Below are positions 1-64,000 of a DNA stretch of 64,000 nucleotides, one piece after another; position 1 is the first letter of the stretch, and every line of letters begins with the position of its first letter. A model generated the notes under the pieces. The model was not told the origin of the DNA and did no database searches. It worked only from the letters and a program-made list of their open reading frames with translations. Source of the stretch: Burkholderia sp. HI2500 (GTDB taxonomy: Bacteria; Pseudomonadota; Gammaproteobacteria; Burkholderiales; Burkholderiaceae); assembly GCF_002223055.1 (NCBI RefSeq), contig NZ_NKFL01000006.1, forward strand, positions 1,736,001-1,800,000, written 5' to 3'. A program made the translations under genes and the position numbers.

Positions 1-409
1 CCGCCTCTTCCGGCGGATAGTCGACGACGAGCACGCCGTCGACCCCGGCCGCCTGTGCTTCGGCCGCGAACGTGTCGACGCCCATCCGCTCGATCGGGTT
101 CGCATAGCCCATCAGCACGACGGGGGTTTTGGGGTCGGTTTCGCGAAAGCGCTTCACGTCGGCGAGCACGCTCGTCAGCGTGACGCCGCGCGCGAGCGCG
201 CGTTCCGACGAGCGCTGGATCACGGGGCCGTCGGCCATCGGGTCCGAGAACGGCACGCCGAGTTCGATCACGTCCGCGCCGCCTTCGGCGAGCGCGTGCA
301 TGAATTCGACGGTTTTGGCCGGATCGGGGTCGCCGGCCGTGATGAACGGGATCAGGCCCTTACGGCCTTGTTCGGCGAGCGCGGCGAAGGTCTGCTGAAT
401 ACGGGACAT
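1..409 (-). CDS. trpA: Tryptophan synthase alpha subunit, N-terminal part
   Basis: TrpA cleaves indole-3-glycerol phosphate and passes indole to TrpB in the cytoplasmic alpha2-beta2 complex. About 136 N-terminal residues are in the window; the gene runs off the left edge. The start [11 protein letters not shown] is followed by the family core [11 protein letters not shown], then [16 protein letters not shown], which carries the catalytic Glu and Asp. It follows the methyltransferase gene by 95 bases on the same strand and closes the visible trpF-trpB-methyltransferase-trpA order. Identification is secure; the missing C-terminus is an effect of the window edge, not a truncation seen in the gene. 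Confidence 0.97.
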
Positions 410-504
410 GGCAATTTTCCTGTGTCGATCCGGAGTTTGCGCTTTAGCGCTTACTCCGGTCCCATACAAAGTATGCGTTGCGTTCGGCGATGCGGCGGCG
501 CGAT

Positions 505-1356
505 TCACGCGCACGCCGGCGCGGCAAGCGCGTTCACGCGCTCGTGCGCGATCGCACAATAGCTTTCGTTGATCTCGTAGCCGACGAAGTCGCGCCCCTG
601 CCGTGCGCAGGCCACCGCGGTCGTGCCGCTGCCCATGAACGGATCGAGCACGCGGCCGCCCGGCGGGCAGCTTGCGAGCACCATCCGCTCGATGATTTCC
701 AGCGGCTTCTGGGTCGGATGATCGACGCGCTCCGCGTGCTGCCGATGCAGGCGCGAGACCGACCAGACGTCCTTCGGGTTGTAGCCCATCTCCAGCCACT
801 TGCTGCCTTCGAACAGCTTGCGCGAGCGGGCCTTCTTCGTATCGGCGTCGTACGGGATGCGGACCGGATCGAGATCGAAGTAATACGCCTTGGAAACCGC
901 GAAAAAGCCGATGTTGTCGTGCACCGACGTGAAACGGCGCGTCGTGCCGCCCATGCTCGGCACGCGCCGGTCCCAGATGATCTCGTTGACCATCGTGAGT
1001 TGCGTCTTCAGGAAGCTGAAGATTTCCGGCGCGTACTGCCACGTGCAGAAGATGTACATCGACCCGCTCGGCTTCAGCTTCGGAATCGCGAGCTCGAGCC
1101 ACTCGCGCGTCCACGCGAGAAAGTCGTCGCCCGAACGCTTGTCCGAGTCGTTGCCGTAGTCCTTGCCGAGCCCGTACGGCGGATCGGCGACGATCAGGTC
1201 GATCGACGCGTCCGGCAGGTGCGCGGCATGGGTCAGGAAATCGCGGTTATGCAGTTCGATACCGGACGGCAGCGCGCGCGGCACGGCAGCGGCGGGCGGA
1301 ACCGCCCCCGCCTCGCTCGCGGCACCGCCGCCCGGTTCTTCGATCAGGTCACGCAT
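505..1356 (-). CDS. Orphan beta-class DNA N6-adenine methyltransferase in the trp operon
   Basis: This 283-residue protein has the catalytic motif DPPYG at about residues 58-62 and the AdoMet motif DPFMGSGTT near the C-terminus. That order defines the beta class of amino-methyltransferases. The segment between them (about 90-220) would recognise the target. The start lies nine bases after the trpB stop, so it is co-transcribed with trpB and trpA. No restriction gene is near, so it is an orphan enzyme. From the literature, the B. cenocepacia enzyme at this place (BCAM0992) modifies GTWWAC and affects gene expression; I infer the same target here. The first 30 residues are Ala/Pro-rich and the true start could be a little further in. 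Confidence 0.9.
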
Positions 1357-1365
1357 CGGTCGGGG

Positions 1366-2559
1366 TCAGAGCTCGATGCCCGATCGCTCGGCGACCGTGT
1401 GCATGTCCTTGTCGCCGCGGCCCGACAGGTTGACGAGCAGGATCTTGTCCTTCGGCAACGTCGGCGCGAGCTTCACGCCATACGCGATCGCATGGCTCGA
1501 CTCGAGCGCGGGAATGATCCCCTCGATCCTGCAGCAGTCGTGGAACGCCTTCAGCGCTTCCTCGTCGGTGATGCCGACGTACTGCGCCCGGCCGCTGTCC
1601 TTCAGCCACGCGTGCTCGGGGCCGACGCCCGGATAGTCGAGGCCCGCCGACACCGAATGCGTCTCGATGATCTGGCCGTTGTCGTCCTGCAGCAGGTAGG
1701 TCCGGTTGCCGTGCAGCACGCCCGGGCTGCCGGCGATCAGCGACGCCGCGTGATGGCCCGTGTCGAGGCCGTCGCCGGCTGCTTCGACGCCGATCAGCTG
1801 CACCGAGGTGTCGTCGATGTACGGATAGAAGATGCCCATTGCGTTCGAACCGCCGCCCACGCAGGCGATCACGGCGTCAGGCTGCCGGCCGGCGAGTTCG
1901 GGCATCTGCACCTTGCACTCGTCGCCGATCACGCGCTGGAAGTCGCGCACCATCATCGGGTACGGGTGCGGGCCCGCGACCGTGCCGATGATGTAGAACG
2001 TGTTCTCGATGTTCGTGACCCAGTCGCGCATCGCTTCGTTCAGCGCGTCCTTCAGCGTGCGCGAACCCGATTCGACCGGCACGACCGTCGCGCCGAGCAG
2101 CTTCATCCGGTAGACGTTCGCGGCCTGGCGGCGCACGTCTTCCGAACCCATGTAGACGACGCACTCCATCCCGAAGCGCGCGCAGATCGTCGCGGTCGCG
2201 ACGCCGTGCTGGCCGGCGCCCGTCTCGGCGATCACGCGCTTCTTGCCCATGCGCTTCGCGAGCAGCGCCTGGCCGATCACGTTGTTGATCTTGTGCGCGC
2301 CGGTGTGGTTCAGGTCTTCGCGCTTCAGGTAGATCTGCGCGCCGCCGAGCGTCTCGCTCCAGCGCTGCGCGTGATAGATCGGCGACGGGCGACCGACGAA
2401 ATGCTTCAGCTCGCGCTCGAATTCGGCGACGAAATCGGGATCGTTCTGGAATTTTTCATACGCTGCACGCAGTTCGTCCAGCGCGTGAATCAGCGTCTCG
2501 GCGACGAACGTGCCGCCATACGGGCCGAAATGGCCGCGATCATTAGGAAGGTTGTACAT
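1366..2559 (-). CDS. trpB: Tryptophan synthase beta subunit
   Basis: TrpB condenses indole with serine using pyridoxal phosphate. At 397 residues it has the usual length. Visible motifs are the N-terminal [10 protein letters not shown], the PLP lysine in HTGAHKINN at about residues 87-95, the GAGQHG loop, and the glycine-rich phosphate-binding GGGSNAMG. It lies 55 bases downstream of trpF and nine bases upstream of the methyltransferase start. Separation of trpFBA from trpEGDC is normal in this group of bacteria. No Trp-rich leader is visible in front of it. Identification is certain. Confidence 0.98.
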
Positions 2560-2614
2560 GGTGTCTCTCTCGATCGGTCGGCGCGCCCCGCTTTCGAGGC
2601 CGCACCGGCTTGCA

Positions 2615-3316
2615 TCACCCGGCGTCCGCTTCGCGCACCGCGCGTACGAACGCCGCCATCCGGGCGTGATCCTTCACGCCCTTCGCGCCCTCCACTTCGA
2701 TGCCACTCGAGACATCGACAGCAAACGGGCGCAACTGGCGAATCGCATCACCGACGTTTTGCGCGCTCAAGCCACCACTCAAAACGGCCCGATGCGCGAG
2801 CTCTGCGGGAATAAGAGACCAATCGAAGACCTTGCCGCTACCACCGTAATCCGGCACCAGGGTGTCGAACAGGAGGCCGCGCGCTTTCGAATAATGAAGC
2901 CCCGATTCTACCAAATCGGCCGATTGCGTCGAGGGGCCCACGCGCACCGCGCGCAGCCACGGCAGGCGTGCCGCGCGGCCAAGTGCGTCGCACTGATCGG
3001 GCGTCTCGTCGCCATGGAACTGCAGCAGCGTGAGCGGCACGTCGCGCACGACGGCCTCGATCTCGGCCTCGGTCGCGTTCACGAACAGCCCGACCACCGA
3101 CACGAACGGCGGCGCGAGGCGTGCCAGCTCCGCCGCCTGCGCGATCGACACCGCGCGCGGGCTCTTCGGATAGAACACGAGGCCGATCGCATCGGCGCCG
3201 AGCGCCGCCGCGTGCAGCACGTCGTCGGGCTTCGACAGCCCGCACAGCTTGATGCGCGTGCGCGGCGGCAGGCCGGCCGCGGCGGGAATCGAGGAAGACA
3301 CGGCGTGATCCGTCAT
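2615..3316 (-). CDS. trpF: Phosphoribosylanthranilate isomerase
   Basis: TrpF turns phosphoribosylanthranilate into its ribulose isomer in tryptophan synthesis. The 233-residue protein starts MTDHAVSSS, then [17 protein letters not shown] with the catalytic Cys, [20 protein letters not shown] and a C-terminal VDVSSGIE phosphate-binding strand. I chose the ATG at 3316 because it overlaps the truA stop as ATGA, which points to translational coupling. A longer open frame extends upstream to 3649 but is only the antisense-like shadow of truA. About ten non-conserved residues precede the barrel. Confidence 0.96.
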
Positions 3317-4125
3317 GATTGCGGGTCCAGATCGGCCCAGACGCTGCTCCACGGCACACTGCCGAGCTGCGCGGGCGGGACGGCGAATTCCGCCGGGTAG
3401 CCGACGTGGGCGAGATACAGCCCGTCGGCCATGAACGTGGGCGCCGCAAGCTTGCGATCGCGCCCGGCCAGCACGTCGGCGAGCCAGTCGGCCGGATAGC
3501 GGCCGCGACCGACCGCAACGAGGCAGCCCATCAGGTTGCGCACCATGTGGTGCAGGAACGCGTTGGCGCGGAACCGGAAATGGATGAAATGGCCCACGCG
3601 CCGCACGTCGATCTGATACAGGTGTTTGACCGGCGTCTTCGACTGGCATTCCGACGACCGGAACGACGAGAAGTCATGCTCGCCGATCAGATGCGCGGCG
3701 GCTGCGCGCATCGCGTCGTCGTCGAGCGGCGTATGGATCCAGCCCGCGCGCCCCGCCAGCATCGGCGAGCGCACGGGATGCACGTACAGCGTGTAGTAAT
3801 AGGTGCGCTCGAACGCCGAGAAACGCGCGTGGAACGTGTCCGGCATCGGCTTCGCCCATTGCACCGCCACGGTCGGCGGCAGGAACGCGTTGGTGCCGCG
3901 CACCCACGAGAAAACCTCCCGATCGAGGTCGGTATCGAAGTGCACGACCTGCCCGAGCCCGTGCACGCCCGTGTCGGTGCGCCCGGCCACCGTCGTATGC
4001 AGCGGCACGCGCGCGAACTCGGCCAGTGCGTGCTCGAGCCGATCCTGCACGGTCTTGCCGTGCGGCTGCGCCTGCCAGCCGCAGAACGCCGCGCCGTCGT
4101 ACTGGATGCCGAGCGCGATCCGCAT
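3313..4125 (-). CDS. truA: tRNA pseudouridine(38-40) synthase
   Basis: TruA makes pseudouridine at positions 38-40 of the tRNA anticodon arm. The 270-residue protein opens [18 protein letters not shown] and carries the catalytic aspartate in GRTDTGVHG near residue 52. Later blocks such as [14 protein letters not shown] and [16 protein letters not shown] are typical. The ATG at 4125 shares one base with the fimV stop (TGATG) and its own stop overlaps the trpF start, so fimV, truA and trpF are tightly coupled. A GTG three bases earlier (4128) is an alternative start. Confidence 0.96.
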
Positions 4126-6329
4126 CACGCCTCGTCCGCCAGTTTCGCGAGCAGCGCGCGCGCATCGTCGCGCGTCGCGGCGTCATTCGCGTCGACCACT
4201 TCCTGCAGCAGCGTCCGCGCGCCGGACAGGTCGCCCAGCTCGACATATTCGGACGCGAGGTCGAGCTTGTTGCGCGCGATGCGGGCGAGTTCGTCCGGCG
4301 TCAGCGCCGGCAACGCAGCGCCCGGCGCGGACGGCAGGTCGAGATCGAAATCAAGCTTCAGCGCGCCGAACTGCGCGCCGCCGAGCGGCGGCAGCGACGA
4401 CGTCGCGAACGGGCTGCCCGCCTGGGTTGCCGGCGTCGCTGCGTCCGGATCCCAATCGAACTCGTCGTCCTGATCGGCCGGATGTTCCGGGGCGGGATCG
4501 GTCGAGCCAATCGGGAGACGCTGTGCGGCTTGACCGTTAGTTGCGATTTTATCGGTGTCGGACTGCCCTGCTTGCGCAGCCGGCTCATCCGCCGCCAGCG
4601 ACGGCTCGTCCGGCGTGCGCGGCGGCAGCGGCATGTCGAGGCTGCTGAGCGCGCTGATCGCGTTCTGCATCAGCGCCGCGTGCTGCGCATCTGTGGCCGC
4701 GGGTGCGGTCGGCGTTTCCACCTGCGTCGCTACCCGTGTCTCCACCGACGTCTCGATCGGCGTCTCTAACGACGTTTCGACCGGCGTTTCGGCCGCGTCC
4801 TTTTCGATCGGCTCGGCATCGTGCGAAACCGGAGCCGTCTCGCTCGCGGGCGGCACTGCCGCGTGTGCGGTCGGCAATTCAGGCTGCTCGACATGCGGCT
4901 TCGCCACATCCGACGACGGCGACAGATCCGTATCCGGTGTCTCGACCGGCTCCGCCGCTGCGGCAGTCGCCGCGGCAAGGTTCAGGTCGGAAGCGGCATC
5001 ACGCGCGACCGGCATCTCGGGCCGGATCGGCAGTTCCGGTTCGACGGACGGCGCGGCTTCGGCTTGCGCAGCGGCAGCCGCCACCGTGACTCCGCCCGCT
5101 GCCGTGGCGGCAGCCAACGTGTCCGTCCCCGCATCGTCCGTGCGTCGGCTCTTCCTGCGCTTGCGCCACGCGAAACCTGCCGCGAGGACGATCACGGCCG
5201 CACCGGCCACCGCGGCCGGACGCCAGTCCATCTGCTCGTTACTGCGCGCAGGTGTCACCACCGGCGCGGCCGGCTGCGCGGGCACCGATACCGATGCCGG
5301 CTGCACTGCGCTGGCAGCAACGCCGGATGCCGCTTCGCCGGTCGTCGACGCAGCCGCAGCCGCGGACGCGCCCGCATCGCTCGCGGCCGGACGCGGCGCG
5401 ACAGGTGCCGGTGCCGGCTTGAGCTCGTTCGTCGTGGCCGGCTTGCCGATACCGTGCTTCTGCAATTCCATCAGCACGCGGTTCTTCAGCGCCAGCAGTT
5501 GCTGCAGGCTCGACGGCCGCGGCTGCGACGCGCCCGTGACCGGTGCCGCGCCAGCCGGTTCGTTCATGCCCGGAACCTGGCTGCCCGACACAGGCGGGGT
5601 CACGGCCCCGCTCGCGGACGACGGCACTGACTGGATCGTGCCGCTCCACACATGCGGACCGCTTGCACCGGTCACGGGTGCCGCCGGCTGCATGCTTTCG
5701 ACAGCCGATGCGCCGTGGGCAGCCGAAGTACCGACCGATGCCGAAGCACCGACGGATGCCGACGCACCGGCGGCCGTCGCGACGCTCGCACCGCTGACAG
5801 GCGCCGCATGCACGGCCGGCGCCACCGGCGCGGATTGCACGGTCGACCCCGGATGCGGTGCGGACGCACCATGCTGCGCGACTGCCGTGCCGCCCGATGC
5901 GGCGGCGGGTGCGGACGCTGCCGCCGCACCGGACGCACCGGACGCACCGGATGCAGCGGATGCAGCGGCCGGCACGACTGCCGCGCCTGTCGCATCGAGC
6001 GCCGGCACGGTCAGCGTCGCGCCGACTTTCAGGCGGCTCGCGTCGCGCTTCATGAACGCCTGCGGATTGGCGTCGAATAGCGCGCGGCCGGCGCGCGCGA
6101 GCACCCCGGGATCGCGCGACTGCGTAGCCGCCTTCGCGATGTCGTTCAGCGACTGGCCCGGCTGGACCGTCACGGTAAGCGGCGCTGCGCCGTCGGCAGC
6201 GGATGCCGGCAGTTCGCCGGTGCCGGCCGCCCAGGCCGATGCGGTTGCGCCGAGCGCCAGGATCGCCAGCGCGCCACGCACGGCGCGCGACAGACGGGAC
6301 TGACGCGGAAACAAGGAAATTCGGGACAT
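4125..6329 (-). CDS. fimV: FimV/HubP-like polar peptidoglycan-binding protein
   Basis: FimV-type proteins mark the cell pole and organise type IV pili, type II secretion or chemotaxis machinery. The 734-residue protein has a signal sequence ending around SAWA, a LysM-like block ([18 protein letters not shown]) and a long Ala/Pro/Ser-rich low-complexity stretch. One membrane helix follows ([17 protein letters not shown] with a basic anchor), then an acidic cytoplasmic segment and the conserved C-terminal TPR-like cap ([25 protein letters not shown]). I chose MSRISLF at 6329; an upstream in-frame extension to 6407 lacks family features. The gene heads the truA-trpF-trpB run. No pilus genes are near, so the exact partner is unknown. 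Confidence 0.9.
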
Positions 6330-6406
6330 CGTTGGCTCTATCGCCGCGCGCGGGCGCGGCTCGGATTCGCGGTTGAAAGCGTCAATAAGGTTGCCGCAGA
6401 AATGCA

Positions 6407-6433
6407 AAAGCGTCGCGTGGAACGCGACGCTTT
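6407..6433 (-). repeat. Perfect 12-bp inverted repeat upstream of fimV
   Basis: AAAGCGTCGCGT at 6407-6418 pairs perfectly with 6422-6433 across a three-base loop. It lies about 75 bases before the fimV start. Read on the minus strand the hairpin is followed by TTTTGCATTTC, a weak U-tract, so it could be a terminator for a short upstream transcript or a leader hairpin of the fimV mRNA. No gene upstream on this strand needs a terminator. Confidence 0.6.
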
Positions 6434-7178
6434 CGGCGGGTCTGTGCGTCGTAACCGCGTAGTTTACTTCACGTGATCAGGTTCGGGCCGAATTCATCGC
6501 CGACGGGCGCAACCGATTGCGTGCGCGCGTCGGGACATCCCGCGATCGCGCCGCGTGGATGTCCGGTTGCGCACGCTGCGACCCGCGCCCACGATCGACC
6601 GGAAGTGCGCCTCGCTCAGAGGCAAAGCCATCCGGCCGCATCGCCCGCCGAACGCATATCACATGCCTTTGCTCACTCAACGATGCGATCCGCACAACCC
6701 AAGGGACAACACGGAACCACGACCGGAGAATCAGGTACGTTTGCTCAATAATTTGCGCTACTTGCCGTTAATGGATTAACAAGCGCCAATCAAAATAAAT
6801 CCAGTCGGCCACCACCCCATTCAAATGAATTTCAATTGATCGATAAGAGGCCAATTCCCCTCTCTGATCATCGAATTGAACATCCCTGCCGCCAACCCCC
6901 CATCCCACAAGGCTTTCCAGCCTCGCCGCAGCTTCATTTCTCATACGAAATCAATCATTTCGACATCAATTCAATTTCATTACACAAAATTACACAGATC
7001 AAATAATTGCCGTCGCTACGATCGTCCTCAAACAAGAATCGGCGCAGTTCGACCATCGCGCCCGCACCCGCCGGAACAGCGGGAACGCGGTCGGCCTGGC
7101 TGACGCCGTGAGGTGCCAGGGAGGCATCGCGCAGTCGCACGACTGCATTTACTCACCAGCTCGTTACGGGGATCGAAC
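6434..7178. other. Gene-free region upstream of flgE, with AT-rich part
   Basis: I see no protein gene in this 745-base stretch. About 6720-7020 is clearly AT-richer than the surroundings. It carries an ATTACACA direct repeat with a ten-base period (6979-6986 and 6989-6996), several TCAAT runs, and GCCGTTAA at 6764-6771, which is one base from the sigma-28 minus-10 consensus but lacks a good minus-35. GTTTAC at 6462-6467 fits the GTWWAC target expected for the methyltransferase encoded at 505-1356. It also overlaps a minus-strand TAAACT that could be a minus-10 element facing fimV. AT-rich promoter regions of this kind are common targets of H-NS-like silencers. Confidence 0.55.
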
Positions 7179-8423
7179 ATGGGCTATCAACAGGGCTTGA
7201 GCGGGTTGGCCGGCGCGGCGAACCATCTCGACGTGATCGGCAACAACATCGCGAACGCGAACACGGTTGGCTACAAGCAGGGTCGAGCGAACTTCGCCGA
7301 CATGTACGCGAACTCGGTCGCGACGTCGACCAACACGCAGATCGGCATCGGCACGCGGCTCACGTCGGTGCAGCAACAATTCGGCCAGGGGACGATCAAC
7401 ACGACGAAGTCGTCGCTCGACATCGCGATCAACGGCAACGGCTTCTTCCAGATGTCGAACAACGGCGTGACGACGTACTCGCGTGACGGCGTATTCCACC
7501 GCGACAAGAGCGGCGCCATCGTCGACGCGCAGAACCGCAACCTGATGGGCTATGCGGCAGGGCCGGGCGGCGCGATCAACACCGCGGCGACCGTGCCGCT
7601 GCAAGCGCCGACCACCAACATCGCGCCGCAGGCGACGACGAAGGTCACCGGCCAGTTCAACCTGAACTCGCAGGACAAGGTGCCGGCCAAGACGCCGTTC
7701 AACGCGGGCGACAACACCACGTACAACTACAATTCGTCGATCCAGGTGTACGACACGCTCGGTGGCTCGCAACAGGTGTCGATGTATTTCGCGAAGAACG
7801 CGGCAGGTACCTGGCAGGCCTACGCGGGCGTGCAGGGCCAGACGCCGACGAATCTCGGCACCGTCACGTTCGACGCATCGGGCCGGATCAGCTCGACGAC
7901 GTCGGCCGCAACCGGCCAGCCGACGCCGAGCCTCGGCCAGTTCGCGTTCTCGATCCCCAACGCGTCGGGCGGCGCCAATCCGCAAAACCTGACGCTCGAC
8001 CTGACCGGCACGACGCAGTTCGGCGGGAAAAGCGGCGTGAACAACCTCGCACAGGATGGCTTCGCGAGCGGCACGCTGACGACGTTCTCGATCGGCAGCG
8101 ACGGCAAGCTCACCGGCAATTACTCGAACGGCCAGAGCGCGGTGCTCGGCCTGATCGCGCTCGCGAACTTCAACAACCCGAACGGGCTCGAGAACATCGG
8201 CGGCAACCAGTATGTGGAAACCACCGCGTCGGGCGTGCCGCAGATCTCCGCGCCGGGCAGCACGAACCACGGCACGCTGCAGGGGAGCGCGCTGGAAAAC
8301 TCGAACGTCAACCTGACGACCGAGCTCGTGAACCTGATCAAGGCGCAGCGCGATTACCAGGCCAACGCGCAGACGATCAAGACCCAGCAGGCCGTCGACC
8401 AGACGCTCCTGAACATGCGCTGA
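7179..8423 (+). CDS. flgE: Orphan flagellar hook protein FlgE paralogue
   Basis: The 414-residue protein has the FlgE architecture. The N-terminal rod/hook motif LSGLAGAANHLDVIGNNIANANTVGYK comes first, then the conserved INGNGFF strand and middle domains rich in Thr/Asn/Gly. The C-terminal ENSNVNLTTELVNLIKAQRDYQANAQTIKT helix polymerises the hook. It is full length, yet no other flagellar gene lies nearby, so it is a stand-alone copy beside amino-acid genes. It lies on the opposite strand to asd and fimV. The start at 7179 (MGYQQGLSG) was chosen because the helix begins there; upstream codons are not family-like. It could serve as an alternative hook subunit; that is inference. Confidence 0.92.
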   Translation: MGYQQGLSGLAGAANHLDVIGNNIANANTVGYKQGRANFADMYANSVATSTNTQIGIGTRLTSVQQQFGQGTINTTKSSLDIAINGNGFFQMSNNGVTTYSRDGVFHRDKSGAIVDAQNRNLMGYAAGPGGAINTAATVPLQAPTTNIAPQATTKVTGQFNLNSQDKVPAKTPFNAGDNTTYNYNSSIQVYDTLGGSQQVSMYFAKNAAGTWQAYAGVQGQTPTNLGTVTFDASGRISSTTSAATGQPTPSLGQFAFSIPNASGGANPQNLTLDLTGTTQFGGKSGVNNLAQDGFASGTLTTFSIGSDGKLTGNYSNGQSAVLGLIALANFNNPNGLENIGGNQYVETTASGVPQISAPGSTNHGTLQGSALENSNVNLTTELVNLIKAQRDYQANAQTIKTQQAVDQTLLNMR

Positions 8424-8433
8424 CCCGCACATG

Positions 8434-8480
8434 AAAAACGCGCCGCGCCAGCCTTGATATCGTCAAGGCCGACGCGGCGC
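8434..8480 (-). terminator. Terminator between flgE and asd
   Basis: A long stem pairs GCGCCGCG (8440-8447) with CGCGGCGC (8473-8480), with an inner CCTTGA/TCAAGG stem. Read on the minus strand it ends in TTTTT, so it terminates asd; read on the plus strand it may also end flgE. Confidence 0.8.
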
Positions 8481-8527
8481 GCAATCTTGTGCACCGCGGC
8501 CCGCATCTCGCGGGCCGGACACGCCAC

Positions 8528-9649
8528 TTACTTGTCGAGCAGGATGCGCAGCATGCGGCGCAGCGGCTCGGCCGCGCCCCACAGCAGCTGGTCGCCGACC
8601 GTGAACGCCGACAGGTATTCACCGCCCATCGCGAGCTTGCGCAGGCGGCCGACCGGCACCGTCAGCGTGCCCGTGACGTTCGCCGGCGACAGGTCGCGCA
8701 TCGACGCTTCACGCTCGTTCGGCACGACCTTCACCCAGTCGTTCGCCGATGCGAGGATGCCGTTGATCTCGTCGAGCGGCACGTCCTTGTTCAGCTTGAT
8801 CGTCAGTGCCTGCGAGTGGCAGCGCATTGCGCCGATTCGCACGCACAGGCCGTCGACCGGGATCGAACCCGGCTCGCCCATCGCCGGCTTGCCGAGGATC
8901 TTGTTGGTTTCCGCGCCGCCCTTCCACTCTTCCTTCGACATCCCGTTACCGAGATCCTTGTCGATCCACGGAATCAGCGAGCCGGCGAGCGGCACGCCGA
9001 AGTTGCTCGTCGGCATCGCGTCGCTGTTCATCGCGGCCAGCACGCGGCGGTCGATGTCGAGGATCGCGGAAGCCGGATCGGCGAGCTGCGCCTGAACCGC
9101 GCCGTTCAGCGTGCCCATCTGCGCCAGCAGCTCGCGCATGTTCTGCGCGCCCGCGCCCGATGCGGCCTGGTAGGTCATCGCCGTCATCCAGTCGACGAGG
9201 TTCTCGCGGAACAGGCCGCCGAGCGCCATCAGCATCAGGCTGACCGTGCAGTTGCCGCCGATGAAATTCTTCTGGCCCTTGACCAGCGCGTCCTTGATCA
9301 CGTCGAGGTTGACCGGATCGAGGATGATGACCGCGTCGTCCTTCATCCGCAGCGACGATGCCGCATCGATCCAGTAGCCGTTCCAGCCGGCCGCGCGCAG
9401 CTTCGGGAACACGTCGTTCGTGTAGTCGCCGCCCTGGCACGTGATGATCACGTCGCACTTCTTCAGCTCGTCGACGTTGGTCGCGTCCTTGAGCGTAGTC
9501 TCGTTTTTCGCGAACGACGGCGCTTTGCCGCCCGTGTTGCTGGTGCTGAAAAACACCGGTTCGATCAGGTCGAAATCGCCCTCTTCCTGCATGCGCTGCA
9601 TCAGGACGCTGCCGACCATGCCGCGCCAACCTACGAGACCTACGTTCAT
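8528..9649 (-). CDS. asd: Aspartate-semialdehyde dehydrogenase
   Basis: Asd reduces aspartyl phosphate to aspartate semialdehyde, the branch point to lysine, diaminopimelate, threonine, isoleucine and methionine. The 373-residue protein matches the Gram-negative form. [20 protein letters not shown] is the NADP-binding loop, Cys134 in GGNCTVS is the nucleophile, and the substrate-binding histidine lies in [12 protein letters not shown]. It follows leuB on the same strand but has its own promoter and a candidate leader peptide between 9730 and 9884. It is terminated by the hairpin at 8434-8480. Confidence 0.98.
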
Positions 9650-9729
9650 GACTAACCCTTTGATGGAGCTTCCCCGCCATTCCGTCCCCGGTGTGACCGC
9701 GCGGGGAAATAGGCGGGCACGACGGACGA

Positions 9730-9849
9730 TCAGCGTTTAATGATCGTTTTCGTGGTAATGGTTTTCGTGATGACGATGGCGCGCGCACCCGCACGGGCTG
9801 TGTTGCCGTGGAGTTTCAAGACCGGGGAGATCAGGGAAAGATGCGCCAT
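9730..9849 (-). CDS. Candidate Thr/Ile/Lys leader peptide of asd
   Basis: This 39-codon frame begins [10 protein letters not shown] and ends [19 protein letters not shown]. The last 15 codons hold five Thr, five Ile and three Lys codons, with mixed synonymous codons, 80 bases before asd. Asd feeds threonine, isoleucine and lysine synthesis, so this resembles the E. coli thr operon leader. The bases after the stop contain competing pairings. TTCCCCGC can pair with GCGGGGAA, and the shorter TCCCCG can pair with CGGGGA, but no U-run follows, so a Rho-independent terminator is not proven. The ATG lies six bases after a good minus-10, which would make the message leaderless. Confidence 0.65.
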
Positions 9850-9855
9850 CGTTCG

Positions 9856-9884
9856 AGTCTACACAAAGCCGGTGGCCCGCACAA
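9856..9884 (-). promoter_or_regulatory. Sigma-70-type promoter for the asd leader
   Basis: On the minus strand TTGTGC (9884-9879) and TAGACT (9861-9856) are separated by 17 bases. Transcription would start at or next to the leader ATG at 9849. Confidence 0.65.
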
Positions 9885-9947
9885 CGGCCAACCGCATGCG
9901 AACCGGCCGATTTCGCGGCCTGTTCGCGCCCTTTCTACATGATCGCG

Positions 9948-11015
9948 TTACAGCGCCGCGACCACCGCGTCGCCCATCGCCGTCGTGCCGACCTGCAGGC
10001 AACCCGGCGTCGCGATATCGCCCGTGCGGTAGCCCTGTTCGAGCACCGTTTTCACCGCACGCTCGATGCGATCGGCCTGCTCCGCGCGATTCAGCGAGTA
10101 GCGCAGCATCATCGCGGCCGACAGGATCGTCGCGAGCGGATTCGCGATGCCCTTGCCCGCGATGTCCGGCGCCGAACCGTGCGACGGCTCGTACAGGCCC
10201 TTGTTGTTCTTGTCGAGCGACGCCGACGGCAGCATGCCGATCGAGCCCGTCAGCATCGACGCTTCATCCGACAGGATGTCGCCGAACATGTTGCCGGTGA
10301 CGATCACGTCGAACTGCTTCGGCGCCTTCGCGAGCTGCATCGCCGCGTTGTCGACGTACATGTGCGACAGCTCGACGTCCGCGTATTCCTTCGACACGTC
10401 GATCATGATGTCGCGCCAGAACTGCGACGTCTCGAGCACGTTCGCCTTGTCGACCGACAGCAGCTTCTTCGCGCGCTTGCGGGCCGCCTGGAACGCGACG
10501 TGCGCGATGCGGCGCACTTCCGGTTCCGAATAGCGCATCGTGTCGAAGCCTTCGCGCTCGCCCGCGAACAGGCCGTCCGGTGCGGCGCGCACGCCGCGCG
10601 GCTGGCCGAAGTAGATGTCGCCGTTCAGTTCGCGCACGATCAGGATGTCGAGGCCCGCGACCAGCTCGGGCTTCAGCGGCGAGGCATCGACGAGCTGCGG
10701 ATAGCAGATCGCCGGGCGGAAGTTCGCGAACAGCTCGAGGTGCTTGCGCAGCCCGAGGATCGCCTGCTCGGGGCGCAGCGCGCGCTCGAGCGAGTCGTAC
10801 TTCCAGTCGCCCACGGCGCCGAACAGGATCGCGTCGGCTTCCTTCGCGAGCGTCAGCGTCGCGTCGGGCAGCGGATGGCCGCTTGCCTCGTAGCCCGCGC
10901 CGCCGACCGGCGCCTGTTCGAGTTCGAACTTCTCGTCGAGTGCGTTCAGCACCTTCACCGCTTCATTGACGATTTCCGGACCGATGCCGTCGCCGGGCAG
11001 CACTGCAATCTTCAT
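9948..11015 (-). CDS. leuB: 3-isopropylmalate dehydrogenase
   Basis: LeuB oxidises and decarboxylates 3-isopropylmalate to 2-oxoisocaproate with NAD. It has 355 residues, the usual length. Visible motifs are [16 protein letters not shown], the arginine-rich substrate region ([18 protein letters not shown]), YVDNAAMQL and [15 protein letters not shown] with the metal-binding aspartates, and the NAD-binding [14 protein letters not shown]. It is the last gene of the leuC-ecn-leuD-leuB run, 79 bases after leuD. Identification is certain. Confidence 0.98.
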
Positions 11016-11094
11016 GCGAAATTCCTGACTGGGTAGGTTTTTATGGAGGCGGGCCGGCGAACGCGCCGCCGGCGCGCCCGCCCGAAAGGCGATC

Positions 11095-11745
11095 TCAGCC
11101 GACCAGCTTGGTGTTGAGCCACGGCTGCTTCACGAGACGCTCGGCCTCGAACTGGCGGATCTTGTCCGCGTGGCGCAGCGTGAGGCCGATGTCGTCGAAG
11201 CCGTTCAGCAGGCAGTACTTGCGGAACGCCGCGATCTCGAACGGATACTCGCGGCCGTCGCCCGTGCGCACGACTTGCGCGTCGAGGTCGACCGTGACTT
11301 CGAAACCGTTGAACGCGACCGTCTCGTTGAACAGGTGATCGACCTGCTGCTCGGTCAGCACGATCGGCAGCAGGCCGTTCTTGTAGCAGTTGTTGAAGAA
11401 AATATCGGCGAAGCTCGGCGCGATGATCGCGCGGAAGCCGTACTGTTGCAGCGCCCACGGCGCATGCTCGCGCGAGCTGCCGCAGCCGAAGTTCTTGCGC
11501 GCGAGCAGCACGGATGCGCCCTGGTAGCGCGGCTGGTTCAGCACGAAGTCGGGATTCAGCGGGCGCTTCGAGTTGTCCTGGCCCGGCTCGCCGTGATCGA
11601 GATAACGCCATTCGTCGAACGCGTTCGGACCGAAGCCGGTGCGCTTGATCGACTTCAGGAACTGCTTCGGGATGATCGCGTCGGTGTCGACGTTTTCGCG
11701 ATCGAGCGGCGCCACGACGCCGGTATGCACAGTGAATTTTTCCAT
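11095..11745 (-). CDS. leuD: 3-isopropylmalate dehydratase small subunit
   Basis: LeuD is the small, swivel-domain subunit that with LeuC isomerises 2- to 3-isopropylmalate. The 216-residue protein shows [12 protein letters not shown] near the N-terminus and the substrate-binding loop [13 protein letters not shown] at about residues 88-100. It lies 68 bases after the entericidin-like gene and upstream of leuB on the same strand. Confidence 0.98.
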
Positions 11746-11813
11746 GATCCGTCTATCCGGTTGAAGGGCCGGCGTTCAGCCGGCGCACATCGACAAATTC
11801 TCGGTGGGGGACG

Positions 11814-11960
11814 TCACTCCGCGGCGCGCTTCAGCGCGCTGCCGGCGGCGTTGACGTCCTGCCCGAAGCCCTGGACGGTATTGCAGCCCGCGAGGCTGAA
11901 GCCCAACCCTGCGAGCGCCAGCGCGGCAACCAGCCGCGCAATGATTTTCGATGCCGTCAC
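11814..11960 (-). CDS. Entericidin A/B-family small lipoprotein between leuC and leuD
   Basis: This 48-residue protein starts with GTG three bases after the leuC stop. It has a basic N-terminus, a hydrophobic signal helix, a lipobox LAGC with Cys26, and a short tail NTVQGFGQDVNAAGSALK typical of entericidins. Those are small lipoproteins linked to envelope stress and programmed lysis in enterics. Its position suggests coupling to leuC translation. No toxin-antitoxin partner of the same family lies beside it, so its role here is unknown. Confidence 0.88.
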   Translation of the reverse strand: MTASKIIARLVAALALAGLGFSLAGCNTVQGFGQDVNAAGSALKRAAE

Positions 11961-11963
11961 GCG

Positions 11964-13373
11964 TCACCCCAGCTGGCGAATGTCGACGAAGTGACCTTCG
12001 ATGGCCGCGGCTGCCGCCATCGCGGGGCTCACGAGGTGCGTGCGACCGCCCGCGCCCTGCCGGCCTTCGAAGTTGCGGTTCGACGTCGACGCGCAGCGCT
12101 CGCCCGGCTCGAGCCGGTCGGCATTCATCGCGAGGCACATCGAGCAGCCCGGCTCGCGCCATTCGAAGCCGGCGTCCGTGAACACCTTGTCGAGCCCTTC
12201 GCGCTCGGCCTGTGCCTTCACGAGGCCCGAGCCCGGCACGACCATCGCAAGCCGCACGTTCGACGCGACGCGACGGTTCAGCTTCTTCACGACATACGCG
12301 GCTGCGCGGATGTCTTCGATTCGCGCGTTCGTGCACGAGCCGATGAAGATCTTGTCGACCTTGATCGATTCGATCGGCGTGTTCGGCTCGAGCGCCATGT
12401 ACGCCAGCGCACGCTCCATCGCATCGCGCTTGACCGGATCCTTCTCGCGCTCGGGATCGGGCACGCGGCCGTCGATCGACGTGACCATTTCCGGCGACGT
12501 GCCCCACGTGACCTGCGGGACGATTTCGGCGGCGTTCAGCTCGACCACGCGATCGAACTGCGCGCCGTCGTCCGACTTGAACTGGCGCCAGTATTCGACG
12601 GCCTGGTCCCATTCCGCGCCGGTCGGCACGAACGGGCGGCCCAACAGGTAATCGATCGTCGTGTCGTCGACGGCAACCATGCCGGCGCGCGCACCGGCCT
12701 CGATCGCCATGTTGCAGACGGTCATGCGGCCTTCCATCGTCAGCGCGCGGATCGTCGAGCCGCCGAATTCGATCGCGTAGCCCGTGCCGCCGGCCGTGCC
12801 GATCTTGCCGATGATCGCGAGCACGATGTCCTTCGCGGTACAACCGCGCGGCAGCGTGCCCTCGACCTTCACGAGCATGTTCTTGCTCTTCTTCTGCAGC
12901 AGGGTTTGCGTGGCGAGCACGTGCTCGACTTCCGACGTGCCGATGCCGTGCGCGAGCGCACCGAACGCGCCGTGCGTCGACGTATGCGAATCGCCGCACA
13001 CGATCGTCATGCCCGGCAGCGTCGCGCCCTGTTCCGGCCCGATGATGTGGACGATGCCCTGGCGCACGTCGTTCATCTTGAACTGCGTGATGCCGAACGC
13101 ATCGCAGTTCGCGTCGAGCGTGTCGACCTGGAGCTTCGAGACGGGATCGGCGATGCCGTGGCTGCGATCGGTGGTCGGCACGTTGTGGTCCGACACGGCC
13201 AGGTTCGCGCTGATGCGCCACACCGGACGCTGCGCCATCTTCAGCCCTTCGAACGCCTGCGGGCTCGTGACTTCATGCAGCAGCTGACGGTCGATGTAGA
13301 GCAGGGTCGTGCCGTCTTCCTCGGTGTGGACCACGTGGGTGTTCCACAGTTTGTCGTAGAGAGTCTGTGCCAT
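11964..13373 (-). CDS. leuC: 3-isopropylmalate dehydratase large subunit
   Basis: LeuC carries the [4Fe-4S] cluster of isopropylmalate isomerase. The 469-residue protein shows the aconitase-family blocks [13 protein letters not shown], the cluster cysteine in [14 protein letters not shown], and the pair [10 protein letters not shown]. The C-terminal [18 protein letters not shown] is the signature of the LeuC branch. It heads the leu run; a CATAAT minus-10 lies about 45 bases upstream. No leucine-rich leader peptide is convincing. Confidence 0.98.
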
Positions 13374-13418
13374 GGGTATGCGGGGTCGTTGTGACTACAA
13401 GCCTTGCGGATGTGATCG

Positions 13419-13495
13419 ATTATGCCACGCAAAATCGGCCCATGGAGTACCACGATAACGGAAAAAGTGAATAAAAACAGTGAGTTGGGTGGTAC
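13419..13495 (-). promoter_or_regulatory. leuC promoter region with spaced inverted repeat
   Basis: A minus-strand CATAAT (13424-13419) is the best minus-10 for leuC. Further upstream GTACCAC (13447-13453) and GTGGTAC (13489-13495) form an inverted repeat 35 bases apart, flanking an AT-rich segment. The repeat could bind a regulator, but none encoded nearby is an obvious candidate. Confidence 0.4.
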
Positions 13496-13656
13496 ACGCG
13501 ATACCCGGATAAGCATTACCCGGCAATGCGGACACCACGGCGCGGTGGCCACGGCCGCCACCGCGCTGCGCATGTCACGGCGACACGCGAAAGGACATGA
13601 CGATTCCGGAATGGAAGAGGTTGATGAACGGGAGTTTCCGCGAACGTCCGGCAGCG

Positions 13657-14433
13657 TCAGCCGTTCGGGTATTCGCGGTTGATCAGGTCGAGCCGCAGCA
13701 TGCCCAGTTGCACGCCGACGTTGCTCAGCAGGTAGAGATCGCGGCGCCGCAATGCCGGCATCTGCGCGGACGCGTCGTAAAGCGACGGCAGCGCCAGGCC
13801 CGCCGGCACCGCGGCCTGCATCCCCGCGGCATTCGACACGCGCACGGCAAGCGACGCCTGATCCGCATGGGTGACGACACCGACGTTGCCGAGTGCCGCA
13901 GCCGAGCCGGCCTGCTTGACGATCGCGGCAGCGACGCCGTCCGGCGTCGGTATCGGGCTGCCGGCGGCCAGGGCCGGGGTCGCGATCGACGTCACGCCGG
14001 CCGTCAGCCCGTATTTCGACGCGAGCACGCTCGCGACTTCCTGCTGCGCGAAGATCCGCACGGCAACCTTCTGGTGCAGCAGGAACACGGCGTCGGCAAT
14101 CGCCTCGTTCACCGGGCCCGGCACCGGCGCGGCACCGGTCGCCGCCGCGGCGCGACTGCCGAAGCTGAAGGCGGCAATCGTGTTGATGGCCGTGGTCTGG
14201 ACGGTCGGCGGCAGCCACGAGAAAAACGGTTCGAACAGGTAGCCGGTCTCGTCGGCGGCGGCGCGGTCGGTCAGTTCATTCGTCAGCTTGCCGAGCATCT
14301 GGCGTTGCAGTTCGGCGTCTGAAACAGGCGCGTCGCTCGCGAAGGCCGGCGCACTGGCGGCACCGGTCGCGGCCAGCGCGGAAGCGGAAGCGGAAACGGA
14401 AGCGAGAAAATGGCGGCGGGTCTGCATGGTCAT
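13657..14433 (-). CDS. Tat-exported protein of unknown function, paralogue 1
   Basis: I do not recognise a named family. The 258-residue protein starts MTMQTRRHFLASVS, a twin-arginine signal, with a likely cleavage after AFA. It shares a set of motifs with the gene upstream (14458-15279): AFSFGSR, PGPVNEAIADAVFLL, FAQQEVASVLASKYG, GVVTHADQA, AGMQAA and RRDLYLLSN. The central alternation of strand-like blocks faintly recalls YdcF/DUF218 proteins, but their N-terminal glycine motif is not seen. It lies 24 bases after its paralogue, so the two form an operon. The lipobox of its partner is absent, so it is probably soluble in the periplasm. Confidence 0.8.
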   Translation of the reverse strand: MTMQTRRHFLASVSASASALAATGAASAPAFASDAPVSDAELQRQMLGKLTNELTDRAAADETGYLFEPFFSWLPPTVQTTAINTIAAFSFGSRAAAATGAAPVPGPVNEAIADAVFLLHQKVAVRIFAQQEVASVLASKYGLTAGVTSIATPALAAGSPIPTPDGVAAAIVKQAGSAAALGNVGVVTHADQASLAVRVSNAAGMQAAVPAGLALPSLYDASAQMPALRRRDLYLLSNVGVQLGMLRLDLINREYPNG

Positions 14434-14457
14434 CGGAATCGGGAAAGAGAAAGTGCG

Positions 14458-15279
14458 TCAGCCCTTCGGGAACGCCTGCATCGTCGCGCCGATCGCGCGG
14501 CCGAGCATCTGCGCATACATGTCGTGCACGAGGTACAGGCTGCGGTTACGCGTCCACGGCTGGCCCGACTGCGGGTCGTAAAGCGTCGGCAACGACACCT
14601 CGGCAACCGCGGCCGCCTTCATGCCCGCCTGTTGCGAGGTCTGGATGCAGCGCTTCGCGTGATCCCGATGACCGACCACCGCGACGCTGCCCATCGCGGC
14701 CGCGCCGCCCGCGCGCGACACGGCCTCGGCGGCCACGCCGGCCGTGCTGAGGTACACGATCGTGCCGTCGCTCGCGATCACGGGCTCGATCGACGACAGC
14801 ACGTCGGTGCCCATCCCGTATTTCGACACGAGAAAGCGCGCAATCTCCCACTGCGCGTAGACCTTGACCGGTTTCAGTTGCCGAATGCGGTAGACGGCGT
14901 CCGCGAGCGCTTCATTGACGGGCCCCGGATCGGGCAGCGCGGACTGGTTGCCGCCCGTGCTCGACGTATTGCCGCTTGCCGCGTTCGGGCGATTGCCGAA
15001 GCTGTATGCGACGATCGCGCCGGCCTGGGCCGCCGGCATCGACGGCAAGTCCCAGGTAAAGCCGACGTCGGTCAGCGCCGGCTGGATCGCGCCGACCGTC
15101 GCGGCATCGCCGAGCTGCGCATTCAGCTTCGCGGACATTTGCGCGGCCAGCGCCGCGTCGGTAACGTGTGCCGACGTGACGTCGTCGCCACCGCACGCGC
15201 TCAGCAGCGGCGCCGCCGCGACGGCCGGCGCGGCGGCCAGGAATTTTCTGCGTGAAGCAGCCAGCGGATTCAGTTTCAT
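14458..15279 (-). CDS. Tat-exported lipoprotein of unknown function, paralogue 2
   Basis: The 273-residue protein starts MKLNPLAASRRKFLAAAP and has a lipobox with Cys29 in LLSACGG, so it combines a twin-arginine signal with lipidation. It shares with the next gene the blocks AYSFGNR, PGPVNEALADAVYRI, YAQWEIARFLVSKYG, VVGHRDHA, AGMKAA, LPTLYDP and NRSLYLVHD. Tat export implies folding or cofactor loading before transport. I picked the start at 15279 because the signal begins there; the open frame upstream has no coding character. The function is unknown; an envelope enzyme is plausible from the conserved His/Asp blocks. Confidence 0.82.
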   Translation of the reverse strand: MKLNPLAASRRKFLAAAPAVAAAPLLSACGGDDVTSAHVTDAALAAQMSAKLNAQLGDAATVGAIQPALTDVGFTWDLPSMPAAQAGAIVAYSFGNRPNAASGNTSSTGGNQSALPDPGPVNEALADAVYRIRQLKPVKVYAQWEIARFLVSKYGMGTDVLSSIEPVIASDGTIVYLSTAGVAAEAVSRAGGAAAMGSVAVVGHRDHAKRCIQTSQQAGMKAAAVAEVSLPTLYDPQSGQPWTRNRSLYLVHDMYAQMLGRAIGATMQAFPKG

Positions 15280-15502
15280 AAGAAATACGAAATGATGTGA
15301 ATGGCGTCGACGGGTTACCTCGGTGTCGCGTTCACGGTCACGGGAAAGGGCAATCGGGCGAGTCGCGCAGGTGGGCGACGGACGGCAGTGCCGCAGCGCG
15401 GATCGAATCACTGCGTCGCTGTCGATTGACGAGGCCGGATCGTAGTCGTCGTTTATTAAATTGCGGTGAAGCTCGCGATGGAATCCGCGCAATCGCATCG
15501 TC

Positions 15503-15570
15503 GTTTCACGGATGGACACCGGTGTTTCATGTATGGCGAGCGCCGCGTGACTCGTTCCACGGATGGCGAT
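15503..15570. repeat. Three phased direct repeats upstream of the cupin gene
   Basis: The 391-base stretch 15280-15670 holds no gene. Within it GTTTCACGGATGGAC (15503), GTTTCATGTATGGCG (15524) and GTTCCACGGATGGCG (15554) are spaced 21 and 30 bases apart, close to two and three helix turns. They could be regulator sites for the cupin gene or for the divergent Tat pair. An AT-rich TTTATTAAAT lies nearby at 15451-15460. Confidence 0.4.
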
Positions 15571-15670
15571 CGCGCGTCCCGTGCGCGCCGTGTGACGCCC
15601 CGGCATTTCGCGCTACGATGGCACGACCCGTATGGCCCGATCCCCATGATCCAGACCCGGAGCCCCCGCC

Positions 15671-15994
15671 ATGAAGCTCGGCCTGAACGAATCGCTCGCC
15701 CGCCTCGACGAAGAAGGCACGCTGTTCACGACGTTGTTTCGCCACGGCACGCTCGACGTCGAGCTGTACCGGCCGCGCATCGAGGACAAGCAGAAGCCGC
15801 ACGCGCGCGACGAGGTCTACGCGATCGCCACGGGCACGTCACGCTTCGTCGTCGACGGGCGCGAATGCGAAGTCGCGGCCGGTGACGTGCTATTCGTCCC
15901 GGCACACGCCGAACACCGCTTCATCGGCTTCTCCGACGACTTCTCGACGTGGGTGTTCTTCTACGGCCCCGAAGGCGGCGAGCGCGGCGCGTAA
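15671..15994 (+). CDS. Small cupin-domain protein
   Basis: The 107-residue protein is a single cupin barrel. The first metal motif region is HARDEVYAIATGTSRFVVDG and the second is VAAGDVLFVPAHAEHRFIGF, with histidines placed to bind a metal. It has no signal peptide, so it is cytoplasmic. Substrate is not predictable; stand-alone cupins of this size include isomerases, dioxygenases and sensors. The start MKLGLNESL follows a GC-rich region with the phased repeats at 15503-15570. Confidence 0.85.
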   Translation: MKLGLNESLARLDEEGTLFTTLFRHGTLDVELYRPRIEDKQKPHARDEVYAIATGTSRFVVDGRECEVAAGDVLFVPAHAEHRFIGFSDDFSTWVFFYGPEGGERGA

Positions 15995-16137
15995 CGCACG
16001 CACGACGCACGCACGACGCACGCGGCACTTTTCCTGCGATCGCCTAGACTGTCTATTCGCAGCGGGTGGCGCGCGACGCGTGGCCGCCCGGTCGTCACGA
16101 TGCCGGCGGCAGCCGGTTCAACGAACGGGAAGACAGC

Positions 16138-16863
16138 ATGCGATACGAACTGTATTACTGGCCCGAGATCCAGGGCCGGGGCGAGTACGTGCGGCTCGCG
16201 CTCGAAGCGGCCGAAGCCGACTATGTCGACGTCGCGCGTGAATCGGGGCGCGGCATGGGCGTGCCGGCAATGATGCGGATGATGGACAACTCGAAGGCGG
16301 AATGCGTGCCGTTCGCGCCGCCGTTCCTGAAGGCCGGCGACGTCGTCATCGGGCAGACCGCGAACATCCTGCTGTTTCTCGGCGCGCGGCTGGGGCTCGC
16401 GCCCGCCGACGAAGCCGGTCGGCTGTGGGTGCACCAGCTTCAGTTGACCGTCGCCGATTTCGTCACCGAGATCCACGACACGCACCATCCGATCGCAAGC
16501 GGCCTCTACTACGAGGATCAGCAGGCGGAAGCCGCCGAGCGTGCTGCCGATTTCCTCGAAAACCGGCTGCCGAAATTCCTCGGCTACTTCGAGCGTGTAC
16601 TCGAACAGAATCCGCACAAGAGCGGCTACCTCGCCGGCAACGCACTCAGCTATGCGGACCTGTCGTTGTTCCAGTTGATCGAGGGCCTGCGCTACGCGTT
16701 TCCGAAAGCGATGAAGCGTGAGGAGCGGAAGATCGCGGCGCTGGTCGCACTGCACGACCGCGTTGCACTGCATCCGCCTGTCGCGCTCTATCTCGAGTCG
16801 GAACGCCGCATCCCGTTCAACAACATGGGCATCTTCCGGCACTATCCGGAGCTGGACAAGTAA
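16138..16863 (+). CDS. Glutathione S-transferase family protein
   Basis: The 241-residue protein has an N-terminal thioredoxin-like domain starting MRYELYYWPEIQGRGEYVRLALE, with Tyr in the catalytic position and the glutathione-binding IGQTANILLFLG turn (normally Q-S/T). The helical C-terminal domain includes YLAGNALSYADLSLFQLIEGL. The layout recalls sigma/mu-type enzymes. It is cytoplasmic and would conjugate glutathione to electrophiles or act as a peroxidase. It ends 58 bases before the convergent NTF2-like gene. Confidence 0.88.
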   Translation: MRYELYYWPEIQGRGEYVRLALEAAEADYVDVARESGRGMGVPAMMRMMDNSKAECVPFAPPFLKAGDVVIGQTANILLFLGARLGLAPADEAGRLWVHQLQLTVADFVTEIHDTHHPIASGLYYEDQQAEAAERAADFLENRLPKFLGYFERVLEQNPHKSGYLAGNALSYADLSLFQLIEGLRYAFPKAMKREERKIAALVALHDRVALHPPVALYLESERRIPFNNMGIFRHYPELDK

Positions 16864-16921
16864 CGCCGGCACGGCATCCGCACCGCTTCTTGCAAACTGG
16901 CGGATGCCCCCTACCCCCTGC

Positions 16922-17320
16922 TCACGCGGCGACCGGCGTCTCGTGCAGATGACGCCACACGATCAGCCCATCCGCCTCGCGCCGGAACACGGCCGTCGAG
17001 CGCCGCACCGTGCGCCGGCCTTGCGCGTCGGTCTGCGTCTCGCGATAACCGATCGTCGCGCCATCGGACCATACGGCGAGCCCGCGCAACTCGTCGATGT
17101 CGATCATCAGCCCCGGTCGCGCGCCGTGCCCGTGTGAAAACAGCGCATCGACGCCCGCGTAATCGAGCACCGTACCCGACATCGTGATCATCGAAAAACC
17201 CGGCGAGAAGCGCGCCATCAGCATCGCGAGCCGCTCGGGGCCGGCACGGCCGGACAACCAGCACTCGATGTCGACGATGGTGTCGACGACTTCCTTGAAA
17301 TACGGATTCGGCAGATTCAT
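16922..17320 (-). CDS. NTF2/SnoaL-like (DUF4440-type) protein
   Basis: The 132-residue protein has the size and pattern of the cone-shaped NTF2 fold. An N-terminal helix pair is followed by FSPGFSMITMSGTVLDYAGVDALF, then strands ending VRRSTAVFRREADGLIVWRHLHETPV, as in SnoaL-like and DUF4440 proteins. These act as small enzymes or ligand-binding proteins; no substrate can be assigned. It lies 15 bases downstream of the MFS transporter on the same strand and may be co-transcribed. Confidence 0.8.
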   Translation of the reverse strand: MNLPNPYFKEVVDTIVDIECWLSGRAGPERLAMLMARFSPGFSMITMSGTVLDYAGVDALFSHGHGARPGLMIDIDELRGLAVWSDGATIGYRETQTDAQGRRTVRRSTAVFRREADGLIVWRHLHETPVAA

Positions 17321-17335
17321 AACGCTCTCAGGTTC

Positions 17336-18721
17336 TCAGGAATGGGATGAAACGGGTTGCGCGACCGGCGCATGGTGCGCGGGAAGCCGCGCGATCAGGC
17401 CGAGCGGCAGCAACGTCAACACGACCGCCAGCCCGAAGCACCAGCGGTACGGTGCAAGCGACGGGCCGCCCGCATCGAGCGCCAGCAACGCATTGAGCGC
17501 GCTGCCGAGCGCGGCCACGCCGACACAAAAACTCAACTGCCGGTTGATGTTCCACAGCGCGCTCGCGTCGCCCATCCGGTCGGCCGGCACCTCGACGAAC
17601 GCCGCGCTCTGCGACGTGCTCGTGCATAGGCTCGCCCCGAACCCCATCGCCGCGAACGCCGCGATGCGCACGGCTTCGACGCTGGCCCACGGCGTCGCGA
17701 GCAACGCGACGCCGACGCAATCGATCGCGATGCCGCACGTGAACAGCGGCTTCGCGCCGTGGCGCGGAAAACAGCGGCGCGTGGTCGCGATCGCGAAGAA
17801 CGCCGCGATCGCCCACGGCAGCATCAGCGCGCCGGCATGCGCGGCGCTCAATCCGAGCGCATTCTGCAGATAGAGCGACGCGACGAGGTTGACCCCGGTA
17901 AAGATGCCCGGCACGCACAGATAGACCACCACGCCGGCCCTCAGCAGCGGCTGCGCAAGCAGGCGCAGGTCGACCACCGGTGCCACGGCCCGACGCGCAT
18001 GCACCGCATAGCCGGCGCCTGCCGCGACGGCCACCACCAGCATCGCCAGCGGGAATGCCGCGCCGCCGGGCTGCCCCGCGGCGGTCAGCCCGAGCAGCAA
18101 CGCGACGAGCGCCGCCGCACTCAGCCCGAGCCCCGGCCAGTCGAGCCGCGGCGGCCGGTCACGCGCACCGTCGCGCGGCAGCCACGCGAACGCGAGCGCG
18201 CAGGTCGCGGCCGCGATCGGCAACATCGCGAAGAAGATCGCGCGCCACGACCCGCGATCGACGATGGCCCCGCCGATCGCAGGCGACAACGCGGGCACCA
18301 GCAGCGCGACCATCATCACGATCGACGTGAGCCGCGCCCGCGCCTGCGGCGGATACGCGCGATAGGCCATCGTCTGCCCGACCGGGATCAGCAGCCCGCC
18401 GCCGAGCCCCTGGACCAGCCGCCATGCGAGCAGCGCCCCGATCGAAGGCGACGCGCCGACGCCCGCACTGCCGAGCCCGAACAGCAGCAACGATGCGGCG
18501 AACACGCGCCGCTCGCCGCAGCGGCGCGCGAGCCACGTGCCGAACGGAATCACGACGGTCAGGCCGAGCACGTACGTGTTGCCGACCCACGCAAGCTGCG
18601 CGACCGATGCGTGCAGTTCGCGCTGCAGCGCCGGATACGCGGCGTTCAGCATGAACATGTTCGCGAGATCGATCGCGAAGCCGAGCAGGTAGACGATGGC
18701 AATTCTGGAGCGGTCTGGCAT
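17336..18721 (-). CDS. MFS drug/metabolite exporter, DHA2-like
   Basis: The 461-residue inner-membrane protein has about 12-14 hydrophobic segments. Motif A-like GTWLARRCGERR follows helix 2, motif B-like LLAWRLVQGLGGGLLIPVGQ lies in helix 4 and motif C-like PALSPAIGGAIVD in helix 5, which together mark drug:H+ antiporters. The start MPDRSRIAIVYLLGF at 18721 puts a short cytoplasmic tail before helix 1. It is divergent from a LysR gene with a palindrome between them, so that regulator probably controls it. Substrate unknown. Confidence 0.9.
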   Translation of the reverse strand: MPDRSRIAIVYLLGFAIDLANMFMLNAAYPALQRELHASVAQLAWVGNTYVLGLTVVIPFGTWLARRCGERRVFAASLLLFGLGSAGVGASPSIGALLAWRLVQGLGGGLLIPVGQTMAYRAYPPQARARLTSIVMMVALLVPALSPAIGGAIVDRGSWRAIFFAMLPIAAATCALAFAWLPRDGARDRPPRLDWPGLGLSAAALVALLLGLTAAGQPGGAAFPLAMLVVAVAAGAGYAVHARRAVAPVVDLRLLAQPLLRAGVVVYLCVPGIFTGVNLVASLYLQNALGLSAAHAGALMLPWAIAAFFAIATTRRCFPRHGAKPLFTCGIAIDCVGVALLATPWASVEAVRIAAFAAMGFGASLCTSTSQSAAFVEVPADRMGDASALWNINRQLSFCVGVAALGSALNALLALDAGGPSLAPYRWCFGLAVVLTLLPLGLIARLPAHHAPVAQPVSSHS

Positions 18722-18786
18722 GGCGGCGGAAACATCATGAAGCGCCGCAGTGTAGAAGCCGGCACGCGCATCGGTAAGCGGCCGGA

Positions 18787-18839
18787 TTCGACGGGTCCCG
18801 TCGAAATTTTTTGACAATCGGCTCGGGCCGCGACAGTGT
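18787..18839 (+). promoter_or_regulatory. Palindrome and promoter between MFS and LysR genes
   Basis: TTCGACGGGTCCCGTCGAA (18787-18805) is a perfect 19-bp palindrome with a central T. It lies directly before TTGACA (18811-18816), which with CAGTGT 17 bases on (18834-18839) makes a plus-strand promoter with a weak minus-10. The position fits autoregulation of the LysR gene and control of the divergent MFS gene. Confidence 0.6.
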
Positions 18840-18936
18840 CGCGCGTCCGTTGCAACGCGCCGCACGCCGCACGGGTGCCGCACATTCGGGTACCCTTCGA
18901 GCAATCCCATGCATAGACAGGACCCCCGCCCCGACC

Positions 18937-19851
18937 ATGGTGAGCCTCGATCGTTTTGCCGTCTTCCGTGCCGTGGTCGAGGCCGGTTCGTTCACGGCCG
19001 CCGCCACCGCACTGAACCAGGCGCGGGCAGCCGTCAGCTTCAACGTGAAGCAGCTCGAAGCCGAGCTCGGCGTCACGCTGCTCACGCGGACGACCCGGCG
19101 CGTCGAGCTGACCGACGCCGGCGAGCGCTTCTACCAGCGCTGCCTGCGCGTGCTCGAAGAAGCCGAAGGCGCGATCGACGAGGTGCGCGGCGAGCATGGC
19201 GGCATGCAGGGCATCCTGCGCGTGACGTCGACGGTCGAGTATGCGGCGCGCGTCCTCGCACCGATGCTGCATGCGTTCACCGCACGGCATCCCGCGTTGC
19301 GGGTGCGGCTCGAAACGCACACGTCGCAGGCCGATCTCGTGCGCGACCGCTTCGACGTCGCGATCCGGCTCGGGCGCCACGAGCACTTTCTCGACCTGCC
19401 CTATCGCGGTGTCTGCCTCGCCACCTGCGACGTGCTCGCCGTGATGGCGCCCGACCTGCCCGCGAAGGCCGGGCTCCCGCCGCCGGCGTCACCCGGCGAT
19501 CTGGCCCGCCTGCCGCAGCTCGGCCACAGCCGGCTCGAGCGGATCGCCGAATGGATGCTCACCGATCGCGCGGGCAACGAACATGCGTTTCGACCGGCGA
19601 CGAAGCCTCACGTCGTCGTCGACAACGCATCGGTGTTGAGCGAACTGGCGCGCCAGGGCAGCGGCGTCGCGCTGCTGCCGGAATGGCTCGTGCGCGACGA
19701 TCTCGAAAGCGGCGCACTGGTCGATGCACTGCCCGCGTACCGGTTTCCGCAGCAGAACGTCTACGCGCTGTACGTCGCGACGCGGCACGTGCCGCAGAAA
19801 GTGCGCGCGTGGGTGGATTTCATGAAAGCGCAGTTGCAGCACGTTCACTGA
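18937..19851 (+). CDS. LysR-family transcriptional regulator
   Basis: The 304-residue protein has the N-terminal winged helix (FRAVVEAGSFTAAATALNQARAAVSFNVKQLE, residues 8-40), the linker helix and an effector domain. The TLLTRTTRRVELTDAG block is typical of the CrgA/DsdC-like branch. I used the ATG at 18937 (MVSLDRF); the frame is open further upstream but overlaps the promoter. It is divergent from the MFS exporter gene, which is its likely target. Effector unknown. Confidence 0.92.
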   Translation: MVSLDRFAVFRAVVEAGSFTAAATALNQARAAVSFNVKQLEAELGVTLLTRTTRRVELTDAGERFYQRCLRVLEEAEGAIDEVRGEHGGMQGILRVTSTVEYAARVLAPMLHAFTARHPALRVRLETHTSQADLVRDRFDVAIRLGRHEHFLDLPYRGVCLATCDVLAVMAPDLPAKAGLPPPASPGDLARLPQLGHSRLERIAEWMLTDRAGNEHAFRPATKPHVVVDNASVLSELARQGSGVALLPEWLVRDDLESGALVDALPAYRFPQQNVYALYVATRHVPQKVRAWVDFMKAQLQHVH

Positions 19852-19951
19852 GCGCGGCTTGCGCGCGTCACCCGCCGCGCGCAGGGCGCCGTATCGGAGC
19901 CGGCCGTAAAGCACATCCGGCGCCCGTTACCGCGCTTTCAGGACCAGGCAG

Positions 19952-21484
19952 TCAGTGCGACTGCCCGTGCTGCGTGGCCGCTGCATCGACGGCTTCGACC
20001 GAACGCGTCAGCCACGGCCCGATGTCCATCTCCTCGTAGCGCACGAGCCGGCTCTTGCGCGCACGGCGATACGCCCACCAGATCGCGACGAACAGCGGAA
20101 TCCACACGTAGATCGACAGCACTTCCATCCAGTCGATGCGGGCCGCGAAGAACGCCTGGTAATCCTGCCCGAGCGAGATCACGATGCAGATCGCGATCGC
20201 GAACAGCGGCCCGAACGGGAACCATTTCGCGCGGTACGGCAGCTGATCGAGCCGGTAGCCCTGCTTCAGGAACCCCTTGCGGAACCGGTAATGGCAGACC
20301 GCGATGCCGAGCCACGCGATGAAGCCGGTGATGCCGACCGTATTCAGCAGCCACAGATAGATGCTCTGGTTGTTGGTCAGCGACGTGAGGAAGCACAGCC
20401 CGCCGACAGCCATCGTCGCGTACAGCGCGTTGCGCGGCACGCCGCCCGGCGACAGCGTCGCGAACATCGCCGGCGCGCGCCCTTCCGCCGCGAGGTTGTA
20501 CAGCATCCGCGTCGCCGCGTAAGTCCCGGAGTTGCCGGCCGACAGCACGGCCGTCAGGATCACGAGATTCATCGCGCCGGCCGCGAGCCGGAAGCCCGCA
20601 TGGCTGAACACCAGCGTGAACGGGCTCACGCCGATGTCGGTCACGTCGCTCTTCAGCAGGTTCGGGTCCGTATACGGCACCAGCAGCCCGATCACGAAGA
20701 TCGCGAACACGTAGAACAGCATGATCCGCCAGAAGATCTGCTTCACCGCACGCGGGATCGTCTTGCGCGGGTTTTCCGATTCGCCGGCCGTGATCCCGAC
20801 CAGCTCGGTGCCGAGAAACGAGAAGCCCGCGATCAGCGCGACGCTCATCATCGCGTGCACACCACCGACGAACGGCGCGTCGCCCGTCGTGAAGTTGCGC
20901 AAGCCGACCGGATGCCCGTTCCCGATCAGGCCGGCCGCGATCAGCAACCCGGCCGCGATGAACGCGACCACGGTGACCACCTTGATCAGCGAGAACCAGT
21001 ATTCCGATTCGCCGAAACCGCGCACCGACAGCGTATTCAGCAGGAAGATCAGCACGAGGAATCCGGCGCCCCACCAGATGCCGGGTACGGTTGGAAACCA
21101 GTAGCGCATCACGATCTGCGCGGCGACCAGCTCGATCGCGATCGTCACGGCCCAGCTGTACCAGTAGGTCCAGCCGAGCGCGACGCCGAAGCCTTCGTCG
21201 ACGTACTTCTCGCCGTAGATCGCGAACGAGCCCGATACCGGCATCAGCGCGGCCATCTCGCCGAGGCCCGTGACGACGAAGTACACCATCAGCCCGATCG
21301 CGATATACGCGGCGATCGCCCCGCCCGGCCCCGCCTGGGCGACCGACGCCCCCGACGCGACGAACAACCCCGTGCCGATCGAGCCGCCGATCGCGATCAT
21401 CGCGATGTGGCGGCCCTGCAGACGGCGCTTCAGCGTCGTTCCGGACGGTGCGGGCGTCTCCGCTGCCGCTTGCAAAGCATCCAT
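19952..21484 (-). CDS. Amino-acid permease, LysP/GabP type
   Basis: The 510-residue inner-membrane protein has 12 helices of the APC superfamily. The signature begins LKRRLQGRHIAMIAIGGSIGTGLFVASG, and FSFLGTELVGITAGESENPRKTIP is the conserved helix 6 region. The sequence resembles lysine/arginine-type permeases, and the neighbours (Lrp regulator and dimethylargininase upstream) suggest uptake of arginine or a methylated derivative; that is inference. The ATG at 21484 has AGGG eight bases before it; a GTG at 21493 is an alternative. Confidence 0.9.
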   Translation of the reverse strand: MDALQAAAETPAPSGTTLKRRLQGRHIAMIAIGGSIGTGLFVASGASVAQAGPGGAIAAYIAIGLMVYFVVTGLGEMAALMPVSGSFAIYGEKYVDEGFGVALGWTYWYSWAVTIAIELVAAQIVMRYWFPTVPGIWWGAGFLVLIFLLNTLSVRGFGESEYWFSLIKVVTVVAFIAAGLLIAAGLIGNGHPVGLRNFTTGDAPFVGGVHAMMSVALIAGFSFLGTELVGITAGESENPRKTIPRAVKQIFWRIMLFYVFAIFVIGLLVPYTDPNLLKSDVTDIGVSPFTLVFSHAGFRLAAGAMNLVILTAVLSAGNSGTYAATRMLYNLAAEGRAPAMFATLSPGGVPRNALYATMAVGGLCFLTSLTNNQSIYLWLLNTVGITGFIAWLGIAVCHYRFRKGFLKQGYRLDQLPYRAKWFPFGPLFAIAICIVISLGQDYQAFFAARIDWMEVLSIYVWIPLFVAIWWAYRRARKSRLVRYEEMDIGPWLTRSVEAVDAAATQHGQSH

Positions 21485-21586
21485 AGTGTTCACCCTGATT
21501 GGATTCAGGCCTGACGATTTGATTCGGAATGCAAATCTTCAGGCCGGGTCATTCGCGTCGAAGCCGGTCCTTCCCGGCCGGCCGCA

Positions 21587-22051
21587 TCACACGACGCTGC
21601 GCTTGATCGCCTGCAGTTCGGCCGTCGTCACGATCTTCTCGATCCGGAACCGCGGGCTTTCCAGCCACAGGTTCGCGATCCGCCGGTACTCGTCGAGATC
21701 CTCGCACGCGAGCCGCACGAGAAAATCGAACGTGCCGCTGACGAGCCAGCAATCGAGCACCGCCGGATTCGCCCGCATTTCATCCTCGAACGGCGCCTGC
21801 GAACGCCCGTGGTCGGCCAGCGTGATCTGCGCGATCACGACGATCGGCTTGGTCGCGCGCGGCGCCTTGATCACCGCGCGGTACCCTTCGATCACCCCAA
21901 GCGCCTCGAGCCGCTCCACGCGCGCCTGGCACGGCCGCGGCGTGAGGTTCACGAGCTCGGACAGCTTCCGGTAGGAAATCCGCCCGTCGGTGCGCAGGAT
22001 GTCGAGGATCCGGAGATCGATCTTGTCGAGCTGCATCTTCTTGTCGGTCAT
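21587..22051 (-). CDS. Lrp/AsnC-family regulator
   Basis: The 154-residue protein has the AsnC-type helix-turn-helix (LDKIDLRILDILRTDGRISYRKLSELVNLTPRPCQARVERLE) and a RAM ligand-binding domain with WLVSGTFDFLVRLACEDLDEYRRI. It lies 102 bases upstream of the permease and 98 bases downstream of dimethylargininase on the same strand. It probably senses an amino acid, perhaps arginine, and controls this cluster. A matching palindrome is present before the dimethylargininase gene. Confidence 0.92.
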   Translation of the reverse strand: MTDKKMQLDKIDLRILDILRTDGRISYRKLSELVNLTPRPCQARVERLEALGVIEGYRAVIKAPRATKPIVVIAQITLADHGRSQAPFEDEMRANPAVLDCWLVSGTFDFLVRLACEDLDEYRRIANLWLESPRFRIEKIVTTAELQAIKRSVV

Positions 22052-22149
22052 CCGCGTTCGCTCCGGTCGGGTCGTGGCTAGTGCGCGGAACGTCTCCGGT
22101 TCCGCGCGGGGGCCACATTATCCGGCCGAAGCGGCCGCGCGCCAATCGG

Positions 22150-22908
22150 CTAGAACCGCAGCGACAGGCAGGTCAGGCCGCCGTCCATCTTGCGGAACTC
22201 GCTCGTATCGATCACGTGCAGCGGCAGCCCGAGCGACGCGATCGCATCGTGCACGCGCGGGTAGCCGGCCGGCGTGATCAGCGTGCCGTTCACGCGCAGC
22301 GTGTTGCCCGCGTATTCGTCGGCGGCCGAGATCGTGATCCGGCGATAGTCAGCGAAGGCCGGATGCGCGGCCAGCGCTTCGGTGACGAGCAGCGTGTCGT
22401 CGCCGAGCGCGTTGACGACCGACTTGAGATGCAGGCCGGCGCCCACCGGCACCGCGACGACGGAATAGCCGTAGCGCGACACGAGCGCGTCGAATGCGGC
22501 GATGCCGTCGGCGTCGGTACGGCCCGTCAGGCCGATGTAGAAACGCTTGCCGACCTGCATCACGTCACCGCCGTCGAGCCGGCCCGCCTGCATCGGCAGC
22601 AGGTCGCGATGCGCGGCCAGCGCCGCTTCGATGTGCACCGTCTCGCCACGCCGCGCCGGCGCACCGGGGCGCGTGATCACCGCGAATTCGGGTGTCACGA
22701 CCGCGGTGTCCTCGACGAAGTGCGAATCGGGGAATGCCTCCAGCGGCAGCAGTTCGGTCAGCGCGACGCCGAGCGTGCGCAGCGCGTCGCAATACGCGTG
22801 GAACTGGGTGAGCGTCTTGTCATAATCGGGCGCGCCGAGTTCGGCGGTGGTCAGGCCCGCGCCACAGGACGGCGCGGGGCGGCGAACGATCGCTTGCGTG
22901 AATTGCAT
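22150..22908 (-). CDS. ddaH: Dimethylarginine dimethylaminohydrolase
   Basis: DDAH hydrolyses asymmetric dimethylarginine to citrulline and dimethylamine. The 252-residue protein has the pentein-fold motifs FVEDTAVV, LDGGDVMQVG and FYIGLTGRTD. The catalytic histidine is in GAGLHLKSVVN and the nucleophilic cysteine lies close to the C-terminus in DGGLTCLSLRF. I chose MQFTQAIVR at 22908, which follows GGAGGAG; a start four codons earlier is possible. Neighbouring Lrp regulator and permease suggest a small arginine-derivative catabolic unit. Confidence 0.93.
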   Translation of the reverse strand: MQFTQAIVRRPAPSCGAGLTTAELGAPDYDKTLTQFHAYCDALRTLGVALTELLPLEAFPDSHFVEDTAVVTPEFAVITRPGAPARRGETVHIEAALAAHRDLLPMQAGRLDGGDVMQVGKRFYIGLTGRTDADGIAAFDALVSRYGYSVVAVPVGAGLHLKSVVNALGDDTLLVTEALAAHPAFADYRRITISAADEYAGNTLRVNGTLITPAGYPRVHDAIASLGLPLHVIDTSEFRKMDGGLTCLSLRF

Positions 22909-22986
22909 CGACTCCTCCATGGTCAGCGCCGCACCCGTGCGTCACACGGGGCGGCTGCGTTGTGTCCGGACCATTATCGGAAGCCA

Positions 22987-22998
22987 AATTGCGCAATT
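22987..22998 (-). promoter_or_regulatory. Lrp-type palindrome upstream of ddaH
   Basis: AATTGCGCAATT is a perfect 12-bp palindrome about 80 bases before the ddaH start, just upstream of GATAAT on the minus strand. A second half-site GAATTGCGCG lies at about 23057. Lrp/AsnC proteins bind such AT-flanked dyads, so the adjacent regulator is the natural candidate. Confidence 0.5.
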
Positions 22999-23117
22999 CG
23001 CGTCGATTTCGGCTGAGCCGACAGCCGATTGCGTCGAATTGCGCGCGGCGCGCAGCGGATTCGGCAGCCCGCCGTTCGCCGCCCGGCGAGCCGTCGCTTT
23101 CACGGGCGGCACGCTGG

Positions 23118-24368
23118 CTACTCGCCCGCCCCGAACCCCATCTGCGAACGGCCGAGCGCCGTGAGATCGCCCTCCCCGCCCCGTCCGTCGAATTCGACCT
23201 CGAAATGATCGGCCGGGAAATCGGGCGGGCTCTCGCCGCGCAGGAACGCAGCGCGCTGGCGCTGCAGGTACGCGTCGTTCTTCGCGCAACCGGGCGCGGC
23301 CGCGATGTACATCACGTTGCTGTCGCCGCTGCCGCGGTGCGCATCCTCGACCGCGTGCACGACGTCGCCGTGCCAGAACACCGCATCGCCCGGCTCCATG
23401 TGCGGGATCGGCACCAGCGCGTCGAGCAGCAGCGCGTGCCATTCGGGCCGGATCGACAGCGCGCGGCCCGGACGCGCGCCGCACAGGTCGTCGTCGGCCA
23501 CGTCGTCCTGCAGCGCACGCAGCACGACGTAGGCCATCGCGTTCGCCACCGGGATCAACTGCAGCGTGCCGTCGCCGGGCCCCTGCGGCGTCAGCGCGGT
23601 CCAGCCCTGGAAGGTGCGGAACATCGAGCACACGGCCGGCGACGGAATCTCCTCGACGTCGGGACGGAACGCCGCGTCGAACGGGTCGTAATCGCGCCAG
23701 CGGCCGGCCAGCACGTGACGGTAGACCCGGCGGAAATTCGCGCCGAGCCAGCGTTCGACCGAACCGCCGTCGACGTGCGGCGACAGCCCGAGCGACGTCG
23801 AGCCGGGCGGGCGGCGGCGAATCCGGTCCGCATAGGCCGGCACCTGGTCGGGATCGAAATGCGTACGCCCGCCGTCTGCATGCCGCCACAGACGGTTCAG
23901 GAACACGCGCGCCTGCGTGAGCGCAGGCGACTGGCGCGCAGCCACCTGCGGCTTCGACCAGTAGACGCCGTAGATCTGCGGCTTACCCGACGCGAGATTG
24001 CCGAAATAGCGGTCTTCGGCGCGCGCGTGCAGCCGATCGGTGAAACGGTTCGCGTCGAGATACGCGCCGATCTCGTCGTTCCAGTCGCGCGCCTGCTGCG
24101 CGTCGAATACGCCACGGATCACGACCGCGCCGTGGGTGCGGATCGCGGCAACCGCGTGCGGATCGACGGTTCCCTGCGCGATGTCCGCGAACGGCACCAC
24201 CGGAATCACGTCATGGCCATTCGCATGCGCGCGGCGAATCGCGTCGACCTGCCGCGCGATGTCGCCCTCCAGTTCGCGGAACGTGGCCGCATAACCGGGC
24301 AGGTCGGCGCGCAGCGCCCGTTTTGCCGTGCGGATCGCGGCTGGCAGATCGTCAATCGTCAGGTGCAT
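23118..24368 (-). CDS. DUF1479 (YbiU-like) protein, putative Fe(II)/2-oxoglutarate oxygenase
   Basis: The 416-residue protein matches the YbiU/DUF1479 family in length and layout. An N-terminal helical region (AIRTAKRALRADLPGY) is followed by HGAVVIRGVFDAQQARDWNDEI, typical of phytanoyl-dioxygenase-like enzymes. The double-stranded helix carries SPHVDGG (His-x-Asp) and the distal histidine in GDAVFWHGDVVHAVED. These three residues would bind iron. Substrate unknown. The start MHLTIDDLP at 24368 follows GGAGAC. Tandem repeats upstream (24433-24465) suggest AraC-type control. Confidence 0.88.
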   Translation of the reverse strand: MHLTIDDLPAAIRTAKRALRADLPGYAATFRELEGDIARQVDAIRRAHANGHDVIPVVPFADIAQGTVDPHAVAAIRTHGAVVIRGVFDAQQARDWNDEIGAYLDANRFTDRLHARAEDRYFGNLASGKPQIYGVYWSKPQVAARQSPALTQARVFLNRLWRHADGGRTHFDPDQVPAYADRIRRRPPGSTSLGLSPHVDGGSVERWLGANFRRVYRHVLAGRWRDYDPFDAAFRPDVEEIPSPAVCSMFRTFQGWTALTPQGPGDGTLQLIPVANAMAYVVLRALQDDVADDDLCGARPGRALSIRPEWHALLLDALVPIPHMEPGDAVFWHGDVVHAVEDAHRGSGDSNVMYIAAAPGCAKNDAYLQRQRAAFLRGESPPDFPADHFEVEFDGRGGEGDLTALGRSQMGFGAGE

Positions 24369-24432
24369 CGCTGTCTCCTCGCTGAATCGCGTTTTGATGA
24401 GCACTCAGCGTACGGCCTCCGCACGGCAGCCA

Positions 24433-24465
24433 TCGACACTATCCAGCCAACAATCGATACAATCC
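24433..24465 (-). promoter_or_regulatory. Two 12-bp direct repeats 21 bp apart upstream of DUF1479 gene
   Basis: TCGACACTATCC (24433-24444) and TCGATACAATCC (24454-24465) match at 10 of 12 positions and start 21 bases apart. AraC-family activators bind direct repeats with this spacing, as at araI1/araI2. An AraC gene starts at 24941. Confidence 0.5.
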
Positions 24466-24478
24466 GGACAACCGCGCT

Positions 24479-24868
24479 TTACTCGGGACGATGGCAGACC
24501 ACGCACAGCTTGTTGCCGTCCGGATCGCGGAAATAGGCGCCGTAGTAGTCGCGGTGATAGTCCGGCCGCAGGCCCGGCGGCCCTTCGCAGGTGCCGCCGT
24601 GGCGCAGCGCGAGCGCGTGGCAGCGATCGACGTGCGCGCGGGTCGGCGCAACGAATGCGATCGTGTGGCCATTGCCCGGCTCGGGCGCGCGGCCGTCGAG
24701 CGGGTGGCCGAAGAAGAACAGCGGCCGGTCGGTGTCGGCCGGCATCCAGCCCGACCAGCCGTCCGGCTCGCGGAATTTCAGGCGCAGCCCGAGTTCCGCG
24801 AACAGCGGCGCGTAGAAATCGTAGGCGCGCGCGGTGTCGGCCACCCCGACGCAAACATGTGAAAACAT
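24479..24868 (-). CDS. Glyoxalase/VOC-family protein
   Basis: The 129-residue protein is one VOC module pair. MFSHVCVGVADTARAYDFYAPLFAELGL is the first beta-alpha-beta unit and AYFRDPDGNKLCVVCH is the last strand with the metal-binding acidic position. His4, and an acidic residue near the end, are placed as in small VOC enzymes such as bleomycin-resistance or lyase proteins. It is cytoplasmic; substrate unknown. It lies 110 bases upstream of the DUF1479 gene on the same strand and is divergent from AraC. Confidence 0.85.
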   Translation of the reverse strand: MFSHVCVGVADTARAYDFYAPLFAELGLRLKFREPDGWSGWMPADTDRPLFFFGHPLDGRAPEPGNGHTIAFVAPTRAHVDRCHALALRHGGTCEGPPGLRPDYHRDYYGAYFRDPDGNKLCVVCHRPE

Positions 24869-24940
24869 GGCATCGCTCCGTCGTGACGATCGCTCACGAT
24901 CATGCCACGGTGCGATGCCGGCTCTCCCCCGGAGGCCGCA

Positions 24941-25918
24941 ATGAAACCGCAGTACGAGCACGTGACGTTCGCCCCCGGCTGTTCGATCCGCGTGTATCAC
25001 CGTCAGCTCGCGCGCATCCCGTTCGAATGGCATCGCCATCCCGAATACGAACTGACGCTGACGCTCAACAGCCGCGGCCGGCGCTTCATCGGCGATCACG
25101 TCGCGCACTACGCGGACGACGATCTGGTGCTCGTGCCGCCCAACCTGCCGCATACGTGGTCGTCGAATGCACGCATCGATCGCGATGCGCCTGAAGTCGC
25201 GCTCGTCATCTGGTTCGACGGCGACTGGGCGCGGCGTCTGGCCGACTGTTGCCCCGAATACGCACCGCTGCGCTCGCTGTTGCGGCGTGCCGCACCGGGC
25301 TTGCGCTTCGGCACGGACGCGGCCCGCGCGATGCGCGCACGGCTGCCGCAGTTGCTCGATCCGTCGCCGCGCACCCGGCTCGCGGCCGCGCTCGACACGC
25401 TCGCCCATCTCGCGGACGCCGGTGGCGAACCGCTCGCCACCGCGCACGCGTACGACCGCGCCGACGGCACGGCATCGCACGCCGATGCGGCCGCCCCCGA
25501 AGCCGAACGCCTCGATCGCGTGCTCGACGCGATCGACCGGCACTTCCACGAACCGCTGCGCGTCGACACGCTCGCCGCCGCTGCGCACATGTCCGAACGC
25601 ACGCTGCAGCGCCTGTTCGTCCGGCATCTCGGCGAAAGTGTCGGCCGCTATGTGCAGCGGCTGCGGCTCGCGCACGCGTGCCGTCATCTCGTCGGCACCG
25701 ACTGGCCGATCGCGACCGTGGCCGCGCGCTGCGGCATTCCGAATGTCGCGAACTTCAACCGCCAGTTCCTCGCCGCACGCGGGATGACGCCCGGCGCATA
25801 CCGGCAGTTCTTCGTGCAGCACGGCCACGCACCCGATGACGACGCGCCCGCACTCGACACGCGCCCGCCGTCGCTGGAGCACCGCGCCGGATCGGGCGAA
25901 CCGCGGCCGCACAAATGA
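24941..25918 (+). CDS. AraC-family transcriptional regulator
   Basis: The 325-residue protein has an N-terminal cupin sensor (FEWHRHPEYELTLTLNSRGRRFIGD, with the metal-type histidines) and a C-terminal double helix-turn-helix. The second begins WPIATVAARCGIPNVANFNRQF and ends GMTPGAYRQ, the AraC signature. The ATG at 24941 follows GGAGG with five bases spacing. It is divergent from the VOC gene; the 21-bp-spaced repeats before the DUF1479 gene are a likely target. Effector unknown. Confidence 0.93.
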   Translation: MKPQYEHVTFAPGCSIRVYHRQLARIPFEWHRHPEYELTLTLNSRGRRFIGDHVAHYADDDLVLVPPNLPHTWSSNARIDRDAPEVALVIWFDGDWARRLADCCPEYAPLRSLLRRAAPGLRFGTDAARAMRARLPQLLDPSPRTRLAAALDTLAHLADAGGEPLATAHAYDRADGTASHADAAAPEAERLDRVLDAIDRHFHEPLRVDTLAAAAHMSERTLQRLFVRHLGESVGRYVQRLRLAHACRHLVGTDWPIATVAARCGIPNVANFNRQFLAARGMTPGAYRQFFVQHGHAPDDDAPALDTRPPSLEHRAGSGEPRPHK

Positions 25919-25950
25919 AAACACCCCGACGGAATGACCCGTCGGGGTGT
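25917..25950 (-). terminator. gltA terminator
   Basis: ACACCCCGACGG (25921-25932) pairs with CCGTCGGGGTGT (25939-25950) over a six-base loop. On the minus strand the stem is followed by TTTT. It lies between the convergent araC and gltA genes and can serve both. Confidence 0.85.
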
Positions 25951-26008
25951 CGTGGCGTTGCGATCGCCCGACGCGAGCGGCCTGCCGGCCGTTCGCGCCG
26001 CACACGAC

Positions 26009-27310
26009 TTAACGTGCGTTGAGCGGCTTCGCTTCGCGCGGCGTATCGCCGATGAACAGCTGACGCGGACGGCCGATCTTCTGCTCCGGATCGCCGATCA
26101 TTTCGTTCCACTGTGCGATCCAGCCGACCGTACGTGCCATTGCGAAGATACACGTGAACATCGACGTCGGGATGCCCAGCGCGCGCTGGACGATGCCCGA
26201 GTAGAAGTCGACGTTCGGGTACAGCTTGCGCGACACGAAGTATTCGTCTTCCAGCGCGATCTTCTCGAGCTGCATCGCGAGCTTGAACAGCGGGTCGTCG
26301 TGCAGGCCCAGTTCGTTCAGCACTTCGTAGCACGTTTCGCGCATCAGCTTCGCACGCGGGTCGTAGTTCTTGTACACGCGGTGACCGAAGCCCATCAGCT
26401 TCACGCCCGAATTCTTGTCCTTCACCTGCTTGATGAATTCGGGGATGTTGTCCGGCGAACCGATCTGCTCGAGCATGTTCAGCGCGGCTTCGTTCGCACC
26501 ACCGTGCGCCGGGCCCCACAGACAGGCGATACCGGCAGCGATACAGGCGAACGGGTTCGCGCCCGACGAGCCGGCCAGGCGGACGGTCGACGTCGATGCG
26601 TTCTGCTCGTGGTCGGCGTGCAGGATCAGGATGCGGTCGAGTGCGCGGACGAGCACGTCGTTGACCTTGTACTCTTCGCACGGGTTCGAGAACATCATGT
26701 GCATGAAGTTCGCGCTGTACGACAGCGAGTTCTTCGGATACACGAACGGCTGGCCGATGCTGTACTTGTACGCCATCGCGACGAGCGTCGGCAGCTTCGC
26801 GATCATGCGGATCGCCGACACTTCACGGTGACGCGGATCGTTGATGTCGAGCGAGTCGTGGTAGAACGCCGACAGCGCGCCGACCGCAGCGACCAGGATC
26901 GCCATCGGGTGCGCGTCGCGACGGAAGCCACGGAAGAAGAAGTGCATCTGCTCGTGCACCATCGTGTGCTTCGTGACGGTGTCGACGAATTCCTTCTTCT
27001 GCGCTGCGTTCGGCAGTTCGCCCTTCAGCAGCAGGTAGCAGCTTTCGAGGAAGTCGGCGTTTTGCGCGAGGTTGTCGATCGGGTAGCCGCGGTACAGCAG
27101 CTCGCCCTTGTCGCCGTCGATGTACGTGATCGCCGAATTACAAGCTGCCGTCGACATGAAGCCCGGGTCGTACGTGAACTTGCCGGTCTGGCCGTACAGC
27201 TTGCGGATGTCGATCACGTCCGGGCCCATCGTGCCCTTGTAGATCGGCAGTTCGACGCTCGGCGAGTTGTCGCTGAACGATAGCGTGGCTTTAACATCAG
27301 ACGGAGTCAT
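26009..27310 (-). CDS. gltA: Citrate synthase, type II
   Basis: GltA condenses acetyl-CoA and oxaloacetate. The 433-residue protein is the hexameric NADH-sensitive type. The active-site histidines lie in [15 protein letters not shown] and in [29 protein letters not shown] carries a third conserved histidine, and the catalytic aspartate is in NVDFYSGIV. It ends the minus-strand run sdhCDAB-sdhE-gltA, 66 bases after sdhE. Confidence 0.98.
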
Positions 27311-27376
27311 GGCACATCCTCAATCGAAATAAAGAAACGGGATTCGATAACGGGCACAACGCGTTACACCTTGGCG

Positions 27377-27646
27377 TTACACGTTGCGCAGCATCTCCAA
27401 CAGCCGGTGAATATCCGGGCTGTCTAGGTCGCCTTCTGGTTCCTTGCGCGCGAGGAGCAAGTCCATCAGGTCGTTGTCGCTCAGATCGAGCAGGCGCGAC
27501 AACGCGCCTACGTCTGCATCGGTGAGGTCATGCTCGTATCTGCTGAAGAAACGCTCGAAAATGATGTCGTTTTCCAGCAGACCCCGCCGCGCACGCCAGC
27601 GAAGGCGTGCGCGACGGTGCGGGTCGGATTGATGCGAATCGCTCAT
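27377..27646 (-). CDS. sdhE: Succinate dehydrogenase assembly factor SdhE
   Basis: SdhE helps attach FAD covalently to SdhA. The 89-residue protein has the family motif RRGLLEND (RGxxE) followed by a helical bundle (FFSRYEHDLTDADVGALSRLLDLSDNDLMDLLL). It lies seven bases after the sdhB stop and before gltA, the usual place in beta-proteobacteria. Confidence 0.95.
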   Translation of the reverse strand: MSDSHQSDPHRRARLRWRARRGLLENDIIFERFFSRYEHDLTDADVGALSRLLDLSDNDLMDLLLARKEPEGDLDSPDIHRLLEMLRNV

Positions 27647-27653
27647 CTCAACC

Positions 27654-28355
27654 TTAAACAGCGCGGCGAACCATCAGTTCCTTGATCTTGCCGATCGCCT
27701 TCGTCGGGTTCAGGCCCTTCGGGCAAACGTCGACGCAGTTCATGATCGTGTGGCAACGGAACAGGCGGTACGGGTCTTCCAGGTTGTCGAGACGCTCGCC
27801 GGTGGCCGTGTCGCGGCTGTCCGCGATGAAGCGGTAAGCCTGCAGCAGGCCGGCCGGGCCGACGAACTTGTCCGGGTTCCACCAGAAGCTCGGGCACGAC
27901 GTCGAGCAGCTCGCGCACAGAATGCACTCGTACACGCCGTCGAGCTCGTCGCGCTCTTCCGGCGACTGGAGGCGTTCCTTCTCCGGCGGCGGCGCGTCGT
28001 TGATCAGGTACGGCTTGATCGAGTGGTACTGGTTGAAGAAGTGCGTCATGTCGACGATCAGGTCACGCACGACGGGCAGGCCCGGCAGCGGACGCAGCAC
28101 GATCTTCTGCGGCAGGTCGTTCAGGTTCGTCAGGCACGCGAGACCGTTCTTGCCGTTGATGTTCATCGCGTCCGAACCGCACACGCCTTCACGGCACGAA
28201 CGGCGGAACGACAGCGTCTCGTCCACGGCCTTCAGCTTGACCAGTGCGTCGAGCAGCATGCGCTCGTGCTCGAGCTCCAGCTCGTACGTCTGCATGCGCG
28301 GCGCTGCGTCCTTGTCCGGATCGTAGCGGTAGACTTCAAAAATGCGTTTTGCCAT
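27654..28355 (-). CDS. sdhB: Succinate dehydrogenase iron-sulfur subunit
   Basis: SdhB passes electrons from FAD to quinone through three clusters. The 233-residue protein shows the [2Fe-2S] cysteines in [20 protein letters not shown] plus a following Cys. The [4Fe-4S] group is in [12 protein letters not shown], and the [3Fe-4S] group in [17 protein letters not shown]. It lies 21 bases after sdhA and seven before sdhE. Confidence 0.98.
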
Positions 28356-28376
28356 TTCGGATTCCTTTGACTCGGC

Positions 28377-30152
28377 TTAGAACGTGCGCGGCTTCGGCGG
28401 CACGGATTCGACCGTCAGCGGCTTCATTTGAACCGGCTTGTAGTCGAGGCGATCGCCTTCGCTGTACCACAGCGTGTGGCGCAGCCAGTTCTCGTCGTCG
28501 CGGTGTTCGTAGTCGCTGTGGGCGTGTGCGCCACGGCTTTCCTTGCGTGCTTCCGCCGACACCATCGTTGCGCGAGCAACTTCGATCAGGTTCTCCAGCT
28601 CGAGCGCTTCGACGCGCGCGGTGTTGAACACCTTCGACTTGTCCTTCAGGTGGATGTTTTCCACGCGCGCCGCCAGGCCGGCCATCTGCTCGACGCCTTC
28701 CTTCAGCAGTTCCGACGTGCGGAACACGCCTGCGTGCTTCTGCATCGTCGAGCGGATGTCGTTCGCGACGTCCTGCGTATATTCACCCGAGGTCGACTTG
28801 TCGAGCTTCGCCAGGCGTGCCAGCGAGAATTCGCCTGCATCGGCCGGCAGCGGCTTGTGTTCCTTCTGGTTCTTCACGTGCTCGACGATGTGGTTGCCGG
28901 CCGCACGGCCGAACACCACGAGGTCCAGCAGCGAGTTCGTGCCGAGGCGGTTCGCGCCGTGCACGGACACGCACGAGCATTCGCCCACTGCGTAGAAGCC
29001 GTTGACCGGATCCTTGTGACCGCGCGACGTGCCGACGACCTGACCGTGGATGTTGGTCGGGATGCCGCCCATCTGGTAGTGGATCGTCGGGACGACCGGG
29101 ATCGGTTCCTTGATCGCGTCGACGTTCGCGAACTTCAGCGCGATTTCGCGGATCGACGGCAGACGCTTCATGATCGTCTCGGCGCCGATGTGCGACAGGT
29201 CGAGCAGCACGTGATCCTTGTTCGGACCCACGCCGCGACCTTCCTTGATTTCCTGGTCCATCGAACGCGACACGAAGTCACGCGGCGCCAGATCCTTCAG
29301 CGTCGGCGCGTAGCGCTCCATGAAACGCTCGCCGTTCGCGTTGCGCAGGATACCGCCTTCGCCGCGCACGCCTTCGGTGATCAGCACGCCCGCGCCGGCC
29401 ACGCCGGTCGGGTGGAACTGCCAGAACTCCATGTCCTGCAGCGCGATGCCCGAACGCGCAGCCATGCCGAGGCCGTCGCCAGTGTTGATGAACGCGTTGG
29501 TCGATGCCGCGAAGATCCGGCCTGCGCCGCCCGTCGCGAACAGCGTCGTCTTGCCTTCCATGATGTAGACGTCACCCGTCTCCATCTCGAGAGCCGTCAC
29601 GCCGAGCACGTCGCCTTCCGCGTCGCGGATCAGGTCGAGCGCCATCCATTCGACGAAGAACTGCGTCTTCGCTTCGACGTTCTGCTGGTACAGCGTGTGC
29701 AGCAGCGCGTGACCGGTACGGTCGGCGGCCGCGCAGGCGCGCTGAACCGGCTTCTCGCCGTAGTTCGCGGTGTGGCCGCCGAACGGGCGCTGGTAGATCG
29801 TGCCGTCCGCGTTACGGTCGAACGGCATGCCGAAGTGCTCGAGTTCGTACACGACGTTCGGCGCTTCACGGCACATGAATTCGATCGCGTCCTGGTCGCC
29901 GAGCCAGTCGGAGCCCTTGATCGTGTCGTAGAAGTGGAAGTGCCAGTTGTCTTCGCTCATGTTGCCGAGCGACGCACCGATACCGCCCTGCGCGGCCACC
30001 GTGTGCGAACGGGTCGGGAACACCTTCGACAGCACGCCGACCGACAGGCCCGCGCGCGACAGTTGCAGCGCCGCGCGCAAGCCGGAGCCGCCCGCGCCGA
30101 CGATCACTACGTCAAACTTGCGGCGCGGGAGATTAGTTTTGATTGCAGCCAT
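28377..30152 (-). CDS. sdhA: Succinate dehydrogenase flavoprotein subunit
   Basis: SdhA oxidises succinate to fumarate at a covalently bound FAD. The 591-residue protein has the dinucleotide motif [15 protein letters not shown] near the N-terminus and the FAD-linking histidine in [13 protein letters not shown]. The catalytic region includes [13 protein letters not shown] [14 protein letters not shown], and [15 protein letters not shown] lies further on. It starts three bases after the sdhD stop and is 21 bases before sdhB. Confidence 0.98.
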
Positions 30153-30155
30153 TCT

Positions 30156-30524
30156 TTACACTCTCCAGAGAATCTGCGCGGCGTAGCCCGCACATGCGAG
30201 CAGCCAGACGATGGTCAGCGATTGCAGCAGCAGGCGCACACCGACGGGCTTCACGTAGTCCATCCAGATGTCGCGCACGCCGACCCATGCGTGGTAGAAG
30301 AGGGAAAGCAGCATCACGAAGGTCGCGAGCTTCATCCATTGCGCGGCGAAGATCGATGCCCAGCCTTCGTACGAGAAATCGTGCGCGCCGAAGAACAGGA
30401 CGAGCAGAATGACCGTGTAGACCGCCATGATCGTGGCGGTGATGCGCTGCGCAAGCCAGTCGCGCAGGCCGTAATGAGCGCCGACGACGAGGCGCTTCGA
30501 GCCGATTCGGTTATTGGCTGCCAT
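30156..30524 (-). CDS. sdhD: Succinate dehydrogenase membrane anchor subunit
   Basis: The 122-residue hydrophobic protein has three transmembrane helices and starts MAANNRIGSKRLVVGAHYGL. The middle helix segment FYHAWVGVRDIWMDYV has the histidine and aspartate/tyrosine expected for haem b and quinone binding. It lies between sdhC (four bases) and sdhA (three bases). Confidence 0.94.
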   Translation of the reverse strand: MAANNRIGSKRLVVGAHYGLRDWLAQRITATIMAVYTVILLVLFFGAHDFSYEGWASIFAAQWMKLATFVMLLSLFYHAWVGVRDIWMDYVKPVGVRLLLQSLTIVWLLACAGYAAQILWRV

Positions 30525-30528
30525 TTTC

Positions 30529-30945
30529 TTAGAATGCTCCGAACAGTTTGAGTGCCATGGCGATCGTCAGCGCGATCGAGACGACAAAGACGACGACTGC
30601 CGTCCGCTTGCCGCCTTCCTTCGTGACGGCGTCGTGGTTGACGTCCATCAGCAGGTGGCGAATGCCGGCGCAGAAATGGTGGAAGAAGGCCCACGACAGT
30701 GCGAGGACGATCAGCTTGACGATGATGTTGGAGAGGAAAGCCTTGAAGACTTCGAAGCTGAGCTCGGACGTGAGGCTCTGGTCGAAGAGGAACAGCAGGA
30801 ACGGCAGGAACAAGAACAGCAGCGCGCCGCTGACTCGATGGAGAATCGACAATATCGCTGCCAGCGGCATGCGATATTTCATCGTGATATCGCCGAATCC
30901 GATGTTCCGGTATTCCGGCCTCGGCTTTCTTACTGCATCAGTCAT
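30529..30945 (-). CDS. sdhC: Succinate dehydrogenase cytochrome b556 subunit
   Basis: The 138-residue membrane protein has three helices. LSILHRVSGALLFLFLPFLL contains the HRVSG motif of SdhC and FHHFCAGIRHLLMDV the haem-ligand histidine. It is the first gene of the sdhCDAB-sdhE-gltA run. Upstream minus-strand TAAAAT and TATAAA sequences at about 30980-31010 are promoter candidates; no clear minus-35 was found. Confidence 0.95.
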   Translation of the reverse strand: MTDAVRKPRPEYRNIGFGDITMKYRMPLAAILSILHRVSGALLFLFLPFLLFLFDQSLTSELSFEVFKAFLSNIIVKLIVLALSWAFFHHFCAGIRHLLMDVNHDAVTKEGGKRTAVVVFVVSIALTIAMALKLFGAF

Positions 30946-31115
30946 GCTAGACCCCTACTATGTTGTCACACTAATCCGCGATTTTAGCGCCTTTTTATAT
31001 CGCGCTGCAGCGAAAGTCTGCTCTGGATAATTGCGCGAACAAGAACAAAGGCGGCCCGAAACGTGCTTCGCGAACGTGGGGAACGCGAACGCACTCGGCT
31101 TGAGCCGATACACCG

Positions 31116-31931
31116 TCAACTCAAGTCATTCTGATAGTAGTACCCGGTTGTGACATACCAGCCGCGACGCACTTCCACCGGCCGGTCTCCGTATGTATAG
31201 GACACACGCTCGACCGACAGCAAAGGGAAACCCGCCGGCACGTGCAGCAGGTCGGCCACCGCCGGCTCCGCCGCGACCGCGCGGATCTTTTCCGTCGCGC
31301 GGATCATCCGCGTGCCGAACTCCGCCTCGAACATCGCGTAGAGCGGCCCCTTGTACTCGCTCAGCCGCTCGAACGTGAGCCCGCGGAACATCGCGCCCGG
31401 CAGCCAGATCTCGTCGAGCACCGTCGCTTCGTTCTCGAACTCCAGCAGGCGGCGCACCTGGACGACCGGATCGGCCGGCTTCAGGTCGAGTTGCCGCGCG
31501 ATCTCGGCCGGCGCGCGCAGGCGCCGGCATTCGAGCAGGCGGCTCACGTGCGGATGCTCGGCACCGTCGTCGGCCAGCAGCCGCAGGAAGCGGAACTGCG
31601 CGCGATCTTCGTTGTGCGTTGCAACAAAAGTGCCCTTGCCCTGCCGCCGGACCACGAGGTTTTCGGCGGCCAGCTCGTCGATCGCCTTGCGGACGGTGCC
31701 CTGGCTGACCTTGTAGCGGGCCGCGAGCTCCACCTCGCTCGGGATGATCTCGCCCGGCTTCCACTCGCCGGTTTCGAGACTTTGCGTGATCAATGACTTA
31801 ATCTGCTGGTATAACGGGCTGAACGTCGGCGACGGAGCCGCCGCGGGCGAAGGTGCGGGATCGCTCGCGCCCGGCTGCCCTGGGCCGCCTGCGCCGGTCT
31901 GATTCGCGGTATTCGCCTGGTTCGATGTCAT
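31116..31931 (-). CDS. GntR/HutC-family regulator of the TCA-cycle region
   Basis: The 271-residue protein has an Ala/Pro-rich N-terminal tail of about 38 residues and a GntR winged helix (SPLYQQIKSLITQSLETGEWKPGEIIPSEVELAARYKVSQGTVRKAI). A UTRA ligand-binding domain ends VEVRRGWYVTTGYYY. It lies between sdhC (171 bases away) and the divergent mdh gene, with a 16-bp palindrome before it. A role as regulator of sdh/gltA/mdh is likely from position; the ligand is unknown. An alternative ATG lies nine bases upstream (31940). Confidence 0.92.
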   Translation of the reverse strand: MTSNQANTANQTGAGGPGQPGASDPAPSPAAAPSPTFSPLYQQIKSLITQSLETGEWKPGEIIPSEVELAARYKVSQGTVRKAIDELAAENLVVRRQGKGTFVATHNEDRAQFRFLRLLADDGAEHPHVSRLLECRRLRAPAEIARQLDLKPADPVVQVRRLLEFENEATVLDEIWLPGAMFRGLTFERLSEYKGPLYAMFEAEFGTRMIRATEKIRAVAAEPAVADLLHVPAGFPLLSVERVSYTYGDRPVEVRRGWYVTTGYYYQNDLS

Positions 31932-31988
31932 GGCGCGCATTTCATCACAAACCGCACTTTTAAGTCCACTCAATTTCCGCAAAACATC

Positions 31989-32004
31989 TGTCTTATATAA
32001 GACA
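31989..32004. promoter_or_regulatory. Palindromic operator between gntR and mdh
   Basis: TGTCTTATATAAGACA is a perfect 16-bp palindrome 48-57 bases before the gntR start and just upstream of the mdh minus-35. GntR/HutC proteins bind short AT-centred palindromes of this kind, so it is the probable site of the adjacent regulator. Confidence 0.7.
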
Positions 32005-32015
32005 TATGATACCGT

Positions 32016-32044
32016 TTGACTTTGAGCCGGACGGCTCCTACACT
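32016..32044 (+). promoter_or_regulatory. Sigma-70 promoter of mdh
   Basis: TTGACT (32016-32021) and TACACT (32039-32044) are separated by 17 bases on the plus strand. This predicts a leader of about 175 bases before the mdh start. Confidence 0.7.
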
Positions 32045-32228
32045 CCGGGTCGAGCAAGGGTTCGCGGGTGCAAAAGCGCGTCCCCGGCTACGTGCCACGG
32101 CCGTCTCCAGGTTCACCGCGTCTGCCATCGCGAGTCCTCCGCCCTGCTTCAATGCAACACTCAGCACAACGCGCATAGAATGGCGTTTTCGCGAGTGTCC
32201 AACGCTTCACCCGTCCTGGAGATTTTCA

Positions 32229-33215
32229 ATGGCTAAGCCCGCAAAGCGCGTTGCCGTCACCGGCGCCGCAGGTCAAATCGCTTACTCCCTGCTGTTCCGC
32301 ATCGCGAACGGCGACCTGCTCGGCAAGGACCAGCCGGTCATCCTGCAACTGCTCGACCTCCCGCAAGCCCAAGGCGCCGTCAAGGGCGTCGTGATGGAAC
32401 TCGACGATTGCGCGTTCCCGCTGCTGTCGGGCGTCGTGATCACCGACGATCCGAAGGTCGCATTCAAGGATGCCGACGTCGCACTGCTGGTCGGCGCACG
32501 TCCGCGCTCGAAGGGCATGGAGCGCAAGGACCTGCTGTCGGCCAACGCGGAGATCTTCACGGTTCAGGGCGCCGCGCTGAACGAAGTCGCGAGCCGCGAC
32601 GTGAAGGTGCTGGTCGTCGGCAACCCGGCGAACACGAACGCCTACATCGCGATGAAGTCGGCACCGGATCTGCCGAAGAAGAACTTCACGGCCATGCTGC
32701 GCCTCGACCACAACCGCGCGCTGTCGCAGCTCGCAGCGAAGTCGGGCAAGCCGGTCGCATCGATCGAGAAGCTCGCCGTGTGGGGCAACCACTCGCCGAC
32801 GATGTACCCCGACTTCCGCTTCGCGACCGCCGAAGGCGAATCGCTGCTGAAGCTGATCAACGACGACGTGTGGAACCGCGACACGTTCATCCCGACCGTC
32901 GGCAAGCGCGGCGCGGCGATCATCGAAGCGCGCGGCCTGTCGTCGGCAGCGTCGGCAGCGAACGCGGCGATCGACCACGTGCGTGACTGGGTCCTCGGCA
33001 CGAACGGCAAGTGGGTCACGATGGGCATCCCGTCGGACGGCTCGTACGGCATCCCCGAAGACATCATCTACGGCGTGCCGGTCACCTGCGAAAACGGCGA
33101 GTACAAGCGCGTCGAAGGCCTGGAAATCGACGCGTTCTCGCGCGAGAAGATGGACGGCACGCTGGCCGAGCTGCTCGAAGAGCGCGATGGCGTCGCCCAC
33201 CTGCTGAAGAACTAA
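32229..33215 (+). CDS. mdh: Malate dehydrogenase
   Basis: Mdh converts malate and oxaloacetate with NAD. The 328-residue protein is of the cytosolic-like type with [22 protein letters not shown] and [16 protein letters not shown] (substrate arginines). It also has [13 protein letters not shown], the catalytic aspartate in [12 protein letters not shown], and the histidine in [13 protein letters not shown]. The ATG at 32229 begins the NAD-binding strand; the longer upstream open frame covers the promoter and is not coding. Confidence 0.98.
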
Positions 33216-33260
33216 GCATCAAGCACTCGCCGGGCGGCCCTCGGGCAGCCCGGTCTCGGC

Positions 33261-33285
33261 CCGGGCCGGCATGCCGCCGGCCCGG
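33261..33285 (+). repeat. Ten-bp GC hairpin after mdh
   Basis: CCGGGCCGGC (33261-33270) pairs perfectly with GCCGGCCCGG (33276-33285) across ATGCC. No T-run follows, so it may be a 3'-end stabiliser or a pause site between mdh and the lyase gene rather than a full terminator. Confidence 0.5.
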
Positions 33286-33398
33286 CCGACCGATCCGATC
33301 CGCGCACGTTTTGCCGCCCCGCGCTTGCCGCGCACCGGCCCAGAACGCGCCCGAATCCGATTTTCTCCACGTTGACCCGCTTCCCTGACGTAGACGAG

Positions 33399-34406
33399 AT
33401 GGCCGCGCTCACTCCCGCACAAGTGCTGTACGACGGGGCGTCCCCGCCCGCGATCCTGCCCTGCTGCGATCATTACGCGGGCAGCGAAAAGCTGATGCGC
33501 AAGTCGCTCGCGCTGCAGGCCGAGCTGGGCCCCGTGTTCGACATCACGCTCGACTGCGAAGACGGCGCCGCCGTCGGCCAGGAAGCCGCGCATGCGGCAC
33601 TCGTCACCGACATCCTCGGCAGCGACGAGAACCGCTTCGGCCGCGTCGGCGTCCGCATCCACGACTTTTCCCACCCGCACTGGCGCGACGACGTACGCAT
33701 CGTGCTGCGTGCGACGCGTGCCCCCGCCTACATCACGCTCCCGAAGATCGCCAGCGCCGCCGATGCCGCCGAAATGACCGCATTCATCGAAGGCACGCGC
33801 CGCGAGCTCGGCATCGCGCAGCCGATTCCCGTCGACGTGCTGGTCGAGACGCACGGCGCGCTCGCGCAGGCGGCCGCCCTCGCCGCGCTGCCGACGGTCG
33901 GCACGCTGAGCTTCGGGCTGATGGATTTCGTCTCCGCGCACCACGGTGCGATTCCCGATTCCGCGATGCGCTCGCCCGGCCAGTTCGAGCACCCGCTCGT
34001 GCGCCGCGCGAAGCTGGAAATCGCCGCGGCCTGCCACGCACACGGCAAGACGCCGTCGCACAACGTGACGACCGAGGTGCGCGACATGGGCATCGTCGCC
34101 GGCGATGCACGCCGCGCGCGCGACGAATTCGCGTTCACGCGGATGTGGAGCATCCATCCTGCGCAGATCCGCCCGATCGTCGACGCATTCGCGCCGCGCA
34201 CCGACGAGGTCGCGCTGGCCGCCGAGATCCTGCTGGCCGCGCAGGCGGCCGACTGGGGCCCGACCCGCCACGGTGATACGCTGCACGATCGCGCGAGTTA
34301 CCGGTATTACTGGTCGGTGCTGCGCCGTGCGCGGGCCACCGGCCAGCCCGTACCCGCCGAGGCCGCGCCGCTGTTCGGGCCGGCCGCCGCGGGCAGCGCG
34401 CCGTAA
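33399..34406 (+). CDS. HpcH/HpaI aldolase/CitE-like CoA-ester lyase
   Basis: The 335-residue protein belongs to the citrate-lyase-beta/malyl-CoA lyase superfamily. FDITLDCEDGAAVG carries the acidic metal ligand, VGVRIHDFSHPHW the arginine, ITLPKIASAADA the family lysine strand, and VLVETHGAL the second glutamate. Such enzymes cleave malyl- or citramalyl-type CoA esters. Position between mdh and prpD/acnA suggests a role in C4 or propionate metabolism, which is inference. I used the ATG at 33399 (MAALTPAQ); a TTG at 33372 is an alternative. Confidence 0.87.
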   Translation: MAALTPAQVLYDGASPPAILPCCDHYAGSEKLMRKSLALQAELGPVFDITLDCEDGAAVGQEAAHAALVTDILGSDENRFGRVGVRIHDFSHPHWRDDVRIVLRATRAPAYITLPKIASAADAAEMTAFIEGTRRELGIAQPIPVDVLVETHGALAQAAALAALPTVGTLSFGLMDFVSAHHGAIPDSAMRSPGQFEHPLVRRAKLEIAAACHAHGKTPSHNVTTEVRDMGIVAGDARRARDEFAFTRMWSIHPAQIRPIVDAFAPRTDEVALAAEILLAAQAADWGPTRHGDTLHDRASYRYYWSVLRRARATGQPVPAEAAPLFGPAAAGSAP

Positions 34407-34634
34407 GCGCGCCGCCGGCCGATACACGAGTTTCATGCATTCGCCGACGCGTAAACCGGATAGAGGTTTGCGAAACGACAAAAAACGTAACGGAGCCCGA
34501 AAACCTGATATGTACGCGGCCAAATAGGTGAAAATAGCGGCCGCTGCGCGCTTTCGGGGCGCGTGCAGTTTCAAACCGGCCGGCGGTTTCGATTGCCGGC
34601 CCTTGTCAACTGATTATCGAAAGGTTCTGACTCC

Positions 34635-35150
34635 ATGAAGAAACTCCTGATCGCTACCGCTATCGGCGCCTTGTCCGCCACGATGCTGGTGTCGGCTCCG
34701 AGCGCGTTTGCCCAGGGTACGGCCACGACGACCGCGAAGAAGGCAACGGCCAAGCGCCCAGCGCCGGCCAAGCGCATCATCCCGCGCAGCAAGAAGGCGC
34801 AGGCACGCGCAGCCGCCAAGGTCGATCCGGTACCGGACGGCGCGGTCAAGTGGTCCTGTAAGGAAGGCCTGTCGTTCGACCTCGCCGGCGACATGAAGCG
34901 CGACCAGGTCGTCACGGTTCACTGGGCGAAGAAGAACTACAAGCTGCCGCGTCAGACCACGACGACGGGCGCCGACACGTTCTACGATCCGGCAGCAGGC
35001 TTCAAGCTGGTCGTGATCCCGACCAAGGCAATGCTGTTCTCGGACGCAAACGGCGGCGAGCGCCTCGCGGACGAATGCGTGACGCCGGAAATGGCGCAAG
35101 GCACGGCTGCGCCGACGCAATCGAACGAGCTGAAGCCGGCAACGAACTAA
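34635..35150 (+). CDS. Secreted protein with MliC-like domain
   Basis: The 171-residue protein has a signal peptide ending SAFA (about residue 26) and a Lys/Ala/Pro-rich linker. A small beta domain with two cysteines (WSCKEGL and LADECVT) follows. The spacing, the KWSC start and the central strands resemble MliC/PliC lysozyme inhibitors, although their SGxxY motif is not exact here (TTGADTFYD). It would be periplasmic or outer-membrane associated. A seven-bp hairpin (34578-34584 with 34595-34601) lies in the leader. It sits between metabolic genes with no obvious link to them. Confidence 0.7.
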
Positions 35151-35172
35151 GCGCGTTCCCATCGGCCCCTCG

Positions 35173-36624
35173 ATGTCCGCCCCGGTCTCCAACGTCCGCC
35201 CTGCTCCGGATACGGTACTCGTCGATATCGTCGACTATGTGCTGAACACCGGCATCGACAGCGCGCTCGCGCTGGAGACGGCGCGTCATTGCCTGATCGA
35301 CACGCTCGGATGCGGACTCGAGGCACTGTCCTACCCTGCCTGCACCAAGCTGCTCGGCCCCGTCGTGCCCGGCACGATCGTGCCGAACGGCGCGAAGGTG
35401 CCCGGCACGTCCTTCCAGCTCGATCCCGTCCAGGCCGCGTTCGGCATCGGCGCGATGATCCGCTGGCTGGACTTCAACGACACCTGGCTCGCCGCCGAAT
35501 GGGGTCATCCGTCCGACAACCTCGGCGGGATCCTGGCGACGGCCGACTGGCTTTCCCGCGCGGCCGTCGCGGCCGGCCGGAAGCCGCTCCTGATGCGCGA
35601 CGTCCTCGTCGCGATGATCCAGGCCCACGAAATCCAGGGCTGCCTCGCCCTCGAGAATTCGTTCAACGCGGTCGGGCTCGACCACGTGCTGCTCGTGAAG
35701 GTCGCGTCGACGGCCGTCGTCGGCCGGCTGCTCGGGCTCACGCGCGACGAACTGATCAACGCGGTGTCCAACGCGTTCGTCGACGGCCAGGCGCTGCGTA
35801 CCTACCGCCACGCGCCGAACACCGGTTCGCGCAAGTCATGGGCGGCCGGCGACGCGACCTCCCGCGCGGTGCGCCTCGCGCTGATCGCGAAAACGGGTGA
35901 AATGGGCTACCCGTCGGCGCTCACCGCCAAGACCTGGGGCTTCTACGACGTGCTGTTCGACGGCAAGCCGTTCCGCTTCCAGCGCCCGTACGGCACGTAC
36001 GTGATGGAAAACGTGCTGTTCAAGATCGCATTCCCCGCCGAATTCCACGCGCAAACGGCCGCCGAGGCCGCGCTGCAGCTGCACGCGCAGCTCGCAGCCG
36101 CGGGCCGCACGACCGACGAGATCAGCCGGATCACGATCCGCACGCACGCGGCCGCGATCCGCATCATCGACAAGCAGGGCCCGCTCGCCAACCCGGCCGA
36201 CCGCGACCACTGCATCCAGTACATGGTCGCCGTGCCGCTGCTGTTCGGCCGGCTGACCGCGGCCGACTACGAAGATTCGGCCGCCGCCGATCCCCGCATC
36301 GACGCGCTGCGCGCGAAGACCGTGTGCGTCGAGGATCCGCAGTTCACGAAGGATTACCACGACCCGGACAAGCGCTCGATCGCGAATGCACTGACGATCG
36401 AGTTCGCGGACGGATCGAAGCTTGCCGAAGTGGCGGTCGAATACCCGCTCGGTCATCAGCGACGCCGCACCGAAGGCATCCCGCTCCTGGTCGAGAAATT
36501 CAGAACCAACCTCGCCCGCCGCTTCCCGGCAAAGCAGCAACAAGCGATTCTCGACGTGTCGCTGGACCAGGCAAAGCTCGAAGCGATGCCGGTCGATCAG
36601 TACGTCGATCTGTACGTGATATAG
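35173..36624 (+). CDS. prpD: MmgE/PrpD family protein, 2-methylcitrate dehydratase
   Basis: The 483-residue protein shows PrpD-family blocks: [41 protein letters not shown] (active-site region), [17 protein letters not shown] and [14 protein letters not shown]. PrpD dehydrates 2-methylcitrate in propionate breakdown. It is separated by only 22 bases from the upstream secreted protein gene and by 52 bases from acnA. prpB and prpC are not in the window, so it could also act on citrate. Confidence 0.92.
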
Positions 36625-36676
36625 CCGTCATTTACAGGACACGTAGTTTCCTAGCCTTAAACCCAGGAAAATCACC

Positions 36677-39394
<2,718 letters not shown>

Positions 39395-39453
39395 GCGCCC
39401 TGCAGCTTGCAGGTGCCGCAGCCGCCTCGCGGGCGGTTGCGGCCGATTTGGAT

Positions 39454-39480
39454 GCCCGACCTCGTGTCGGGCTTTTTTTT
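39454..39480 (+). terminator. Rho-independent terminator of acnA
   Basis: GCCCGAC (39454-39460) pairs with GTCGGGC (39466-39472) over CTCGT, followed by eight T. This is the strongest classical terminator in the window. Confidence 0.95.
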
Positions 39481-39516
39481 GCCTGCGCTACGCTGCGTGA
39501 CCGGTCGTGCGGCGCG

Positions 39517-39954
39517 TCATGCCGCCTTGGCGGCCCGCGCCTTCGTGCCTGCGCCCACTCGCCGGGTGTTCTTCTTCAGATGCGTGCGGTTGTAGTCGAT
39601 CGCCGCTCGCACCAGGTTCTTCAGCGCCCGCTTGTCGAGCTTGTCGCCTTCGAAGAAATCGATCGCGCGCCGCGCATTGCCGTCGAGGCCATCGTTGAAC
39701 AGCTTGTCGGGATCGGGCAACTGCGCGCCGTGCATGAAGGTCAGCTTCACCTTACCCTTGTGCGCGTTCGCCACCGCAATCATCCCGTCGCACGACCATA
39801 CGGGGCTGCCCATCCATTTCCATTCCTCGACGATGCCCGCTTGAGCGTCGAGGATCGTCTGGCGCAGGTCGGCGAAGGTCTTGCCGCGCCAGTCGGCGAT
39901 GCCGGCGATCAGCGCGTCGATACGCTCCGACGGCGTGAGGTCGGTTGGGCTCAT
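39517..39954 (-). CDS. DUF1801 domain protein
   Basis: The 145-residue protein starts MSPTDLTPSERIDALIAGI and has the DUF1801 core (EEWKWMGSPVWSCDGMIAVANAHKGKVKLTFMHGAQLPDPDKLFNDGLDGNARRAIDF) and a basic C-terminus. The family has an SRPBCC-unrelated alpha/beta fold of unknown function, often beside ArsR and AHSA1 genes, as here. Its start overlaps the AHSA1 gene stop as ATGA, so it is the third gene of an operon. Confidence 0.9.
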   Translation of the reverse strand: MSPTDLTPSERIDALIAGIADWRGKTFADLRQTILDAQAGIVEEWKWMGSPVWSCDGMIAVANAHKGKVKLTFMHGAQLPDPDKLFNDGLDGNARRAIDFFEGDKLDKRALKNLVRAAIDYNRTHLKKNTRRVGAGTKARAAKAA

Positions 39955-40382
39955 GCGCGGGCCTCCGTGCCTTCGTCGGGGCGTGCCAGCACCTGTTCGA
40001 GCGAGTCGAAGAAGCGGACCCAGCCGTGCTGCGCGCCGCGGTACGCCTGCTCCTGGTCGGGACGGAAGCCGACCTGCTCCATCCGCAGGTGCGTGCCGCG
40101 CGGCGTCGGCGTGAGCGTCCACGTGACGACGCTTTCGAGGCCGTATGCCGCCCACGTATAGGACAACGCATGCGGCGGCTCGATCGTCAGGACCGTGCAG
40201 TCGACCGAGCCCCAGTCCGCACGGAAGCTGAAGGCACGGCCCGCGACGGGCTCGAAGTCGCTCTTCATCAGCCACGCCTCGATCAGGTGCGGTTGCGTGA
40301 GCGCGCGCCAGATCTTCTCCGGCGGATGAGGCAGCTCCCGGTCGACGACGACGGAGCGCGTTTCGGTGGTGGCCTGGTTCAT
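39951..40382 (-). CDS. SRPBCC/AHSA1-family protein
   Basis: The 143-residue protein has the helix-grip fold of the AHSA1 family. VVVDRELPHPPEKIWRALTQPHLIEAWLM is the first strand and helix, followed by the cavity-forming strands and the C-terminal helix HGWVRFFDSLEQVLA. These bind hydrophobic ligands or act as co-regulators with ArsR proteins. Start and stop overlap the arsR stop and the DUF1801 start, so the three genes are translationally coupled. Confidence 0.92.
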   Translation of the reverse strand: MNQATTETRSVVVDRELPHPPEKIWRALTQPHLIEAWLMKSDFEPVAGRAFSFRADWGSVDCTVLTIEPPHALSYTWAAYGLESVVTWTLTPTPRGTHLRMEQVGFRPDQEQAYRGAQHGWVRFFDSLEQVLARPDEGTEARA

Positions 40383-40717
40383 TACTGATCCATCCTTTTC
40401 AGAAGATCTTCGAGGGCATCGAACCGGGTCTGCCAGAAGCCGGCCATCTGGCTCGTCCAGTCGATCAACGGGGCCAGCGCTTGAGGCTGCGCGCTGTAGT
40501 GCGTCTGCCGGCCTTCGTGGCGGTCGCTCACGAGCCCGGCCAGCTTCAGGACGCCCAGATGCTTCGAGACGGCCGGCTGCGAGACGCCCGCATGGGCCGT
40601 CAGCGCGGCAACCGTCAGCTCGCCGTCCGCGCACAGCCGCTCGAAGAGCGCGCGGCGCGTGGGATCGGCAAGTGTCCTGAAAAGCATGTCGTGTGCGTTC
40701 TGCATGTCCAAATCCAT
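40382..40717 (-). CDS. ArsR-family transcriptional repressor
   Basis: The 111-residue protein is a winged-helix regulator (MLFRTLADPTRRALFERLCADGELTVAALTAHAGVSQPAVSKHLGVLKLAGLV). It lacks a metal-binding cysteine motif, so it belongs to the non-metal ArsR group usually paired with AHSA1 proteins. A dyad CATAACC-N4-GGTTATG overlaps the first start codon, which suggests autoregulation and leaves open that the start is the ATG at 40705 (MQNAHD). Confidence 0.93.
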   Translation of the reverse strand: MDLDMQNAHDMLFRTLADPTRRALFERLCADGELTVAALTAHAGVSQPAVSKHLGVLKLAGLVSDRHEGRQTHYSAQPQALAPLIDWTSQMAGFWQTRFDALEDLLKRMDQ

Positions 40718-40732
40718 AACCCGATGGTTATG
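40715..40732. promoter_or_regulatory. Operator dyad at the arsR start
   Basis: CATAACC (40715-40721) and GGTTATG (40726-40732) form a seven-bp dyad with a four-base spacer. It overlaps the upstream arsR start codon, as expected for an autorepressor site. Confidence 0.6.
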
Positions 40733-41350
40733 AATTGAAGCATATCCGCTGATCGACGCACGTCAAGGCGGAATTTCGCGAACGACGCCCGCGCGATCTT
40801 GCGCGGGCCGGCTGTCCGCCGCGCCGGGGTGTCCACGCCCCGAATTCGAGCCTTTCCTCTAATCCGCAATTGCCGCATGCGATCCGAAAGTCGCCTGCAA
40901 GACTGCCGGAAGCACCGTTCCACAGTTCGGGAAACGTTTGCGGTCGAGCGACCCCATTTTTGTGCACGCGCGAATCCGTTCCTGCCGTGTCGCTGCGTTT
41001 GACCACATAGTGCGACGCGGCACGCGACACCGACTGGTCGCGCGCGATGCGTGCACGCGGCGATCCGCTCTGCGATCGCGCACGTTCCGGCGTCGCGACG
41101 AGCGACTCGTGCGTGCGAGCGTCGCGCCTTGCTGCGCGGCCGTATCGCGAACCGGTTCCGCTCGCCGCTGCCGCAATTCGCTTACGCGCATGACGCAGCA
41201 CATGCGTGCACCCGCGCCGATGTCAGAACTGACAGCTATGGAAAATGGCAGCTACCCGAACGACAGCGACGCCCTACGCTCGTCACCGCTCGCGGCCCCA
41301 CAAGGGCCGGGGGTTCCAGTAACGTCGCCTCTCCTAAAAAAGGACTCCCG
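40733..41350. other. Gene-free region upstream of the sedolisin, with lux-box-like element
   Basis: No gene is visible in this 618-base stretch. At 41220-41235 the minus strand reads CTGTCAGTTCTGACAT, a CTG-N10-CAT dyad one base from the CTG-N10-CAG form of LuxR-family boxes. Its core TGTCAGAACTGACA is a perfect palindrome. It lies about 115 bases before the sedolisin start. Several GCGCG-rich segments elsewhere have no clear structure. Confidence 0.5.
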
Positions 41351-43084
41351 ATGAAAAGGAACACCTGGTTTGCCCTTCCCCTTCCGTCGCCCCGCCGCCT
41401 CGCGTGCGTGGCACCGTTCGTGTTCGCCGCCGCCGCGGCGCATGCGACGACGGATTGGGTCGATACGCATACGAAGGCCTTTCTGACCGGCCCGCAGTTG
41501 ATGGCGCGCAGCGCGGCGCCGTCGCTCGAACTGGCAGGCGGTGAAACGACCAACGTCGTCGTCAGCCTGAAACTGCGCAACGCCGCGCAGCTCAAGCAAC
41601 TGGCGCGCGACGTGAACCGGCCCGGCAGCGCGCATTACCGCCAGTACCTCACGCACGAGCAGTTCCTCGCCAACTACGCGCCGACCGATGCGCAGGTCAA
41701 GTCGGTCGTCGACTATCTGCACAAGAGCGGCTTCGTGAACGTCGAGGTTGCGCCGAACCGCCTGCTGGTCTACGCCAGCGGAACGGCCGCCACCGTGAAG
41801 ACCGCATTCAACACGTCGCTCGTGCACTTCGACTACGCGGGTCACTCGGGCTTCGCGAACACGTCGACTGCGCAGGTGCCGCGCGCGCTCGGCGACGTCG
41901 TCGGCTCGGTGCTCGGGCTGCAGAGCGTCGCACATGCGCGGCCGCTGCTGCGCATCGGCAACGTGTCGAAGCCGCTGGCGCTTGCAGCCGGCACGGCGAC
42001 CGGCCACTATCCGAAGGAATTCCCGGGCCTCTACAACGCAACCGGCGTGCCGACCGCAGCCGGCGTCACCGTCGGCATCATCACGATCGGCGGCGTGTCG
42101 CAGACGCTGCAGGACCTGAAGCAGTTCACGTCGAGCAACGGTTACGGCACGGTGTCGACGCAGACCATCAAGACCAACGGCTCGGGCGGCAGCTACACCG
42201 ACGACCAGGACGGCCAGGGCGAGTGGGATCTCGACAGCCAGTCGATCGTCGGCTCAGCCGGCGGCCAGGTCGGCAAGCTCGTGTTCTACATGGCCGACCT
42301 CAATGCGAGCGGCAACACGGGCCTCACGCAGGCATTCAACCGCGCCGTGTCGGACAACACCGCGAAGGTGATCAACGTATCGCTCGGCTGGTGCGAGACC
42401 GACGCGAACGCGGACGGCACGCTCGACGCCGAGGAACAGATCTTCACGACCGCCGCGGCGCAAGGCCAGACGTTCTCCGTTTCGTCGGGCGACGAAGGTG
42501 TGTACGAGTGCAACAACCGCGGCTATCCGGACGGCTCGAACTACACGGTGTCTTGGCCCGCATCGTCGCCGCACGTGCTCGCGATCGGCGGCACGACGCT
42601 CTACACGACGTCGTCGGGGGCGTTCTCGAGCGAGACGGTGTGGAACGAAGGGCTCGACGGCAACGGCAAGCTGTGGGCGACGGGCGGCGGCGTCAGCACG
42701 ATCCTGCCCGCGCCGTCGTGGCAATCGGGCAGCAACCGCCAGTTGCCGGACGTCTCGTTCGACGCCGCGCAAAGCACGGGTGCGTACATCTACAACTACG
42801 GCCAGTTGCAGCAGATCGGCGGCACGAGCCTCGCCGCGCCGATCTTCACCGGTCTCTGGGCGCGCCTGCTCGCAGCGAACGGCACGGGCCTCGGCTTCCC
42901 GGCCGGCAAGTTCTACGCCGACATTCCGTCGAACCCGTCGCTCGTGCGCTACGACGTGGTGTCTGGGAACAACGGCTATCAGGGGTATGGCTACAACGCA
43001 GGCACCGGCTGGGATTACACGACCGGCTTCGGCAGCCTGAACATCGCGAACCTCAACCAGCTGATCAAGTCGGGCGGGTTCTAA
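41351..43084 (+). CDS. Secreted sedolisin (S53) serine-carboxyl peptidase
   Basis: The 577-residue preproprotein has a signal peptide ending AHA (about residue 32), an activation propeptide to about residue 210 and the S53 catalytic domain. Glu291 and Asp295 in GEWDLDS, the oxyanion Asp381 in SSGDEG and the nucleophile Ser493 in GGTSLAAP are all present. The calcium site is at GTGWDYTTGFGS near the C-terminus. Such enzymes work at acidic pH outside the cell. The gene stands alone; a lux-box-like dyad upstream suggests quorum-sensing control. Confidence 0.95.
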   Translation: MKRNTWFALPLPSPRRLACVAPFVFAAAAAHATTDWVDTHTKAFLTGPQLMARSAAPSLELAGGETTNVVVSLKLRNAAQLKQLARDVNRPGSAHYRQYLTHEQFLANYAPTDAQVKSVVDYLHKSGFVNVEVAPNRLLVYASGTAATVKTAFNTSLVHFDYAGHSGFANTSTAQVPRALGDVVGSVLGLQSVAHARPLLRIGNVSKPLALAAGTATGHYPKEFPGLYNATGVPTAAGVTVGIITIGGVSQTLQDLKQFTSSNGYGTVSTQTIKTNGSGGSYTDDQDGQGEWDLDSQSIVGSAGGQVGKLVFYMADLNASGNTGLTQAFNRAVSDNTAKVINVSLGWCETDANADGTLDAEEQIFTTAAAQGQTFSVSSGDEGVYECNNRGYPDGSNYTVSWPASSPHVLAIGGTTLYTTSSGAFSSETVWNEGLDGNGKLWATGGGVSTILPAPSWQSGSNRQLPDVSFDAAQSTGAYIYNYGQLQQIGGTSLAAPIFTGLWARLLAANGTGLGFPAGKFYADIPSNPSLVRYDVVSGNNGYQGYGYNAGTGWDYTTGFGSLNIANLNQLIKSGGF

Positions 43085-43097
43085 GCGAAGCGTGAAG

Positions 43098-43131
43098 GCC
43101 GGCGCGTGGCGGTGGTTCGTTGCGCGCCGGC
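43098..43131 (+). terminator. Possible terminator after the sedolisin gene
   Basis: GCCGGCGCG (43098-43106) pairs with CGCGCCGGC (43123-43131) with a 16-base loop, followed by the AT-rich TCGAAAATTT. It lies in the gap between two convergent genes; the T-run is weak. Confidence 0.45.
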
Positions 43132-43190
43132 TCGAAAATTTCCCGCGATGGTCGTTCGGCCATCGGCTTGCGCCGCAACCGCGCGCCACC

Positions 43191-44609
43191 CTACTCCGTC
43201 GCCTGCTCGCCCACGCGCTCCGACGCGGCCGGCACACCGGCCCGATGCGACGGCGCAAAGAGCCGCAATCCGCTCGCGACACTCGCGGCCCCGGCGAAGC
43301 CCGCGCCGAGCATCAGCGCGAGCGTCGGCCCGTGGCGTCCCGCGATCCCGAACGACAGCGCGACGAGCGCCGCGCCCGTCGCCTGCCCGATCAGCCGCGC
43401 GGTCGCGATGATCCCGCTCGCGCCGCCGCTGCGCTCGGGCGGTGCGCTCGACATCAGCGCCTTCAGGTTCGGCGACTGGAAGAAACCGAAGCCGGCGCCG
43501 CACAGCATCATCCGCCAGCCGATGTCGATGACACCGGGCGCCGCCGGCAACGCGGCGAGCGACACCATGCCCGCGCTCAGCAACGCCAGACCGATCGCGC
43601 CGAGCAGGCCCGGCGGATAGCGATCCGACAAGCGCCCCGCGATGGGCGCGGCGAGCGCGACGATGACCGACCACGGCGTCATCAGGAACCCCGTCTCGAC
43701 CGCGTTGCGATGCAGGACGGTTTCGAAATAGAACGGCAGCGACACGAACGCGAGCCCCTGCGCGGCAAACGCGCACACCGCGGTCAGCGCGGACAGCGTG
43801 AACACCGGCCGCCGAAACAGGTCGACCGGCAGCATCGGCGCCGGGTGCCCGGCCTGACGGCGGATCAGCAACCAGCCGAAGGTGAGCGCGACCGCCGCCG
43901 CCGCGAACACGATGGAAAGCGGCCCGCGCTGCGCGAATTCGCCGAGCGCGAAGATCAACGACGCGAACGTGATCACGTTGAACAACGCGGCGACCGGATC
44001 GAACGCATGCTTGCCGCGCGCCGTCTGCGGCAGCGACGGAATCGCCACGGCAAGCGCGAACACGCCGAGCGGCACGTTCACCGCGAACAGCCACGGCCAT
44101 GCGGCGACCGACAGGATCAACGACGCGATGGTCGGCCCCACCGCGAACGACACGCCGACCACGAGCGCGTTGAAGCCGACGCCGCGCCCGAGCCGGTGCG
44201 CGGGAAACAGGCCGCGGATCAGCGCGACGTTGACGCTCATGATCGCGCTCGCGCCGAAGCCCTGCACGATCCGCGCGGCCGTCAGCATCGGCAGCGTCGA
44301 CGCGAGCGAGCAGCCGAGCGACGCAACCGTGAACACCGCGAGCCCGGCGACATACACGCGCTTGTGGCCGACGATGTCGCCGAGCGACGCGAACGGCAGC
44401 AGCGTCGCGACCATCGCGAGCTGGTACGCGTTGATGATCCAGACGGACGCGGCCGGCGATGCATGCAGGTCGGCGGCGATCGCGGGCAGCGCGGTGTTCG
44501 CGATCGCGGTGTCGAGCGTCGCGAGCGCGACGGCCAGCAGCACGGCGGACATCGCACGCCAGTTGACGGCCGGCTCATGCGCGCCGGCGGGGGAAGCGAA
44601 TTCGGACAA
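43191..44609 (-). CDS. MFS exporter, DHA2 (EmrB/QacA) type
   Basis: The 472-residue inner-membrane protein has about 14 helices. LATLDTAIANTALPAIAADL is the helix-1 motif D of DHA2 transporters. LGDIVGHKRVYVAG matches motif A, AARIVQGFGASAIMSVNVA motif B and GVSFAVGPTIASLIL motif C. It probably exports drugs or metabolites. The TTG at 44609 (MSEFASPAG) is the chosen start; an ATG at the first helix is possible. The 208 bases up to the next gene hold no clear signal. Confidence 0.88.
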   Translation of the reverse strand: MSEFASPAGAHEPAVNWRAMSAVLLAVALATLDTAIANTALPAIAADLHASPAASVWIINAYQLAMVATLLPFASLGDIVGHKRVYVAGLAVFTVASLGCSLASTLPMLTAARIVQGFGASAIMSVNVALIRGLFPAHRLGRGVGFNALVVGVSFAVGPTIASLILSVAAWPWLFAVNVPLGVFALAVAIPSLPQTARGKHAFDPVAALFNVITFASLIFALGEFAQRGPLSIVFAAAAVALTFGWLLIRRQAGHPAPMLPVDLFRRPVFTLSALTAVCAFAAQGLAFVSLPFYFETVLHRNAVETGFLMTPWSVIVALAAPIAGRLSDRYPPGLLGAIGLALLSAGMVSLAALPAAPGVIDIGWRMMLCGAGFGFFQSPNLKALMSSAPPERSGGASGIIATARLIGQATGAALVALSFGIAGRHGPTLALMLGAGFAGAASVASGLRLFAPSHRAGVPAASERVGEQATE

Positions 44610-44817
44610 GATGAGGCTCGGCTGACGAGCGACGCGTTGCGCCGCGTCGCGGATTGGACTCGCGGCGGCGTTCCGGTCGCACCGCACGGAACGCGCGCCG
44701 CCGCGCCCCGTATTGTTGCAGAGCCGTATCGAACGTGCAGGCGGCCGCCTCGTCAGTCAGCGAAATGAAAGCAAATGCGTGGCCGCGCAGGATGCACGGC
44801 AACGCAGGCGCGCCGCG

Positions 44818-45654
44818 TCAGGTCACCGCGCGCCGCGCATTGCGACCGCGCAGCCATTCGAGCGCCAGCAGCAGGCTCGTCGAGAAGATGATCAGGATCG
44901 TTGCGAGCGCAGCGATCGTCGGGCTGATGTTCTCGCGGATACCGGTGAACATCTGGCGCGGCAGCGTCGTCTGGTCCGCGCCCGCGAGGAACAGCGTGAC
45001 GACAACTTCGTCGAACGACGTCGCGAACGCGAACAGCGCGCCGGACATCACACCCGGTGCGATCACCGGCAGCGTCACGCGGAAGAACGTCGACACCGGA
45101 TTCGCGCCGAGCGACAGGCTCGCGCGCACGAGGTTCTGGTTGAAGCCCTGCAGGGTTGCCGCCACCGTCGTCACGACAAACGGCACGCCGAGCGCCGCGT
45201 GGGCAGCGATCAGCCCCGTGTAGGTGTTCGCGAGCCCGAGCGGCGCGAAGAACAGGTACATGCCGACACCGACCACGACGACCGGCACGATCATCGGCGA
45301 CAGCAGCACAGCCATCAGCAGCCCCTTGCCGCGGAAGTCGGCCTTCGTGAGACCGATCGCGGCAAGCGTGCCGAGCACGGTCGCGACGACGGTTGCCGAC
45401 GGTGCGACGATGAAGCTGTTCTTCGCGGCCATCCGCCACTCGTCCGATGCGATCAGGTTCTCGTACCAGCGCATCGAGAAGCCCGGGATCGGATAGACGA
45501 GGAACGTGCTCGACGAAAACGACAGCGGCACGATCGCGAGCACCGGCAGGATCAGGTACAGCAGCGTCAGCACGACGAGCACGCGCAATGCGACGTACCA
45601 CGCGCGCTCGACGAACGACATGTGCGGCGCGAACAGCGGCCTGGCGAGTTTCAT
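44818..45654 (-). CDS. Polyamine-type ABC transporter permease (PotC-like)
   Basis: The 278-residue protein has six helices and the ABC permease EAA loop (VRASLSLGANPVSTFFRVTLPVIAPG). The N-terminal SFSSSTFLVYPIPGFSMRWYENLI is typical of PotC/PotI. It is the last gene of the transporter operon, 37 bases after the other permease. The start MKLARPLFA at 45654 was chosen over upstream codons because it follows GGAAT-type purines and the intergenic space. Confidence 0.92.
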   Translation of the reverse strand: MKLARPLFAPHMSFVERAWYVALRVLVVLTLLYLILPVLAIVPLSFSSSTFLVYPIPGFSMRWYENLIASDEWRMAAKNSFIVAPSATVVATVLGTLAAIGLTKADFRGKGLLMAVLLSPMIVPVVVVGVGMYLFFAPLGLANTYTGLIAAHAALGVPFVVTTVAATLQGFNQNLVRASLSLGANPVSTFFRVTLPVIAPGVMSGALFAFATSFDEVVVTLFLAGADQTTLPRQMFTGIRENISPTIAALATILIIFSTSLLLALEWLRGRNARRAVT

Positions 45655-45691
45655 GGTCGGATTCCCCTTCCCGTTTCGTTGCACGCGGCGC

Positions 45692-46948
45692 TCAGCCGAG
45701 GCTCACGTTGGTGCGCGTGAAGCGCCCGTACACCGCGTACAGCACGAGCGTCGCCGCGAGCAGCAGCCCGCCGAGCGCGCACGCCATGCCCCAGTTGATC
45801 GTCACGTTCGTGAAGTACGCGACGTAGTAGCTGACCATCTGGTCGTTCGGCCCGCCGAGCAGCGCGGGCGTGATGTAGTAGCCGATCGCGAGAATGAACA
45901 CGAGCAAGGCGCCCGCGCCGACGCCCGGGTAGGTCTGCGGCACGTACACGCGCCAGAACGCGGCGAACGGATGGCTGCCGAGCGACACGGCCGCACGCTG
46001 GTAGGTCGGCGGGATCGACTTCATCACGCTGTACAGCGGCAGGATCATGAACGGCAGCAGGATGTGCGTCATCGAGATGTACACGCCGATGCGGTTGAAC
46101 AGCAGCGTCAGCGGATGCGAGATCAGCCCGCTGCCGATCAGCGCCGTATTGATGAGCCCTTCGCTCTGCAGCAGCACGATCCATGCGGCGACGCGCACGA
46201 GCACCGACGTCCAGAACGGAATCAGCACGAGGATCATCACGAGGTTGGCACGCCGCTCCGACAGCGTCGAGATCCAGTACGCGAGCGGATAGCCGAGCAG
46301 CAGCGCGAACAGCGTGACGGCGACGCCGATCACGAACGTGCGGCCGAAGATCGCGAGATAGATCGACTGGTCGGGATCGGCCGGCACGATGTGGCCGAAG
46401 CCGTCCTGCTTGTGGTCGAGCGCGGCGAGCAGGTAGAACGGCGAATACGCGCTGCCGTTCTTCGCGATCGCCTGCCAGTAGGCGGCATCGCCCCAGCGCG
46501 CATCGAGCTCGACCAGCTTGTCACGCGTCTGCGCGGGTGTCAGTGCCGCGTCGTTGTCGCCCTTCAGCGGCATCGCGCGCGCCGTCTTCGCGACGAGCGA
46601 GCGATAGCCCGGAATCTCGGTGTTCAGCCGCCGCGCGAGCGCACCCATCGCCTCGCTGTCGGCCACCTTCGTCATGTCGGCCGCGAGCGCGACATACGCG
46701 GCGTCGGCCGGCGGCGCCTTGCGGTCCCAGCCCGACAGCGCCCTGACCGTGTTCGGCAGCGCTGCGGCGATCTCGGGGTTCTGCACCGCGCGCGTGAGCA
46801 GCGTGCCGATCGGCACGACGAAAATCAGCAGCAGAAAAATCGCGAGCGGCGCGACCAGCAGCAGTGCCATCGTGCGCTTGCGGGCCTCGGCGGCCTTCAG
46901 CTCGCGCTTGAGCGCGGCGTTCGACGGCGAGGAAGGCGCGATCGTCAT
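45692..46948 (-). CDS. Polyamine-type ABC transporter permease (PotB-like) with large periplasmic insert
   Basis: The 418-residue protein is about 120 residues longer than E. coli PotB. After helix 1 (LLLVAPLAIFLLLIFVVPIGTLL) comes a hydrophilic domain of about residues 52-200, before the remaining helices and the EAA loop (RAAVSLGSHPFAAFWRVYVPQTYPG). The insert would sit in the periplasm and may contact the binding protein. It is the first of two permeases, between the binding-protein gene and the PotC-like gene. Confidence 0.9.
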   Translation of the reverse strand: MTIAPSSPSNAALKRELKAAEARKRTMALLLVAPLAIFLLLIFVVPIGTLLTRAVQNPEIAAALPNTVRALSGWDRKAPPADAAYVALAADMTKVADSEAMGALARRLNTEIPGYRSLVAKTARAMPLKGDNDAALTPAQTRDKLVELDARWGDAAYWQAIAKNGSAYSPFYLLAALDHKQDGFGHIVPADPDQSIYLAIFGRTFVIGVAVTLFALLLGYPLAYWISTLSERRANLVMILVLIPFWTSVLVRVAAWIVLLQSEGLINTALIGSGLISHPLTLLFNRIGVYISMTHILLPFMILPLYSVMKSIPPTYQRAAVSLGSHPFAAFWRVYVPQTYPGVGAGALLVFILAIGYYITPALLGGPNDQMVSYYVAYFTNVTINWGMACALGGLLLAATLVLYAVYGRFTRTNVSLG

Positions 46949-47050
46949 CGTATTCAACGGTTCTCTCCGGCCGGGCACGATCCGGCGGAAGGCCGCGCGA
47001 CACGATCGACGCGTCGCGCGGCCGGTTGCATCAGGATGCCTGAACGACGG

Positions 47051-48097
47051 TTACTTCGTCGCCCACGCGGCGAAACGCTGCTCGAGCTCGTCGCTGTGGT
47101 CGGTCCAGAAGCCGATGTCTTCCAGCACCGCGTTCTTGCCGTTGGCCGGCGAGTTCGGCAGGTTCGCGAGCGTCTTCGCGTCGAGCGACTTGATCGCCGC
47201 GATGTTCGTCGGGCCGTACGCGATGTGCTGCGCGTAGCCCTGCTGCGGCTTCGGCGTCAGCGTGTACGCGATGTACTGCTCGGCGAGCGCCTTGTTCGGC
47301 GAGCCCTTCGGAATCGCCCAGTAGTCGAGGTCGTAGATGCTGCCGTTCCACACGACCTTCAGGTTCTTGCCTTCCTTCTGCGCGGCGTCGATGCGGCCGT
47401 TGTACGCGGTCGACATCACGACGTCGCCGGCGACGAGGAACTGCGGCGGCTGCGCGCCCGCTTCCCACCACTGGATGTTCGGCTTCAGCTCGTCGAGCTT
47501 CTTGAACGCGCGGTCCTGGCCGGCCTTCGTGCCGAGCACCTTGTACACGTCCTTCGGCGCGACGCCGTCGGCCATCAGCGCGAATTCGAGGTTGTAGCGC
47601 GCACCCTTGCGCATGCCGCGCTTGCCGGGGAATTTCTTCACGTTCCAGAAATCGGCCCAGCCGGTCGGCGCCGATTTCAGCTTGTCCGCGTTGTACGACA
47701 GCGCCGTCGACCACACGAAGAAGCCGACGCCGCACACCTGCGGCGCTTCCGGAATCAGGTCGGATTTCTTCGCGATCTTCGACCAGTCGAGCTTCTCGTA
47801 CAGGCCTTCGTCGCAGCCGCGGTTCAGGTCGCCCGATTCGACTTCGACCACGTCCCAGTTGACGTGCTTCGCCTCGACCATCGCCTTCACTTTCGCCTGC
47901 TCGCCGTTGTATTCGACGGCCGTGACCTTGTTGCCGGTCGCCTTCTCGAACGGCTGGTTGAACGCGGCCTTCTGTGCGTCGCCGTTCGCGCCGCCGAAGT
48001 TGACGACCGTGAGTTCGGCAGCCGATGCCGATGCGCCGACGACGGCGAGCGCCAATGCCAGCGCGGTGCGCCGTGCGGTAATGCGTGCTCGGTTCAT
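47051..48097 (-). CDS. Periplasmic solute-binding protein, polyamine-type
   Basis: The 348-residue protein has a cleaved signal peptide (ending ASASA, about residue 27) and the PotD/PotF-like fold. LTVVNFGGANGDAQKAAF and WDVVEVESGDLNRGCDEGLYEKLDW are in lobe one, GVGFFVWSTALSYNADKL in the hinge, and GDVVMSTAYNGRIDAAQKEG in lobe two. Ligand prediction is not safe; putrescine, spermidine or an amino-acid derivative are all possible. It follows the ATPase gene by 78 bases. Confidence 0.92.
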   Translation of the reverse strand: MNRARITARRTALALALAVVGASASAAELTVVNFGGANGDAQKAAFNQPFEKATGNKVTAVEYNGEQAKVKAMVEAKHVNWDVVEVESGDLNRGCDEGLYEKLDWSKIAKKSDLIPEAPQVCGVGFFVWSTALSYNADKLKSAPTGWADFWNVKKFPGKRGMRKGARYNLEFALMADGVAPKDVYKVLGTKAGQDRAFKKLDELKPNIQWWEAGAQPPQFLVAGDVVMSTAYNGRIDAAQKEGKNLKVVWNGSIYDLDYWAIPKGSPNKALAEQYIAYTLTPKPQQGYAQHIAYGPTNIAAIKSLDAKTLANLPNSPANGKNAVLEDIGFWTDHSDELEQRFAAWATK

Positions 48098-48175
48098 GGT
48101 GGTTCCTCTCCTCTCGTGGTGGAAGTGGGCAGTTGTTGTTGACGACGTGCTACGGAAAATCGGGGGAAACCCTGC

Positions 48176-49282
48176 TCAAGCGAACACGCGCAGGTGTTCG
48201 GGCGAGAACGCGAGCGCGACCGGTGCGCCGGGCGAGAACGCATCGAGCGCGCCGGTGCCGAGCGGCACCTTCACGAAGCATTCATCCTGGCCGGGCAGCG
48301 CGCAGCGCATGCGCACGTGGTCGCCGAAATAGATGAGGCTGCGCGCCTCGCCGCTCAACTGGTTGGCGGCCGCGCCGTTCGCGTGCCCGTTCGCGCCGTG
48401 CGCGGCGAGGCTCATGCGTTCGGGGCGGATGCACGCGACGGCCGGCGCTCCCTCGGCCGCGTCGCCGATGCGGCGGCCGACGAGCTTCGTGCCGTCGTCG
48501 AGCCGGAATTCGCAGAATTCGCCGTCTACGCGCGCGATGGTGCCGCGCAGCCGGTTGCTGTCGCCGATGAAGTTCGCGACGAATTCGTTGCACGGCGATT
48601 CGTACAGGCGGTCCACGGTGTCGAGCTGCTGCACGATGCCCTTGTCGAACACGGCGACGCGATCGGACATCGTCAGCGCCTCGCCCTGGTCGTGCGTCAC
48701 GTACACGAAGGTCACGCCGAGTTTTTCGTGCAGCGCCTTCAGTTCGTACTGCATGTGTTCGCGCAGCTGCTTGTCGAGCGCGCCGAGCGGCTCGTCCATC
48801 AGCACCAGCTTCGGCTCGAACACGAGCGCCCGCGCCAGCGCGATGCGCTGCTGCTGGCCGCCCGACAACTGCGCCGGGTAGCGCTTCGCGAAGCGCTCCA
48901 TCTGCACCATCTTCAGCGCGTGCGCGACGCGTTCCGCGCGCTCGGCCGCCGGCAGCTTGCGCACGGTCAGCGGATACGCGACGTTCTGCTCGACCGTCAG
49001 GTGCGGAAACAGCGCGTAGTTCTGGAACACCATGCCGATGTTGCGCTTGTGCGGCGGCACGTTGTTCAGCAGCTCGCCGTCGAGGCGGATCTCGCCGCCG
49101 GTCGGGAATTCGAAGCCGGCCAGCATCATCAGGCAGGTGGTCTTGCCCGAGCCCGACGGCCCGAGCAGCGTCAGGAATTCCCCGCGGTGGATATCGAGGT
49201 CGAGCGATTTGACGACCAGCGTTTCGCCGTCGTAGGTCTTCCGCACGCCGCGAAAGCTGACGATCACATCATCGGACTTCAT
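48176..49282 (-). CDS. Polyamine-type ABC transporter ATPase (PotA-like)
   Basis: The 368-residue protein has Walker A GPSGSGKTT, the Q-loop VFQNYALFPHL, signature LSGGQQQRIALARAL, Walker B KLVLMDEP and the H-loop VTHDQGEAL. A C-terminal TOBE regulatory domain (about residues 270-368) follows. It is the first gene of the operon and is divergent from a MocR regulator 108 bases away. The start MKSDDVIVSF at 49282 was chosen over an ATG ten codons upstream. Confidence 0.94.
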   Translation of the reverse strand: MKSDDVIVSFRGVRKTYDGETLVVKSLDLDIHRGEFLTLLGPSGSGKTTCLMMLAGFEFPTGGEIRLDGELLNNVPPHKRNIGMVFQNYALFPHLTVEQNVAYPLTVRKLPAAERAERVAHALKMVQMERFAKRYPAQLSGGQQQRIALARALVFEPKLVLMDEPLGALDKQLREHMQYELKALHEKLGVTFVYVTHDQGEALTMSDRVAVFDKGIVQQLDTVDRLYESPCNEFVANFIGDSNRLRGTIARVDGEFCEFRLDDGTKLVGRRIGDAAEGAPAVACIRPERMSLAAHGANGHANGAAANQLSGEARSLIYFGDHVRMRCALPGQDECFVKVPLGTGALDAFSPGAPVALAFSPEHLRVFA

Positions 49283-49355
49283 CGTGGCTGTCCCCTTGCT
49301 TCGCGACAATTGATTTTGAGATGCGAGCCACTATACGGCGCCCACGGTTCTACAA

Positions 49356-49390
49356 TAGGGAACCATTTCAATATTACTAGTAGGACCACT
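49356..49390. promoter_or_regulatory. Direct repeats between the ABC operon and mocR gene
   Basis: TAGGGAACCATTT (from 49356) and TAGGACCACTTT (from 49381) are similar and begin 25 bases apart in the 108-base divergent spacer. MocR-family regulators bind direct repeats of this type, so they are candidate operators for both transcripts. Confidence 0.5.
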
Positions 49391-50914
49391 TTGGATACCG
49401 TGATCCTCGCCGACTGGCTCTCTGCCCGCCTCGACCGCAGCTCGCCCGAGCCGATGTACCGGCAGTTGCTGCAGCAGATGCAGCAGGCCATCCTGACCGG
49501 GGAATTGGGGCCAGGTACGAAGCTGCCGAGTTCGCGCACGCTCGCGGCCGACCTGTCGATCGCGCGCAATACCGTGCTGCACGTGTACGACCAGCTGACG
49601 GCCGAAGGCTACGTGCTGACGACCACCGGCAGCGGCACCTATGTGGCCGACACGCGGCCGGACGCCGCCGCGATCCACGTGCCGGGCGCCGCACCGCCCC
49701 CGTCGAGCGCCGATGAACCGCCGCTGCCGGACGCGCAGGGCGGCCTGTCGATGCGCGGCCGGCAACTGATCGAGCACGCGGGCGTGTCGCGGCGCCAGTG
49801 GGGCGCGTTCATGCCGGGCGTGCCGGACGTGTCGGAATTCCCGAGCCGGACGTGGAGCCGCCTGCAGGCGCGGCTGTGGAAGGAGGCGAATCCCGAGTTG
49901 CTGACCTATGCGCCGGGCGGCGGCTACCGGCCATTGCGGCGGGCGCTCGCCGATTACCTGCGCGTCGCGCGCTCGGTCAAATGCTCGCCGGACCAGGTGA
50001 TCATCACGACAGGCATCCACCAGTCGATCGATCTCGCGGTGCGGCTGCTGTCCGACATCGGCGATCGCGCATGGGTCGAGGAGCCGTGCTACTGGGGCGT
50101 GCGCAGCGTATTGCAGGCGGCCGGCCTCACGCTGACGCCGGTGCCGGTCGACCAGGAAGGGCTCGACCCGCGTGCCAGCGACATGCAGCACCCGCCGCGG
50201 CTCGTGCTCGTCACGCCGTCGCATCAGTACCCGCTCGGGATGGTGATGAGCCTCGCGCGACGCCGGATGCTGCTCGAATACGCGCGCCAGCACCGCTGCT
50301 GGATCATCGAGGACGACTACGACAGCGAGTTCCGCTATGGCAGCCGCCCGCTCGCATCGCTGCAGGGGCTCGACGACGGCGGCCGCGTGATCTACGTCGG
50401 CAGCCTCGGCAAGATGCTGTTCCCGGGGCTGCGGATGGGCTACATGGTCGTGCCCGAGCATCTGGTCGACACGTTCCGCACCGGGCTGTCGGAGCTGTAC
50501 CGCGAGGGCCAGCTGATGCAGCAGGCCGTGCTCGCCGAATTCATCATGGACGGCCACCTGACTTCGCACGTCAGACGAATGCGCACGCTGTACGGCGAGC
50601 GCCGGCAACTGATGATCGATGCGATCCGCGCGCGCTTCGGCGACGCGCTGCCCGTGATGGGCGACGAGGCAGGCCTGCATCTCGTGCTCGGCCTGCCCGA
50701 CGCCTGCGACGATCGCGCGGTCACGCAGAGCGCGTTCGATGCGGGCGTGATCGTGCGCCCGCTCACCAGCTACTACAGCAGCCTCGACACCGCGCGGCGC
50801 GGCCTGCTGCTCGGCTATGCGTGCGTCCCGCACGAAGGCATCGGCCCCGCGTTCGACACGCTCGCGAATACCATCGAGCGACACCTGCCGCGGGACCTCA
50901 CGCGCGCGGCATAG
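49391..50914 (+). CDS. MocR/GabR-type GntR regulator with aminotransferase domain
   Basis: The 507-residue protein joins a GntR winged helix (PMYRQLLQQMQQAILTGELGPGTKLPSSRTLAADLSIARNTVLHVYDQL) to a class-I aminotransferase-like domain. The PLP-lysine lies in YVGSLGKMLFPGLRMGYMV. GabR-like proteins sense amino compounds through PLP. Divergent placement next to the ABC transporter makes that operon the likely target. I used the TTG at 49391 (MDTVILADW); the upstream open frame is the shadow of the ATPase gene. Confidence 0.92.
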   Translation: MDTVILADWLSARLDRSSPEPMYRQLLQQMQQAILTGELGPGTKLPSSRTLAADLSIARNTVLHVYDQLTAEGYVLTTTGSGTYVADTRPDAAAIHVPGAAPPPSSADEPPLPDAQGGLSMRGRQLIEHAGVSRRQWGAFMPGVPDVSEFPSRTWSRLQARLWKEANPELLTYAPGGGYRPLRRALADYLRVARSVKCSPDQVIITTGIHQSIDLAVRLLSDIGDRAWVEEPCYWGVRSVLQAAGLTLTPVPVDQEGLDPRASDMQHPPRLVLVTPSHQYPLGMVMSLARRRMLLEYARQHRCWIIEDDYDSEFRYGSRPLASLQGLDDGGRVIYVGSLGKMLFPGLRMGYMVVPEHLVDTFRTGLSELYREGQLMQQAVLAEFIMDGHLTSHVRRMRTLYGERRQLMIDAIRARFGDALPVMGDEAGLHLVLGLPDACDDRAVTQSAFDAGVIVRPLTSYYSSLDTARRGLLLGYACVPHEGIGPAFDTLANTIERHLPRDLTRAA

Positions 50915-50950
50915 CGGCGCTCATGCGCCGCGCCGCCCGCGCTTCTCACC

Positions 50951-51988
50951 TTACCGCGCGCCGCCCGCCCCGCGATCGAGCGATGCCGCGCGCACGGCTT
51001 CGCCGGGCTTCGTGAACACGCGCTGCCGCAGCGCGGCGATCTGCGCGTCGCGATCCTGCGGCGACAGGCCCGCCGACTCGATCTGCGCACGCTGCGCCGC
51101 ATAGTCCGTATAGCGGCTTTGCCACGATGCGTCGTCCTGCTGCAGCTGCGCGACGCGCGCGGCGGCTTCGGCGCCGAGCGTCTGCGTCAGTTGCGCGCGC
51201 ATCGCATCCGGCGTCGCCCCGCTCTTCTGCAATTGCGCGATCTGGTCGATCGCGGCGCGCTGCTTATCGATGCGCTGCTGCGCGGCGCGCTCGTCGGCCG
51301 GCATCTGCTGTTCGAGCGCCGCGAGTCGTTCGGCCTTCTGCGCATCCGTCAGCGTCCGATCCTGCGTGATCTTCAGCCGCGCGAGGTCGTAGCGCTGCCG
51401 CCACTGCTCCGCACCGAAAAACGGCTGGCTCCAGTCACCGAGCGTGCGATATGCAATCGATGCACGCTGGTCGAGCGCGAGCTGCAGCGCGCCGAGGTCG
51501 GACTTGTCGACCGCGCCGGCATCGCGCAGCTTCGCGAGTGCGTCGAGATACGCGCGATAGCGGTGCCATACGTCGAGCGCCTCGGCCTGCGCCACGGTGC
51601 CGTCGAGTTGCGCGGCAATCTCCCGCACGACGAACGCATCGAGCGCGGTCGCACTCAGGTCGCTCTGCGCGGTCAGGCAATAGTCGAAGAAATCGCGCAC
51701 TGCACGCGACTTCGCGAGATGGCCGCCGGCATCGAGCGGCAACCGGGGCGCGCTGGAGCCGGCGAGCGACGGCGGCAGGCCCGCGCTTGCCGGCACGGCG
51801 GCCTGCGGCGGCGAAGCTGCCACGCTACCCACCGCCGCCCCCGCATCCGGCGACTCGCCGCCGGCGCCAGTCCCTCGATGCCAGCCCGCGCCGCTCCACA
51901 TCGCCACACCGGCAATCGCCGCCAGCCCCACGACACCGTAGACCACGGCGCGCCGCGCCAGCGGCGCGCGTCCTTCACGTGCCGTCAT
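50951..51988 (-). CDS. lif: Lipase-specific foldase (steric chaperone)
   Basis: The 345-residue protein is the membrane-anchored foldase that folds LipA in the periplasm. It has an N-terminal transmembrane helix (VVYGVVGLAAIAGVAMW), an Ala/Pro-rich linker and a long helical body. That body includes the family motif region KSRAVRDFFDYCLTAQSDLSATALDAFVVREI (RxxFDY(F/C)LxAxGE-type). Length matches B. cepacia LimA. It starts three bases after the lipA stop. Confidence 0.96.
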   Translation of the reverse strand: MTAREGRAPLARRAVVYGVVGLAAIAGVAMWSGAGWHRGTGAGGESPDAGAAVGSVAASPPQAAVPASAGLPPSLAGSSAPRLPLDAGGHLAKSRAVRDFFDYCLTAQSDLSATALDAFVVREIAAQLDGTVAQAEALDVWHRYRAYLDALAKLRDAGAVDKSDLGALQLALDQRASIAYRTLGDWSQPFFGAEQWRQRYDLARLKITQDRTLTDAQKAERLAALEQQMPADERAAQQRIDKQRAAIDQIAQLQKSGATPDAMRAQLTQTLGAEAAARVAQLQQDDASWQSRYTDYAAQRAQIESAGLSPQDRDAQIAALRQRVFTKPGEAVRAASLDRGAGGAR

Positions 51989-51991
51989 CGA

Positions 51992-53314
<1,323 letters not shown>

Positions 53315-55447
53315 TTACAGCTTCGCACTCACGCGCACCCACGCGGTCCGGCCCGGCTCCATCACCGGCGAGTTCGCCGGATAGCCGAAGCCCGCGTTGC
53401 CGGCGAGGTTCAGGTGCTCGGTGTAGGCCTTGTTCAGCACGTTGTCGACGCCGACCGAGATCTGCACGGTCTTGCTGACGTTGTATTGCGTATGCAGCGA
53501 GAGCACACCGAATCCGGCGCTCGGGCCGAAGTCCTTGCCGACCACGTTGCCCTCGTTCAGGGCATAGCGATGCTGCGGCGCAACGATGCGCCACATCCCC
53601 CCTGCCGACCACGCACCCCGCGTGTATTCGAGCCCGATGCGCGCCTCGAGCGGCGGCATCTGCGGCAACGGATCTCCGGTTGCGACGTTGCGCCCCCACG
53701 CATACGCGAGCGACGTCTCGACGCGCAGCGGCGAAACCGGTTTCCACGACACGCCCGCTTCGCCACCCATGATCTGCGCGTTGACGTTGGTTGCCTGCGT
53801 GGTCGGGCCCATCGTGCCGGCTGCGTAGTTGAACAGGATGAAGTCCTGAACATAACCCGCATACGCCGACACCCATGCATCGAGCCGGTCGCTCTTGTAT
53901 TGCGCGCCGATGTCGAGCTGCGTGGTCTTCTCCGGCTGCACCGCCGAGAACGCGTTGATCGACCCGGCCGGCCCGCGCTTCGCGGAAAACAGCTCCCAGT
54001 AGTCGGGATAGCGCTCCGTATGGCCGACGCCCGCGTACCACGTGACGGGCAGCGACGCGAGATCGCGCTCATAGCGGACGAAACCGCTCGGCAGCACGCG
54101 CGTGCGATCGTCGTCGAAGGTCGGGTTCGGCATGCGCTTCATCATGCCGCTCGTCGTCGCGCGCTTGTCGCGTGCGCTCGCATAGTCGACGCGCGCGCCG
54201 CCGATCACGCGCGACACGTCGCTCGCATACCACGTCAGCTCGCCGAACAAGCCTGCGTTCCACATCGTCGCCTGCGCATCCCACGGCTTGTCGCCGTAGT
54301 TCTGCCGCCCCATCGCCGAGCGCGAGTCGAGCCGGTTCGATTGCGCATCGACGCCCGTCACGAGCTTGAAGTCGTCGGCAAGACGGAACGTCGCGGCCGC
54401 GCGCGCACCGAACGTGCGCCGCCGCACTTCCGACGCCATCCGCATCGGCATGCTGCTGGTCGGGTCCGGTTGCCGCAACGAATAGTTGTCCATCACGTGA
54501 TCGGCTTCGTTGTAGTACACGCGCGCTTCGATCCGGTCGAGCACGTCGCCGAGATGCTGCTTGTCGAACGACAGGCCGAACGTCTCGCGGCGGAAATGCG
54601 CGCCGTCCATTCCGCGCCCCGCGTAGCGCGCATAGCCGTCGCCGGTGCCGGCGGTCAGCTCGACGCGTGTATGGTCGTCCGGCGTCCAGCCGAGCGCCGC
54701 ATCGGCGTTCCACTTGTCCCACTGCGACGGCACGGTGTTGCCGTTACCGTCCTCGTAGTCCTGCGAATGCGCGTGGTTCGCGGTCACGCGGCCATAGACG
54801 TCCGGCGTGCCGGCCGTCACGTCGATGTTCTGGTCGTTGCGGCCGAACGACCCGCCGACCAGGCTGCCGTCGAAGCGCATGCCGGGCTTGTCGAAGCGCG
54901 GCGTCACGCGCTCGAACATCACGGTGCCGGCCGATGCGCCGGGGCCGTACAGCACGGTCTGCGGCCCCTTCACGACGGTGACCTTGTCATAGCTTTCCGG
55001 CGCGATATACGACGTCGGCGCGTCCATCCGGCCCGGACATGCGCCGAGCGTCGACATCCCGTTCGCCAGGATGTTCAGCCGCGAGCCGAACATCCCGCGC
55101 AGCACGAGGTCGCCGTTGGTGCCGCCGCTGCGGATCGACGTGAAACCGGGGATCGTTTTCAGGTAATCCGCGCCGTCGCTGGCGGGCAGCGGCTGGCGCG
55201 GGGTCTTCGGATTGGTGACGACGACGAGCGGCGTCGACAGCGGCGATGCAACGACTTCAATGGCCGGCAGCGGCGCGGCCGTATCGCCGGTCGGCGTGCC
55301 GGATGCGCGCGCCGGTTCGGCGGCCGCGGCGCTCGCGGCCAATGCGCCGACGGCGAGCGCGGGAACGGTGAGTTTCAGCACGCGCGGCATGCGCCGCGCA
55401 CCGGCATTGCGTGACGCCCGCGGCGCACGCAACTGGAAAATGGTCAT
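53315..55447 (-). CDS. oprC: TonB-dependent copper receptor (OprC/NosA-like)
   Basis: The 710-residue outer-membrane protein has a signal sequence, a plug domain (DYLKTIPGFTSIRSGGTNGDLVLRGM through KVTVVKGPQTVLYGPGASAGTV) and a 22-strand barrel ending WVRVSAKL. Met-rich loops such as MPMRMASEV and MMKRMPNP are typical of copper receptors. Its partner upstream is a DUF2946 gene, a usual companion of this family. It would import copper under TonB energy. The start MTIFQLRAP at 55447 lies before the signal. Confidence 0.92.
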   Translation of the reverse strand: MTIFQLRAPRASRNAGARRMPRVLKLTVPALAVGALAASAAAAEPARASGTPTGDTAAPLPAIEVVASPLSTPLVVVTNPKTPRQPLPASDGADYLKTIPGFTSIRSGGTNGDLVLRGMFGSRLNILANGMSTLGACPGRMDAPTSYIAPESYDKVTVVKGPQTVLYGPGASAGTVMFERVTPRFDKPGMRFDGSLVGGSFGRNDQNIDVTAGTPDVYGRVTANHAHSQDYEDGNGNTVPSQWDKWNADAALGWTPDDHTRVELTAGTGDGYARYAGRGMDGAHFRRETFGLSFDKQHLGDVLDRIEARVYYNEADHVMDNYSLRQPDPTSSMPMRMASEVRRRTFGARAAATFRLADDFKLVTGVDAQSNRLDSRSAMGRQNYGDKPWDAQATMWNAGLFGELTWYASDVSRVIGGARVDYASARDKRATTSGMMKRMPNPTFDDDRTRVLPSGFVRYERDLASLPVTWYAGVGHTERYPDYWELFSAKRGPAGSINAFSAVQPEKTTQLDIGAQYKSDRLDAWVSAYAGYVQDFILFNYAAGTMGPTTQATNVNAQIMGGEAGVSWKPVSPLRVETSLAYAWGRNVATGDPLPQMPPLEARIGLEYTRGAWSAGGMWRIVAPQHRYALNEGNVVGKDFGPSAGFGVLSLHTQYNVSKTVQISVGVDNVLNKAYTEHLNLAGNAGFGYPANSPVMEPGRTAWVRVSAKL

Positions 55448-55529
55448 GATCGAAAGCCCGAGTGACGCCCTCCACGCGGCCTCGACGGGCCGCACGGATA
55501 TCGGCGATGAATGGAACGGAAACAGCGCG

Positions 55530-55898
55530 TCAGGCGCGCTCGGGCGGGGCGCGCGGGTACGCGCGCGGATAGCGGTCGGCGCGCGCCGCGACGGCAGGCG
55601 ACGCGACGGCGGAAACGGAAACGACGGGAACGGAAGCGAGAGCCGCGGCGGCTGGCGCGCCGATCGCGGGGCTGTGCGCGAAGAAACCGCAATAGCCGCA
55701 CGCATCGAGATGCAGCGCATGATCGTGCATGCGGTCGGCATCGGGCGATGGGTGCGCGCCATGCTCCGTACTGCAGACGATTGCGTCGGGCGTGGCCGCC
55801 TGCGCGACGCGCCACTGCGACACCAGCGGCGCCGCGATCGCGAACCAGATCGCGAGCACGCCAAGCCAGGCGGTCAGGTGACGATGTCGGTGCAGCAT
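55530..55898 (-). CDS. DUF2946 protein, copper-linked
   Basis: The 122-residue protein has an N-terminal membrane or signal helix (LTAWLGVLAIWFAIAAPLVS), a His-rich segment (HDHALHLDACGYCGFFAH) with a CxxC pair and an Ala-rich C-terminus. DUF2946 proteins sit beside TonB copper receptors and probably bind copper in the periplasm. It lies 82 bases upstream of oprC on the same strand. The ATG at 55898 is preferred over a TTG nine bases earlier. Confidence 0.9.
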   Translation of the reverse strand: MLHRHRHLTAWLGVLAIWFAIAAPLVSQWRVAQAATPDAIVCSTEHGAHPSPDADRMHDHALHLDACGYCGFFAHSPAIGAPAAAALASVPVVSVSAVASPAVAARADRYPRAYPRAPPERA

Positions 55899-55988
55899 GC
55901 TCGGCAACGAGTAAGCGGAATGTAAAAACAGCCGAGATGTTACAGAATGTTCAACGCGATGGCCAGCGCGGATGGCGGTAAACGAACC

Positions 55989-56024
55989 GGGGGCGCATGG
56001 TTGTCAACACAACCAAGCGCCCCC
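55989..56024 (-). terminator. Large hairpin after cytochrome b561 gene
   Basis: GGGGGCGC (55989-55996) pairs with GCGCCCCC (56017-56024), and an inner TGGTTGT/ACAACCA stem extends it with one mismatch and a four-base loop. On the minus strand GGTTCGTTTACC follows. It separates cytochrome b561 from the DUF2946-oprC genes. Confidence 0.65.
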
Positions 56025-56053
56025 GCCTGCTGCATGCTTGCGGAACGTGCCGC

Positions 56054-56590
56054 TCAGGGCGCCATGCGCCGCAGCACGTCGTCGCGCCGGATGAAATGAT
56101 GGTAAAGCGCGGCCAGCGCGTGCAGGCCGATCACGAAGTAGAACGCGTTGCCGATCAGCTCGTGCGCTTCCTTGATCGTCGGCCGCAGCGCCTTGTCGGG
56201 GCCGAACAGCGTGAACGAGATGCCGAGCCAGTCGAGCGACACCGGCTTGCCGCCCAGGTTGATCATCATGATGCCGAGCAGCGGCTGCGCAATGATGAAC
56301 ACGTAGAGCGCGACATGCGCGAGCTTCGACAGCCAGCGCAGCAGCGCCGCTTGCGGAATGGCCTGCGGCACCCGGCTGACGGCTCGCCACAGCACGCGCA
56401 GCACCGACAGCACGAGCACGAGCGTGCCCGCGGTGAGATGCACGTTCATCCAGAACACCCGGCTGTCGCTGCCTTTCGGTCCGCGGATCTCGATGGCCAG
56501 GTAGGCCAGCGCCACCAGCAGGAAGACGGCCCAGTGGAAGAAGATCGCGGGCGAGCTGTAGCGCGTCTGTTTCGCGAGGATGTTTCTCAT
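56054..56590 (-). CDS. Cytochrome b561
   Basis: The 178-residue membrane protein has four helices with the b561 haem histidines in SSPAIFFHWAVFLL, VFWMNVHLTAGTLVLVLS, KLAHVALYVFIIAQPLLG and GLHALAALYHHFIRRDD. It transfers electrons between quinone and a periplasmic or soluble partner. The start MRNILAKQT at 56590 is the only ATG before helix 1. It lies 156 bases upstream of the DUF2946 gene, with a hairpin in between. Confidence 0.93.
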   Translation of the reverse strand: MRNILAKQTRYSSPAIFFHWAVFLLVALAYLAIEIRGPKGSDSRVFWMNVHLTAGTLVLVLSVLRVLWRAVSRVPQAIPQAALLRWLSKLAHVALYVFIIAQPLLGIMMINLGGKPVSLDWLGISFTLFGPDKALRPTIKEAHELIGNAFYFVIGLHALAALYHHFIRRDDVLRRMAP

Positions 56591-56815
56591 GCTTCGTCTC
56601 GTGTTGTATGCGGGGATGGGCGCATGCAGCCACCGGCCGGCGCCCGGCAAAACTGCCCCGATTGTAGCCGCACGGGCAACCGGTTTTGCACGACGTGCGC
56701 AAATATCCGACGAATCGTCCACGCACGCCGCGCAGCGCACCATATGGAAAGTCCGCATCGCGCGCCCGGACGGCTGTGGCACGATGAAGCTTTGGTGCGA
56801 CGGCGCGCGGGCATC

Positions 56816-57454
56816 ATGAGCAAGGCGTTCTTCGTTGCGGCCTATCGGCTGACCGCCGCGTTGCTCGCGGTATCCACCACGCTGCACAGCGTCGCCGACT
56901 ACTGGCACCTGCCGGGCTTTCATCTCGGCAACTATCTCAGCTACTTCACGCAACTGAGCAGCCTCTACGCGGCCGCGATGCTCGCCGTCGGGCTCTGGCG
57001 CATCGCGCGCCCCAGCTCGGCCCGCTACGAATCGATGCGCGGCGCCGCAGTGCTGTATGTATTGATCACCGCAATCGTCTACGAACTCCTGCTCGCGCGG
57101 CTCGATGCGCTGCACCACGTCACGCCGGCGTTCAACAACTGGGTGCTGCACCGGATCGTGCCGCTCGTCGTGCTGTGCGACTGGCTGTATGTGGAGCCGC
57201 GCCTGCCGATCCCGCGGCGCAGCGCATTCGCGTGGCTCGGCTTCCCGATCGCCTATCTCAGCTATACGCTCGTGCGCGGCTCATTCGAGAACTGGTATCC
57301 CTATCCGTTCGTCGATCCGCGGCCGCACGGCTACCTGCCGGTCGCGATCCAGTGTTCGCTGATCGCGCTGGGCGCGGTGGCGCTCGCAATGGGTATTCGC
57401 TGGCTCGGCAATCACGCGAGACCGTCCGGTGCGGTGACGCTCAGGAAAGGATGA
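56816..57454 (+). CDS. Pr6Pr family membrane protein
   Basis: The 212-residue protein has six hydrophobic helices and the Pr6Pr/FAR-17a-like pattern. Examples are FHLGNYLSYFTQLSSLYAAAMLAVG, NWVLHRIVPLVVLCDWL and GFPIAYLSYTLVRGSFENWYPYPFVDP. Homologues are found across bacteria and eukaryotes; eukaryotic relatives hydrolyse hydroxy-fatty-acid esters, but bacterial function is not known. The conserved Thr in YFTQLS and His in VLHRIVP are the residues used by those hydrolases. Confidence 0.85.
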   Translation: MSKAFFVAAYRLTAALLAVSTTLHSVADYWHLPGFHLGNYLSYFTQLSSLYAAAMLAVGLWRIARPSSARYESMRGAAVLYVLITAIVYELLLARLDALHHVTPAFNNWVLHRIVPLVVLCDWLYVEPRLPIPRRSAFAWLGFPIAYLSYTLVRGSFENWYPYPFVDPRPHGYLPVAIQCSLIALGAVALAMGIRWLGNHARPSGAVTLRKG

Positions 57455-57502
57455 AGGCGGGAGCGTGTGCGCCGCCCGGCGCACACGGGATGAAGCGGGC
57501 GA

Positions 57503-58237
57503 TCAGCCGCCGTTGCGCGGCAGGAAGTTCATCGGGTCGACGACCTTGCCGTTCTGGCGGACTTCGAACTCGAACGTCGAACGGCCGCTCGCGTCGGTGC
57601 CCATTTCGGCGACCGGCTGGCCCTGGCGCACCGCGTCGCCTTCGTTGACGAGCAGCTTGCCGTTGTGTCCGTAGGCCGTGATGAGCCCGTTCTCATGCTT
57701 CAGGATCACGAGCGGCCCGTAGGCCTTGACGCCGGATCCGGCGTACACCACGCGCCCGGCCGCCGCGGCCCGCACCGAATGGTCGGGCCCGGACGCAGCG
57801 ATCACGAGGCCGCGCGTCTTGCCGGCCGAGAACGGCGTCGCCACGACACCGGTGGCCGGCCAGGCGAGCGAGCCCGGCTGCGCGGCCGCCGCGGGCGGCT
57901 GCCCGAGCGACGTCGCGGCAGGCGGCGGCGCGACGCGCAGCACCTGGCCGGGATACACGGCATCGGTCGGCGCCATGTGGTTCCAGCTGGCCACGTCCTG
58001 GACGCGCTGCCCATAGGCGTTCGCGACGCCCGCGAGCGTATCGCCCGGATTCACGCGGTAATAGCCGGCGATCACGCCCGGCGTCGCGGCCGACGTGGGT
58101 GCCGGCTGGCGCGCCGGCTGCCAGCTGTCGGTCCACGGCGTCATCGTGCAGCCCGTCAGCGCGATGGCTGCGGCAACGAGCGCCGCCTGCGGCAGCCAGC
58201 GCGTCAGCGCATCGTGGATGGGAATAGTTTCTCTCAA
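57503..58237 (-). CDS. LysM/M23 (NlpD-like) lipoprotein
   Basis: The 244-residue protein has a signal and lipobox with Cys in IALTGCTMTPW, a LysM domain (YYRVNPGDTLAGVANAYGQRVQDVASWNHM) and a C-terminal M23 LytM domain. In the latter GHNGKLLVNEGDAV and STFEFEVRQNGKVVDP are visible, while the first His/Asp zinc motif is not intact. NlpD-like proteins of this type activate amidases at division. The TTG at 58237 follows GGGAGG with four bases spacing, a strong ribosome site, so I prefer it to the upstream frame. Confidence 0.9.
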   Translation of the reverse strand: MRETIPIHDALTRWLPQAALVAAAIALTGCTMTPWTDSWQPARQPAPTSAATPGVIAGYYRVNPGDTLAGVANAYGQRVQDVASWNHMAPTDAVYPGQVLRVAPPPAATSLGQPPAAAAQPGSLAWPATGVVATPFSAGKTRGLVIAASGPDHSVRAAAAGRVVYAGSGVKAYGPLVILKHENGLITAYGHNGKLLVNEGDAVRQGQPVAEMGTDASGRSTFEFEVRQNGKVVDPMNFLPRNGG

Positions 58238-58660
58238 GGGTCCTCCCGGATTTGCGTCGTTGCGCCGCCCACCGCCCCCCGGCGCGCGACGCACGATGTC
58301 CGGCCGAACGGCCGGATCAACCAGTATCCGACCGCCTCGCGGCCGTCAGTTTCCACAGCGGGACGTGGGTGCGAATGGGCTCACCGGCCCCTTTTTCGCG
58401 TCGTCCCGACCGGCAAAGATACCATTTGTGGCGGTCAAGGCCGCGTCAGGTACCTGATCCGGCAACAATCTTGCGGCGTCGCACCGGCGTGCCGGTGGCC
58501 TGCAAGCCGCGCCGCGCGGGCCGTCGGGCGGGCTGTGGCGGCGCTTCCGCTCGCCGCGCCGCCCTTGCGGGCAGTCTCGATCCCGTCACATTCTCCCCGT
58601 CGTTCGCCACCTATACTCGGTGATGCACTGCGCGATCCAACGACAACGAGGAGCATGACA
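58238..58660. other. Gene-free region between the M23 lipoprotein and an unknown gene
   Basis: No gene is visible in these 423 bases. A plus-strand TATACT (58612-58617) about 40 bases before the next gene is a good minus-10 element. The rest is GC-rich sequence with short dyads such as CCGGCCGAACGGCCGG at about 58300, which may act in transcription ending or initiation. Confidence 0.4.
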
Positions 58661-58981
58661 ATGAACAACGCGACGTTTCTTTCCGTGCAGCTCAACGCCG
58701 ACGACTTCTCCGGTTCCAGCGGCCTGGTCGAATTGCTCAACCGGCACCTGCTGTTCGCGACCGACGTCGCCGAGGCGGCCGATGCGCTCGTCCAGCTGGC
58801 GAGCGTCGCGCATATGACCGGCGCCCCGCGCCACAGCGTCGAGCTGCCGATCCTCGCGATCGAGCGACTGCGCGATGCGCTCGACACGTTGAGCGGCTAC
58901 GACGAAACGTGGCTGCAGGTGCTGGAACCGGCCGAAGCGCTGGTCCGGGATATCGGGCACCGCCGGCACGCGCTGCACTGA
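58661..58981 (+). CDS. Small protein of unknown function
   Basis: I do not recognise this 106-residue protein. It starts MNNATFLSVQLNADDFSGSSG and is largely helical, with an acidic tone and a C-terminus ending RRHALH. There is no signal peptide or cysteine. The start has GAGGAG seven bases upstream; an ATG two codons earlier is too close to it. A clear minus-10 upstream and a bidirectional terminator after it support a real transcribed gene. Confidence 0.75.
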   Translation: MNNATFLSVQLNADDFSGSSGLVELLNRHLLFATDVAEAADALVQLASVAHMTGAPRHSVELPILAIERLRDALDTLSGYDETWLQVLEPAEALVRDIGHRRHALH

Positions 58982-59022
58982 ACTGAACTAGCGGCTGGCG
59001 CGATAGGCGCGCCGCCAATGAA

Positions 59023-59061
59023 AACAGCCCGCCGTTCCGCATGACGGAACGACGGGCTGTT
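59023..59061. terminator. Bidirectional terminator
   Basis: AACAGCCCG (59023-59031) pairs with CGGGCTGTT (59053-59061), with an inner CGTTCCG/CGGAACG stem. T-runs flank it on both strands (TTT and TTTT), fitting its place between convergent genes. Confidence 0.85.
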
Positions 59062-59104
59062 TGTGCTTCCAGGGTCGGATCAGGCCGCCGAGGCGGCCGC
59101 ACCA

Positions 59105-59449
59105 TTAACGACCCTTGTAGATCGGGGCGTCGTCAGCGATACGCTTGACTTGCCAGCCGGTCTTGGCCTTGGCCGGCGCGCCGGATTCCTGCGCGGCAGC
59201 CGGTTGCGCGCCGTAGCCGGTCGTGTCGGCAGCGGCGACGTTCTGTTGCGGGTTCAGACGGGCTTCAGCAGCCTGGATGCCTTCCGGGTAGTTCGTACGG
59301 TCGCTGCCCAGCTTGTAGCCGGCCTGTTGCACGGCGACCAGGTCGGCCTTCACTTGTGCACGGGTGACGGGCGCGTTCTGTTGGGCGAACGAGACGGCGG
59401 GAACGGCGAGGACGGCAGCTGCGGCGAACGTTGCGATCAGCGATTTCAT
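59105..59449 (-). CDS. DUF4148 periplasmic protein
   Basis: The 114-residue protein has a signal peptide ending SFA (about residue 22) and the DUF4148 block TRAQVKADLVAVQQAGYKLGSDRTNYPEGIQAAEARL, followed by a flexible tail. The family is abundant in Burkholderia and of unknown function. It lies 200 bases after gnd on the same strand. TAAACT about 70 bases upstream of the start is a possible minus-10 for its own promoter, and a short palindrome CTATCGATAG (59603-59612) followed by a T-run on the minus strand may end gnd. Confidence 0.9.
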   Translation of the reverse strand: MKSLIATFAAAAVLAVPAVSFAQQNAPVTRAQVKADLVAVQQAGYKLGSDRTNYPEGIQAAEARLNPQQNVAAADTTGYGAQPAAAQESGAPAKAKTGWQVKRIADDAPIYKGR

Positions 59450-59649
59450 GATTACCTCCGGGATTTTTTTGCTCCGCCGCACACACCATGTCTGCAGCGA
59501 TGGAACAGAGTTTAGTCCCGGCAACACCTAGGGAAAACCATGAAACGACGAAAACACTATTTCCCAGGAACCAACAATCCCGGCATCCGGTATCGAAAAA
59601 CCCTATCGATAGAATAGATTTTCGCAACAATGCCGCCCTCGCCAGCCGG

Positions 59650-61062
59650 TTACGACCAGTTCGCGTGGAAGCTGCCCGGCTTGTCGGTACGCTCGAACGT
59701 GTGCGCGCCGAAGAAATCTCGCTGCGCCTGCACGAGGTTCGCCGGCAGCCGCTCGGAGCGGTAGCTGTCGAAATACGCGACCGCCGACGCGAACGCCGGT
59801 ACCGGCACGCCGGCCTTCACCGCGGCGACCACGACGTCGCGCAGCGATGCCTGGTAATTCGCGGCGATGTCCTTGAAGTACGGATCGAGCAGCAGGTTCG
59901 CGAGCGCGGAATCCTTCGCGTACGCGTCCGTGATCTTCTGCAGGAAGCGCGCGCGGATGATGCAGCCTGCACGGAAGATCTTCGCGATCGTCCCGAGATC
60001 GAGGTTCCAGCCGTACTCTTCCGACGCCGTGCGCAGTTGCGCGAAGCCCTGCGCGTACGAGATCACCTTGCTCAGGTACAGCGCGCGGCGCACCGCTTCG
60101 ACGAACGCGGCGCGATCGCCTTCGAACGGCGCGGCGGCCGGGCCCGAGAGGACCTTGCTGGCCGCGACGCGCTCGGTCTTCAGCGACGACAGCACGCGCG
60201 CGAACACCGATTCGGTGATCAGCGGCAGCGGCACGCCGAGATCCAGCGCATTCTGGCTCGTCCACTTGCCGGTGCCCTTCTGCGCGGCGCGATCGAGGAT
60301 CACGTCGACCAGGTGCTTGCCGGTTTCCTCGTCCTTCTTGCTGAAGATCTTCGACGTGATCTCCATCAGGTAGCTGTCGAGCTCGCCCTGGTTCCACTCG
60401 GTGTACACCGCGCCGAGTTCGTCGTTGGTCAGGCCCGCGACGTCCTTCAGCACCGCATAGCTTTCGGCGATCAGCTGCATGTCGCCGTATTCGATGCCGT
60501 TGTGGACCATCTTCACGTAATGGCCCGCACCGTCCGGGCCCATGTACGCGACGCACGGCTCGCCGTCCGACGGCGCCTTGGCGGCGATCTGCTTGAGGAT
60601 CGGCTCGACGAGGTCGTATGCGTCACGCTGGCCGCCGGGCATGATCGACGGGCCGCGCAGCGCGCCCTCTTCGCCCCCCGACACGCCCGTGCCGATGAAG
60701 TGCAGGCCCGATTGCGCGAGCTCCTGGTTGCGGCGGATCGTGTCGGTGAAGTGCGTATTGCCGCCGTCGATCAGCACGTCGCCCTTCTCGAGCAGCGGCT
60801 TGAGCGACGCGATCGTCGCATCGGTCGCTTCGCCGGCCTTCACCATCATCAGGATCCGGCGCGGCGTTTCGAGCGACGCGACGAACTCCTCGAGCGTATA
60901 GGTCGGCACCAGATTGCGGCCGGGGAATTCGGCGATCAGTTCGTCGGTTTTCTCGCGGCTGCGGTTGTACACCGACACCGCGTAACCGCGGCTCTCGATA
61001 TTGAGTGCGAGATTGCGGCCCATCACCGCGAGCCCGATCACACCGATTGCTTGTTTGCCCAT
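59650..61062 (-). CDS. gnd: 6-phosphogluconate dehydrogenase, decarboxylating
   Basis: Gnd makes ribulose-5-phosphate and NADPH in the pentose phosphate pathway. The 470-residue protein has the NADP motif [19 protein letters not shown], the catalytic lysine in [18 protein letters not shown], the conserved [21 protein letters not shown], and the substrate stretch [13 protein letters not shown]. Its start [10 protein letters not shown] lies 97 bases after the DUF938 gene, beyond a terminator. Confidence 0.98.
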
Positions 61063-61077
61063 TAGTCAATTCTCCGG

Positions 61078-61110
61078 AAAAAACGGGGCGCGACCCGAGC
61101 CGGGTCGCGC
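61078..61110 (-). terminator. Terminator of the sirtuin-DUF938 operon
   Basis: GCGCGACCCG (61088-61097) pairs with CGGGTCGCGC (61101-61110) over AGC, followed on the minus strand by CCCCG and six T. It separates the operon from gnd. Confidence 0.85.
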
Positions 61111-61159
61111 GCACAGGCGAAAGGATAGTGGAAACCCGGCGGCGATGCGCGCTTGCGTG

Positions 61160-61801
61160 TCATTGCTCCGCGTGCGGCAGCCGCCGGAACACGACGCTCA
61201 GGTTGTTCGCCGGCATCTCGACCACCTCGATGCAGTCGAGCCCGCGATCGAGGCCGAGCGCGACGACGGTCTCGAGATCGCGCACGCCCCACGACGGGTC
61301 GCGGCCGCGCAGCTGCAGGTCGAACGCTTCGTTCGACGGCGCCGTATGCCGGCCCTCGCGGCGATACGGCCCGTACAGGAACAGCACGCCGCCCGGCCGC
61401 AGCAGGCGCGACGCACCCGCGAACAGCGCGTCGGTGCAGGCCCACGGCGAGATGTGAATCATGTTGATGCAGACGATGGCATCGAGCGTGTCGACCGGCC
61501 ACGACGCGTCGCGCACGTCGAACGCGAGCGGCCCGGCAACGTTGGCGAGGCCGGCATGGGCAACCCACGCGGCGATCGAGCGCCGCGCCTGCGCATCGGG
61601 ATCGCTCGGCTGCCAGTGCAGGCCCGGCAGCGCCTGCGCGAAGTGGACCGCGTGCTGCCCCGTGCCGCTCGCGATTTCGAGCACGCGGCCGCTCGCCGGC
61701 AGCACGCGGCGCAAGACGTCGAGGATCGGCCCGCGATTGCGTTCGGCCGCCGGCGCCGACAGCCGCGCGGACGGATCGGGCGAAGCGGTCGGATCGGTCA
61801 C
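61160..61801 (-). CDS. DUF938 SAM-dependent methyltransferase
   Basis: The 213-residue protein has the class-I motif RVLEIASGTGQHAVHFAQALP, the acidic motif QPSDPDAQA and INMIHISPWACTDALFAGA, a DUF938 signature. Substrate unknown. The GTG start at 61801 overlaps the sirtuin stop as GTGA, so the two are translationally coupled. The operon ends in the terminator at 61078-61110. Confidence 0.9.
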   Translation of the reverse strand: MTDPTASPDPSARLSAPAAERNRGPILDVLRRVLPASGRVLEIASGTGQHAVHFAQALPGLHWQPSDPDAQARRSIAAWVAHAGLANVAGPLAFDVRDASWPVDTLDAIVCINMIHISPWACTDALFAGASRLLRPGGVLFLYGPYRREGRHTAPSNEAFDLQLRGRDPSWGVRDLETVVALGLDRGLDCIEVVEMPANNLSVVFRRLPHAEQ

Positions 61802-62694
61802 GATGCGTGCTCCCGTGCGTGGTTCGCGAGGCCCAGCCGCGCAGTCAGCGCGTCGAGCGCGGGTGCGCAGCGCGCCTCGACCTTCAGCGTCAGCATCGGA
61901 TCGGCGCGCGTGTGGCCGAGATTGAGCGCGGCGACCGGCTTGTTCTGTGCCTGCGCCCACACGCAAAAGCGGTAGCCGGAATACACCATCAGCGACGAGC
62001 CGACGACCAGCAGCGCATCGGCCGCCTCGAGCGCCTGCGACGCGAGCGCCACGCGCTCGCGCGGCACGTTTTCGCCGAAGAACACGACCGCCGGCTTCAG
62101 CAGCCCGCCGCACGCGGGGCACGCCGGAATGCGGAACGTGTCGAGCGCGGCCCATTCGAGGTGCGCGTCGCCATCCGCGGCCGGCTCGGCCTGCGCGCCC
62201 AGCAGTTCGGGATTGTCGGCCTCGAGCATGACCTGGATCGTCGCGCGCGCATGATGCGCGCCGCAGCCGAGGCACGTGACGCCGTCGATTCCGCCATGCA
62301 GTTCAATCACGTCGCCGCTGCCCGCGCGCTGGTGCAGGCCGTCGACGTTCTGCGTGACGAGCCGCTCGACCCGTCCCGCGCTGCCGAGCCGCGCCAGTGC
62401 CACGTGCGACCCGTTCGGCTGCGCGCGGCCGACGACGGGCCAGCCGATCATGCTGCGCGCCCAATAGCGCCGCCGCGCGGCATCGGAGCCGAGGAATTCG
62501 TGGAGCTGGATCGGCGGCGAGCGCATCCATTGGCCGTTGCGGTCGCGATAGCCGGGAATGCCGGAATCGGTGCTGATGCCCGCGCCGGTCAGCACCAGCA
62601 GGCGCGGATGACGCTCGACGAACGTGTGCAGCGCATCGAGTGCGGCCGGATCGACGTCGGCGGTTGAGGGATCGTTCTGAGCTGTGTCGTTCAT
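61798..62694 (-). CDS. Sir2-family NAD-dependent protein deacylase
   Basis: The 298-residue sirtuin has the NAD motif [23 protein letters not shown], the catalytic stretch [12 protein letters not shown] and ELHGG with the histidine. The zinc cysteines are in CLGCGAHH and [10 protein letters not shown], and GSSLMVYSG is the NAD loop. It removes acyl groups from lysines. The ATG at 62694 lies 120 bases after the candidate small RNA terminator; no clear promoter was found in front of it. Confidence 0.94.
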
Positions 62695-62818
62695 GTTGGC
62701 AACGCGTGATCGGGCGGGTCGGCAAGCCGTGCGCCCGCACGGGCGTGCCAGACACGCCAGCACATGATACAGAACGCCGCGCGATCGGGCCGATGGCCCG
62801 CGTCGCACATCGGCGCAC

Positions 62819-62890
62819 AAAAAAAGACGCCCATCCGCCACTCGGCGATGGGCGCTTCAACAATTGATCCATCGGGGTAGTGGATCAACT
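62819..62890 (-). ncRNA. Candidate small RNA 3' end with double hairpin
   Basis: On the minus strand two hairpins follow each other. TTGATCCA pairs with TGGATCAA (62864-62871 with 62881-62888) over the nine-base loop CTACCCCGA. A second stem GATGGGCG/CGCCCATC (62847-62854 with 62828-62835) follows, then seven T, a classical terminator. No protein gene on the minus strand upstream would need it, and the sirtuin starts 120 bases further on. The C-rich loop is like those of riboregulators that pair to ribosome sites. The 5' end is not visible; coordinates cover the 3' end only. Confidence 0.55.
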
Positions 62891-63727
62891 GACAGCACAA
62901 TTTCGCGGCGTCCGCCCTGCTGCGGCGGGTGAACGCTTCCCCTGGACTCCATGTGTTCCGCGATGCCGAATGCATCGATGCGCTGCTGGCTTTCCGGTGC
63001 GTTCCGGTTCGGCCCCGTCGCGCCGCCGCAATGCACGGCACGCACACGCCTACGCCGCACGACGACTTGCGTTGCGCGCGGCAGATTGACGATCCGGGAT
63101 CCGGGCCGGGCCATCCGCAGGCATTCACGGTTCATCCCCGACGGCCGACTGGCACCAGTCGGCCTCGTGCGTCATGCCTGCACGTCGTCGTTCAGAACAA
63201 ACCCGATTGCTCGGATGGAACGGAAAGCCGCGCGCTCACGTCGCCTCGATAAACGGCGAAGCGAATGGCCCGGCAGGTCGGCGATTCATGTTTGCAACAC
63301 GACACGTTGCGATTCGGTCTGTTTTCATTCTCTTGTCCCCGTCTCCGATACGTCCGACCCACTGAAGCGATCGCCGGACCGACTGCGTCCGCGACCGCGC
63401 TCACGGCCTGCACAGATATGCAAGGAGCGCACCATGCTTCACGCCGCAAGGCCGCGCGGGTCAAAACGGGGCCATCGACGCGCATCGCGCACCGGCAAGC
63501 AGCGCGAACGTTTCGAAACTGAAACGCCTGCCGGATCGGCGGGCATCGGCCGGGCGAGCCGTCACGCCGCACCCGCCCGGCCCAAGCGGGCGGCGCGACG
63601 TTGCATCGGCGCGCGACCGCCGAACGGCTTACAATCGGCCCACAGTGCCGCATGAACCGGCGCGCGGCGCCGTCCTGGCCTTCCTCGCGCGGCACGCACC
63701 ACCCGACCGGAGCCCACTACCCGACAC
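62891..63727. other. Gene-free region between the small RNA and an unknown gene
   Basis: I see no convincing protein gene on either strand in this 837-base stretch. Overlapping frames lack ribosome sites and family features. The 5' end and promoter of the candidate small RNA must lie in the left part. The composition is mixed, with CG-rich and AT-richer patches, as in many intergenic regions of this group. Confidence 0.5.
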
Positions 63728-64000
63728 ATGCCTGACGCACACGACTGGCTGGATACCGACTACCGCACGCTGTTCCGCCTGCATCCGGATCGCCGGATCG
63801 AACGCGAGAACGATCCCGACTGCTCGCCCGGGCCGCGCTTCTGGCTCGGCCGAAGCGCCGACGGCAACCTGGCGGGCATACGCGCCGACGTGCCCACTGC
63901 TGTTGCAGACGAACTCGCGCACCTGGCCAGCAGCGAACCGCCGTTGGCGGACCGCATGCAGCCCGCGCACCTCGATCGCTATCTCGCGCTGCTCGCCCCT
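63728..64000 (+). CDS. Unrecognised protein, N-terminal part
   Basis: The first 91 residues are visible and the gene runs off the right edge. It starts MPDAHDWLDTDYRTLFRLHP and continues through GPRFWLGRSADGNLAGIRADVPTAVADELAHLA, an alpha/beta mix without signal peptide. The WLGR and ADVP pattern recalls N-terminal halves of two-part GNAT proteins, but I cannot confirm a family from this part. The start codon is the first ATG after a long gene-free stretch. Confidence 0.6.
   Translation, partial: MPDAHDWLDTDYRTLFRLHPDRRIERENDPDCSPGPRFWLGRSADGNLAGIRADVPTAVADELAHLASSEPPLADRMQPAHLDRYLALLAP

Follow-up and report, generated by a model that had tools for sequence, protein, structure and literature searches.

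Ribosome-mediated attenuation by leader peptides has long been known, and thrL of the Escherichia coli thr operon (Thr_leader in Rfam) is a functional analogue of the leader that we describe here upstream of asd in Burkholderia sp. HI2500. Lys, Thr, Met, Ile and a cell-wall building block all derive from one precursor, which asd supplies, and its control therefore sets the flow of the whole pathway. As in thrL, a run of Thr and Ile codons stands before aspartate-family genes and is followed by competing hairpins. Unlike thrL, which precedes thrABC, the leader described here is directed at asd, is without a U-run terminator and without a match in Rfam, is probably leaderless, and adds Lys codons (267 of 1272) to the run, which fits asd because asd precedes the Lys branch. 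In the E. coli tna operon, TnaC arrests the ribosome at its own stop codon through the nascent peptide and free Trp; tna, which is Rho-dependent, shares with the asd leader a leader peptide and the lack of a U-run terminator, whereas the asd leader would stall ribosomes by starvation at its control codons.

Two further systems are close in single traits. The RNA of Sinorhizobium meliloti trpL begins with the ATG of the leader frame, making its leader peptide leaderless, as that of asd probably is, but trpL carries Trp codons and acts through transcription termination, and we claim no sequence relation (PMC7298713). For the LEU element of actinobacterial leuA, a leader peptide with a pseudoknot and missing attenuator parts has been proposed in a paper that also names the tna operon of E. 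coli (PMC1262725). The LEU element resembles the asd leader in its codon-run leader peptide, in pseudoknot helices set against an alternative hairpin and in the missing attenuator parts; it differs in its Leu codons, its gene and phylum, and in the proposal that its own codon run pairs with the Shine-Dalgarno (SD) sequence (PMC1262725).

A literature search over titles and the beginnings of abstracts, with few subscription papers covered, returned no description of an asd leader peptide. A cmscan search of positions 8000-12500 against Rfam 15, up to an E value of 5, gave five matches, none overlapping 9650-9884, and the leader itself matched no Rfam family (Thr_leader, the lysine riboswitch, T-box or others). 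We regard as new here the asd target, the use of Lys beside Thr and Ile, the probably leaderless frame and a putative attenuator hairpin without a terminator. Attenuator screens seeded on Rho-independent terminators would miss such leaders; one published protocol is said by its own authors to miss Rho-dependent cases (PMC2965389).

The leader frame at the asd locus and in relatives

The window is the whole stretch of DNA analysed, 64,000 nucleotides long, and all positions refer to it. The order on its minus strand is leuB, promoter region, 39-codon frame, 80-base spacer and asd, with the following features.

9948..11015, minus strand: leuB, the upstream neighbour, given for context (from the list of open reading frames; identity by eye and from the initial annotation)
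9879..9884, minus strand: weak -35-like hexamer TTGTGC, spaced 17 bases from the -10 and agreeing with the consensus at 3 of 6 bases (candidate)
9856..9861, minus strand: -10 hexamer TAGACT, 6 bases 5' of the leader ATG (conserved in relatives)
9730..9849, minus strand: leader-peptide frame, 39 codons plus TGA (from the list of open reading frames and comparison of relatives)
9733..9777, minus strand: last 15 leader codons, of which 13 are Thr, Ile or Lys (control codons)
9656..9661, minus strand: likely SD sequence of asd, AAAGGG (by eye)
8528..9649, minus strand: asd, the proposed regulated gene (from the list of open reading frames and relatives fetched by Asd protein)

The initial annotation had pointed out a 39-codon frame, 80 bases from asd, with Thr, Ile or Lys at 13 of its final 15 codons, and such a frame is seen at 9849..9730 (minus strand), its stop lying 80 bases upstream of the asd ATG at 9649. 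The frame is tiny, rich in Thr, Ile and Lys codons and absent from the existing gene annotation. In all six frames of the 64-kb window there is a single run of 12 consecutive A[A/C/T]N codons, the runner-up having 6. A short, putatively translated frame with a run of end-product codons is thereby placed immediately before the gene, as in a leader-peptide attenuator. Downstream of asd lie a convergent frame that by eye resembles a flagellar hook protein (7113..8423, plus strand) and, beyond it, a long Ala-rich frame (4125..6407, minus strand, also by eye), and asd is therefore probably the sole gene under the leader.

Sequence comparison places the leader widely before asd in the relatives of Burkholderia. 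Asd relatives were fetched by protein alone, the leader being ignored, and the best 80 loci were kept; L043, with its 5' end cut, was dropped, leaving 79. A leader frame with 8-12 Thr, Ile or Lys in 12 codons lies upstream of asd in 46 of these 79 best loci, namely in records named Burkholderia, Paraburkholderia, Caballeronia and Trinickia (L002-L041 and L046), in four Cupriavidus and in one Burkholderiales MAG (L061). The remaining 33 asd loci, which include Limnobacter, Pandoraea, Massilia, Zoogloea, Janthinobacterium and one Burkholderia sp. record (L042), reach a maximum of 6 in 12 codons. For closer comparison we assembled 106 leaders, comprising the window, 45 loci fetched by Asd and 60 from genome searches, the latter chosen by best model score or by hand for variety, with a frame of at least 8 Thr, Ile or Lys in 12 codons near asd as the entry condition. 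Left out were the 33 leader-free loci, L061 with its different spacer, L137, whose contig stops short of asd, L142, which has lost the leader, L145, which is not an asd locus, and L082, which is the window itself. With the end of leuB located by a rough pattern, the leuB-asd gap measures 298-481 bases in leader-bearing loci (82 of 106) and 35-172 bases in leader-free ones (22 of 33). The initial annotation had proposed a comparison of this spacer; frame and Thr/Ile/Lys run persist in relatives, the opposite of the outcome named there as speaking against a leader peptide.

A covariance model built on the leader's 3' portion finds a single place in the window's own genome, before asd, and a further copy of the element elsewhere in that genome was accordingly rejected. 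Within the family the model matches 269 of 398 genomes, in 9 of 25 genera, with a single match, whatever its gene context, in 268 of the 269. Order-wide it matches 7 of 399 genomes, six of them in the window's family; the seventh match, L145, lies at a locus with no Asd motif. All 30 genomes hand-picked for variety match at E values up to 1. Two 1.2-Mb genomes among these 30 fell outside the stricter filters of the family search: G007 keeps the leader (L141), and G028 has lost it, with a leuB-asd gap of 320 bases (L142) that is occupied by an A/T-rich inverted repeat with a T-run. At a hom locus (L146), where hom adjoins thrC-like and aminotransferase-like frames, the 3.5 kb read held no frame with at least 8 Thr, Ile or Lys in 12 codons.

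A promoter pair had also been claimed in front of the frame, and its -10 half stands up well. We required A at position 2, T at position 6 and at least 4 of 6 bases of TATAAT, permitting gaps of 4-11 bases; such a hexamer lies 6-9 bases 5' of the ATG in 102 of the 106 leaders, at a gap of 6 (68 leaders), 7 (14), 8 (17) or 9 bases (3), with TAGACT (58) and TATATT (37) among its forms. L141 has no recognisable -10, and nine leaders of a related MAG group, described below, have TACAAT or TAGAAT 7-8 bases before the frame ATG (9 of 9, by eye). The -35 half fared worse, as TTGTGC shares 3 of 6 bases with TTGACA and a sigma-70 scan of 9000-10500 gave no promoter above threshold. The place of the -10-like hexamer, shared by 102 of 106 leaders, makes a leaderless frame probable, as the initial annotation had suspected, with about 0-3 bases of 5' leader as judged from the conserved -10. 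Leaderless messages have been described in B. cenocepacia (PMC4603805) and C. metallidurans (PMC7563307); 'asd' is absent from the main texts of both papers.

Competing helices and the proposed switch

Beyond the control codons, the segments follow one another in the RNA in the order 1, 2, A, 3, A', SD, AUG.

9741..9747, minus strand: segment 1, ACGATCA, inside the last codons; pairs with TGATCGT over the stop codon
9713..9732, minus strand: segment 2, UGAUCGUCCGUCGUGCCCGC, begins at the stop codon; partner of 1 or of 3
9701..9709, minus strand: segment A, UUUCCCCGC, in the 2:3 loop; partner of A'
9682..9700, minus strand: segment 3, GCGGUCACACCGGGGACGG, partner of 2; in the A:A' loop
9669..9677, minus strand: segment A', GCGGGGAAG

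Segment A lies inside the 2:3 loop and segment 3 inside the A:A' loop, so that these helices are mutually exclusive or form a pseudoknot. Simultaneous formation of full-length 2:3 and A:A' as a pseudoknot was rejected as sterically unlikely by reasoning alone, few bases joining 3 to A'. The initial annotation had named two competing pairings after the stop. That of TTCCCCGC with GCGGGGAA is real, the CGTCC pairing is part of the longer 2:3 helix, and the antiattenuator helix is larger than had been drawn. Its consensus is UCGUCCG-U-CGUG-C-CCGC with GCGG-U-CACG-C-CGGGCGA, 15 pairs with two 1x1 mismatches, strongest in rows such as L119 and L125 and looser in its lower part in the window's copy.

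Comparison of relatives supports the competing helices to different degrees. Cognate 2:3 pairs have a mean energy of -22.35 against -20.88 for permuted pairs, and 0 of 2000 permutations were as good (56 distinct pairs). Alignment A2 was built from 58 of the 64 distinct rows, with L004, L021, L038, L039, L114 and L141 set aside. In it 89.4% of the 2:3 cells are paired, against 33-60% when the strands are slid, and 13 cells carry a change on each side, compared with 3.1 in shuffles; neither pair types nor double-changed pairs are more numerous than in shuffles. CCGC:GCGG becomes CUGC:GCAG in 9 A2 rows, all Cupriavidus or genus g3, rows that our analysis also counts as one genus. The covariation support for 2:3, with few events, is hence moderate. 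The 1:2 helix, a 7-bp hairpin around the stop codon, has 91.6% of its cells paired with covariation measures no higher than shuffles; L125 shows a matched change, its stop being TAA (not TGA) and its codon side GATTA (not GATCA). Within A2, 99.8% of A:A' is paired and the helix does not vary; its covariation comes from L141 alone, the 1.2-Mb genome in which both arms are replaced by complementary A/U-rich arms, AUUCUAAG with CUUAGAAU. In L039 and L114, outside A2, the A' arm is damaged.

The predicted energies of the alternatives are similar. Over the 106 leaders the 2:3 and A:A' stretches have mean minimum energies of -21.7 and -20.9 kcal/mol, 2:3 being lower in 69, and the window's own values are -17.9 (2:3 stretch), -18.6 (A:A' stretch) and -7.6 (1:2). 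The unconstrained fold of the window leader is unexceptional (z -0.65 over 200 bases, -1.60 over 125 bases), and its minimum-energy fold mixes pairings, 2 with A' and A with 3, which is a weakness for the switch model. Comparison and energy together point to mutually exclusive helices, one of them over the control codons and stop, with moderate covariation, and in the predicted anatomy 1:2, 2:3 and A:A' match the parts of protector, antiattenuator and attenuator hairpin respectively.

We propose, with a probability of roughly 0.8, that the leader is a cis-acting, ribosome-mediated leader-peptide attenuator of asd, which very probably raises asd when Thr, Ile or Lys run short; stalling and the direction of control would follow the standard logic of such leaders. 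Transcription would start at or a few bases from the leader ATG, giving a leaderless message whose Thr/Ile/Lys run is then translated. A shortage of charged tRNA for any of the three would stall the ribosome on the run, where it would cover segment 1 and leave segment 2 free to pair with 3; the 2:3 loop would then hold A, A:A' would not form and asd would be on. With ample amino acids, the ribosome would cover segment 2 at the stop, or depart and let 1:2 form, and with segment 2 occupied A could pair with A' and asd would be turned down. The fuller version falls a little short of an even chance in our judgement: a leaderless leader peptide polling Thr, Ile and Lys, with a translational attenuator working through a pseudoknot-like switch, in which 2:3 would act as an anti-sequestor hairpin that hides A, the strand otherwise making the off-state. 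Such a leader polling three products would amount to simple cumulative feedback at the RNA level. If this is true, a Lys-reading leader peptide with an attenuator that lacks a terminator would be widespread in Burkholderiaceae and in the related MAG group.

The output step

The initial annotation had remarked on the lack of a U-run, and this was borne out: 9000-10500 contains no terminator-like site, and no U-run follows A' in 75 rows inspected by eye. With neither a U-run after A:A' nor a terminator-like site in that region, a classical intrinsic terminator is unlikely as the output. Reduced translation initiation of asd has about even odds of being the final step, and Rho-dependent termination, as an alternative to translation control or a consequence of it, appears less probable. 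Translation is somewhat favoured because the 2:3 loop of the MAG group is complementary to, and covaries with, the SD of asd.

The MAG group was obtained by searching the relatives of L061's genome (the same genome as L148) with its Asd; 58 of 61 matched, giving 30 loci, 29 of them with a readable asd start. A frame with at least 7 Thr, Ile or Lys in 12 codons is present in 10 of the 29, and nine share one layout. The best predicted duplex joins the pre-stop Thr codons to segment 2 in 8 of these 9 (L151 differs), and in L177 a codon change from ACG to AAG (Thr to Lys) accompanies GUCGUG to GUCUUG in segment 2. Helix 2:3, GGUUCGUC with GACGAGCC, is nearly invariant here and its permutation test uninformative (388 of 2000). 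Complementarity joins the 2:3 loop to the SD of asd, as in CGCCCUU with AAGGGCG (L148) and UGCCCUU with AAGGGCA (L176), with duplexes of -9.3 to -18.9, and none of 2000 permutations did as well as the cognate loop-SD pairs (n=9, related sequences). AAACAG..CUGUU arms stand before the SD in 5 of 9 loci, and some have T-runs. Translation control is the plain reading of the sequences of this group. Since both groups share the motif UUCGUCGUG (as in Cupriavidus), the segment order, the probably leaderless frame and the target, we suggest a common origin of the MAG and main-group leaders. Upstream of asd in L169 stands a further Thr/Ile/Lys leader of another build (..SIKRTTTIITKTVMKG, TAG); it has a strong hairpin at TCGTCCCGC..GTGGGACGA, preceded by a CCTCC stretch.

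In the main group, sequestration of the SD by segment 2 or by A was not supported, 1548 and 1780 of 2000 permutations being as good (n=66). With the two states forced, predicted SD openness is nearly equal (off 0.54, on 0.58-0.59), the SD being more open when on in 41 of 106 leaders and less open in 27.

The strongest competitor, to which we give tentative credence, keeps the same sensor and ends in Rho: full translation would free the C-rich, G-poor stop region for Rho, and a stalled ribosome would let 2:3 lock up this stretch. Any termination here would need a factor, there being no U-run; a 68-base stretch, spanning the control codons to A inclusive, has a C-over-G excess that 1.1% of equally long windows of the 64-kb sequence reach; and all three genomes examined (G007, G028 and G046, the first two being reduced) encode the RNA-binding domain of Rho. 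The C excess is modest, however, and weaker in L141 (17 C and 9 G of 74), where the hairpins persist; Rho would leave A:A' without a clear role, and the MAG group points to SD sequestration.

Translational control could also take another form, which we consider unlikely, with an off-state in which segment 2 pairs with the start of asd and a long-range loop encloses A:A' and keeps the start region closed.

9611..9628, minus strand: codons 8-13 of asd, with which segment 2 might pair at long range (suggestive only)

Against asd codons 7-16, cognate segments 2 average -19.75 and permuted ones -19.40, with 1 of 2000 permutations as good, and this is the strongest of 19 asd windows, although two others reach -18.6 and -18.2. 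The pairing appears in 7 of 8 constrained off-state folds inspected; it is absent from the eighth, that of the Cupriavidus locus L056. In the Cupriavidus-like group asd codon 10 is GGA in 12 of 13 and segment 2 reads CCUGCC, GGA being rare elsewhere in asd (31 of 2780 Gly codons, codons 41-300), but codons 8-13 also encode the conserved GWRGMVG motif.

Among 79 sequences of the Burkholderia/Paraburkholderia/Caballeronia-type group, fourfold sites at the start of asd have a majority share of 0.925, compared with 0.798 (resampling P 0.0002). This synonymous constraint is real, and we discounted it as evidence for the leader because leader-free asd genes also often use GTA GGT (20 and 26 of 33). 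All 99 distinct asd genes with the leader have the rare GTA GGT as codons 3-4 (window 9649..9632 and relatives). In L016 and other Paraburkholderia the SD runs into ATGAAGTC, followed by the ATGA of asd, and a three-codon frame in this region has its stop overlapping the asd start.

Selection on the leader peptide

The initial annotation held that the Thr/Ile/Lys run is selected as peptide, and comparison of the 106 leaders agrees. Codons -13 to -2 hold 8-12 Thr, Ile or Lys, at least 8 in some 12 codons being the entry condition, and comprise 474 Thr, 345 Ile and 267 Lys among 1272. The three residues interchange at single positions; codon -12 of the rows ending in TGA, for instance, is Ile in 41 and Thr in 36 of 85. 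Peptide length ranges from 37 to 55 codons among the 102 rows that have a -10, by changes that stay in frame, and the stop-to-asd spacer varies too, between 80 and 93 bases. The first ATG after the -10, taken blindly, is in frame in 99 of 105.

The same data bear on whether the frame encodes a small protein with a function of its own, or the leader RNA works in trans, with nearness to asd reflecting no more than promoter sharing. An N-terminal block (..ISQISSIS.LHGKTARA..), conserved in Paraburkholderia and partly elsewhere, exceeds what control codons need and speaks for a protein, but the N-terminal half diverges between groups (L119, L130, L148) and the Thr/Ile/Lys tail, stop and hairpins stay. 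The one place in the window's genome, before asd, and the single match per genome in 268 of 269 likewise argue against both versions, which we regard as improbable. A chance low-complexity run, conserved as DNA and untranslated, is very improbable, for although segment 1 lies inside the frame and puts the final codons under RNA constraint too, codons -12 to -7, outside segment 1, swap among Thr, Ile and Lys codons and the length changes in frame.

Three of the six exceptions to the blind ATG rule (L014, L017 and L099) have an in-frame ATG 5 bases past the first. In the other three (L039, L114 and L118) the frame is broken at its 5' end and the Thr/Ile/Lys tail is kept; L039 is a Candidatus Burkholderia pumila record.
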